This document shows positions 1 through 42,785 of a stretch of 42,785 nucleotides of DNA, in pieces. The stretch comes from Spirochaetales bacterium Spiro_03 (GTDB lineage: Bacteria > Spirochaetota > Spirochaetia > Sphaerochaetales > Sphaerochaetaceae). The DNA lies in contig LVBE01000085.1 in the NCBI GenBank assembly GCA_001603105.1, positions 1-42,785 on the forward strand, in the 5' to 3' direction. The first letter of the stretch is position 1. Each line of letters opens with the position of its first letter. The position numbers and the translations under genes are program-made. The notes beneath the pieces were generated by a model, which saw nothing but the letters and a program-made list of their open reading frames with translations, made no database searches and was not told the DNA's origin.

Positions 1-711
1 GTCGTCGAAAGCGGCTACACCTTCGCCCTGGTCAGCGGGCGAAGCCCCCAAAGCCTGGCGCTGTTGAGAGAGCAGCTGGGCATCGAGGCCGCAAGGGGGT
101 GCTTCAATGGGGCACTGACCCTCTCCCAGGACGGCACGCTCATCGATGAGCAGCCGATCGACTACAGCGAGGCGATGCGAGCCCTCGATGAGCTTGCGCA
201 CACCGAGCTTGAATTCTTCCTGTATACCAACACCAATTGGTATGTGCAGCAACACAACCATTGGTACGACGCCGAGGTCAAGCTCACCTGCATCGATGGC
301 ACCATTGCTTCTCTGGATACCGTGCACCACTACCTCGACGGAACGGAGAAGCCAATGAAGCTCTTGGCGATGCACAAGAGCCGCTCCTACATCCGAGAGA
401 TGACCCAAATCCTTACCACCCACTTTGCCGGCAGGCTGAACATCTTCAACTCCCATCCCAACTACATCGAGATCCTGCCCCCTGAGGCAGACAAAGGTCG
501 AAGCGTGCGTGCCTTGGAGGCGCACCTCAGCCTGCCAGCATCTTCGGTGATCGCCATCGGCGATTACTACAATGACATTCCGATGTTCAGATCTGCAGGC
601 CTGGCCATCGCGATGGGCAATGCACCCCCAGAGGTGCAAAGAAGCGCCCATCGCACCATCGGTGCCAATAAAGAGGATGGGTTGGCCCAATTTCTCGAGA
701 GTCTTGTGTGA
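1..711 (+). CDS. HAD-superfamily (Cof-type) hydrolase, 5' truncated by window edge
   Basis: Frame is open from base 1 (VVESGYTFALVSGR...); C-terminal GDYYNDIPMFRSAGLAIAMGNAPPEV is a typical Cof/HAD-IIB motif. Confidence 0.85.
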   Translation, partial: VVESGYTFALVSGRSPQSLALLREQLGIEAARGCFNGALTLSQDGTLIDEQPIDYSEAMRALDELAHTELEFFLYTNTNWYVQQHNHWYDAEVKLTCIDGTIASLDTVHHYLDGTEKPMKLLAMHKSRSYIREMTQILTTHFAGRLNIFNSHPNYIEILPPEADKGRSVRALEAHLSLPASSVIAIGDYYNDIPMFRSAGLAIAMGNAPPEVQRSAHRTIGANKEDGLAQFLESLV

Positions 712-1925
712 AGCACCCCCTGTCGATCTACCGAGGCCTGCCACAGCCGATCTATACGCTCTTCTTCTCAACCGTCATCAACTCAGTGGGGATTTTTGTC
801 TACCCATTTCTGACTCTCTACCTCACCCAACGCCTCGGGTATCCGCCTGCGCGAGCCGGTAGAATCATCACCATTGCCGCTATCCTCTACATCCCCGGCT
901 CCCTAATCGCCAGTCACTTGACCGACGCCATTGGGCGACGGAAGGTCTTCATCCCCTGTGAGCTATTGATGAACAGCTGCTATGTAGCCGCCGGCATCCT
1001 GGAGGGGACGGCGTGGGTGGTGCCACTGGTCCTGTCCGCCCTCTTCTTCGATGGCATGGTCGACCCGGTACGGGAGGCGATGAAGACCGACGTGACAGGA
1101 AGCGAGAACCGTCAAGCCTCATTCAGCCTCATATACCTTGGCCATAACATCGGCTTCGCCCTCGGCCCGATCATCGCCGGCATGCTCTTCTACCGTAATC
1201 CGAAGTGGCTCTTCTTCGGCAATGGGCTTGCCGGCTTCCTCTCCCTTCTGTTGGTCAGTGTGAACGTCAAGGAGAGCAAACCCTCCAAGGCGATCATCGC
1301 TCTGAGCAGGGGGTGGGAGAGCGCCGAACGGGGGCAGGAGGGAGGTTTGCTCACGGCGCTCTTCAGCCGCCCCACCCTCCTCCTCTTCGCCCTTTGCATC
1401 ACCTTCTTCAGCTACGCATACAGTCAGACTCTCTTTGCGCTGCCACTGTTGACCACTACCCTCTATGGAGAGGCGGGGGCGCCGCTCTACGGCAGGATGA
1501 TGGCCGTCAACGCAGTGACGGTGGTCTTGCTGACTCCATTGATCGTCACGTCGCTCAGGCGCTTCAATGCCCTGGCGAACATCGCCGTCAGCGGAATCCT
1601 GTACACCATCGGCTTCTCTCTCTTTGGTTTCGCTCACCGTGAGCTGACCTTTCTGGCGCTGGTGGTCATCTACACACTCGGGGAGATCATCGCTGCCACC
1701 AACCAAGGCTACTGGGTTGCCAACAACACCCCCATCAGCCACCGTGGACGCTTCAGTGCGATCTTGCCGATCATCATGGGTAGCGGACATGCGATCGCCC
1801 CCATCGTCGGGGGGGCGATCATCCAATATGCATCCATGGATGTCCTGTGGGTTACTACCGCCCTCGCCTCCTTGGCAGGGACAGCGGGCATCGCACTGTT
1901 GGCTCGGTCTACGAGAGGCGGCTGA
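708..1925 (+). CDS. MFS transporter
   Basis: 405 aa, multiple hydrophobic helices, GRRKVFIP loop after TM2; GTG start overlaps previous stop by 4 nt. Confidence 0.85.
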   Translation: MKHPLSIYRGLPQPIYTLFFSTVINSVGIFVYPFLTLYLTQRLGYPPARAGRIITIAAILYIPGSLIASHLTDAIGRRKVFIPCELLMNSCYVAAGILEGTAWVVPLVLSALFFDGMVDPVREAMKTDVTGSENRQASFSLIYLGHNIGFALGPIIAGMLFYRNPKWLFFGNGLAGFLSLLLVSVNVKESKPSKAIIALSRGWESAERGQEGGLLTALFSRPTLLLFALCITFFSYAYSQTLFALPLLTTTLYGEAGAPLYGRMMAVNAVTVVLLTPLIVTSLRRFNALANIAVSGILYTIGFSLFGFAHRELTFLALVVIYTLGEIIAATNQGYWVANNTPISHRGRFSAILPIIMGSGHAIAPIVGGAIIQYASMDVLWVTTALASLAGTAGIALLARSTRGG

Positions 1926-2397
1926 GCAGCTCTTCAACTTCTGTGCGAGGAAACCCTTCCATCGTTCCATGCTCGCTGATCATTGCCTTCAGCAGGGCCC
2001 GTGTCGCTTCGCTCTGGGCGATGATGTAGCCGCTTTCACGCCACAGATCTTCGGCGATGATCCGACTGCTGGTCTCGACGACGGTGCAGATCTGCCGCAG
2101 TGCTGCGTCGTCGCTTCCCTCCTTTACCGAGTGCGCCACATCCTCTTGCGCCGCCTTGCTGCGCACCAAGGAATAGAGCGTCTCCAATACCGAGGGGTGC
2201 TTGGGCTGTGGGGCCGGATAGGTCGAGCTTACCAGGTAGATGGCTCCGCTTGGGCACGCATCGACACAGAGGCGACAGCCGTCGAGGCACTTGTCAAAGT
2301 CGATCTGGCCGGTTTCGGTGTTGGTAGCACCGGTGGGGCAGATGAAGAGGCAGACACAATCCTTCGTACAAAGTCTGAGATTACGGGCAGCGTGCAT
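1909..2397 (-). CDS. 4Fe-4S ferredoxin-type protein
   Basis: Two cysteine clusters: CTKDCVCLFICPTGA and CLDGCRLCVDACPSGA. Confidence 0.85.
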   Translation of the reverse strand: MHAARNLRLCTKDCVCLFICPTGATNTETGQIDFDKCLDGCRLCVDACPSGAIYLVSSTYPAPQPKHPSVLETLYSLVRSKAAQEDVAHSVKEGSDDAALRQICTVVETSSRIIAEDLWRESGYIIAQSEATRALLKAMISEHGTMEGFPRTEVEELLSRLS

Positions 2398-2873
2398 CAG
2401 ATGGCCTCCTTCTTCACTTCATGGATCTTGAACGATGGGACCTTGCAGATCGGACACACCTCAGGCGGTTGTTGGCCCACATAGACAAAGCCACAGATCT
2501 CACAGACAAAGACTCCGGTATCGGCTGTCAACGCCTCCTTTTGCTTTGCATAGCGCGCCAAGAGACTCTTAAGGAGCTTGGTCGCCTTCTCTCCCCATAA
2601 GAGGGCGCGCTTCGCGCCTCTATCATCGGCATAATTGGCCGCTTCGTTGGCGCTGCGATACCCTGTACTGAGGTCCGCTTCGATCAGGGCGAGCAGGTCG
2701 TCGAGGGATGCGTCGCCCTGCGCCTTACGCTTCGATGCATAGAACGAGGCCAAAGAGGCGAACGCACGGGCCTCCTCTTCTTTCAATTGCTTGGTGCATG
2801 CCTTCTCCAAGTTGGTGCACAGAGCTGCGAGCTCCGTCCACGTCATCTGTCGTACATCAGCGTCCACAGTCAC
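2397..2873 (-). CDS. Protein with C-terminal rubredoxin-like domain (rubrerythrin-related)
   Basis: C-terminal CEICGFVYVGQQPPEVCPICKVPSFKI; helical N-terminus; coupled to ferredoxin gene. Confidence 0.8.
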   Translation of the reverse strand: MTVDADVRQMTWTELAALCTNLEKACTKQLKEEEARAFASLASFYASKRKAQGDASLDDLLALIEADLSTGYRSANEAANYADDRGAKRALLWGEKATKLLKSLLARYAKQKEALTADTGVFVCEICGFVYVGQQPPEVCPICKVPSFKIHEVKKEAI

Positions 2874-2897
2874 CTCCTTTGAGGACCAGTTTTAGCC

Positions 2898-2906
2898 AGT
2901 ATACCA
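2898..2906 (-). promoter_or_regulatory. Extended -10 promoter element TGGTATACT upstream of rubredoxin/ferredoxin pair
   Basis: TGn-TATACT on minus strand, about 25 nt upstream of the start codon. Confidence 0.5.
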
Positions 2907-3073
2907 TCGAATGACGAGAATTTGGAAAGTTTCTGATCTACTGTTCTGTAGATGTAGTCTTAACTCATTGTGTGTATAGAATATAGTCAAAACCGTTATC
3001 TATAGGGACATAACGATAGCTGAAGATGACGCCAATGTGTCAGTTTCCATTTTTTCAGGCCCATACTCTAGCC

Positions 3074-3349
3074 ATGGAGTACTTGACCATTGGGCAGGCC
3101 ATCAAGGCCTTGAGACAAGAGCGGGCGATGACCCAAGAGCACCTGATCGAGCAGGCGGACCTGAGCCGCAGCCAGCTCTACTACATCGAAAGCGGGAAAA
3201 AATCCCCCAGCCTTCCAACGATCTACGCGATCTGTTCGGCGCTGGGGGTCTCATTCTATGACCTGGTCTCAACGATGTACCGCCCCCCTCAGGGTTCGGG
3301 CACACCGAGCATCTCGTCGATCGGGGCTCCGGGGGCGACCATCGGATAG
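3074..3349 (+). CDS. XRE-family helix-turn-helix regulator
   Basis: GQAIKALRQERAMTQEHLIEQADLSRSQLYYIESGKKSPSLPTIYAICSALGVSFYDLV; internal ATG (MEYLTIG) preferred over the track start at 3026. Confidence 0.8.
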   Translation: MEYLTIGQAIKALRQERAMTQEHLIEQADLSRSQLYYIESGKKSPSLPTIYAICSALGVSFYDLVSTMYRPPQGSGTPSISSIGAPGATIG

Positions 3350-4965
3350 ACCTTGTCGTCCAACGGGATCTCGCAGTCGACCAGCACCGCCTCCCCAAGG
3401 GCCAGAGCTGAAGAGAGCACCGCCTTTGGATCGTCATCCTTGCCAAGGCGCATCCCCTTCACCCCGTAGGCAGCGGCGAGGGCGACCCAATCGATATAGG
3501 TATCAAGCGTCGTTTCACTGTAGTTGCCATCGAAGAAGAGGGTCTGCCACTGGCGTACCATCCCAAGCGTCTGGTTGTTCATCAACAGGATGATCACCGG
3601 AAGGCGATAGCGGGCGATGGTGGCAAGCTCATTGCAGTTCATTCTGAAGGAGCCGTCACCGGCTACGTTGACCACCCGGCTCTTCGGATTGCCTACCTGT
3701 GCCCCGATAGCCGCCCCGGTTCCGTAGCCCATCGTACCAAGCCCACCGCTGGTCAAAAAATGCCCCGGCTGCACGTGTTTGATGAACTGGGCCGCCCACA
3801 TCTGGTGTTGGCCTACCTCGGTGACGATGTAGAAGTTCTCAGGCAGCAGCGACTGCAGGGCCTTGAGGATCTCCTTGCTGCGGGCGCTCTCGTTGTCGAC
3901 CCTGATCGGATACCGACGCTTGTAGTCGGCGACCTGCTCCATCCAGCGCGCGTGGGAGAGCGGGCTCTTCAACTGTTCATTGAGAGATGAGAGGACGACC
4001 TTCACGTCGCCGACGACGTTGCAGTAGCTTTTGATGTTCTTGTCGATCTCAGCGGGATCGACATCGATGTGGATGATCTTGGCGTTCTTGGCAAATGAGG
4101 AGGCCTTGCTCACCACCCGGTCGCTGAAGCGCGCCCCGATGACTATCAAGAGGTCGCACGCCGAGACGAGCATGTTGCTGACCTTGGTGCCATGCATCCC
4201 CACCAGCCCGGTATACCGTTCATCGAGGCTGCTGATCGCCCCACAGCCCATCAGGGAGGTACAGGCAGGGCTATCGATGAGGTTGAGGAAGAGGGCAAGC
4301 TCCTCGCTCGCCTTCGCCCTGATGACGCCGCCTCCGACGTAGCACATCGGCCGCTCACTGCCCTTGATCAGGGCGAGGGCGGTCTCCAGGCTCTTGGTGC
4401 TGAGTCGATCGATGCGTGGTTTGACCTGCTCAATCTCGACTCGTTCATAGTCGGTGGTGTGGACGGTGATGTCCTTGGGCAGGTCGATGAGTACCGGCCC
4501 GGGCCTCCCCTCCTGGGCGATCTTGAAGGCTAGGCGCATCGTCTCGGCGAGCGTGGTGACATCCTTGACGATGAAGTTGTGCTTGGTGATCGGCATCGTG
4601 ATGCCGGTGATGTCGACCTCCTGAAAGCTATCCTTCCCAAGCAAAGGGACGGTCACATTGCCGGTAAGGGCGACCATCGGCACGCTGTCCATGTAGGCGG
4701 TGGCGATGCCGGTCACCAGGTTCGTCGCCCCCGGCCCACTGGTAGCCATACAGACGCCGACCTTGCCGGTCGAGCGTGCATAGCCATCGGCAGCGTGGGA
4801 TGCGCCCTGCTCGTGGCTGGTCAGGATGTGGCGGATCCGGTCCCGGTTCTGGTAGAGAGCGTCGTAGAGTGGCAGCACTGCACCTCCTGGAAACCCAAAG
4901 ACCGTATCGACTCCCTGTTCAACCAAACACTCTATGATGATCTGTGCTCCACTGATGTGCATCAT
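3289..4965 (-). CDS. ilvB: Acetolactate synthase large subunit
   Basis: ThDP enzyme: GFPGGAVLPLYDAL, HEQGASHAADGYARSTGKVGVCMATSGPGATNLVTGIA; RBS AAGGAGA precedes ATG at 4965. Confidence 0.95.
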   Translation of the reverse strand: MMHISGAQIIIECLVEQGVDTVFGFPGGAVLPLYDALYQNRDRIRHILTSHEQGASHAADGYARSTGKVGVCMATSGPGATNLVTGIATAYMDSVPMVALTGNVTVPLLGKDSFQEVDITGITMPITKHNFIVKDVTTLAETMRLAFKIAQEGRPGPVLIDLPKDITVHTTDYERVEIEQVKPRIDRLSTKSLETALALIKGSERPMCYVGGGVIRAKASEELALFLNLIDSPACTSLMGCGAISSLDERYTGLVGMHGTKVSNMLVSACDLLIVIGARFSDRVVSKASSFAKNAKIIHIDVDPAEIDKNIKSYCNVVGDVKVVLSSLNEQLKSPLSHARWMEQVADYKRRYPIRVDNESARSKEILKALQSLLPENFYIVTEVGQHQMWAAQFIKHVQPGHFLTSGGLGTMGYGTGAAIGAQVGNPKSRVVNVAGDGSFRMNCNELATIARYRLPVIILLMNNQTLGMVRQWQTLFFDGNYSETTLDTYIDWVALAAAYGVKGMRLGKDDDPKAVLSSALALGEAVLVDCEIPLDDKVYPMVAPGAPIDEMLGVPEP

Positions 4966-4975
4966 GGTCTCCTTC

Positions 4976-6670
4976 TTATCGATTCTCCACGATCGCTCCG
5001 CTGGCAGCGCTGGAGACTGCCCTGGCGTAGCGAGCGAGGTAGCCGTGTTCAATCTTGCTCTTCGGCGCCTTCCATGCCGCACGGCGCTTCTTCAGCGTCG
5101 CCTCATCGACGAGCAAGTCGATCGTCCGATTCGGGATATCGATGGTGATCAAATCCCCTTCTTCAACGAGGGCGATCGGCCCTCCTTCGGCGGCCTCGGG
5201 GCTGATGTGGCCGATCGAGGCACCACGGGTCGCTCCACTGAAGCGGCCGTCGGTGATCAGGGCGACATCCTTGTCGAGCCCCATACCGGCGATTGCGCTG
5301 GTGGGGGCGAGCATCTCTGGCATCCCCGGCCCTCCCTTCGGCCCCTCATAGCGAATCACAACCACATCCCCTGCCTTAATCGAGCCAGAGAAGATTGCCT
5401 CGTTGGCCTGATCCTCGCTTTCGAAGACCCGTGCCGGACCGGTGTGGACCAGCATTGCCTCATCGACGGCGCTCTGTTTGACCACCGCCCCATCGGGGGC
5501 GAGGTTGCCCCTCAGCACCGCGATCCCGCCGGTCTTCGAATAGGGGTCCGAAAGGGGGCGGATGACCGCTTGGTCGGTCACCGCCTTGTCCATGCACAGC
5601 TCTGCCACACTCTTGAGACTGACAGTGGGAAGGCTCGCATCGATGAGACCTGAGCGGGCTAGAAGTCCGAGCACCGCCTGGATGCCGCCTGCGTGGTGCA
5701 AGTCCTCGAGGTGGTGCTCCCCTGCAGGGGCGAGGTGGCAGAGGTTGGGGACCTTTGCACTGACCTCATTGGCCTCGAAGATATCGATGCTCACTCCTGC
5801 CTCATGGGCGATCGCCGGCAGGTGCAACATCGTATTGGTCGAGCAGCCCAAGGCCATGTCGACAGCCAGGGCGTTGGCGAAGGCAGCCTTGGTCATGATG
5901 TCCCGTGGCCGTACATTGGCGCGCAGCAGCTCCATGACCTGGTAGCCGGCCTCCTTGGCCAAGCGGATGCGGGCGCTGTAGACAGCCGGGATCGTCCCAT
6001 TGCCAGGCAGGCCCATCCCGATCGCCTCGGTGAGGCAGTTCATGCTATTGGCCGTGTACATGCCGCTGCACGATCCGCAGGTCGGGCAGGCGTTGTCCTC
6101 GTAGGCCAACAGCTGCTCGTCGCTGATCAGGCCAGCGCTGTGGGAGCCGACCTTCTCGAACATCACCGAGAGGTTGGTCTTGCACCCACCCTCTGAGTCC
6201 ATCGTGCCGGCGAGCATCGGCCCGCCGCTGACAAAGATCGAGGGGATGTTCAGCCGGGCGGCTGCCATGAGCATCCCCGGAACGATCTTGTCGCAGTTGG
6301 GGACGAAGACCAGGGCATCGAAGGGGTGTGCCATCGCCATGATCTCGATCGAATCGGCGATGATCTCGCGGCTGGGCAGGCTGTAGCGCATACCCAGATG
6401 TCCCATGGCGATGCCGTCACAGACCCCGATGACAGGGAAGGAGACCGGATTCCCTCCTGCCTGCCTCACCCCTGCCTTCACTGCATCGACGATTGTATCG
6501 AGGTGGATGTGGCCAGGAATGATCTCGTTGGCCCCACTTACAATGCCGATGATCGGCATGTGGATCTCCCGATCCGTCCAACCAAGCGCCTTCATCAGCG
6601 AGCGGTGGGGGCTGCGCTGCACCCCTTCGGTCATCGCACTCGATCGTCTCTTCATCTCATCCATATCCAC
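4976..6670 (-). CDS. ilvD: Dihydroxy-acid dehydratase
   Basis: [60 protein letters not shown]. Confidence 0.96.
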
Positions 6671-6681
6671 ACTCCTATCTC

Positions 6682-7743
6682 CTACAGGGCTTGGGCGATC
6701 CGCTGGCCCATCTCCTTGGTCCCGACCTTGATCATCGACTCTGAGTAGATATCAACGGTCCGATACCCTTGGTCGAGTACTGCTTCGATGGCCGCCTCCA
6801 CTGCCTGCGCCTCACCCTCCATGCCGAAGCTGTGGCGCAGCATCATCGCCACCGACAAGATCATGGCGATCGGGTTGGCCAAATCCTTGCCGGCGATGTC
6901 GGGAGCGCTGCCGTGGATCGGCTCATACATGCCAAACGAATCCTCCCTCAGGCTCGCTGAGGGCAACATCCCGATCGAGCCGGTGATCTGGCTCGCCTCA
7001 TCGCTGAGGATGTCACCGAACATGTTCTCGGTGACGATCACATCGAACTGGCGGGGATTGCGCACCAGCTGCATCGCCGCGTTGTCGACGTACAGGTGGG
7101 TCAGCTCAACATCGGGATACTCGGCGCACAGGGCGTTGGCCACCGCTCGCCACAGTTGGCTGGAGGAGAGGATGTTCGCCTTGTCGACGCTACACAGGCG
7201 CCGAGAGCGCTTCTGGGCGATCTCAAAGCCTTTGCGCAGGATCCGCTCAATCTCCGCCCGTGTATAGCTCATCGTATCGTATGCGCTCTCTTCATCACTG
7301 CCGCGTGCACCGAAGTAGATGCCGCCGGTGAGCTCACGCACCACCATGATGTCCAGCTGCTCACCGACGACCTCTGCCTTCAGGGGGCAGGCGCCGCTGA
7401 GCTGCTTGTACATGATCGCCGGCCTGAGGTTGCAGAAGAGGCCGAGCCCTCCTCTGAGGCCGAGCAGTCCCTTCTCCGGTCGCAGGTGCGACGGCAGCGT
7501 ATCCCACTTCGGTCCGCCGAGGGAGCCGAGCAGGACCGCATCACTGTCTTGACAGCCTTTGAGGGTACTGTCCGGCAGCGGGGTATTGTAGGCATCAAGG
7601 GCAGCTCCGCCTGCAAGGTACTCGACGATCTCAAAGTCGTGGCCAAAGCGCTCTGCCACCCGCTTGAGCACCTTCACCGCCTCGAAGGTGATATCCGGAC
7701 CGATCCCGTCTCCACTGATGACCGCGATGCGCTTCTTCATCAC
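6682..7743 (-). CDS. leuB: 3-isopropylmalate dehydrogenase
   Basis: [50 protein letters not shown]. Confidence 0.96.
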
Positions 7744-8234
7744 ACACCCTCCTTCTGTGCCATATAGGCAGCAAGGCCGCCTGCAGCGATGAGCTCTTGC
7801 ATGAAGGGCGGGAAGGGTTCGCTTTGAAAGACCTGGGAGGTGGTCATATTGGTGATCGTGCCACTGTCAAAGTCAACTTGGACGCGGTCCCCTGCCTTGA
7901 TGGAAGCCGCTGCCTCTTCGCACTCAAGGATCGGCAGGCCGATGTTGATCGCATTGCGATAGAAGATCCGGGCGAATGAGCGGGCGATGACGCAGCTGAC
8001 GCCGCTCTCCTTGATGGCGATGGGGGCGTGCTCGCGGCTGGAGCCACAGCCGAAGTTCCGGTCGGCGACAATGATGTCACCCTTCTGCACCGTTTTGACG
8101 AACTGGCTGTCGATATCCTCCATGCAGTGAGCGGCGAGCTCTGCGTGGTTGGCGGTATTGAGGTACCGCGCCGGAATGATGACGTCGGTGTCGACGTTGT
8201 CCCCGTATCTGAAAACACTTCCTTCTGCTACCAT
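7740..8234 (-). CDS. leuD: 3-isopropylmalate dehydratase small subunit
   Basis: [33 protein letters not shown]; start at internal ATG 8234. Confidence 0.95.
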
Positions 8235-8235
8235 G

Positions 8236-9504
8236 CTAGGCCTCCATGACGTTCTTGGGATCTGCGATATAGCCGGCCACGGCACTGGCGGCGGCTACCG
8301 AGGGGCTGGCGAGGTAGACCTCGCTTTTCGGGTGGCCCATACGTCCGACAAAGTTGCGGTTGGTGGTGCTCACCGCCCGCTCCCCTTCGGCGAGGATTCC
8401 CATGTGCCCACCCAGGCACGGTCCACAGGTAGGGGTCGAGACGGCACAGCCGGCATCGACGAAGATATCGAAGAGTCCCTCGGCCATCGCCTGCTTCCAG
8501 ATCTTCTGCGTCGCCGGGAAGATCAGGGCCCGCACATGGGAGGCAACCTTGCGGCCCTTGAGAATCTGGGCAGCCTGACGTAGATCGTCGATGCGTCCGT
8601 TGGTGCAGGAGCCGATGACGACCTGGTCGATCCGGATCTCGCCCACCTCATCGATGGTACGGGTATTGGAGGGCAGGTGTGGGAAGCTGACGGTGCTCTT
8701 GATCGTCGACAGGTCGATCTCATACGTCGCATCATATTCGGCGTCGCTGTCCGCCTCATAGATGCGCACCTCTTTCTTGTAGTGTTCGTCCAGGTAGGCG
8801 AGAGTCACCGCATCGACGGGGAAGATCCCGTTCTTCGCCCCTGCCTCGATGGCCATGTTGGCGACGGTGAAGCGGTCGTCGATAGAGAGGTTCGCCACCC
8901 CCTTGCCGGTGAACTCCATGCTCGCATACAGCGCTCCATCGACACCGATCATGCCGATGATGTGCAAAATGAGGTCCTTGCCGCTGACGTAGGGACCGAA
9001 CGCTCCGCTGAGGTTGAACCGTATCGCGCTGGGAACTTTGAACCACGCCGTGCCGCTGGCCATGCCTGCGGCCATGTCGGTGGAGCCGACACCGGTTGAG
9101 AAGGCGCCAAGCGCCCCGTAGGTGCAGGTGTGGCTATCGGCGCCGATGACCAGATCCCCGGCTCCGACGAGCCCCTGCTCTGGCAACAGGGCGTGCTCGA
9201 TGCCCATCTGTCCTACCTCAAAGTAGTTGGTGATCGCATGCTCGCGGGCAAAGGTACGCATCGCCTTCGCCTGTTCGGCCGCCTTGATGTCCTTGTTCGG
9301 AGTGAAGTGGTCGGGCACGAGGGCGACCTTCTCCTTGTCAAAGACCGTCTTCTTGCCAAACTTGGCAAACTCATTGATGGCTACCGGGGCGGTGATGTCG
9401 TTTCCGAGCACCAAATCCAGATCGGCCATGATCAACTGGCCGGCCCGCACGCTCTCAAGGCCTGCGTGCGCTGCCAGGATCTTCTGTGACATAGTCATTC
9501 CCAT
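8236..9504 (-). CDS. leuC: 3-isopropylmalate dehydratase large subunit
   Basis: aconitase family: [50 protein letters not shown]. Confidence 0.95.
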
Positions 9505-9519
9505 GGGGCAACTCCTCTC

Positions 9520-11112
9520 TCATTCATCGGACGGCTCGATGCCGTCGGCTATCAACTTATACTCGATGCTATCACTTAAGGCAAACCAGCTCGCCTCGAT
9601 GATGTCCCGGCTCACCCCGATCGTCGACCAGGTGTTGACCCCGTCGGTCGATTCGATGAGGACACGGACCTTGCTCGCCGTAGCTCCTGCGCTGTCCAGC
9701 ACCCGCACCTTGTAGTCGGTCAGGTGTACGCTCTTCAGACTCGGGTAGAACTGCTCCAATACCTTGCGCAGCGCCTTGTCCAGTGCGTTGACCGGCCCCT
9801 CTCCCTCAGCGGCGGTGATGGCGCTCTCTCCGGCGACCTTGACCTTGACCACCACGGCGTGGCTGGCATCGCTGAGCAAGTCGACATACGGGCTCGATCC
9901 GATGGTCTGGTAGTGCACAAGGCTGAAGTACGGCTTGTACATGTTCAGGTGTCGACGGATGACCAGGTCAAAGGAGGATTCAGCACCCTCGAACTGGTAG
10001 CCCTCAGCCTCAAGGCGCTTGAGCTCATCCATCAGGCTGACGGTCACCGGGTCATCCTTGTCCAGGTGCGGGGCGACGCGGGCGATGCGCTTGAGCATCA
10101 AGGCGCGCCCGGCGACTTCGCTCATCAATAGCCGCCGTTCATTGCCGACCGTCGCCGGATCGATATGTTCGAACGAGTGGGGATTCTTCTGCACCCCATC
10201 GATGTGCATCCCGCCCTTGTGGGCAAAGGCGCTGCGCCCGACAAATGGGGTGCGCCCGCTGATGCGCACATTGCTGATCTCAGCGACCTTGCGGCTGATG
10301 CGCGTCAACTGCTCCAAGTTTTCGCCATTGAGGCAGCGTATGCCCATCTTCGTCTCAAGGATTGCGATGATCGAACTGAGGTTGGCGTTGCCGCAGCGCT
10401 CTCCGAAGCCGAGCAGCGTCCCCTGCACCTGTGTCGCCCCACCCTCGATCGCCGCGATCGAGGAGGCGACGCCGCAGCCGATGTCGTCGTGGGCATGCAC
10501 CCCGATCTCGACGGAGGGAAAGCGCCTCTTCGTCTCTTCGGTGATCGCCCGTACCCGGCTCGGGAGCATCCCCCCCCTCGTCTCACAGAGGATCAGGGCA
10601 GAAGCGCCACCTCTCAATGCCGCCTCAAGTGTCTTGAGGGCGTAGTCAGCGTTTGCCTCGTAGCCATCGTAGTAGTGCTCGGCATCGAAGAAGACTGCGC
10701 TGCCACCTTGTGTGATGAAGCGCACCGAATCCTCGATCATCGCCAAGTTCTCCTCAAGCGTCGTCTTGATGATGTCGGTGACGTGAAAGTCCCAGCTCTT
10801 GCCGAAGATCGATACGACCTTCGTTTGGGCCTTGGTGAGGCTGATGAGGTTGGCGTCCTCGCTCGCCTCGATCCCTTTGCGCCGTGTCGAGCCGAAGGCT
10901 ACGATCGTAGCGTGCTTCAGCTCTAGGCGCTTGGCCTCCTCGAAGAACTCAAGGTCCTTGGGGTTTGAGCCCGGGTTTCCGGCCTCGATGTAGGAGATGC
11001 CCAGACTATCGAGGCTCTGGACGATCTTCAGCTTGTCGGAGACCGAGAAGCTGATACCCTCGCCCTGGCTGCCATCGCGCAGTGTTGAGTCAAAGATCGC
11101 GACCCTAGCCAT
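9520..11112 (-). CDS. cimA: (R)-citramalate synthase
   Basis: FDSTLRDGSQGEGISFSVSDKLKI, long HMGL-like plus LeuA dimer domain; start ATG at 11112. Confidence 0.88.
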   Translation of the reverse strand: MARVAIFDSTLRDGSQGEGISFSVSDKLKIVQSLDSLGISYIEAGNPGSNPKDLEFFEEAKRLELKHATIVAFGSTRRKGIEASEDANLISLTKAQTKVVSIFGKSWDFHVTDIIKTTLEENLAMIEDSVRFITQGGSAVFFDAEHYYDGYEANADYALKTLEAALRGGASALILCETRGGMLPSRVRAITEETKRRFPSVEIGVHAHDDIGCGVASSIAAIEGGATQVQGTLLGFGERCGNANLSSIIAILETKMGIRCLNGENLEQLTRISRKVAEISNVRISGRTPFVGRSAFAHKGGMHIDGVQKNPHSFEHIDPATVGNERRLLMSEVAGRALMLKRIARVAPHLDKDDPVTVSLMDELKRLEAEGYQFEGAESSFDLVIRRHLNMYKPYFSLVHYQTIGSSPYVDLLSDASHAVVVKVKVAGESAITAAEGEGPVNALDKALRKVLEQFYPSLKSVHLTDYKVRVLDSAGATASKVRVLIESTDGVNTWSTIGVSRDIIEASWFALSDSIEYKLIADGIEPSDE

Positions 11113-12724
11113 CGATGGCCTCCTTCTTCTTGTCGGAGTGGGAACTGAGCATGTCATTTGCAAAATTCGGAGCCGATGTCGGTTTCACTGAACCGCTACG
11201 GGAGAGCGAGGCCTCGTCGAGCATCCGGTTCACAGCGGCAAGGCAGCTGAGGATCGAGGCTTCGATGACATCGGTCGACACACCCCGGCCACGGTAGATG
11301 CCGTGCCCGTCGCTGATCTTCACAAAGACCTCTCCGAGTGCGTCGCGATGCTCGGTCACCGCCTGCAGTGTGTAATCCTCCAAGCTGAAGGGGTGGCGGA
11401 TGATCTTCTCCACTGCCCTGAGGCTTGCGTAGACCGGCCCGGTGCCACGCGCGACCTCCTGGTACTTCTTATCGCCCTTGCGCAGCGTCACGCACGCGGT
11501 CGAGGTCATCAGGTTGCCGCTGTTGACGACGAAGTTGTCCAGCTCCCAAACCACCGGGGAGGTTTGGGTGGTGCTCTCCACCAAGGCGATGAGGTCGCGG
11601 TCGCCGACGGTTTTCTTGCGGTCAGCGAGGTTCTTGAACTCAGCAAAGAGGCTCTTCACCTCCTCCTTGGTCAGTGTGTAGCCAAGCTCGACAAGCCGCT
11701 TCTCAAAGGCGTGCATCCCGCTATGCTTGCCCAGCACGAAGCTGGTGGTCATCACCCCAACACTCTCGGGGGTCATGATCTCATAGGTGAGGCTGTTGGC
11801 CATCATGCCGTGCTGGTGGATCCCACTCTCATGGGCGAAGGCGTTCGCTCCGACGATCGCCTTGCTCGGATTGGCCTTGATGCCGGTGATCTGGCCCAAG
11901 AGCCGGGCACTTTTGGTGATCTCCTCGGTCTTCAGCGCATAGGTAAAGGGCAGTTCGTCGCTTCGGGTCCGGATGGCCATCGCCACCTCCTCGATAGCGG
12001 CGTTGCCTGCCCGCTCTCCGATGCCGCAGAGCGTGCCCTCGATCTGCCGAGCTCCGGCTTTCAGCCCGGCGAGGCTGTTGGCCACCGCAAGGCCCAAGTC
12101 GTTGTGACAGTGCACCGCGATGATCGCCCGGTCGATGTTCGCCACCCGCTTCATCACCGTCCCCACCATCCGCTTCATGTCCTCAGGCAGGGCGTAGCCG
12201 ACGGTATCGGGCAGGTTGACGACACTCGCCCCCGCGTCGATGACTGCCTCAACCACCTCACAGAGGAAGTCCAAGTCGGTTCGGGTGGCATCCTCTGCCG
12301 AGAACTCCACCTCACCGCAGAGATTGCGCGCATAGCGCACCATCTCTGTCGCTTGCATAAGCGCCTGCGACCGGCTCATCTTCAGCTTATACTGCAAGTG
12401 TAGGTCACTGGTGGCCAAAAAGGTGTGGATCCGAGGGCGCTTGGCTCCCTTCACCGCTTGCCATGCTGCGTCAATGTCCTTCTTCAGCGCCCGTGAGAGG
12501 CTGGCCACCGCCGTCTCCTTCAGGATAGCGGCAATGGCCTGGACGGAGGAGAAATCCCCCTCAGATGCTATGGCAAAGCCTGCCTCCAGCACATCCACGC
12601 CGAGGGCTTCAAGCTGTAGGGCCATGCGAACTTTCTCATCGAGGTTCATTGAGTAGCCCGGTGCCTGCTCGCCATCACGCAGCGTGGTGTCAAAGATGTA
12701 GATCCTGTTCTCTTCCATAGTCAT
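11105..12724 (-). CDS. leuA: 2-isopropylmalate synthase
   Basis: IYIFDTTLRDGEQAPGYSMNLDEKV, HCHNDLGLAVANSLAGLKAGARQIEGTLCGIGERAGN, C-terminal regulatory domain. Confidence 0.94.
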   Translation of the reverse strand: MTMEENRIYIFDTTLRDGEQAPGYSMNLDEKVRMALQLEALGVDVLEAGFAIASEGDFSSVQAIAAILKETAVASLSRALKKDIDAAWQAVKGAKRPRIHTFLATSDLHLQYKLKMSRSQALMQATEMVRYARNLCGEVEFSAEDATRTDLDFLCEVVEAVIDAGASVVNLPDTVGYALPEDMKRMVGTVMKRVANIDRAIIAVHCHNDLGLAVANSLAGLKAGARQIEGTLCGIGERAGNAAIEEVAMAIRTRSDELPFTYALKTEEITKSARLLGQITGIKANPSKAIVGANAFAHESGIHQHGMMANSLTYEIMTPESVGVMTTSFVLGKHSGMHAFEKRLVELGYTLTKEEVKSLFAEFKNLADRKKTVGDRDLIALVESTTQTSPVVWELDNFVVNSGNLMTSTACVTLRKGDKKYQEVARGTGPVYASLRAVEKIIRHPFSLEDYTLQAVTEHRDALGEVFVKISDGHGIYRGRGVSTDVIEASILSCLAAVNRMLDEASLSRSGSVKPTSAPNFANDMLSSHSDKKKEAIDG

Positions 12725-12738
12725 CCCCCCATCGGTGG

Positions 12739-14297
<1,559 letters not shown>

Positions 14298-14333
14298 CGT
14301 AATTGTCCGCTCCTTTGGGTATAAGAATAAGAA

Positions 14334-14347
14334 CCCCGGTATCGGGG
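14334..14347 (-). terminator. Candidate attenuator terminator stem CCCCG-ATAC-CGGGG followed by TTCTTATTCTTAT
   Basis: Read on minus strand; 5-bp GC stem then U-rich tract, about 35 nt upstream of ilvN. Confidence 0.5.
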
Positions 14348-14355
14348 AACTTGTA

Positions 14356-14387
14356 CCACGGCCCATGTAGGTATACTACAGCCGTGG
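14356..14387 (-). promoter_or_regulatory. Leader hairpin CCACGGC-TGTAG-TATAC-CTACA-(TGG)-GCCGTGG abutting the leader stop codon
   Basis: 7 bp + 5 bp stem with 3-nt bulge on minus strand; starts at the base after the leader TGA. Confidence 0.65.
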
Positions 14388-14504
14388 TCAGAGAATAATT
14401 AGAATAAGAAGGCTAAGTAGGCAGGAAAGCAGGATTGAGGATGCCGAGGTGATGATCCCTCTGGTCTCTGGTGTCTCTGTGGTGTAGGTGCTGGGCGCTC
14501 TCAC
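14388..14504 (-). CDS. BCAA operon leader peptide VRAPSTYTTETPETRGIITSASSILLSCLLSLLILIIL (38 codons, GTG start)
   Basis: Read by hand: GAGGAG RBS 6 nt before GTG; 12 of last 15 residues are Leu/Ile; TGA stop; too short for the ORF track. Confidence 0.8.
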   Translation of the reverse strand: MRAPSTYTTETPETRGIITSASSILLSCLLSLLILIIL

Positions 14505-14541
14505 AGTGCTCTCCTCAAGACGGTTCGACGACCGTTTCCTG

Positions 14542-14571
14542 TTTTTAGCCCTCTTTTACCCCTGTTGTCAA
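14542..14571 (-). promoter_or_regulatory. Candidate promoter of the BCAA operon: TTGACA-N18-TAAAAA
   Basis: Perfect -35 (14566-14571), weaker -10 (14542-14547), upstream of the leader peptide. Confidence 0.55.
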
Positions 14572-14747
14572 CCCCTTATGCAAAAAAGTGTATGAATATG
14601 CAATGAAATACCCCTTTGAGCGCTCTTCTTGACAACATCGTGGCCCGGACAGGCGAATATTCACGTTCATTTGCCAAGTTCGGTACAAAACAGAGCTCTG
14701 TCGGCAAGATTCTTGTCCCCATCGTGCTTTGGCGGTACACTCGCAGT

Positions 14748-16520
14748 ATGATCAAAGCCAGGATCCCCAGACGACGGCACACTCTGTTTGGCCGTCTCTT
14801 CATCTACTTTCTCATCGTCCTCATCGTCCCGCTAGGCCTCTTTGGCACCTACTATGCGGCCCTTGGGGGGCGAGGACAGGAGCGCTATGTAGCCAACCAG
14901 ACGATGAATTTGGTCAGTTCTGACGCGGCAAAGGTCTCGCGGATCCTTGAGGAGTACCGCCACAAGGCATACCTGATCTCCACCGATGCCCTGGTCGTCT
15001 CCACCGTCGCCCGCGACCGTCTCGACGGGGACTCCGAACTGAGCAGCAACCTCTACCAGCTGCTCTTCAGCGTGATGAAGGGCGATACCTACCTCGCCAG
15101 TGTCAGCATTGTCAGCAACAGCGGGAGGGTGCGCCTCTCCACCCACACCTTCCCCAATGTCTATGACCTACGCTACCACGGCAATAATTGGGATATGAAC
15201 TCAGTCATCGTCCAGCACGCCGACCTCAGTCCCACCGCCTCCATCATCTCCATCAGGGGACACCGGACAGCAGAGAATGGCAGGCAAGTCGTGGCCACGA
15301 TCCTGAGGCGGATCTACGACGAGCAAGGGGTTAACCTCGGCTATCTGATCCTTGACATCTACGCCGAGGCGCTATCATCCCACATCAATGCCGAACGGAT
15401 CCTCACCGACGTGTTGATCTTCGACAACCAAGCCTTCTATGCCACCAGCTTGGTGCACACTGACCGCTACGGGACCTTCGACCTCTTTCCCGCCCTCCTG
15501 AGCCTGAAGGGAGACTACAGCCCACGGGTCGTCGCTACCGGCTCCTCCTTGATGGCCATCACCCCACTGAATGGCACCTCGTTATTTTTGGCTGGAACGA
15601 TCAGCGCAGGGCCGGTGCGCCAGAGCCTGGATCGGATGCTCATCGTCATCGTGGCGACGATGGCCATCGGGACGTTGCTCGCCGTCGGCCTCGCCCTCCT
15701 CTTCAGCCGCGCCATAGCCACCCCGATCTCCACGCTCGCCAGCCGGATGGGCGAGGTGGAACGGGGCAATCTGCAGATCCACCGCATCAAGAGTAAAATC
15801 GACGAGTTCGCACTCCTGGAGCAGTCCTTCAACGTCATGGTCACCCAGATCGTCAACCTTCTTGACTTGACGCGGGAGGAGCAGAAGAAGCTCTCCGATG
15901 CCGAGCGCAAAGCCCTTGAGAGCCAGATGAACCCCCACTTCCTCTTCAATACCCTCAATACCATCAAGGCGTTGGCACGCCTGCATGGCGAAGAGGAGAT
16001 CTACACCATCACCGTCAAGCTCGGAAAATTGCTGCGTTCGACGATCGACAACCATGACAGTGAATCCACCCTCGCCGAATCGATGGCACTCATCGACAGC
16101 TACCTGACGATCCAGAAACTACGCTTCGGCGACAAGCTACACACCCAGATATACCTTGACCCATCCTTGAAGGATGTGAAGACCCCCAAGCTCATCATCC
16201 AACCCTTGGTGGAGAACTCGATCATCCACGGCCTGGAGCCGAAGATCGGCCACTGGTGGCTCTCTGTTCGCATTGAGCACATCGACGACCGTGTGGTGAT
16301 CACCATCGAGGACAACGGGGTAGGATTTGCCGACCAAACGCTGGCCGACCGCCTCGATGAGCTTGCCAACTCAGGACACGTTGGAGTATATAATGTATAC
16401 CGTAGGTTGACCCTCACCTATGGCGATACCTTGGAGTTTTCCATCAAGAGCAGAGCTGGAGAAGGGACGGTGGTGAGGATTTCCTTTCCTGCGGAAGGGA
16501 CAGAGAGGAGCAGTGGATGA
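14748..16520 (+). CDS. Sensor histidine kinase, YesM-type (HAMP, His_kinase, HATPase)
   Basis: N-terminal TM, HAMP region, LESQMNPHFLFNTLNTIKALA, DNGVGF; ATG at 14748 preferred over track start 14616. Confidence 0.9.
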   Translation: MIKARIPRRRHTLFGRLFIYFLIVLIVPLGLFGTYYAALGGRGQERYVANQTMNLVSSDAAKVSRILEEYRHKAYLISTDALVVSTVARDRLDGDSELSSNLYQLLFSVMKGDTYLASVSIVSNSGRVRLSTHTFPNVYDLRYHGNNWDMNSVIVQHADLSPTASIISIRGHRTAENGRQVVATILRRIYDEQGVNLGYLILDIYAEALSSHINAERILTDVLIFDNQAFYATSLVHTDRYGTFDLFPALLSLKGDYSPRVVATGSSLMAITPLNGTSLFLAGTISAGPVRQSLDRMLIVIVATMAIGTLLAVGLALLFSRAIATPISTLASRMGEVERGNLQIHRIKSKIDEFALLEQSFNVMVTQIVNLLDLTREEQKKLSDAERKALESQMNPHFLFNTLNTIKALARLHGEEEIYTITVKLGKLLRSTIDNHDSESTLAESMALIDSYLTIQKLRFGDKLHTQIYLDPSLKDVKTPKLIIQPLVENSIIHGLEPKIGHWWLSVRIEHIDDRVVITIEDNGVGFADQTLADRLDELANSGHVGVYNVYRRLTLTYGDTLEFSIKSRAGEGTVVRISFPAEGTERSSG

Positions 16521-17305
16521 GCTATACCGTAGTGTTTGTCGAGGATGAGCAGATCGTCCGCAAGGAGATTGTCGCCTCGGTGCGCTGGGATCTCTTGGGC
16601 CTGAAACTAGTGGGTACCGCAGCCGACGGCAAAGAAGGAGAAGAGATGATCAAGGCCCTGGAGCCGGACATCGTCATCACCGATATCCGCCTGCCCGCTC
16701 AAAGTGGCTTGGAGATGCTCGCCGCCTGTCCGGTCAACCATGCCATCATCCTTACCGGCCACACCGACTTCTCCTACATGAAGCAAGCCATCCGCCTCGG
16801 TGTCTTCGACTACCTGCTCAAGCCAGTCGATGACGAGGAGTTGGAGGAGACACTCGCCCTCCTGGTCAAGAAGATCCAGGAGGAGGAGAGCGATGTCGAG
16901 CAGCTGAGAAAGCGAGCTGGCACCCACAATGAGTTGATCCCGCTGCCCAGGAACGTGGGAAACCACGTCATCGATGCCACGATCACCTACATTGGGGCGA
17001 ACTATGCAAACCCAGTTGGACTACAGGAGGCGGCATCGTATCTTGAGCTGTCGGAGAGCCACCTCTCGCGCCTCTTCAAGGAGGTCACTGGCTTGAACTT
17101 CCTTCAGTACCTGAATGCGTGGAGGATCAACAAGAGCGTCGCGCTGATGGCCAACCCGACGAAGAACATCGCCGAGGTCGCCCTCGCCTGCGGCTTCCCT
17201 ACCCCTGGGTACTTCGCCAAGATCTTCAAACGCTTCACCGGTAAGACCCCTACCCAGTTCCGTGACGAAGGGGGTACCCTAGAGGGCCAATGGGGCGAAG
17301 GCTGA
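16517..17305 (+). CDS. Response regulator with AraC-type HTH, YesN-type
   Basis: VVFVEDEQIVRKEI, DIVITDIRLP, LKPVDDEEL; C-terminal AraC HTH; 4-nt overlap with kinase. Confidence 0.92.
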   Translation: MSYTVVFVEDEQIVRKEIVASVRWDLLGLKLVGTAADGKEGEEMIKALEPDIVITDIRLPAQSGLEMLAACPVNHAIILTGHTDFSYMKQAIRLGVFDYLLKPVDDEELEETLALLVKKIQEEESDVEQLRKRAGTHNELIPLPRNVGNHVIDATITYIGANYANPVGLQEAASYLELSESHLSRLFKEVTGLNFLQYLNAWRINKSVALMANPTKNIAEVALACGFPTPGYFAKIFKRFTGKTPTQFRDEGGTLEGQWGEG

Positions 17306-17932
17306 CTCAAGGCGCTCGCTCGCACTGATATGCTCCTCGTCGCGATAGAGCAGGCTGGCAATGCCCATCGCCCTGCTGGCGGCGACATTCTCCGCTGTGT
17401 CATCGATGAAGTATGCCTCACTTACATCACAGCCCTCAGCGTTGAGGATCAAGTGCCAGAAGCGCTCCTTGGGCTTTGCAGCGTTGAGCAGGTGGCTTGC
17501 GTACGTCGCATCAAAGAGGTCTAGAACTCCCATCTGACGCATGATCTGCCAATGGCTGTCAAAGGTATTGGAGGCACAGACAACCCGCTTTCCTCTCTGC
17601 CTCAGCGCCTTGATGAGGGTGACCACCTCGTCGTTGAGGCGAGGGCGAAAGGCAGTGGCAAAGGGGTTGTCCGATACCGTAAGAGCGTGGTGGTCACACA
17701 GGCGCCGCCAATAGGCGTCTTCGGCGATGAAGCCCTCCATCAGGGGAAATTCATAGTGGCGGTAGTCGATCTTCAGCTGGACCGGATCGAGGCCAAAGCG
17801 GGCGGCGATGGCATCGAGCATCGCAATGTCCTTGACCACGACACCGCCGAGGTCAAAGAGAAAGAGCGAGGTCTGAGAGCCGATTCGATCATCGTGCCAC
17901 GTCGGCCGAGCTGTTGCGATGTGGTCGTGCAT
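17279..17932 (-). CDS. HAD-family (HAD-IA) hydrolase
   Basis: FLFDLGGVVVKD, VVCASNTFD, KPKERFWHLIL, FIDDTAENVAASRAMGI; alternative start 17953. Confidence 0.85.
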   Translation of the reverse strand: MHDHIATARPTWHDDRIGSQTSLFLFDLGGVVVKDIAMLDAIAARFGLDPVQLKIDYRHYEFPLMEGFIAEDAYWRRLCDHHALTVSDNPFATAFRPRLNDEVVTLIKALRQRGKRVVCASNTFDSHWQIMRQMGVLDLFDATYASHLLNAAKPKERFWHLILNAEGCDVSEAYFIDDTAENVAASRAMGIASLLYRDEEHISASERLESAFAPLAL

Positions 17933-17933
17933 G

Positions 17934-18785
17934 CTAACCCTTTCGTGACTCATAGACCGCCGCTCCCCCGAGGAAGTACTTGGTCAAGCTCATGAAGAGG
18001 ATGAACATCGGCAGGCTGGCTATGAGAGCTGCTGCCATCATCGCTCCCTCATCGGTGTACTTCTCGTCAGCGAACATCGAGATGTACTGGGGGATCGTCT
18101 TCATCTTCTCGTTCTGGCTGACCAACAGCGGCCACAACAGGTTATCCCATTGGCTGCGGAAAGCGAGGATCGAGAGCGTTGCGATGACTGGTTTGCAGTT
18201 GGGCAGCACGATCTTGGCGTAGATGCCGAACTCCCCCATCCCGTCGACGCGGGCTGCGTCAAGGAACTCAGTGGGGAAGGTCGTCAGGTACTGGCGCATC
18301 TGGAAGATGCCGAAGGCGCTGACGAGGAAGGGCAAGATCAATCCTAGGTAGGTGTTCTGGATCCTCAGCAGCATGACCACCATGTACAGCGGGATCATGA
18401 TTGTCTCAAACGGGATCATCATCGTCCCCATGATCATCATGAAGACGGTATTGCGCCCGCGGAAGTTGAACTTGGCAAGTCCATAGCCAGTCAGTGATGC
18501 AAGTCCGACCGTAGTCACAGCAACCGTCGAGCTGACGATGAGGCTGTTGAGGATATTGCGCAGGTACATATAGTTGTTGTCGGTCCCCTTGATGGCCTTA
18601 GTGAAGTTCGGCCAGTGGATTCCCTCCGGGATCCAGGAGAACGGCATCCGTAGGATCTGACGGCTGGTCATCATTGAACTGACGACCATGAAGAGGATTG
18701 GCACCAAGGTAAAGAGAAGCATGATGCCCAACACCGCCCACACCAGTGTGTTCTTCAGTATCTGTCTTCGTTCGATCAACATCAT
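17934..18785 (-). CDS. Carbohydrate ABC transporter permease (MalG-type)
   Basis: EAA-loop like EFLDAARVDGMGEFGIYAKIVLPNCKPVIATLSI. Confidence 0.92.
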   Translation of the reverse strand: MMLIERRQILKNTLVWAVLGIMLLFTLVPILFMVVSSMMTSRQILRMPFSWIPEGIHWPNFTKAIKGTDNNYMYLRNILNSLIVSSTVAVTTVGLASLTGYGLAKFNFRGRNTVFMMIMGTMMIPFETIMIPLYMVVMLLRIQNTYLGLILPFLVSAFGIFQMRQYLTTFPTEFLDAARVDGMGEFGIYAKIVLPNCKPVIATLSILAFRSQWDNLLWPLLVSQNEKMKTIPQYISMFADEKYTDEGAMMAAALIASLPMFILFMSLTKYFLGGAAVYESRKG

Positions 18786-18792
18786 CGCCTCC

Positions 18793-19725
18793 TCAGTAGT
18801 CCACGTTCTCGCTCTTGGTCGCTCTGAACTGCAAGAGGGTCAAAAGCATCATCAACACAAAGAGTACGACACTCATCGCACTGGCTCGGGAGAGGTACTG
18901 CTCCTGGATGCCGGTGACGTAGATGTTGAAGGTTATGACGTTGATCGCCGCCCGTGGGGCGCCGTTGGTGTAGATCATGTACTGGGTGGAGAAGGTCTTC
19001 AGGCACTGCAACATCGACATGACCGAGACGAGGACCACCGTCGGCTTGAGCAGTGGCAGCGTGATGCGCCAGAAGGTCTGGTTCTTGTTCGCCCCATCGA
19101 TCAACGACGCCTCATAGAGCGTCGGAGGAATCGAGGCCAGGCCGGTGATGAAGAGGATCACAAAATAGCCGATGTACTTCCAAAAGTAGATCACCATCGT
19201 CGACAGCCGTTCCATCGTCGGATCGACAAGCCAACGGTGGTCGACCCCTGGGGTGTTGAACAATGTGTTCACCCACTGGTTGCCAAGCCCACGCGGATCG
19301 AAGATGATCATCCAGATCGTGGCGGCGACGACGCTTGAGAGGACCGCCGGCGCATAGTATGAGATCTGCAGGAACTTCTTGACGCGCCCGTTCTTCAGGT
19401 AGCTGACCAGCACCGCAAGCAAGAGGCTCATGACCAAGAGGGGAATGAAGGTCCCTAAGGTGAAAATAAATGTGGCCTTGAGGCTGTTATAGAAGGAGAG
19501 CGGGTTGCCTGCAGTCGAGAGCCTGAAGAGCCGCTCATAGTTGCCCAGGCCGATAAACTTCGGGGCACGGCGTGAGAGTGCCCGTTTGTCGAAAAAACTC
19601 GTATAGAATGCATTCAAGATCGGATAGAAGTTGAATAGCGAGAAGAAGAGCATCGCAGGCAGCACGAAGATGAACCCCCATCTGGCCTGTTTTTTTTCAA
19701 TTCCTTTATACTTCTTGTTGCCCAT
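18793..19725 (-). CDS. Sugar ABC transporter permease (MalF-type)
   Basis: LYEASLIDGANKNQTFWRITLPLLKPTVVLVSV; ATG at 19725 (MGNKKYKG). Confidence 0.92.
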   Translation of the reverse strand: MGNKKYKGIEKKQARWGFIFVLPAMLFFSLFNFYPILNAFYTSFFDKRALSRRAPKFIGLGNYERLFRLSTAGNPLSFYNSLKATFIFTLGTFIPLLVMSLLLAVLVSYLKNGRVKKFLQISYYAPAVLSSVVAATIWMIIFDPRGLGNQWVNTLFNTPGVDHRWLVDPTMERLSTMVIYFWKYIGYFVILFITGLASIPPTLYEASLIDGANKNQTFWRITLPLLKPTVVLVSVMSMLQCLKTFSTQYMIYTNGAPRAAINVITFNIYVTGIQEQYLSRASAMSVVLFVLMMLLTLLQFRATKSENVDY

Positions 19726-19751
19726 AGTTGACTCCTGCGATTCTTCAAGAG

Positions 19752-19779
19752 ATGGCGGCCCTAGTGTTAGGACCGCCAT
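19752..19779 (-). promoter_or_regulatory. Intergenic stem-loop between SBP and MalF-type permease genes
   Basis: Minus-strand ATGGCGG-T-CCT-AACACT-AGG-G-CCGCCAT, no U-tract. Confidence 0.65.
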
Positions 19780-19790
19780 TGACCGAATGT

Positions 19791-21101
19791 TTAGCGCTCG
19801 TCGATGATCTCTTGCACCCCAGCGCGCAGGGTGGCAAGGGCCTTCTCCGGGCTGACGCCACTGAGCATGACCGACTCAACCGCATAGCGGATCTGAGTCT
19901 GGATCTGGGCGGAATCCTCTCCGTAGTAGACCATGTGCGCACGGGCCATATCGTCGATGAAGACCTGGCTGTAGGGCATGTTCTTCAGCGTATCGCTCTC
20001 AAAGAGGGCCTTGGTCGGCTGGATGATGTTGCCACCGCGGGTCAGGTAGTCCTCACCGTGGGCGAGCATGAAAGCAGCGAGTTTCCAGGCAGCCTTCTGT
20101 ACTGCCGGATCGCTGTCTGCGTTGACCATGAAGAAGTGTCCATAGTAGCAGGCTGCGACATCACGCACAGCATCCTTGAAGGTCGGGAAGGGAACGACCA
20201 TCCACTCACGGCTGTCGAAGAACGCCTTGTTGTCCTTCTCGATACGTCCCTGCTGATAGAGACCGGTGTGGGCCATGGCGATGTCGTTGTTGTCCAGATC
20301 GAAGATCAGGCGGGCATTCTTGTAGGTTGGAGAGCCGAGGTTGCGCCCCGAGGGTCCCCACTCCTGCATGAACTTCAGCGCCTTGATCCACGCCTCGTCG
20401 CCGATGATGGCCTTCTTGCCGTCAGCGGAGAGCAGGTCGCCACCGAGCTGCTCGACCATCGGCACGAAGAAGGTCAGGTAGTACGGATAGCGGAAGTCAA
20501 AGCCACGGCGAACTAAGATGTCACCGTCACGGATGACGAGCTTCTCGCTGACGTCAGCCATCTCTTCCCATGTCTTGGGATAGTCCTTCTCAGGATCGAG
20601 GCCGGCGGAGCGGAAGACCTTCTTGTTGATGTAGATCGACCAGTTGGTCAGCTCAAGGGGAAGGCCGTAGACCTCTCCTTCGTAGGTGACGGTGTCCAAT
20701 ACACTGTCCATGTACTTGGCGATCAGGTCGTTCTTGTCCTTGTAGCCGGCTGCCTTGTAGTCCACCGGCGCCACGCGCCCGTTGGTGATGTAGGCATACT
20801 CGTTCTCGATCGGGAGGTTGAACATGTCCGGTCCCTGGTTGGCCGCAAATGCCGTCTGGACCAGCTCGATGAGCTTGGTGGCACTGGTGGTCGTCCGCTT
20901 GACCGTGATGTTCGGATTCTCCTTCATGAACTGGGCGATCAGTTCATTCTCCAACTCGGTTCGGGCAAGGTCCTCGTGGGTCCAATACTCGATGGTCACC
21001 GGTTTGCTCTCATCGACCTTCGCCTCCTTGGTTCCTGCCGCAAAAAGCGAGAGAGGAAGCAACATCGAGATAAGCAACAACACTACTAATGTCTTTTTCA
21101 T
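19791..21101 (-). CDS. Extracellular solute-binding protein, family 1 (sugar)
   Basis: signal peptide then AAGTKEAK; PVTIEYWTHEDL; adjacent to MalFG-type permeases. Confidence 0.92.
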   Translation of the reverse strand: MKKTLVVLLLISMLLPLSLFAAGTKEAKVDESKPVTIEYWTHEDLARTELENELIAQFMKENPNITVKRTTTSATKLIELVQTAFAANQGPDMFNLPIENEYAYITNGRVAPVDYKAAGYKDKNDLIAKYMDSVLDTVTYEGEVYGLPLELTNWSIYINKKVFRSAGLDPEKDYPKTWEEMADVSEKLVIRDGDILVRRGFDFRYPYYLTFFVPMVEQLGGDLLSADGKKAIIGDEAWIKALKFMQEWGPSGRNLGSPTYKNARLIFDLDNNDIAMAHTGLYQQGRIEKDNKAFFDSREWMVVPFPTFKDAVRDVAACYYGHFFMVNADSDPAVQKAAWKLAAFMLAHGEDYLTRGGNIIQPTKALFESDTLKNMPYSQVFIDDMARAHMVYYGEDSAQIQTQIRYAVESVMLSGVSPEKALATLRAGVQEIIDER

Positions 21102-21179
21102 AACGTAGACCTCCTTACAGTCTTTCTCCCTTAAGTGTCAGCCCTAACTGGAGATTTCGCAAGGATAAGGTTTTGCCTT

Positions 21180-21208
21180 TCTGTACGTTTTTTTGTGTCA
21201 GAGGTCAA
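21180..21208 (-). promoter_or_regulatory. Candidate promoter TTGACC-N17-TACAGA of sugar ABC operon
   Basis: Hexamers and 17-bp spacing seen on minus strand upstream of 21101. Confidence 0.5.
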
Positions 21209-21240
21209 GAATGGCTGTCAGATGATAAAATCATCCTATA

Positions 21241-21618
21241 TTACGTATCTGTCTGTAGATACTCGCGCAGGAATGAAGCCAGCCTTTCCATCGTGACCGA
21301 CGAGATATCGTGCTCGATGAGGCACGCATCCTCCTCGGCGGTTACTGCGTCGACACCGAGCACATCGATGAAGAAACTTGTCAGCGTCTTGTGGCGAAAG
21401 TACACCTGCGCCGCCTTCAGCCTCCCCTTCTCGGTGAGGTGGATCTCCCCGTACGTCTGCTGTTCGATATATCCGTCGGCGGCGAGCACCTTCATGGCTC
21501 GGTTCACACTCGGCTTGGAGACACCGAGGCGGTTGGCCACGTCGGTGGTCCTGACGCGTCCACTCTCCTCGTTGATCTGCAGCACTGCCTCCAGATAGTC
21601 TTCACCCGATTTCTTCAT
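21241..21618 (-). CDS. DtxR/MntR-family metal-dependent transcriptional regulator
   Basis: EDYLEAVLQINEESGRVRTTDVANRLGVSKPSVNRAMKVLAADGYI, AEEDACLIEHDIS. Confidence 0.88.
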   Translation of the reverse strand: MKKSGEDYLEAVLQINEESGRVRTTDVANRLGVSKPSVNRAMKVLAADGYIEQQTYGEIHLTEKGRLKAAQVYFRHKTLTSFFIDVLGVDAVTAEEDACLIEHDISSVTMERLASFLREYLQTDT

Positions 21619-21655
21619 GCTTTGCAAAGCCTACCATGAAGCGGGCCATTTGTCA

Positions 21656-21674
21656 GTAGTGCACAGGACACTAC
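21656..21674. promoter_or_regulatory. 19-bp inverted repeat GTAGTG-CACAGGA-CACTAC, candidate operator
   Basis: Perfect 6-7-6 palindrome 37 nt upstream of the DtxR-family start codon. Confidence 0.4.
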
Positions 21675-21787
21675 CTGTCCATCCAAACATCCGGTATGCA
21701 TCAATGTGAATATTTATGCAATGATACTGGTAATTATCTACATAACCATGTACAATCCGGGAAAAGTCCATCTGAGAGGAGTAAGGT

Positions 21788-22603
21788 ATGAAACGATTGT
21801 TCACAGCGCTGTTGATTATGCTTGTCGCCGGATCGTTGGTCTATGCAGCCGGTTCGAAGGAACAGAAGCCAGGGGTCGACACCTCGTTAGAGAAGGTCAT
21901 GAAGAAGGGCCGCTTTGTCATGGGGCTCGATGACAGCTTCCCGCCGATGGGCTTTCGTGATGAGAAGGGCGAGATCGTGGGCTTCGATGTCGACCTCGCC
22001 AAAGAGGTGACCCGGCGCCTGGGCGTCGAGCTGAAGCTTCAGCCCATCGACTGGAACGCCAAGGAGCAGGAGCTCAATACCGGCAATATCGACTGCATTT
22101 GGAACGGCTTCACCATCACCGACGAGCGCAAAGCCGCGATGACCTTCTCCCCTCCCTACATCCACAACGCCCAGGTGGTCGTCGTGCGCGAGGACGCCCC
22201 CTACACCACACTGGCAAGCCTGGCCGGCAAGACCGTGGGCTACCAGGCAGGATCGTCGGCAAGCCAGGCGATCGACGACTCACCATCATTCAAAGCCTCA
22301 GTCAAGTCATTTGTCGAGTTCAAGGAGAACCTGACCGGCCTCATGGACCTTGAGATCGGCGGCATTGACGCCCTGGTCGTTGACGTGACGGTCGCCACCG
22401 ACAATATCCGCCGCAGCGGCAAGGCGTTCAGGATCCTAGCCGAGGAACTGGCCCCTGAAGACTACGGCATCGGCTTTCGCAAGGGAGACCAGAAGCTGGC
22501 AGATGCTGTGTGGGAACAGTTGGTTGCGATGCACAATGACGGCACCCTTGGCGCCATCGCCGTCAAGTGGTTTGGTGTGGACAACACCGTTGTCGGCAAT
22601 TGA
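21788..22603 (+). CDS. Amino acid ABC transporter substrate-binding protein (SBP family 3)
   Basis: signal peptide then AAGSKEQK; FVMGLDDSFPPMGFRDEKGEIVGFDVDLAKEV. Confidence 0.92.
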   Translation: MKRLFTALLIMLVAGSLVYAAGSKEQKPGVDTSLEKVMKKGRFVMGLDDSFPPMGFRDEKGEIVGFDVDLAKEVTRRLGVELKLQPIDWNAKEQELNTGNIDCIWNGFTITDERKAAMTFSPPYIHNAQVVVVREDAPYTTLASLAGKTVGYQAGSSASQAIDDSPSFKASVKSFVEFKENLTGLMDLEIGGIDALVVDVTVATDNIRRSGKAFRILAEELAPEDYGIGFRKGDQKLADAVWEQLVAMHNDGTLGAIAVKWFGVDNTVVGN

Positions 22604-22620
22604 AGAAGTGTGTATGATGG

Positions 22621-22646
22621 CGGGGAGCGTATCGCTCCCCGTTTTT
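22621..22646 (+). terminator. Intrinsic terminator between SBP and permease genes
   Basis: CGGGGAGCG-TAT-CGCTCCCCG then TTTTT. Confidence 0.85.
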
Positions 22647-22664
22647 CGTCTGTAGGAGTCATCT

Positions 22665-23300
22665 GTGCGTAACCTGTTGCCGCTACTATTGGTAGGAACC
22701 TTGACCAGCCTCAAGATCTTTGCCCTGACGTTGCTCTTTTCAGTGCCCCTTGGGGCAGTGGTCGCCCGTGGGCGCATGAGTGGCAACCGCCTCGTCAGCT
22801 CCTTGGTCAACATCTATATCATGATCATGCGTGGCACCCCCCTGATCCTGCAACTGCTCTTCGTCTACTTTGGACCGTACTACCTCTTCGGCGCCTCCTA
22901 CGACCGCTTTACCGCCGTGATCATCGGCTTTGTCATCAACTACGCCGCATATTTTGCCGAGATCTACCGCGGGGGAATCCAATCGATCCCGATCGGCCAA
23001 TGGGAGGCAAGCCTCGTCCTCGGCTTCTCAAAGGCGCACACCTTCACCCACATCATCGTCCCGCAGGTCGTCAAGCGCATCATCCCGGCGATGGGCAACG
23101 AAGTCATCACGCTGGTCAAGGATACCGCCCTTGCCCAGACCATCGGGGTTGCCGAGCTCTTCCGAGTAGCCCAAAGCGCATCGGCGCGGCAGTTCTCCAC
23201 CACCCCGATCGTCATCGCCGGCCTCTTCTACTTTATCATGAACGGCGTTGTCTCCCGCTCATTTGACTGGCTAGAGAAGAAGCTGGACTACTACCACTGA
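22665..23300 (+). CDS. Amino acid ABC transporter permease
   Basis: His/Glu/Gln/Arg permease family: [42 protein letters not shown] start. Confidence 0.92.
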
Positions 23301-23311
23301 AGGAGCGGCAG

Positions 23312-24070
23312 ATGGGCATCATCACTGTAGAGAACGTAACAAAGAACTTTGATGAACTGGGGGTGCTCAAGGGTATCAGCTTCACCCTCAATGAGGGCGA
23401 GGTGCTCTCCATCATCGGTCCCTCGGGCAGCGGCAAGTCCACCTTGCTGCGCTGCCTGACCCAGCTTGAGCGGATCGACAGCGGACGCATCGAGGTCTGC
23501 TCGATGACGATGGCCAAGAGTGAGGGAGAGACGGTTCAATATGCCGATGCCCGCACGCTCAAGGAGATCCGCCTCAAGCTCGGCCTGGTCTTCCAGAACT
23601 TCAACCTCTTTCCCCATATGAGCGTGCTGCGCAACATCACCGAAGCACAGATCAATGTACTGGGCAAGAGCAAAGCAGAGGCGACGGCGACGGCCCGCCT
23701 GCTTCTAGCCAAGATGGGCCTTGAGGAGAAGGAGGGCGCCTACCCCTGCCACCTCTCAGGAGGTCAGCAGCAGCGCGTCTCCATCGCCCGCGCCCTGGCC
23801 TTGAACCCTACCGTGCTCTGCTTCGATGAGCCGACCAGTGCCCTGGACCCGGAACTCACCGTTGAGATCCTGAAGGTCATCAAGGACCTTGCCAAGGAGA
23901 AGATGACCATGATCGTCGTCACCCATGAGATGGCCTTCGCCCGAGACATCAGTGACCGCGTCATCTTCATGGATGAGGGGCTCATCGTTGAGGAAGGGGC
24001 CCCTGAGCGGCTCTTCAATGAGCCGGCCATGGAGCGGACCCGGCGCTTTCTTACCCGCTATACCCAGTGA
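23312..24070 (+). CDS. Amino acid ABC transporter ATP-binding protein
   Basis: Walker [25 protein letters not shown], Walker [14 protein letters not shown]. Confidence 0.95.
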
Positions 24071-25622
24071 GCGGGACCAGTAGCCGTCCGCTCGTCGTCC
24101 CCACCACACAGCCGCGCTCCAAGGCGACCTCCCCGTTGACCATCACCACATCAAGGGGGCTTTGGCTGCCCTCGCCCACAGCCACGCTTGAGTCGAGGCG
24201 TCGCTGGTCGAAGAGCACCAGATCCGCCTTATACCCCTCGGCGATGAGGCCGCGGCCCACCAGAGCCAGACGCTTGGCGCTCTGAGCGGTAAGCCGAGCC
24301 ACGGCCTCCTCGATCGAGAGGGTATGCGTTTCGTTGACGTAGCGGCCGATGAGGTGTAGGGCAGCATTGTAGGAGCGTGGATGGGGAGATGGGCTACTGT
24401 AGAGGGCATCGCTGCCAAAGCACATCCTTTGATGACTCATGATCCTGGTAAGGCTCTCCTCGCTTTGGGTGACATCGCCCATCACCGTCGCCCCCTCGGC
24501 GTCTTGCAAAAGGTCAAAGAGCGCCTCGTATGGGTCTTGGCTTCGCATCTGGGCGATGGTGGCAAGGCTCATCTTCTCATAGTGTGAAGCAGTAGGCAGC
24601 GACAGGAGAGTGATGTCGTCAAAGCCGACGAGCCCGACGATACTATCCCATCCCTGCCCTTCCTCCATCAAGGCCCGCATCTGATCACGCTCTGAGCGAT
24701 CGGCGAGCATACGCTTCAGAGTGTGGCGATCGTAGGCAAGGTACTGTGGCGGCAGCAGGGAGAAGAGGGAGGTGGAACCCCACAGGTACGGGTACTGGTC
24801 AAAACCGATGTCAAGCCCTTCTCCCGTTGCCCGATCGATGCGGAGCAAGAGCTCATCGACCAGGCGCTGGTTGTGCACCCCCACCGCCTTCAGATGGCTG
24901 ATCTGTAGCCGCACCCCGCTCTTTCGGGCCACTGCGATCATCTCATCAAGGCTCTCAACGACCTTGTTGCCCTCACAGCGTAGGTGCACTGCCAACAGCC
25001 GCCCATAGTCGGCTGTGGCTTGGGCCAAGGCAACCAGCTCATCGGTTGAAGCGCTGTAGCACGGCTCATAGTAGAGACCGGTGGAGAGTCCCCACACCCC
25101 TTCTTCAAGGCTCTGGCGTAGCAGGCCAACCATCTCGTCGGTCTGTCTCGCATTCGCCTTCTGTGCGCTCTGACTGCCCAGAACCATCTGCCTCAGCGGC
25201 CCATGGGCTTGGAAGAAACCCATGTTCACCCCGCCCCCTGAGCGGTACCACGCCTCCTTGTATGCAGCAAAAGAGGGCCAATGGTGGAAAGAAGCAGAAC
25301 CGAGCACCTCGGCGGCCAGCGAGTCGTCACCGACAGAGGGGAAGACCCCGATCCCGCAGTTGCCCCCAAATTCAGTGGTGATGCCCTGGGCGATCTTGGC
25401 ACCCATCACCGGGTTGGAGAGGACGTGGACGTCGCTGTGGGCATGGATATCGATGAAGCCGGGGGCAAGGATCAAATCGCGGCATTCAAAGACTCGCTCG
25501 CTCTGGATCTCCCCTAGTCGCCCGATGGCGGCAATGGTACCTCCTTCAACCAACACGTCGGCGCAGTATGGGCTTCGCTCTGTACCGTCAACGATCGTTG
25601 CATGCCTGAAGAGCTTTCTCAT
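24051..25622 (-). CDS. N-acyl-D-amino-acid deacylase (D-aminoacylase), amidohydrolase family
   Basis: [36 protein letters not shown], terminal KADLVLFD. Confidence 0.88.
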
Positions 25623-26458
25623 AGTCCTAGTTCCTCATATGCTTCGCTGACCAAGGTGATCAGAGCGAGGTAGTTGCCTCGCCGCTTGGTCATCACCAGA
25701 GCAGCTTTCAGTTCGTCGACTCGGCCGATACTTACCAAGACCGGGGGCCACCCTGCCTCGATCATGACGCGCGCGTAGACGAGGGCGGCAAGAAGGCCAT
25801 TGTGGTGGTGATAGGGAGCCAATCGCAGCACCTCGGCGTAGAGAAAGAGGGCACGTCGAAGCGGATGCTGGCCTATGAACGTTTGCTCATCCTGGATGAA
25901 GAGCGCCTCTAGATCAGCGCTGTCGCCCACCAGGCGGCCATGATCATCATCCAAGCCCAGAGAGAGCTGGCTGTACAGCAGGGTGAGTGCATGTACGCTC
26001 ATCCGTAGCGGCTGCGCGCCCATCGTCGATGAGCGAGCCATGGAGAGGATGGTCGATCTCATATGCAGGGCCAAGAGGTGGGTTGACAGTGCGTGGGCAG
26101 GAACAAATGATCCTGCTGCCATGGCAGCAAGCTCGGCGACGCTGAGGTCGATCGAGGCAACCGAGAGGCTTGCGACGACGAAGTGGTCGACGGCCTTGGC
26201 ACATCGATCTTGCAGGGTGGCAACATCCGCTGCGCGGTAGAGCTGTAGGTGCTCCAGCGCCTCAGTGCCCACGCTCACCTGCGCCTGCCAAAGGCCCCTG
26301 AGGGAGCGCCCATCACCGGGTTTGGCAGCATCGTGGGGGATGAGGTACGCCCAGGAGCTCTGGATCGCCCCATCGACACGCCCCTGGGAGCAGAGTACAC
26401 GCACTCGTCGCTCACTGATACCCCATTTGGCAGCTGCTTGCTTGGTGCTCATGAACAT
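25619..26458 (-). CDS. HTH protein with C-terminal degenerate Fic-like domain
   Basis: N-term MFMSTKQAAAKWGISERRVRVLCSQGRVDGAIQSSWAYLIPHDAAKP; C-term QHPLRRALFLYAEVLRLAPYHHHNGLLAALVYARVMIEAGWPPVLV resembles the Fic core; RBS GGAGGG before ATG 26458. Confidence 0.65.
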   Translation of the reverse strand: MFMSTKQAAAKWGISERRVRVLCSQGRVDGAIQSSWAYLIPHDAAKPGDGRSLRGLWQAQVSVGTEALEHLQLYRAADVATLQDRCAKAVDHFVVASLSVASIDLSVAELAAMAAGSFVPAHALSTHLLALHMRSTILSMARSSTMGAQPLRMSVHALTLLYSQLSLGLDDDHGRLVGDSADLEALFIQDEQTFIGQHPLRRALFLYAEVLRLAPYHHHNGLLAALVYARVMIEAGWPPVLVSIGRVDELKAALVMTKRRGNYLALITLVSEAYEELGL

Positions 26459-26610
26459 CGATTCCCTCCTACCATTCCTATCTTGGATTAATACCACCAA
26501 AGGGATGGGGGTGCAAGAGCGCAGCTTGCAAGGGCTTTACCAAAGGGCCCACAATGAGGATAATTGGTTGGAAAGGGAGCCCCTTTCCAGAACTTCTTGG
26601 AGGAGCACCT

Positions 26611-27894
26611 GTGCAAAGCTACGACGTCATCATTGTTGGAAGCGGACCGGCCGGCATGGCCGCTGCCTTCACCCTCAAACAAGCCAACCCCAACCTCTCC
26701 ATCCTGATCCTCGACCGGGAAAAGTTCTCAACCGGCGGCATGCGCAATGACTGCAAGATGAACTTCACCTACCCCATCGGCTTTCCCACCGAGTATTGGA
26801 GTGAAGAGGCAGCAAACCACTACCTGAGCCAGGTCATTGCATTTCTTGCGCCCTCAATCATGCCCAAAAGCAACATTGAAGTCTACCAAAAACGAGCCGA
26901 GCGCCTTGGCTGCACCCTCTTGGAGATCAAGCAGACCCACCTCGGCACCGATGGCGGCCTGCTCTTGATCAAGGAGCTCCTCGCTCGTCTAGAAGAGCTG
27001 GGTGTCGAGCTTGCCCTCGGCGAGGCGATGGAGCGCGTCAACCAAGAAGGGAGCTTCATCACCACCGAAAAGCGGGAGATCGGCTACAAGCGCCTTCTGG
27101 TCGCCCCCGGGCGCAAGGGCTTCAACTTCCTGCAAGATCTGATGCACTCGCTCTCGATCCCATTCATCGACAACATCGTCGACATCGGCATCCGTGTGGA
27201 GACGCGGATCGAACACTACCCGATCGTCCGCGACTACTATGATCCCAAGTTCTACTTCCCTGACAAGGTACGTACGTTTTGCACCAACAGCGGCAATGCC
27301 CATGTCGTGCGTGAGCGCTACGCCACCAGCCGTGGCGATCAGTGGTACTCGGTCAATGGGCATGCCTTCGCCCCGGACAGCCGCCATGACAACGGCTTGG
27401 TCAACTTCGCGATGCTCAAGACCGTGCGTTTCACTGCCCCGCTGGCTAGCGGGCAGGCGTTTGCCGAGAACCTGGGCCTGCAGGCAGCGTTGATGGGCGG
27501 CGGCAAGCCACTGATGCAGCGTGTCGGCGACTTCCGCCTCGGAACGCGCAGCAAGGAGGCGTCCTTCAGCGACGATCTCTTTGACTTTGAGCCGACCTTG
27601 CGCTCCTGCTGTCCCGGCGACATCTCCCTGGCCATCCCGGCAAAGATCCTCAGGGCGATCTGGAAGGCGATGAAGAACCTCGACACCATCGTACCGGGAG
27701 TCCTCCACCCCTCCACGATCATGTACTACCCTGAGATCAAGCTGTACGCCAACAAGCCCGCCTACCTCGACGAGCACTTCCGGGTGACTGAGCAGATCTG
27801 GTTCGCCGGCGACGGAGCCGGCACCAGCCGCGGCATCACCGGCGCCTGGGCCAGTGGAATTCGAGCCGCTGAGGGGATGGCCAAGAGCCTATAG
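26611..27894 (+). CDS. NAD(P)/FAD-dependent oxidoreductase
   Basis: YDVIIVGSGPAGMAAAFTLKQ Rossmann motif; C-term IWFAGDGAGTSRGITGAWASGIRAAEG; GTG start with GGAGGAG RBS. Confidence 0.87.
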   Translation: MQSYDVIIVGSGPAGMAAAFTLKQANPNLSILILDREKFSTGGMRNDCKMNFTYPIGFPTEYWSEEAANHYLSQVIAFLAPSIMPKSNIEVYQKRAERLGCTLLEIKQTHLGTDGGLLLIKELLARLEELGVELALGEAMERVNQEGSFITTEKREIGYKRLLVAPGRKGFNFLQDLMHSLSIPFIDNIVDIGIRVETRIEHYPIVRDYYDPKFYFPDKVRTFCTNSGNAHVVRERYATSRGDQWYSVNGHAFAPDSRHDNGLVNFAMLKTVRFTAPLASGQAFAENLGLQAALMGGGKPLMQRVGDFRLGTRSKEASFSDDLFDFEPTLRSCCPGDISLAIPAKILRAIWKAMKNLDTIVPGVLHPSTIMYYPEIKLYANKPAYLDEHFRVTEQIWFAGDGAGTSRGITGAWASGIRAAEGMAKSL

Positions 27895-28677
27895 GCTGTG
27901 GTGAAAGCGACTGTTCAGCCAGTTGGTGGCAAGATCGACCCATTGACGGGCACCGGGGTGTGGGGTCCCCACCTCCTCGGTGCACATCGACAGCCCATGC
28001 GCCCCACTTTCGAAGAGGTGGGCCTCGCACGCTACCTTCGCCTTGCGATAGGCCTTGATGAGATCCAGTGTGTTCTCAACCGGAACCGCTGAGTCGGTCA
28101 TCGTATGCCAGATGAAGGCGGGGCTCGCCGTCTCAGTTACGTGACGGTCGAGCAACATCAACTGCCTCAGCTCTGCATCCATGCCGCTTACCAAATCAAG
28201 GCTGCCTTGGTGGTCGTTGATCACCGGATAGGAGAGGATCAGGGCATCGGGGCGGTTGTTCTGGTCGACTACCTTCTGAACTGAGGTCACCTTTGGATGA
28301 TCGTGCAGAATTCCGATGGAGGCGGCTAGGTGGGCTCCTGCGGAAAATCCGATGACCGCCACCCGGGTCGGGTCACACATCCAGGCAAGAGCGTGCTCAC
28401 GGATCTTGATGAGGGCTCCGCTGATCTCCAACAGAGGATTCAACGCTGCTGCCTCTTCGCCGGTTGAGTAGTCGAGGATGAAGACGTTGTAGCTTTGGGA
28501 AAGGAAGTGCAACGCCACCGGATCGCGCTCGCGCTCAGATCGATAGCGGTACCCACCTCCGGGCAGGACAACCAGCGATGGTCGGATGTTGCGAATGCCA
28601 CCGTTGGCGGTGATGTCCTGCAGGTATCCGGTAAGGGGGACCTCATTGGGTCCGACTGCTGTCTGTATGATTCTCAT
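27889..28677 (-). CDS. Alpha/beta hydrolase (esterase/BD-FAE-like)
   Basis: VVLPGGGYRYRSERE, VAVIGFSAGAHLAAS; start ATG 28677. Confidence 0.85.
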   Translation of the reverse strand: MRIIQTAVGPNEVPLTGYLQDITANGGIRNIRPSLVVLPGGGYRYRSERERDPVALHFLSQSYNVFILDYSTGEEAAALNPLLEISGALIKIREHALAWMCDPTRVAVIGFSAGAHLAASIGILHDHPKVTSVQKVVDQNNRPDALILSYPVINDHQGSLDLVSGMDAELRQLMLLDRHVTETASPAFIWHTMTDSAVPVENTLDLIKAYRKAKVACEAHLFESGAHGLSMCTEEVGTPHPGARQWVDLATNWLNSRFHHSL

Positions 28678-28683
28678 GAGCCG

Positions 28684-28692
28684 ATGATACCA
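28684..28692 (-). promoter_or_regulatory. Extended -10-like TGGTATCAT upstream of alpha/beta hydrolase
   Basis: Minus strand; only 6 nt from the start codon, implying very short or no 5' UTR. Confidence 0.3.
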
Positions 28693-28780
28693 CACTATCG
28701 CAACGCGTAACCACTATTCGTTGCATCAGTGTTCAGAGCTTGGTAGTATGCAAGGTACCAATCTTCTATGGGGAGTAGCT

Positions 28781-29692
28781 ATGGAACGAATCATCCTCGA
28801 CGTCGACACCGGCCTCGATGACGCAGTGGCCATCTTTCTTGCTGCAGGGCTCAGTGAGATCCGTATCGAGGCGCTCATTGCCACCGCAGGCAATGTAGGC
28901 CTGGATAGGACCTTGGAGAATACGCTGAACATCGCCGAGGTCAGCGGCCTCACCTGTCCGGTCTACGCCGGCAGCAGCGCCCCGCTTGTACGGGCGAGGG
29001 TGGAGGCAGGAGACTTCCACGGCGAAAGCGGCCTTGATGGCCCGGTCTTTGAGAAGCGGGTACGCCAGAAGGCCCAAGAGGCCAGCGGCATCGATGCGAT
29101 GATCGCCCTGGTGATGGACAACCCCCACCAGATCACGATCGTCAGTGTCGGCCCATTGACCGACCTCGCCATCGCCATACAGCGGGAGAGGCGTCTTGCA
29201 GAGCTGGCAAAGGGCTTTGTCATCATGGGTGGATCCTTTTCCCGGGGCAACGTCACAAGCGAGGCGGAGTTCAACACCTACGCCGACCCGGAGGCCGCGA
29301 AGATCGTCTTTGCCAGTGGGGCGAACATCGTCCTCTTCAGCCTCGACTGCACCCGCACCGTCACCCTCAGCCCCACCCGCCTTGATTCGTACCGGACTCG
29401 ACCGGGGAGATGCAATGAGGTCTTTGTCGCCTGTATGGACAGCTATACCGCCAACTATACCAAGCGTGGGCAGGGAGAGCCGCAGATGCACGATCCGCTG
29501 TGCATCGCCTACCTCGCTGACCCCACCAAGGTGGCGCTCTCCCACTGGCCTGTCGATGTGGTCACCCTAGATGGGCCCTCCTACGGCAAGACTGTCAAAG
29601 TTGCGCAAGGAAAGCCGATCTCCGTCGCCGAATCGATCGACATTCCCTGGTTCTGGAGCTTGATGGACCGCGCTCTGGCTGCCCTGCCTTAG
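28781..29692 (+). CDS. Inosine-uridine preferring nucleoside hydrolase family protein
   Basis: IILDVDTGLDDAVAIFLA, ITIVSVGPLTDLAIA, FVIMGGSF; start ATG 28781 after GGGGAG. Confidence 0.9.
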   Translation: MERIILDVDTGLDDAVAIFLAAGLSEIRIEALIATAGNVGLDRTLENTLNIAEVSGLTCPVYAGSSAPLVRARVEAGDFHGESGLDGPVFEKRVRQKAQEASGIDAMIALVMDNPHQITIVSVGPLTDLAIAIQRERRLAELAKGFVIMGGSFSRGNVTSEAEFNTYADPEAAKIVFASGANIVLFSLDCTRTVTLSPTRLDSYRTRPGRCNEVFVACMDSYTANYTKRGQGEPQMHDPLCIAYLADPTKVALSHWPVDVVTLDGPSYGKTVKVAQGKPISVAESIDIPWFWSLMDRALAALP

Positions 29693-30303
29693 TGGTAGGT
29701 GACTAGGTCCGACAGTGCGAGGCGGATCTTCGGCCGCTCCTCTTCTGCGCTGTAGCCGAAGCTCGCCAACAAGGAGACCTGCCAGTGCCCAGGTTCAATG
29801 CCCAAGGCATCGAGGACCTGGCTTTCATCAAAGCCCTCGATAGCGCAGCTTTGGATGCCCAAGGTACGCGCCCCGCTCATCATATTGGCCACGGCAAGGT
29901 AGCCTTGGCTGCGCAGCCAGCAATCGATGCGCCCCTCTTGGGCAAGGAACGTATGGTAGGGGCGGTAGTCCTCTACAAAGAAGTCCAGGCTTCCGGGAAA
30001 GCGCGATCCACGCTCACGAACCCACGGCCCGTCAGGGTCGGCATAGGGGGCGGTACGCACCACAAGCGCTATCGTCATCGCGCTGGTCAGGACCGTCTCC
30101 TGCTCAAAGCATGCCCGATAGAGCCGCTCTTTCATCTCAGAGCCAATAGCCACATGGAAAGCCCATAGCTCCAGGCCGAAGGAGGTAGGGGTGAGACGGC
30201 CGTAGTTGAGGATCAAATCGATCTGCTCATTGGTCAGCGGTCGACTCTGGTCGTAGCGCTTACACGCAAAGCGATGCTCCATCGCAAAAAGAAAGTCCAT
30301 CAT
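29689..30303 (-). CDS. Nitroreductase family protein
   Basis: RFACKRYDQSRPLTNEQIDLILNYGRLTPTSFGLELW; LASFGYSAEEERPKIR. Confidence 0.88.
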   Translation of the reverse strand: MMDFLFAMEHRFACKRYDQSRPLTNEQIDLILNYGRLTPTSFGLELWAFHVAIGSEMKERLYRACFEQETVLTSAMTIALVVRTAPYADPDGPWVRERGSRFPGSLDFFVEDYRPYHTFLAQEGRIDCWLRSQGYLAVANMMSGARTLGIQSCAIEGFDESQVLDALGIEPGHWQVSLLASFGYSAEEERPKIRLALSDLVTYH

Positions 30304-31019
30304 ACGCTCCTGCTCGCAAGGGCGAGGGCGAGCTCGATCATCGGATAGAGACCGACGGTACGCATCTCAGGCCCAAATCCACTGCCGCTGGTGCAGCTGT
30401 CGGTCATCGTCAAGATCGAGAGAGCTCGCTTGCCACACCACGCGGCGGTGGCATAGAGGGCGTAGGTCTCCATATCTTGAGCAAGGGCCCCAAGGCGGGC
30501 CCACGCCTTCCAGCTCTCCTCACCGAGGGCGTTGTATGATGAGAAAAGATCGCTGGAGAAGACCATCCCCGCATGGATCGGGATGGCGCGCTCGCCAGCG
30601 AGAGCCATGGCATCAAAGAGGAGTGCGCTGTCACACACCGGGCTCAGCGTCCCCATCAGATTGTACTGATGAGCCCAGTTGGAGTCGGTGGAAGCGGTCA
30701 ACGCCACCACCAAGTCCCCGACCTCAATCTGGGGCTTGAGCCCTCCACAGGTGCCGATGCGGATGATTGTCTTCACATCGTACGCAGTAAAAAGCTCGTG
30801 GTAGTAGATCCCTGCCGACGGACCTCCCATACCTGTGCCCATCACCGATACCAGTTCCCCTTCAAAGAGACCGGTGTAGGCGTTCATCCCCCGCACATCG
30901 CTGACCAGAGCCCAATCGCTGAGGTAGCGCTCGGCCACCACCGTCGCCCGCTTCGGGTCGCCTGGGGCGAGGACCACTGAGGCGATCTCTCCCTTCTTGG
31001 CACGGTTATGGGCGGTCAT
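30300..31019 (-). CDS. deoD: Purine nucleoside phosphorylase (DeoD-type)
   Basis: LAPGDPKRATVVAERYL, VSVMGTGMGGPSAGIYYHEL, IIRIGTCGG, DMETYALYATAA. Confidence 0.82.
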   Translation of the reverse strand: MTAHNRAKKGEIASVVLAPGDPKRATVVAERYLSDWALVSDVRGMNAYTGLFEGELVSVMGTGMGGPSAGIYYHELFTAYDVKTIIRIGTCGGLKPQIEVGDLVVALTASTDSNWAHQYNLMGTLSPVCDSALLFDAMALAGERAIPIHAGMVFSSDLFSSYNALGEESWKAWARLGALAQDMETYALYATAAWCGKRALSILTMTDSCTSGSGFGPEMRTVGLYPMIELALALASRSV

Positions 31020-31930
31020 CAGCTGGCCCCCTTCTCATAGGGAAGGCCTGCCGAACGCGGGGCGTAGTTCTTGCCGCTGAAGAGGACGAGGGCGGCGAGG
31101 GTCACCACATAGGGGAGAATATTGAAGACCTCGGTTGGCAGGACCCGCAGAGCCGGGATATTGTTGGCGATGATCGAGAACGCCTGGGCGGTTCCGAAGA
31201 GCAGCGCTGCCCCGGTGACCCCAAGCGGGCTCCACCGCCCGAAGCTCACCGCCGCCAAGGCGATGAATCCTCGTCCGTTGATCGTATTGGAGGTATACTG
31301 GATCGTCTGTGTCAGCACGACGCATCCGCCGGCAAGACCGGCGAGCACGCCGCTGGCCACCACTGCCCAGTACCGCATCCGCTTGACGTTGATACCGACG
31401 CTCTCAGCGGCTCCTGGGTGCTCGCCGCAGGCCCTGAGGTGCATGCCAAAGGGTAATTTGTAGAGGATGAACCAAGAGAGGATCACCACTACGAGCGCGA
31501 TGTAGGCGGTCGGGTAAATTCCCAGGGCATCGGTTTGCATGCCCATGCGAAACTCCCGGGTCCGGTCGGCGCTGAAGAGGATCTGGCTGGCGAAGATCGT
31601 CACACCATTGGCCAAGAGGTTGATACCCGTCCCGCTGATTGTCTGGTCGGCGTTGAGGTTGATCGCCGCAACGGCGTGTATGAGGCTGAAGAGGCCGCCT
31701 GCTGCCAAGCCCATCGCCAAGGCGAGAAAGAGGGAGAGGGAGTGGTTCATGCCACTGCCCTCCATCAATACGTGGGCAGCTGCGGCCGTACACGCCCCGA
31801 TGGCCATCAAGCCCTCAAGGGCGATGTTGACTACCCCTGACTTCTCACAGATCATACCGCCGATTGCGGTTATCAGGATCGGGGCGACGATCATCAAGAT
31901 GGAGGGGAGCATTCCGAGGATCATGGTCAT
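31019..31930 (-). CDS. ABC transporter permease (nucleoside/BMP type)
   Basis: GGMICEKSGVVNIALEGLMAIGA; membrane protein coupled to BMP-type cluster. Confidence 0.9.
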   Translation of the reverse strand: MTMILGMLPSILMIVAPILITAIGGMICEKSGVVNIALEGLMAIGACTAAAAHVLMEGSGMNHSLSLFLALAMGLAAGGLFSLIHAVAAINLNADQTISGTGINLLANGVTIFASQILFSADRTREFRMGMQTDALGIYPTAYIALVVVILSWFILYKLPFGMHLRACGEHPGAAESVGINVKRMRYWAVVASGVLAGLAGGCVVLTQTIQYTSNTINGRGFIALAAVSFGRWSPLGVTGAALLFGTAQAFSIIANNIPALRVLPTEVFNILPYVVTLAALVLFSGKNYAPRSAGLPYEKGAS

Positions 31931-33027
31931 TGTATTCCTACCTCCTTCTGAAGCTGTCGCTTGTCAAGGAACTGCTGATAGAGCTTCAACGCCGATCGCA
32001 AGGCGATGAAGATGACGATCAGGCCCTGGATGATGAAGGTGATCTCCTTGGGGATCTGCTTGCCCTGCATCAAGGCCTGGGCGTTCTTCAACAAGCCAAA
32101 GAGCAGGCCTGCGAGGGTGGTGCCCAAGGCGGTGCAGTTGCCGACCAGGGCCACTGCGATGCCATCGAAGCCGTAGTTGTCCATCCCGGCGAGGACCCGT
32201 CCATACTTGAACGACCCCAGTGCCACGATGCCACCGGCTAGGCCCGCGAAGGCGCCGCTGATGGCCATCGAGATCGAGATTGACTTGACCACCGGGATCC
32301 CGCTGGCCCGCGCCGCTTCCTTGTTGAAGCCAGTTGCCCGCATGCCGTAGCCGAGGCTGGTCTTCTCCATGATGAACCAGTAGATGATGACCGCTATGCC
32401 CATCATGAAGATACCGTTGTTGAGCAGGGAGTTGCGGGTTATCTGCTGGAAGAAGGTGTTCTCGATCAAGGCTGTCTTGGGAAAGTTCGCTGTCTTGTAG
32501 GTCGTCGCCCCTGGTAGCTGTAGGCAGATGATTCGCGACAGATAGAGGGCGACGTAGTTGAGCATGATCGTCGAGACGACCTCACTGACCTCATACTTGG
32601 CCTTCAGGATGCCGACGATGCCACCCCAGAGCGAGCCGACAAGCACAGCGGCGGCGATGGCGAGGACCCAGTGCAGCACTACAACCTGCGGCCCCAGCAA
32701 CGCAACGGTCTGCGCCAGGGTCAAGCCCATGATGTACTGCCCCTCCCCTCCGATATTGAAGAGCCCAACGCGCTTGGCAAAACCCATCGACAGGCCGCAG
32801 AGGATGAAGGGCACCGAGTAGTTGAGAGTCTCGGCAACGTAGCGGATATTCATCCGTCCGTTGTCGATATTGTAGCCGCTGAGTGCCTGAAAGAGGGCCT
32901 TGTACATATTGAGGGGGTTCTTTCCCACCAGGGCGACGAGGATAGTCCCAACCAAAAAACCCATCAAGACCACGAGAACGGAGACAAAGCCGTCGCTTTC
33001 ACTCAGTCGTTTGCGTGTTGTGCTCAT
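31927..33027 (-). CDS. ABC transporter permease (nucleoside/BMP type)
   Basis: ILCGLSMGFAKRVGLFNIGGEGQYIMG; GYGMRATGFNKEAARASGIPV. Confidence 0.9.
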   Translation of the reverse strand: MSTTRKRLSESDGFVSVLVVLMGFLVGTILVALVGKNPLNMYKALFQALSGYNIDNGRMNIRYVAETLNYSVPFILCGLSMGFAKRVGLFNIGGEGQYIMGLTLAQTVALLGPQVVVLHWVLAIAAAVLVGSLWGGIVGILKAKYEVSEVVSTIMLNYVALYLSRIICLQLPGATTYKTANFPKTALIENTFFQQITRNSLLNNGIFMMGIAVIIYWFIMEKTSLGYGMRATGFNKEAARASGIPVVKSISISMAISGAFAGLAGGIVALGSFKYGRVLAGMDNYGFDGIAVALVGNCTALGTTLAGLLFGLLKNAQALMQGKQIPKEITFIIQGLIVIFIALRSALKLYQQFLDKRQLQKEVGIQ

Positions 33028-34553
33028 TGTGCGACCTCCGTCCTGCTGCCTGCCATCATCAAGCCGATCTGATACTCATCCACCTCATCGTGGCGGTTCA
33101 CCGCGACGATCTGTCCCTTGCTGATGGTGGCGATCCGGTCACAGAGGTTCATGATCTCATCAAGTTCGAAGCTGACCAACAAGATCGCCCTCCCCTTGCC
33201 CCGCTCCTCGATGATCCGCTTTCTGATGTACTCGATCGCCCCGACATCAAGGCCACGGGTCGGCTGGGCCACGATGAGAACCTTTGGCGAGAGCGAGATC
33301 TCACGGGCGACGATTACCTTCTGCTGGTTGCCACCCGAAAGACTTCCGGCCTTGGTTGCAGCCCCTTCGGCGCTACGGATATCGAACTGCTCGATCAGGC
33401 TGGTCGCCTCACGCTCCATCGCCGCATAGTCGAGCAGGCCGAACTTCTTCTGATAGATCGGATGATAGTAGTTTTTCAGTGCGCTGTTCTCAGCGATCGA
33501 GAAGTCGGCCACCAGGCCGTACTTCTGCCGGTCTTCGGGGATGTACCCCATCCCAGCTTCGATCCGCTCGCGGATGGTGTACTGCTCGATCGGCTTGCCA
33601 TCGAGGATGATCGAGCCCTTGGAGAGTGGCAATAGGCCCGTGATGGCCCCCAATAGCTCGCTTTGCCCATTGCCATCGACGCCGGCGATGCCAACGATCT
33701 CTCCGCTGTGGACATCAAGGCTCAGGTCCTTGACCTTCACCACCCCGCCGGAGTCGACGACCTCCACCCCCGAAAGGCTGAGGACCACCTCACCGGCCTG
33801 CTGCTCAGGCTTGTCGATCTCAAATCGCACAGCCCGGCCGACCATCATCTCAGCAAGGTCCTGTTCGCTGACGTTGGCCACGTCAACGGTGCCGATGTAG
33901 CGCCCTCGTCGCAGGACCGTACAGCGGTCAGCCACTTCCTTGATCTCCTTCAGCTTGTGGGTGATGAGGACGATGGTCTTGCCTTCGCTACGCAACTTCT
34001 TCAGGATCTCCATCAATTCATCGATCTCTTGGGGGGTGAGCACTGCTGTCGGCTCATCGAAGATGATGATATTGGCACTGCGAAAGAGGGTCTTCAAGAT
34101 CTCTACGCGCTGCTGTTGGCCTACTGAGATATCCTCGATCAGGGCATCGGGATCGACGGCGAGGCCATAGAGTTCGCTGAGGCGGGCGACCTGCTCACGG
34201 GCACGGCCAAGGTCGAGAAGCCTTCCTTTTGTCGGCTCCATCCCCAGTACGATGTTCTCAGTGACGGTATAGTTCTGCACCAGCTTGAAGTGCTGGTGGA
34301 CCATGCCGATGCCCAGGGCCGTGGCGACATTGGGATTCTTGATCACCACCTCCTTGCCCTCTATGAGGATCTGACCGCTGTCGGCGCTATAAGAGCCGAA
34401 GAGAATCGACATCAACGTCGATTTTCCCGCTCCATTCTCTCCGAGCAGGGCGTGGATCTCCCGTGGGCGTACCTGCAAGGTCACCTTGTCGTTTGCAACG
34501 ACGCCCGGGAAGGTCTTGGTGATCTCCCTCATCTCGATTGCATATTCACTCAC
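33024..34553 (-). CDS. Duplicated ABC ATP-binding protein (nucleoside/sugar type)
   Basis: LLGENGAGKSTLMSILFG, second half SGGNQQKVIVAREISLSPKVLIVAQPTRGLDVGA; GTG start at 34553 with AAGGAG RBS. Confidence 0.92.
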   Translation of the reverse strand: MSEYAIEMREITKTFPGVVANDKVTLQVRPREIHALLGENGAGKSTLMSILFGSYSADSGQILIEGKEVVIKNPNVATALGIGMVHQHFKLVQNYTVTENIVLGMEPTKGRLLDLGRAREQVARLSELYGLAVDPDALIEDISVGQQQRVEILKTLFRSANIIIFDEPTAVLTPQEIDELMEILKKLRSEGKTIVLITHKLKEIKEVADRCTVLRRGRYIGTVDVANVSEQDLAEMMVGRAVRFEIDKPEQQAGEVVLSLSGVEVVDSGGVVKVKDLSLDVHSGEIVGIAGVDGNGQSELLGAITGLLPLSKGSIILDGKPIEQYTIRERIEAGMGYIPEDRQKYGLVADFSIAENSALKNYYHPIYQKKFGLLDYAAMEREATSLIEQFDIRSAEGAATKAGSLSGGNQQKVIVAREISLSPKVLIVAQPTRGLDVGAIEYIRKRIIEERGKGRAILLVSFELDEIMNLCDRIATISKGQIVAVNRHDEVDEYQIGLMMAGSRTEVAQ

Positions 34554-34572
34554 CGCTGGCTCCTTGTTGATT

Positions 34573-34627
34573 GCTCTTCCGCTGTCCACCGATGATGGAC
34601 AGGGGAAGAGCCGGCAGTCCCCTGCCG
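34573..34627 (-). promoter_or_regulatory. Tandem intergenic stem-loops between BMP and ABC ATPase genes
   Basis: CGGCAG/CTGCCG (34612-34627) and GCTCTTCC-x-CTGTCC/GGACAG-x-GGAAGAGC (34573-34611, 14 bp, one mismatch). Confidence 0.75.
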
Positions 34628-34639
34628 ACTCGTCTGTGA

Positions 34640-35740
34640 TCAGTCGTCCAATGCCGCAAGGCCTGCAGGGACTGCACCGGCTGCCAGTGCTTCCTTGTAG
34701 GTCTTGTAGAGCTTGACCTTGCCGCTGATGACGTCAGCCTTGGCTGCGTCGACCGCTGCCTTCACGCGCGGTGAAAGCTCGGGGTTGGCAGCAGAGTAGC
34801 CGACACCTTCGTCAGCCATGCCCATCTGGACCACCCCACCTTTGAAGGTGCCGTCGGCGACAGCGCCGAGGACCATCAGAGAGGAGTTCTCAACACGCTT
34901 GAGCATCGAAGTCAGTACAGCGCTCTTGGTTCCACTGTAGATACCGTCTGCATACTGGTCACTGTCAACGCCGATCGCCCACACGTTCTTGCCCTGTGCC
35001 CGATACTCCTTCGCCTGGGCGATGGTGCCGTTTCCGGTGCCGCCGGCGGCGCTGAAGATGCAGTAGACGCCCATGTCGTACCAGTTCTTCGCCTGAGCCT
35101 TAGCCAGCTCGGGCTTGCCCCAGTCGTTGGCGTAGTAGTCATAGATCGGGGCGTTGGGGAAGACGGAGCGGATGCCCTGTACATAGCCCATCTCAAACTT
35201 GGTGATGGTGCCGCCGGGTACGCCACCGATGAAACCGAAGCGCGGGTTGGCGATGCCATCTTCTTTTGCCTGCAGCGCCGCAGCCAATCCTACCAGGTAA
35301 GATCCCTGCTCCTCGCTGTAGATGAACTCCATGACGTTGGGCTGGCCGACCCAGTCGACGTCAACGATGGTGTACTTCTGCTTGGGGTACTGCGGGGCAA
35401 CCTCACCGAGGGCATCGGCCCAGGTGAAGCCGGTGACCATGATCAGGTCATAGCCTTCGTCGGATGCCTGGCGCAGGTTCGGGATATACATGTCCTGGGT
35501 CTGTGCGGTGACCACATCATAGAGCTTGCCACGGTTTTTCGGGTTCTCGACAGTATCGCCATAGAATTCTACGATGCCCCTCCACGCTGCTGCGTTGAAG
35601 GACTTGTCGTCGATGCCAGTGGCATCGGTGAGCAGACGAATCGTCGGCCGGCCGTCAGCAGGCGCTGTATCCTTGGTCCCCTGCGCAAAGATGGACACGC
35701 CAAGGATCAGAACAAGAAGCACGATAGTCAGTTTCTTCAT
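34640..35740 (-). CDS. BMP/PnrA-family substrate-binding protein (nucleoside uptake)
   Basis: signal peptide then AQGTKDTA; LLTDATGIDDKSFNAAAWRGI, GYDLIMVTGFTWADAL, FGFIGGVPGGTITKFEMGYVQGI. Confidence 0.92.
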   Translation of the reverse strand: MKKLTIVLLVLILGVSIFAQGTKDTAPADGRPTIRLLTDATGIDDKSFNAAAWRGIVEFYGDTVENPKNRGKLYDVVTAQTQDMYIPNLRQASDEGYDLIMVTGFTWADALGEVAPQYPKQKYTIVDVDWVGQPNVMEFIYSEEQGSYLVGLAAALQAKEDGIANPRFGFIGGVPGGTITKFEMGYVQGIRSVFPNAPIYDYYANDWGKPELAKAQAKNWYDMGVYCIFSAAGGTGNGTIAQAKEYRAQGKNVWAIGVDSDQYADGIYSGTKSAVLTSMLKRVENSSLMVLGAVADGTFKGGVVQMGMADEGVGYSAANPELSPRVKAAVDAAKADVISGKVKLYKTYKEALAAGAVPAGLAALDD

Positions 35741-35771
35741 AAATTACCCTCCTAGTGGTAGTGTAGAGGGT

Positions 35772-35780
35772 ATTGTACCA
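35772..35780 (-). promoter_or_regulatory. Extended -10 TGGTACAAT upstream of BMP operon
   Basis: Minus strand, 31 nt upstream of start. Confidence 0.5.
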
Positions 35781-35899
35781 CAGCTCTGGCAAATGTGTAT
35801 GGTCAGATTTTTGATAACTATGCAAAAACTGTTAGTAAAGCATCCCAGGATGACGCAGAACCCACCAGAACCTGAAAAATTGACTTGTCAATGCAACGA

Positions 35900-37564
35900 T
35901 CAGAACGAGTATGAAAGCCCAAGGGTAAACTGAAAGTCAACATTCGAAGCGGAGCGTGTGTGCGATGGCTTATGATAGGTCCAACGGGTAATCCAATCGA
36001 CCTGACCATGTACAGCCAATGATGGAAGTGGAGTCTCCCACCTAAAAGAGAGGGAACATATCACGCGCTCGGTATGGTTGTCTCCTGATGGGGCTGGTCC
36101 GTTGACATTGGGAGCGCCTGCATTGCTGTCAGGATCACCGGCCCCATCTCCTTTATGATGGGGAGCTTTGAATGTCAATTCTCCTTGTCGATGAAACGTG
36201 ATAGAGCCGGTGACCTGCAGAATATTCGGAAGCAGGTACGAGCCGGTAGCCTGGAGCACCTGTCCATCTGACCCCCAAGAATATCCAAGGAAATCAATTC
36301 GGGTAGCGCCATGGTTATTGCTCAAACCACGAGCAACGAGAAAATCAACTCCATCTCGACGATACAGGACCGGATCGGTATATCCATACTCGATTGTCGC
36401 TGTCCAGTATCCTGGTCGTTGTTGCCAACTATAGCTGAGATTAACCAAATATCCCATTGCATTGGCTTCATAATCCGACTCGGTAGGCAATTGGTACTGA
36501 TCGAGGACAAATTGTCCATGCATGGAGATCGACGGTAGGATCGCCCAGTCCAGCTCGATGCTGGCAATTGAATTGAGATGGGTTCGATCGTAGATATTGT
36601 GGTAGACATAGGTAGGGTCCATGTACCTGATGATGGGTTCAGGCCCTTTGTACATCACGTTCTCACTGATGGAAATCCTTGCTTTCTTAAAACACTCGAA
36701 TTCAAAGCGATGGGCGAGAAAGATCCGTTGCACCGACTCCTCGAGAGGGTTCGGCAAGAAAATATAGAGTAGATGCAATTTTGATGTATCGCCAAAGATC
36801 GAGAAGCTGAGGTGCTGATGGTTGGAGATATGGTCTCCGATGACGAGATCCCCACTGACCCCGTTGCCCCACTTCAATCGTCCACGACCAATGCTCAAAG
36901 ACCACCATTGGGTACCGAGCGAAAGCTGTGAGTCATGGGGCCAATCGCCAATAGGCAGGTCAGGCATAGGAAATGGGAAGTTTGTCAGAACATAGCTGGA
37001 AAAGCGTACCGCATCCTGATGTACATCAACGTTCGAATCAAATGCACCGATGGACAGTGATTCGGTCTTATCATCGTGGCGCATCACCGGCGAGACTCCA
37101 ACATCAATCGAGGTGGAAAAATAAAAGTGCTCCCCACGTGCTGCCTCAACGAAAAAGCGGGCAAAAGGCTCTCGCTGGTCCAGTGAGCGTATCCAATCGT
37201 GGGAGGTTGAGAAGGTGGGGTTCGTGTGTGCATACCCCTCGAGGTTGAAGGTGCTGGAAATCCGGTACCGCATCCTATCCGCTGCGAATACAGGCGATTC
37301 CTTTTCCAATTGTCTTGACAAAGCCGACCGCAATTGCCGGTGAGTTTGCGTATCAGCAATCCGAGAGTAGAGCGTTGAGGCTTCCCACCCAGACCATGGA
37401 CGAGATGACGATGCCAACGGCAATCCCTCAATTCGATACAAAATATCCATATAGGTGTAGACGGGAGATGAAAGCGGGATGGATCGAGGGGTGGGTGCAG
37501 GACTTGCTCCCAATGCGTTAAAGACCATCGATATAAGCAACAGCAGCAGAATGCGGGTTTTCAT
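35900..37564 (-). CDS. Putative outer-membrane beta-barrel protein (paralogue 1)
   Basis: signal peptide, alternating aromatic strands, C-terminal LGLSYSF; IGRGRLKWGNGVSGDLVIGD shared with neighbour. Confidence 0.7.
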   Translation of the reverse strand: MKTRILLLLLISMVFNALGASPAPTPRSIPLSSPVYTYMDILYRIEGLPLASSSRPWSGWEASTLYSRIADTQTHRQLRSALSRQLEKESPVFAADRMRYRISSTFNLEGYAHTNPTFSTSHDWIRSLDQREPFARFFVEAARGEHFYFSTSIDVGVSPVMRHDDKTESLSIGAFDSNVDVHQDAVRFSSYVLTNFPFPMPDLPIGDWPHDSQLSLGTQWWSLSIGRGRLKWGNGVSGDLVIGDHISNHQHLSFSIFGDTSKLHLLYIFLPNPLEESVQRIFLAHRFEFECFKKARISISENVMYKGPEPIIRYMDPTYVYHNIYDRTHLNSIASIELDWAILPSISMHGQFVLDQYQLPTESDYEANAMGYLVNLSYSWQQRPGYWTATIEYGYTDPVLYRRDGVDFLVARGLSNNHGATRIDFLGYSWGSDGQVLQATGSYLLPNILQVTGSITFHRQGELTFKAPHHKGDGAGDPDSNAGAPNVNGPAPSGDNHTERVICSLSFRWETPLPSLAVHGQVDWITRWTYHKPSHTRSASNVDFQFTLGLSYSF

Positions 37565-37732
37565 GCACAGAGCCTCACTACCAATTCTTGAGCATCAAGC
37601 GCATCATCACAGATGATACAATAGCTTCTTTCTTTCGATACCAACACATCCTGTCTCTACGCCAACGACCCACCCCATGTCAAGAGCAGACATGGGAGAG
37701 GGATCGACGTTGTCGGTGCCACTTTTTCAACA

Positions 37733-39601
37733 TCAGATGCTGTATGAAAGACCCAGACTCAACTGCACATCATGTGTCTTCTTGCCGGCAATATTCTTGT
37801 AGTTTGCGACGGTAATATAATCCAATTGGCCAAAGGCACGAACACTGTCGATGAATTGATAGGATCCCTTGACCCCCGCAACGACGGTGTGTGAGACCGC
37901 GTTCCGGCTCGCATACCCACTGTCAAGGTAGTTGCCTAATGCATCACCGCCATTGCTGGTGGGAGAGGAGACGAGCGGTTGCTTTGATCCTCCAACCTCA
38001 CTCCATACGGTGAACATGTCAAATGTACCATGGGCCATATAGAAGAGGTTGGCTGATGCCGCCCATTTGCCATAGCGTTTCACCCCAGCGTTGAGATTGA
38101 CAACCAGTGCATCGTTTCCATAGGTGTAGCCAAGAAATTGCGGGTTATACCGAGTATCGCTTGAATTGGTGAACTCCCTGATAACGCCGACATAGTTGAG
38201 CCCATACGTATCATATGAGCCCGCACTTGGCGTGTTATTCTGTGCATAGCGCAGGTACAGGTACGGGTCGGTATAGGCAATCTCCAGCGATCCATGGCCA
38301 ACCATATCTCTCATCGGCAGCACGCCCTTCGCACCACCGAGGAAGCCGAACGTCTCGGGGTAGTTGGACACTGTGGCACTTGGCACGTCCTCTCCCGGCA
38401 ATGAGAATTCATCCACAATCCCCTGTACATAGAGGTTCAAGCCTTTGATGGGTGTGTAATCAAGCTCAAGGGAGAGGATCGAATTCGAGTTGGAACGGAT
38501 GTAATAACTGTGGAAGATACCAGCGGGGTTGAGGAATCGCAGATCGAAGTAATTCTCTTCACTCTGATACATGATGCTCTCAGTGAGCGCCAAGCCAACC
38601 TTATCCTTGAAAAGACGTCCCTCAAGACGGTGGGACATGAACATATAGAGTCCAGTCTGCAGATCTCCCTGTCCTGTACCTAGGAGCGGGCCATCGGTTT
38701 GATTGTTGTAATAAACTGGTACCTGCACGGTTTTATCAACAAACTCTTTGAATGTTCCATCGCCGTTGAAAACAGGTTCCTTGATTGTCATCGTTTTGTA
38801 CGTGTATACCCCATCAAAGTAGTGCAATGGATGGGGGAAAAACGAAGTAACGAACGTATACTTGAATCTATCGGAGAATGAGGTGAATCGAGCCAGGTTA
38901 TGGTATTTGAACGTATCACTGATCGAGAGGTTGCCGGTTGTTCCCGCGCCCCAATTGAGCCGGTCACGTCCGAGCTGGAACGTCCAATGGTCGCCTCCCG
39001 CTGCTACGAACGCGCGATACGGCATATTGAAATCGATGTCATCCATGACCGAAGGTGGAACCATCGGGACGTTTGCTCCAAAGACCGTAGATCCAAAGGT
39101 ATTTTTGAGGGTATTCATATTGCCGATGCTAAACTCAGAGTACCCATAGAAGTTCTTTGATGGCCACGTCTCCAGCGCTACATTGATCAGGGGTTTCTGA
39201 TCCTTGAATCCCCTGATCCAGTTCTCCCTACCGGAAAAATCAGTGGTATTGGTATGGAGGTACGACTCTAGATTAGCCTCAAAACCCCAAGAGAGACCTA
39301 TGCCTGTTCCCTGGATCTTCGGCTCAAGGGACAATGCGTTTTGAACATACTCATATACCCAAGTCAGCCTGCTATCCAATGATCGTGCATCAACCTTCTC
39401 CATCATCAGCGAGAGCTCAGCCTGACTGTAGGGACCTGTGGTTGACGGCAGCGAAAGTCCCTGAGAGATGTACAACATCTGGATAGCTTCATAGAGATCA
39501 CTGTCAAGACTATAGATTTTTTGTTGATTAGGACCAGCAGAAATTGGAGCGAGCAAAAAGAGAACGGTTGCAATCAGAGCAATACCCTTTGTCAACTTCA
39601 T
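37733..39601 (-). CDS. Putative outer-membrane beta-barrel protein (paralogue 2)
   Basis: signal peptide, LGRDRLNWGAGTTGNLSISD, C-terminal LSLGLSYSI; start ATG 39601. Confidence 0.7.
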   Translation of the reverse strand: MKLTKGIALIATVLFLLAPISAGPNQQKIYSLDSDLYEAIQMLYISQGLSLPSTTGPYSQAELSLMMEKVDARSLDSRLTWVYEYVQNALSLEPKIQGTGIGLSWGFEANLESYLHTNTTDFSGRENWIRGFKDQKPLINVALETWPSKNFYGYSEFSIGNMNTLKNTFGSTVFGANVPMVPPSVMDDIDFNMPYRAFVAAGGDHWTFQLGRDRLNWGAGTTGNLSISDTFKYHNLARFTSFSDRFKYTFVTSFFPHPLHYFDGVYTYKTMTIKEPVFNGDGTFKEFVDKTVQVPVYYNNQTDGPLLGTGQGDLQTGLYMFMSHRLEGRLFKDKVGLALTESIMYQSEENYFDLRFLNPAGIFHSYYIRSNSNSILSLELDYTPIKGLNLYVQGIVDEFSLPGEDVPSATVSNYPETFGFLGGAKGVLPMRDMVGHGSLEIAYTDPYLYLRYAQNNTPSAGSYDTYGLNYVGVIREFTNSSDTRYNPQFLGYTYGNDALVVNLNAGVKRYGKWAASANLFYMAHGTFDMFTVWSEVGGSKQPLVSSPTSNGGDALGNYLDSGYASRNAVSHTVVAGVKGSYQFIDSVRAFGQLDYITVANYKNIAGKKTHDVQLSLGLSYSI

Positions 39602-39633
39602 CACAAACCTCAATATTCATTTAAATTTTCGCC

Positions 39634-39642
39634 AGTATACCA
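39634..39642 (-). promoter_or_regulatory. Extended -10 TGGTATACT upstream of OMP paralogue 2
   Basis: Identical 9-mer to that at 2898-2906. Confidence 0.5.
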
Positions 39643-39662
39643 CAAAATTCGCAGCCTATAAG

Positions 39663-39702
39663 AAAAAAAGGCGGTTTCCCTCTCGATTAAGGAAACACCG
39701 CC
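39663..39702 (-). terminator. Intrinsic terminator downstream of tRNA-Pro
   Basis: Minus: AGGCGGTGTTTCC-loop-GGAAACCGCCTTTTTTTC. Confidence 0.85.
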
Positions 39703-39705
39703 TGA

Positions 39706-39778
39706 TCGGGCAGAGAGGATTTGAACCTCCGACCCCTTGGTCCCGAACCAAGTGCGCTAGCCCCTGCGCTACTGCCCG
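39706..39778 (-). tRNA. tRNA-Pro, anticodon CGG
   Basis: Acceptor CGGGCAG/CTGCCCG, anticodon stem CTTGG-TTCGGGA-CCAAG, T-arm GGAGG-TTCAAAT-CCTCT; 73 nt, CCA not encoded. Confidence 0.95.
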
Positions 39779-39939
39779 GCTTTGTCACAGCCGCTGTCAA
39801 ATATATCGGCAGGCTTTGGGAATGTCAAGCAAGCCCGGAAGAGGAGGTTCGCCTCTTCATTGACAGCAGTGGGGACAAATGCTATTTTTCTGAAGACTGT
39901 CCGCACCGCGGGCCACGTACAGAGAGAAAGAGGTTTACC

Positions 39940-41514
39940 ATGTCCGACAATGACACCACAGAGGATAAGAAACAGGAAGAAGATACCAAGGTACTCTCCT
40001 TTGAGAAGCCGAAGCAGAGCGGCGCTGGCAAAGTAGCCAAGAAAGAAGCCGTTGCAAAGCCGAAGCAGAAGATAACCCTTGGCTGGGCATTGGGCATGCT
40101 GATCCTCATCCTGATCGCCATCTCCTTCGTCGCCGCCCCTGCCATCGAGGCATTTGTCGGAAAGCGAAGCTCATCATCACTGGTCTTCGGAAAGTACGGC
40201 AAGGAGAACATCGCCTACGCATACGGCAACCACTTCTACGACCAGGTACAGAACTACGCTGACCAATACAAGAGCAGTGGCTCGGACCCGACCCAAGTGC
40301 TCTACCAGATCTGGAAGGGCGCCTATGACTCTACGGTGATCTATACCGCTGTCAACCAACTGGCGAAGAAGGCAGGCATCATCGCCAGTGACGAAGCGGT
40401 TCGGCGGGCCATCATCAACAGCGGCGTCTACCACAAAGATGGCAAGTTCGACGTCGCAACCTATCAGAAGGCGTCTAGCGATGCCAAGAGCCGGCTGGAG
40501 ACCCAGATCAGACGTTCGTTCCCCTACCAGATTGTTGTCGATGACATCGGCAGCGTCCTCTCTTCAAAGGGTGAGGCTGACTATGTCGCATCGCTGGCCC
40601 AGACAGGACGCTCCTTCAACTACGTCGTCGTCGACCCGAGCCACTTCCCCGATGAGAGTGCCGTCCGCTACGCCCTTGAGCACGAGCAGCTCTTCACCAC
40701 CCTCGATGTCTCCATCATCTCAGTGACTGATGAGAACCTCGCTCGCTCCCTCTCCAAGGACATCCTGCTTGGCACTACCACCTTCGAAGAGGCGGCAGAG
40801 CAGCACAGCCTGGACTCCTTTGCTGCGAACGGAGGGGCTGTCGGCAAGCTCTTCTACTACGCCATTGAGCCGAACTTCACCTCCGTCGACGATGCAGCGC
40901 TACTCTTGAATGCCAAGGATGGAGATCTGCTCGGCCCCTTTGAGAGCCAGGGTGCATGGACGCTGTGGCGGATCAACCGTCGAGCAAGTCAAGCTGACTT
41001 CACCGACGAAGCGACCCTCAACGGCATCAAGGCATACATCGCCACCAACGAGGCGGCTATGATCGAGCCGTGGCTTGAGCAGTATGCCCAGGACCTGAAG
41101 CGGGCAGCGGATGCATCAAGCCTTGAAGAGGCCGCCCTTGACCGGGACCTCGAGGTGGTCACTGTCTCCTCGACACCGTACAACAGAGCCAAGTCCACCT
41201 ATATGGCTGACCTCTCCTATACCGACCCGATGGGCTACCTCAACCAGGCAGCCTCCCAGGCAGAGGTTGCTTCCTCCCTCTACAAGAGCGGGGAACACAC
41301 CCTGCTCGATCCGATCAAGGTCGGCACCTCCCTGATCATCGTCGAAACTGGAAGCGATGAGACCGATGAGGGTATGGGTAGCTATATCACCATGTTCTAC
41401 GACTACCTCAGCGGCAGTCAGAACCAGCAGGACTTCTCCCAGGCCCTGTACACCTCACCTGTTCACAAGAACGACTTCTTATCCACCTTCTTCAGTGTCG
41501 TCCTCGGCCAGTGA
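39940..41514 (+). CDS. Membrane-anchored SurA/PpiD-like periplasmic chaperone
   Basis: Lys-rich N-term, single TM, SurA_N-like region and parvulin-like region; ATG 39940 after GAGAAAGAGG. Confidence 0.75.
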   Translation: MSDNDTTEDKKQEEDTKVLSFEKPKQSGAGKVAKKEAVAKPKQKITLGWALGMLILILIAISFVAAPAIEAFVGKRSSSSLVFGKYGKENIAYAYGNHFYDQVQNYADQYKSSGSDPTQVLYQIWKGAYDSTVIYTAVNQLAKKAGIIASDEAVRRAIINSGVYHKDGKFDVATYQKASSDAKSRLETQIRRSFPYQIVVDDIGSVLSSKGEADYVASLAQTGRSFNYVVVDPSHFPDESAVRYALEHEQLFTTLDVSIISVTDENLARSLSKDILLGTTTFEEAAEQHSLDSFAANGGAVGKLFYYAIEPNFTSVDDAALLLNAKDGDLLGPFESQGAWTLWRINRRASQADFTDEATLNGIKAYIATNEAAMIEPWLEQYAQDLKRAADASSLEEAALDRDLEVVTVSSTPYNRAKSTYMADLSYTDPMGYLNQAASQAEVASSLYKSGEHTLLDPIKVGTSLIIVETGSDETDEGMGSYITMFYDYLSGSQNQQDFSQALYTSPVHKNDFLSTFFSVVLGQ

Positions 41515-41528
41515 CCGAGCCAACGACC

Positions 41529-41557
41529 AAAGGGCCGGCTTGCAAGCCGGCCTTTTT
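41529..41557 (+). terminator. Intrinsic terminator
   Basis: AAAGGGCCGGCTTGCAAGCCGGCCTTTTT. Confidence 0.9.
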
Positions 41558-41596
41558 CATGTGGTGTGCTCTCCTCTTCTGTGGTAGCCTTGGGGT

Positions 41597-42637
41597 ATGG
41601 AACACGAAGTAAAGACCGAGCAGCCGCTTCTTGACCGCAGCGGTCGGATAGTTGAACAGGGGTGGGCCCGCCATCCGTTGTGGCACTACGACCGAAAGGC
41701 GATTCGGGGTGGAGCACTGTTGACCAAGGAGTGGGAATACTGGGCTATCGTCAACCAAAAAGCGGGCTATGCACTGACGGCGACGATCAGTGACTTGGGC
41801 TATGCCGGTCTGATGGCGCTCTCCTACATCGACCTCAAAAGAGGTGCAGTAGCCCAACGTGATGCCATCGCCCTCTTGCCTTTGGGGCGCATCGGACTGC
41901 AGGCACACTCACGCACCCCCAGCCAGGTCAGCTGGGCGAACAAGAATGTCCGCCTCGCCTTCTTCAACTGGGGATCGACTACGCGCCTGATGGTTGCCTG
42001 CCCGTCACTGAACCTTCCTGATGGATCGGTGGGTCTGGACTTTGACCTCACCCTCACCCGCCGAGAGGATGCCGAGAGCTTGGTCATCGCCACCAGCTGG
42101 AAAGAGCGGCGCACAGCCTTCTACTACAATGAGAAGGCGAACTGCTACAGCGCCAGCGGGACCATCCGACGGGGGATGGAGAGCGAAACCCTCCTCTCCG
42201 GGGAGGCGTGGGGGGTGCTAGACTGGGGTCGCGGCAGGTGGACCTACCAGAACACCTGGTATTGGGCGAGCCTATCGACGATAGTGGAGAACACCACCGT
42301 CGGACTGAACCTCGGCTATGGCTTCTCGGACCGGACCGTCGCCAGTGAGAATGCCATCATCTATGACCACACCATCCACAAACTCGGGCTCGTCACCTTT
42401 CACTTTAACCACGATGATCTGATGAAGCGGTGGAGGATCAGCGACGAGGATGGACGCCTTGACCTAGTCTTTGACCCGATCGTCGATCGATCGAGTGTGA
42501 CTGACATGGTGCTCATCAAATCGGTGCAACACCAACTCTTCGGCTCCTATAGCGGAAGTCTGAAACTCGACGATGGGACGATCATCACCCTCGATGGAGC
42601 CATCGGGTTTGCCGAAGAGGTCTTCAATCGATGGTGA
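41597..42637 (+). CDS. DUF2804 domain-containing protein
   Basis: QPLLDRSGRIVEQGWARHPLWHYDRKAIRG and lipocalin-like strand pattern typical of DUF2804. Confidence 0.8.
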   Translation: MEHEVKTEQPLLDRSGRIVEQGWARHPLWHYDRKAIRGGALLTKEWEYWAIVNQKAGYALTATISDLGYAGLMALSYIDLKRGAVAQRDAIALLPLGRIGLQAHSRTPSQVSWANKNVRLAFFNWGSTTRLMVACPSLNLPDGSVGLDFDLTLTRREDAESLVIATSWKERRTAFYYNEKANCYSASGTIRRGMESETLLSGEAWGVLDWGRGRWTYQNTWYWASLSTIVENTTVGLNLGYGFSDRTVASENAIIYDHTIHKLGLVTFHFNHDDLMKRWRISDEDGRLDLVFDPIVDRSSVTDMVLIKSVQHQLFGSYSGSLKLDDGTIITLDGAIGFAEEVFNRW

Positions 42638-42663
42638 ATTCACTAGGGCTACCGGTTCGTCCA

Positions 42664-42690
42664 CCTCAGCCATAGTGGCAGAGGTCTTTT
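42664..42690 (+). terminator. Candidate terminator downstream of DUF2804 gene
   Basis: CCTC-A-GCCA-TAG-TGGC-A-GAGG then TCTTTT. Confidence 0.55.
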
Positions 42691-42785
42691 GTGCTAGCCC
42701 GGCATCACGAATGCTTCACTCGATGTGGTCTAGGTCTTGATTTCTGAGACGAACGCCGTATTCACAAGAAAATACATGATGGTTT

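Follow-up and report, generated by a model that had tools for sequence, protein, structure and literature searches.

The region upstream of ilvN in the window (the whole analysed stretch of 42,785 nucleotides from Spirochaetales bacterium Spiro_03, contig LVBE01000085.1) very probably regulates the ilv-leu operon as a ribosome-mediated leader-peptide attenuator, an assignment based on the anatomy of the region and on its orthology to the leaders of two related genera. Within this class the window would hold a variant that is descended from, and probably works like, a trp/leu/ilv-type attenuator rather than a plain member, because the mutual exclusion of two structures through a shared strand, which is a defining feature of such attenuators, was tested for and is absent from the window. 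We surveyed 139 genomes from 22 genera of the order; ilvN was detected in 12 of the genera, and the sequence before it was collected from 92 genomes (one record entered twice). Genera are labelled g1 (the window's genus), g11, g39 and so forth, and individual leader loci carry L-numbers. The segments are numbered such that 2:3 is hairpin A, segment 3 is the 3' arm of A and 3:4 is the pairing of segment 3 with a downstream segment 4.

Directly downstream of the leader, the Ile/Leu/Val pathway is encoded in one run as a complete ilv-leu operon of nine same-strand genes, ilvN-ilvC-leuA-cimA-leuC-leuD-leuB-ilvD-ilvB (3289-14297, minus strand), assigned by profile matches above cut-off or, for leuD, by sequence:

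13770-14297, minus strand: ilvN, acetolactate synthase small subunit, first gene of the operon (TIGR00119 / PRK11895 above cut-off)
12739-13773, minus strand: ilvC, ketol-acid reductoisomerase (TIGR00465, 466.8 bits)
11105-12724, minus strand: leuA, 2-isopropylmalate synthase (TIGR00973 above cut-off)
9520-11163, minus strand: cimA, citramalate synthase (TIGR00977 above cut-off)
8236-9504, minus strand: leuC, isopropylmalate dehydratase large subunit (TIGR02083 above cut-off)
7740-8285, minus strand: probable leuD, isopropylmalate dehydratase small subunit (leuD-type ORF between leuC and leuB, named from sequence)
6682-7743, minus strand: leuB, 3-isopropylmalate dehydrogenase (TIGR00169 above cut-off)
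4976-6670, minus strand: ilvD, dihydroxy-acid dehydratase (TIGR00110 above cut-off)
3289-5082, minus strand: ilvB, acetolactate synthase large subunit (TIGR00118 above cut-off)

The ilvB of the operon is the single TIGR00118 match in the genome, in which no second acetolactate synthase large subunit was found. The two acetolactate synthase subunits are split, the small one being encoded first and the large one last, approximately 9 kb apart. A divergent sensor kinase and AraC-type response regulator (14616-17305, plus strand) adjoin the operon promoter, a tRNA at 39706-39778 is the sole Rfam match at the gathering score in the window, and comparison with the plasmid collection gave no informative match.

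The elements of the leader region itself are as follows:

14542-14571, minus strand: probable promoter, TTGACA (14571-14566), 18-nt spacer, TAAAAA (14547-14542), from sequence
14511-14516, minus strand: Shine-Dalgarno sequence GAGGAG of the leader ORF, 6 nt before the GTG at 14504, from sequence
14388-14504, minus strand: leader ORF of 38 codons, VRAPSTYTTETPETRGIITSASSILLSCLLSLLILIIL*, start GTG 14504-14502, stop TGA 14390-14388
14356-14387, minus strand: hairpin A, CCACGGC...GCCGTGG (segments 2:3), -16.6 kcal/mol, starting at the base after the leader stop
14356-14362, minus strand: 3' arm of A (segment 3), GCCGUGG, which pairs alternatively with segment 4 in g39 and g11
14334-14347, minus strand: hairpin B, CCCCG-AUAC-CGGGG, a terminator-like stem, core -8.9 kcal/mol
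14318-14333, minus strand: U-rich tail after B, UUCUUAUUCUUAUACC (of which UUCUUAUUCUUAU is 14333-14321), from sequence

Outside the long-leader species, a promoter of the form TTGACA-N16/19-TAxxxx likewise precedes 39 of the 41 leaders from g39 and those of L002, L021 and L022. In the 5'UTR, a potential hairpin ACGGU..ACCGU has an energy no better than that of shuffled sequences.

Fourteen of the 38 leader codons specify Leu or Ile, including the last ones. This composition is shared across the order: 91 of the 92 genomes have a Leu/Ile/Val-rich leader with its own Shine-Dalgarno sequence before ilvN, adjoining a hairpin A of the CCACGG...CCGUGG type, and in the same 91 the Leu/Ile/Val-rich C-terminus is kept. 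The sole ilvN of those examined in the order that has no recognisable leader upstream is L098 (genome G113, g39). A genome of another family (L026) has the same kind of leader before ilvN. The control codons of g1 are also rare ones: over the final 20 codons of 19 distinct leaders from g1, ATT makes up 72 of 90 Ile codons (15 of 208 in eight genes of the window), GTA 33 of 36 Val codons (16 of 218) and CTA 28 of 156 Leu codons (16 of 313), a large shift, although related leaders are not independent. The rare codons ATT, CTA and GTA are thus enriched in g1 leaders, and rare control codons are expected to raise the sensitivity of attenuation to starvation. The theory of attenuation sensitivity is treated in PMC1183508.

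Across g1 the last codons, the stop and the 5' arm of A show near-perfect nucleotide conservation, which together with the use of rare codons argues for selection. A motif spanning the stop and A (ATTATTCTNTRACCACGGC, up to two mismatches) is found at exactly one site in each of 23 of the 26 g1 genomes, with no further copies elsewhere in them; the remaining three, without the motif, are those without a detected ilvN, and a reversed-pattern control for this search gave one match in each of two genomes. The long leaders (L003-L019) begin with a conserved GTGAACGCGTTCAC...GGTGCAG...CACC, which could form small hairpins in the coding part.

Both structures that the initial annotation had placed behind the leader lie where it put them: hairpin A, at 14387-14356 of the minus strand, begins at the base after the stop, and the GC stem with a U-rich tail, here hairpin B, occupies 14347-14334, with a core of 5 bp. 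With an AAG:CUU extension (14352-14350 with 14331-14329) B reaches -12.0 kcal/mol. The region of A and B together folds to -30.8 kcal/mol against -18.6 +/- 2.6 kcal/mol for shuffled sequences (z -4.7, 0/200), and A and B do not overlap, both being present in the minimum-energy fold. Hairpin A is kept throughout the order with a varying inner stem, and covariation is evident by eye in that inner stem within g1 (for example G-C/A-U, C-G/U-A and A-U/G-C in the same columns). Hairpin B lies at the same place in all of g1, and its inner pair, again read by eye, switches among G-C, A-U and U-A; the alternative helix that had been proposed beside them stands at chance level in this genus. A scan for a consensus of B plus a T-run performed at chance level (2 found, 2.7 expected); the core of B is only 5 bp and the U-run is interrupted. 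Termination at B in the window is nonetheless somewhat favoured by us, its U-rich tail making B the likely termination site.

The order-wide comparison strongly favours the view, already put forward tentatively in the initial annotation, that this is a leader-peptide attenuator, and the switch itself is most legible in g39 and g11 (40 and 13 sequences; 53 together, 51 distinct). There, segment 3 (e.g. GGCCCGUGG) has two possible partners, the CCACGG that follows the stop and a downstream segment 4 (CCGCGGGC, CCACGGG, CCAUGGG or CCCGGGC) that is followed by 4-8 U in 8 nt. Both 2:3 and 3:4 are possible in 51/51 distinct sequences, 3:4 is the stronger at the median, and its duplex is more stable than those formed with shuffled downstream sequence (median z -2.7 in g39, n = 40, and -4.9 in g11, n = 13). 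When the 11 nt after the stop are blocked, 3:4 forms with P > 0.8 in 36/40 g39 and 13/13 g11 sequences (49/53 in total); A reaches a median P of 1.0 when the transcript stops immediately after segment 3. These genera are thus predicted to carry a textbook switch of classical polarity, with 3:4 as the terminator and A as the antiterminator; since the terminator competes for the 3' arm of A, A should favour read-through. In g39 and g11 the two codons preceding the leader stop seldom specify Leu, Ile or Val, such that a ribosome stalled on control codons would leave segment 2 free. In most members segment 2 begins 0-5 nt after the leader stop, a placement at which a terminating ribosome, of the generally known footprint length, would mask it. 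The g1 leaders differ in that their control codons continue to the stop (VVSLIIL*), so that stalling on the final two would place the ribosome itself over the 5' arm of A. The supposition that a stalled ribosome covers CCACGGC accordingly holds, for a usual footprint, for the last two or three codons, whereas stalls at earlier codons would leave A free.

Five further genera (g36, g42, g43, g45 and g5) have 3:4 pairing beyond chance, but without a U-tract. In L024, L075, L079 and L084 (g5, g42 and g45), the 3:4 stems are long, with an outer helix of the GCCGAUUC:GAAUCGGU type and no U-tract, an arrangement after the leader stop that constitutes a third layout of the same attenuator.

Within g1, none of the 23 sequences has a 3:4 helix better than chance (window, z -1.4, p 0.09; its 22 relatives, p 0.25-0.9, the sister L002 being at p 0.25), and z is about 0 in most of them. 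A switch in which the whole 3' half of A serves as the shared strand likewise left no z-score signal in this genus, no supported alternative partner for the 3' arm of A was found in the window, and the exclusion of 2:3 by 3:4 is absent throughout g1, where A and B are compatible. Judged from these sequences, 3:4 has decayed in g1 and its downstream stem is now the separate hairpin B. U-rich RNA after B is confined to the window and three relatives (strong in L021 and L022, where a strong stem with U6 occupies the position of B, and moderate in the window and its sister L002); most of g1 has no U-run after B, and AGCAAUCGCUUAUACCC or similar, an AGC..GCUUAUACCC-like sequence, is usually there instead. 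A conserved UAUACCC follows shortly after B in L003-L020 and in L102/L107 (g1 and g41), also in species without a U-run. On a rough ilvN tree, the 3:4 switch was gained or lost in two changes and the U-run in five, g40, which does have a longer helix, being counted among the genera without 3:4. By eye, leader GUAGUAAGC could pair in long-leader species with a conserved GCUUAUAC that follows B; we do not claim this pairing, since its leader side is invariant and it is broken in L013, L020 and L023.

We consider the following full account of the region probable. Transcription would start near 14536, and a ribosome would translate the Leu/Ile/Val-rich leader behind RNA polymerase. Were charged Leu, Ile or Val tRNA scarce, the ribosome would slow on the rare CUA and AUU codons upstream of the stop, hairpin A would fold and the polymerase would read into ilvN; were charged tRNA plentiful, the ribosome would reach the stop and mask the 5' arm of A, and transcripts would end at the downstream terminator, which in the window would be B, 3:4 having decayed in g1. 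The leader, its rare codons, A, B, the operon, the orthology and the 3:4 helix of relatives are features of the sequences themselves, from which we infer ribosome stalling, termination at B and any coupling of A to B in this species. No RNA pairing that couples A and B was found in the window's species. Candidate routes by which stalling might spare g1 transcripts are a helix that encloses B, Rho, or a kinetic effect of A on the polymerase.

A different wiring had been proposed in the initial annotation, in which the default fold consists of A and a terminator B, and a ribosome that stalls over CCACGGC lets CCGUGGUA pair with UACCGGGG, breaking B and permitting read-through. The helix does exist on paper: CCGUGGUA (14361-14354) can face UACCGGGG (14341-14334) in 7 of 8 pairs, with one G-U pair and one G-G mismatch, extending to 10 of 11; the extended helix and extended B, evaluated alone, are equal at -12.0 kcal/mol each, and the last codons of g1 leaders are indeed Leu and Ile. 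However, its duplex energy (-14.3 kcal/mol for the extended helix of the window) is at chance level against shuffled downstream sequence in the window, in the sister and in the other 21 congeners, and in the window's ensemble the alternative pairing has P of at most 0.0032, and B at least 0.997, in every state modelled (0, 6, 10 or 12 nt after the stop blocked). Moreover, the polarity is reversed with respect to g39 and g11, in which the helix at this position is the terminator (3:4 plus U-run) and A the antiterminator. We rejected this helix as a switch on its chance-level energy and ensemble probability, and regard the model as highly improbable. Because blocking the 5' arm of A leaves B unchanged, a simple exclusion between A and B is not seen in the window either. 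Nor do we give much credence to the notion that, in this species, the leader acts on ilvN translation or survives as a relic that regulates little: the loss of 3:4 in g1 and the weakness of B in the window would suit it, but the conservation at the end of the leader and the rare codons across g1 speak against it, and an informal look at the folds revealed no consistent pairing that sequesters the Shine-Dalgarno sequence.

Two other explanations were weighed. The g1 attenuator may no longer be intrinsic, with Rho instead loading on the long C-rich, G-poor leader unless a stalled ribosome covers it, and with B as a pause hairpin. Most congeners lack a U-tract after B, and their leaders run to 55-74 codons, the final 60 nt containing 18-28 C and 3-5 G; leader length and U-run are correlated on raw rows (Spearman -0.69), but this correlation is unsupported after allowing for descent (paired test on the ilvN tree, with too few supported contrasts). 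The C-richness stems in part from Leu and Pro codons, Rho is present in 22/22 genera of the order and its presence hence does not discriminate, and in the window itself the leader is short and B is followed by a U-rich tail; we deem this explanation unlikely. Less readily still would we accept that long-leader congeners switch through a helix around B, formed by the inner 3' arm of A and a short element immediately downstream of B (GAUUGC:GCAAUC in L006, GGUUGC:GCAAUC in L003, UCUGUU:GACAGA in L013). Here own pairs are more stable than swapped ones (mean -5.9 vs -4.7 kcal/mol, permutation p 0.007), but the comparison is post hoc and weakens to p 0.08 when each clade contributes a single sequence, the duplex z-scores lie close to 0, and the helix is missing from L005, L012, L016 and the window (-2.2 kcal/mol).

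A broader possibility, which we entertain tentatively, is that a classical 2:3/3:4 attenuator has repeatedly changed its output device within one order, with the window's species as an intermediate. The lineages with long, C-rich leaders, including most of g1, would then have kept the leader and A, lost the U-tract and the shared strand, and come to control the operon by Rho loading, a B-enclosing helix or translation. The order in any case provides a natural series of unusual clarity, running from a textbook switch to forms with no shared strand and no U-tract, in which the peptide and first hairpin stay fixed, and how attenuators change their output step yet keep control is directly testable in cultured Sphaerochaeta species. 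Branched-chain leader-peptide attenuation would here be a feature of this whole spirochaete order, positioned before the whole ilv-leu operon.

We found no literature on attenuation in spirochaetes, including branched-chain leader peptides, although work in subscription journals may exist. Rfam release 15 gave no leader match (Leu_leader, other cis-regulatory leaders or T-box) at the gathering score in the window, and a search up to E=1 at six loci returned nothing relevant (two irrelevant weak matches). In the enterobacterial ilvGMEDA, ilvBN and leu leaders, which contain Leu/Ile/Val and rare codons, the choice between 2:3 and 3:4 depends on where the ribosome stands; the spirochaete leader resembles these (Rfam Leu_leader and kin) in principle but differs in gene order. 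Outside Proteobacteria, alternative RNA structures linked to leader peptides before amino acid genes are also described for Actinobacteria, a different phylum (PMC1262725). The closest system is the Corynebacterium ilvBNC attenuator (PMC11857589; PMC10272879), which in target and layout is nearest to the g39/g11 form: both have Ile/Leu/Val codons upstream of an acetolactate synthase operon, and in Corynebacterium the antiterminator stem lies next to the terminator stem, and the two compete for a trinucleotide at their boundary. The Corynebacterium model, from another phylum and with another sequence, comprises three hairpins, including an anti-antiterminator, and a 15-residue leader; in the spirochaetes, by contrast, the 5' arm of A begins at the leader stop, and A and B of the window share no supported strand.

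Follow-up and report, generated by a model that had tools for sequence, protein, structure and literature searches.

A probable Leu/Ile-sensing leader peptide upstream of the ilvN operon in a Sphaerochaeta-like spirochaete and its relatives

The stretch of DNA analysed here, referred to as the window, comprises 42,785 nt of Spirochaetales bacterium Spiro_03 (contig LVBE01000085.1) and carries on its minus strand an operon in the order ilvN-ilvC-leuA-cimA-leuC-leuD-leuB-ilvD-ilvB, which is the full gene set for Leu, Ile and Val:

13770 to 14297, minus strand: ilvN, acetolactate synthase small subunit, first gene of the operon (NF008864)
12739 to 13737, minus strand: ilvC (TIGR00465)
11105 to 12724, minus strand: leuA, 2-isopropylmalate synthase (TIGR00973)
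9520 to 11115, minus strand: cimA, citramalate synthase (TIGR00977)
8236 to 9495, minus strand: leuC (TIGR02083)
7740 to 8237, minus strand: leuD (TIGR02084)
6682 to 7743, minus strand: leuB (TIGR00169)
4976 to 6664, minus strand: ilvD (TIGR00110)
3289 to 4965, minus strand: ilvB, acetolactate synthase large subunit (TIGR00118)

The start of ilvN was fixed by its relatives, which place it at 14297; the ATG at 14366, which would give the longest ilvN ORF and lies inside the hairpin P1, was ruled out. Upstream of ilvN lie the following features:

14566 to 14571, minus strand: -35 element TTGACA, within GGGTTGACA, identical in 13 of 13 same-genus loci compared
14542 to 14547, minus strand: -10-like TAAAAA after an 18-nt spacer, read off the same-genus loci (TACAAA, TACAAC or TAAAAA in relatives)
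14520 to 14535, minus strand: small 5′ hairpin ACGGT-cgtcga-ACCGT before the leader Shine-Dalgarno (SD) sequence, read by eye
14511 to 14516, minus strand: SD sequence GAGGAG of the leader
14388 to 14504, minus strand: leader peptide ORF of 38 aa with a Leu/Ile run over its final 15 codons, mostly CTT, CTA and ATT
14356 to 14387, minus strand: hairpin P1 (regions 2:3), CCACGGCTGTAG...CTACATGGGCCGTGG, -16.0 kcal/mol, starting directly 3′ of the stop codon
14334 to 14347, minus strand: hairpin P2, CCCCG-ATAC-CGGGG, a candidate weak terminator stem
14331 to 14364, minus strand: possible alternative 3:4 hairpin, which excludes P1, -12.1 kcal/mol
14321 to 14333, minus strand: T-rich tract TTCTTATTCTTAT, 3′ of P2

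An initial annotation, made from the sequence alone, had described a GAGGAG-N6-GTG start and a short peptide between a TTGACA promoter and ilvN. Reading the minus strand from 14504 to 14388 gave the same start and the same peptide, VRAPSTYTTETPETRGIITSASSILLSCLLSLLILIIL-stop, with TTGACA at 14571 to 14566 and the ilvN start downstream, and the composition agrees as well (8 Leu and 6 Ile, Leu/Ile at 12 of the final 15 residues, and no Val codons except the GTG start). The window contains 622 ORFs of 20 aa or more, and this is the only one with at least 10 Leu/Ile in its last 15 residues, so its composition is not a matter of chance. Within its last ten codons, 8 of 9 Leu/Ile codons are CTT, CTA or ATT, and the amino acids encoded match the products of the operon. 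To this earlier description our analysis adds P1 at the stop codon, P2 with its T-rich tail, a rare-codon bias and a conserved promoter-like element.

Among the same-genus loci compared, the promoter-like element, GGGTTGACA-N18-TA(A/C)AA, keeps a fixed position 5′ of the leader SD, although its -10-like TAAAAA is a weak match to TATAAT and the consensus scan did not pick it out. Transcription starting downstream of 14504 had been named in advance as an argument against a leader; the one promoter-like element that is conserved stands 5′ of the ORF, and its position points to a likely start near 14536. At the small 5′ hairpin before the leader SD, most relatives differ in sequence and pair similarly, as judged by eye only and not by statistics. 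Another small hairpin, GGTGC...GCACC, was seen by eye early in long leaders, at the N-terminus of the L003 leader and in its relatives, with GGTGTT...AACACC or GGTGA...TCACC elsewhere and apparently compensatory changes.

To follow the leader through the family, ilvN was located in 94 of 139 genomes and the upstream DNA examined for about 90. A Leu/Ile/Val-rich ORF ending about 75-140 nt 5′ of ilvN occurs in 11 genera of the family (g1, g4, g5, g11, g36, g39, g40, g41, g42, g43 and g45) and, at the same place, in one locus of another spirochaete family (L026); the 88 loci with a leader ORF that were tabulated are not all independent. A single locus of the family, L097, lacks a leader before ilvN; at L054 the frame picker, which selects for Leu/Ile/Val richness, took the wrong ORF, the leader being recognisable further along, and L050 is not among the parsed loci. 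The conservation upstream of ilvN that the initial annotation had called for is thus found across the family, with one amendment: the Leu/Ile run is real, but relatives use Val codons too, which makes Leu/Ile/Val the signal. Searching with a model of the element under strict filters recovered a single copy per genome, every time before ilvN. The closest named ilvN records belong to an uncultured Spirochaetales (95% in ilvN) and a Sphaerochaeta sp. (78%), and the genus of the window is therefore Sphaerochaeta or close to it.

Reading frame and codon choice point to selection on the codons of these leaders. In 84 distinct leaders, Leu, Ile and Val make up 68% of the last 15 codons in frame versus 25% and 14% when the two other frames are read; the in-frame value is inflated by the choice of the most Leu/Ile/Val-rich frame upstream of ilvN as the leader frame. 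Independent of that choice is the adjacency of stop codon and P1, whose arm lies no more than 10 nt from the leader stop in 78 of the 84. The leaders favour codons that the window's operon avoids (CTA, CTT, ATT and GTA): CTA stands at 0.28 in leaders versus 0.03 in the operon, ATT at 0.68 versus 0.07 and GTA at 0.48 versus 0.07, while CTG stands at 0.03 in leaders versus 0.35 in the operon, the leader values coming from a pool of species that differ in composition and the operon values from the window alone. The peptide itself drifts between relatives, with Leu, Ile and Val interchanging. That the ORF is instead a gene for a small membrane protein would fit its hydrophobic tail, long enough for a membrane span, and the 55-84 aa reached in some relatives; we regard this as highly improbable given an ORF length that ranges from 17 to 84 aa, the interchange of Leu, Ile and Val, the favoured rare codons, the stop codon adjoining P1 and the one copy of the element per genome, before ilvN.

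The P1 helix, CCACGG...CCGTGG, begins at the leader stop codon and is strongly constrained in the window's genus. In a set of 17 distinct sequences from the genus, all cells (100%) of the 11 counted pairs are paired, the outer helix is invariant and double changes occur in 4 of 4 inner pairs; the covariation score was matched by 0 of 500 shuffles, and slid controls were 28-40% paired. Folding with a ribosome placed on the leader, computed as thermodynamic ensembles in which kinetics and pausing have no part, took the probability of P1 in this genus from 1.00 to 0.00 as the ribosome moved from 3-8 codons upstream to the stop codon.

We propose that the ORF is very probably a translated leader that senses Leu and Ile (in relatives Val as well) and that the operon is under ribosome-mediated attenuation. 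Comparison of the sequences establishes a conserved leader, frame, rare codons and P1, and in sister genera a competition between P1 and a terminator; translation, stalling and termination are steps that we infer. The signal for the ilvN-ilvC-leuA-cimA-leuCDB-ilvD-ilvB operon would be charged Leu and Ile tRNA, with Val tRNA also read in relatives. When these amino acids are plentiful, the ribosome would reach the stop codon and cover the 5′ arm of P1, P1 would not form and the transcript would end before ilvN. Under Leu/Ile shortage, it would stall a few codons upstream on the rare CTA, CTT or ATT codons, allowing P1 to form and the operon to be expressed.

The competition is most clearly seen in two sister genera, g11 and g39, where an arm CCCGTGG(T) pairs either with CCACGG after the stop codon (2:3) or with a later CCACGGG-like arm that has T-runs after it (3:4). 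Their 3:4 helix has 88.9% of cells paired versus 37-49% for slid versions, and before region 4 is made, 2:3 has a predicted probability of 1.00 when the ribosome stands 3-8 codons before the stop, but of 0.00-0.19 once it is at the stop. The two pairings are mutually exclusive and 3:4 carries a U-tract; RNAalifold, applied to this classical set, recovered the terminator alone because 2:3 and 3:4 exclude each other. On every feature that can be tested in sequence, g11 and g39 have classical ilv/leu-type attenuators. In g5, g36, g42 and g45 the 3:4 pairing is visible, but no U-tract lies directly 3′ of it.

The window's own genus departs from this layout, and for the window's species the proposal is least secure at the step that leads from P1 to output. 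An alternative 3:4 hairpin can be drawn between region 3 (GGGCCGTGGTA, 14364 to 14354) and region 4 (TACCGGGGTTC, 14341 to 14331), and folded alone it is about as stable as P2 (-12.1 versus -11.2 kcal/mol). In the thermodynamic ensembles for the window and its genus, however, P2 has a probability of about 1.00 in every ribosome state and the 3:4 alternative of about 0, so that a terminator and an antiterminator that exclude each other were not found in the window's species. The P2 region has a 5-bp stem with a TTCTTATTCT tail, and 2 terminator-like sites were counted against 0.7 expected. Within the genus, the T-rich tract is kept only by the window, its sister L002 and the pair L021/L022, and most other same-genus loci carry GGGGAGCAATCGCTTATACCC in its place. 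The pair adjoining CCCC/GGGG in P2 is G-C, A-U or U-A depending on the species, as read by eye where MAFFT misaligns the P2 arms. Just 3′ of P2, TATACCC or TATATCC (14323 to 14317 in the window) is conserved in same-genus and g41 loci where the U-tract is not, and no pairing partner or function was found for this motif. In the window's genus, P1 is thus kept while the terminator no longer shares the P1 arm, with classical termination there no more than a candidate. Of the ribosome-mediated attenuation that the initial annotation had proposed, the leader and its sensing are well supported and the sister genera are classical, whereas the exclusion between terminator and antiterminator fails in the window's genus; because of this failure, the window's own version is best called, on present sequence comparisons, a variant of ribosome-mediated attenuation.

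Granted the leader and its sensing, the output in the window's species most likely, and we think probably, comes from a leaky intrinsic terminator, either P2 or the 3:4 alternative, each with the T-rich tract behind it. The same leader and sensing could also act in this genus through Rho, where a finished leader would expose C-rich unstructured RNA to Rho and a stalled ribosome would shield it. Leaders without a U-tract are indeed longer (median 67 aa, n=28, versus 23 aa with a U-tract, n=60; Mann-Whitney p=3e-11, relatedness not corrected for) and the leader RNA is C-rich and G-poor, but C minus G is the same in leaders with and without a U-tract (p=0.97), and we consider a Rho-dependent output rather unlikely. 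Less probable still is translational attenuation, in which the control codons of the leader would pair with the SD region of ilvN and a stalled ribosome would free the SD. Free folds of several same-genus loci pair leader CTCCT...CGTAGTAAGC with GCTTATAC...TACGAAGGAG, and in L005 this pairing reaches p=0.027; overall it is not stronger than a synonymous-codon null (p 0.03-0.92 in the genus, 0.90 in the window). With intrinsic termination as our preferred output for the window's species, we raise tentatively, as a possibility that we would not call likely, that in the Sphaerochaeta-like genus as a whole selection maintained leader and P1, the classical terminator disappeared and output shifted to Rho or to translation; the longer leaders would then record this shift, and the sister genera would show the ancestral state. 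The family in any case forms a natural series that starts with a textbook attenuator and ends in a form whose terminator arm is not shared, which makes the change in output directly testable.

Known leader, T-box and riboswitch families in Rfam gave no match at gathering score for the window's leader and 19 relatives, and two weak matches at relaxed thresholds were unrelated. In the enterobacterial leu, ilvGMEDA and ilvBN attenuators, a leader with Leu/Ile/Val codons is followed by an antiterminator hairpin near the leader stop and by a terminator with a U-tract. Leader and hairpin have their counterparts here and the sister genera share the terminator with U-tract, whereas in the window's genus the terminator is weak or absent and has no arm in common with the antiterminator; the sequences themselves showed no relation to the enterobacterial ones. 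Like the leaders described here, the leu leader of S. typhimurium has the rare Leu codon CUA among its control codons, where it sharpens the response (PMC1183508). The experimentally tested uORF attenuator of Corynebacterium ilvB, the ilvB-II motif (PMC10272879, PMC11857589, PMC11109978), likewise places a uORF with Leu/Ile/Val codons before acetolactate synthase genes and has a terminator and antiterminator, but it belongs to a different phylum and differs in sequence and in the order of its genes. A hairpin upstream, compatible with the terminator, has been termed an anti-antiterminator in that system (PMC11857589). Leader peptides of Actinobacteria cys operons, which have a codon run near the stop and no clear terminator and for which Rho was suggested (PMC1262725), resemble the window's genus in combining such a run with no conserved terminator, but use cysteine codons and have no reported P1-like hairpin.

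Leader peptides were stated in 2010 to be known only in Proteobacteria and Actinobacteria, to which that paper itself added Firmicutes (PMC2965389). For spirochaetes, no description of a leader-peptide attenuator was found in the open-access literature, most subscription journals lying outside the search, and the initial annotation's statement that it knew of no described case in this kind of spirochaete stands within that range; the present loci would place ribosome-mediated control of branched-chain amino acid genes in this phylum. A conserved RNA before a spirochaete branched-chain amino acid gene has been reported in Leptospira, where the ilvB motif WRC-14-1 (7 representatives) was rated a weak riboswitch candidate with no leader peptide reported (PMC8632094); the likeness to our loci is drawn from its description.

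In several other families of the class, ilvB immediately precedes ilvN with no leader between them, and most of these also showed none before ilvB, as was the case in many other spirochaete families examined. Exceptions are L110, from another spirochaete family, with the leader MNKVPYTSSDFTSSNTGAISIIILVLIIILGGLV before ilvB and a terminator CCGTCC...GGACGG-T9 (L110:400-600), and L162, L167, L170 and L171, from other spirochaete families, with Leu/Ile/Val-rich leaders and strong intrinsic terminators directly before ilvB. They have the appearance of independent cases of this type of control. Elsewhere in the window, a mechanically called ORF (39721 to 41514, plus strand) overlaps with its 5′ end a tRNA gene on the minus strand (39706 to 39778).
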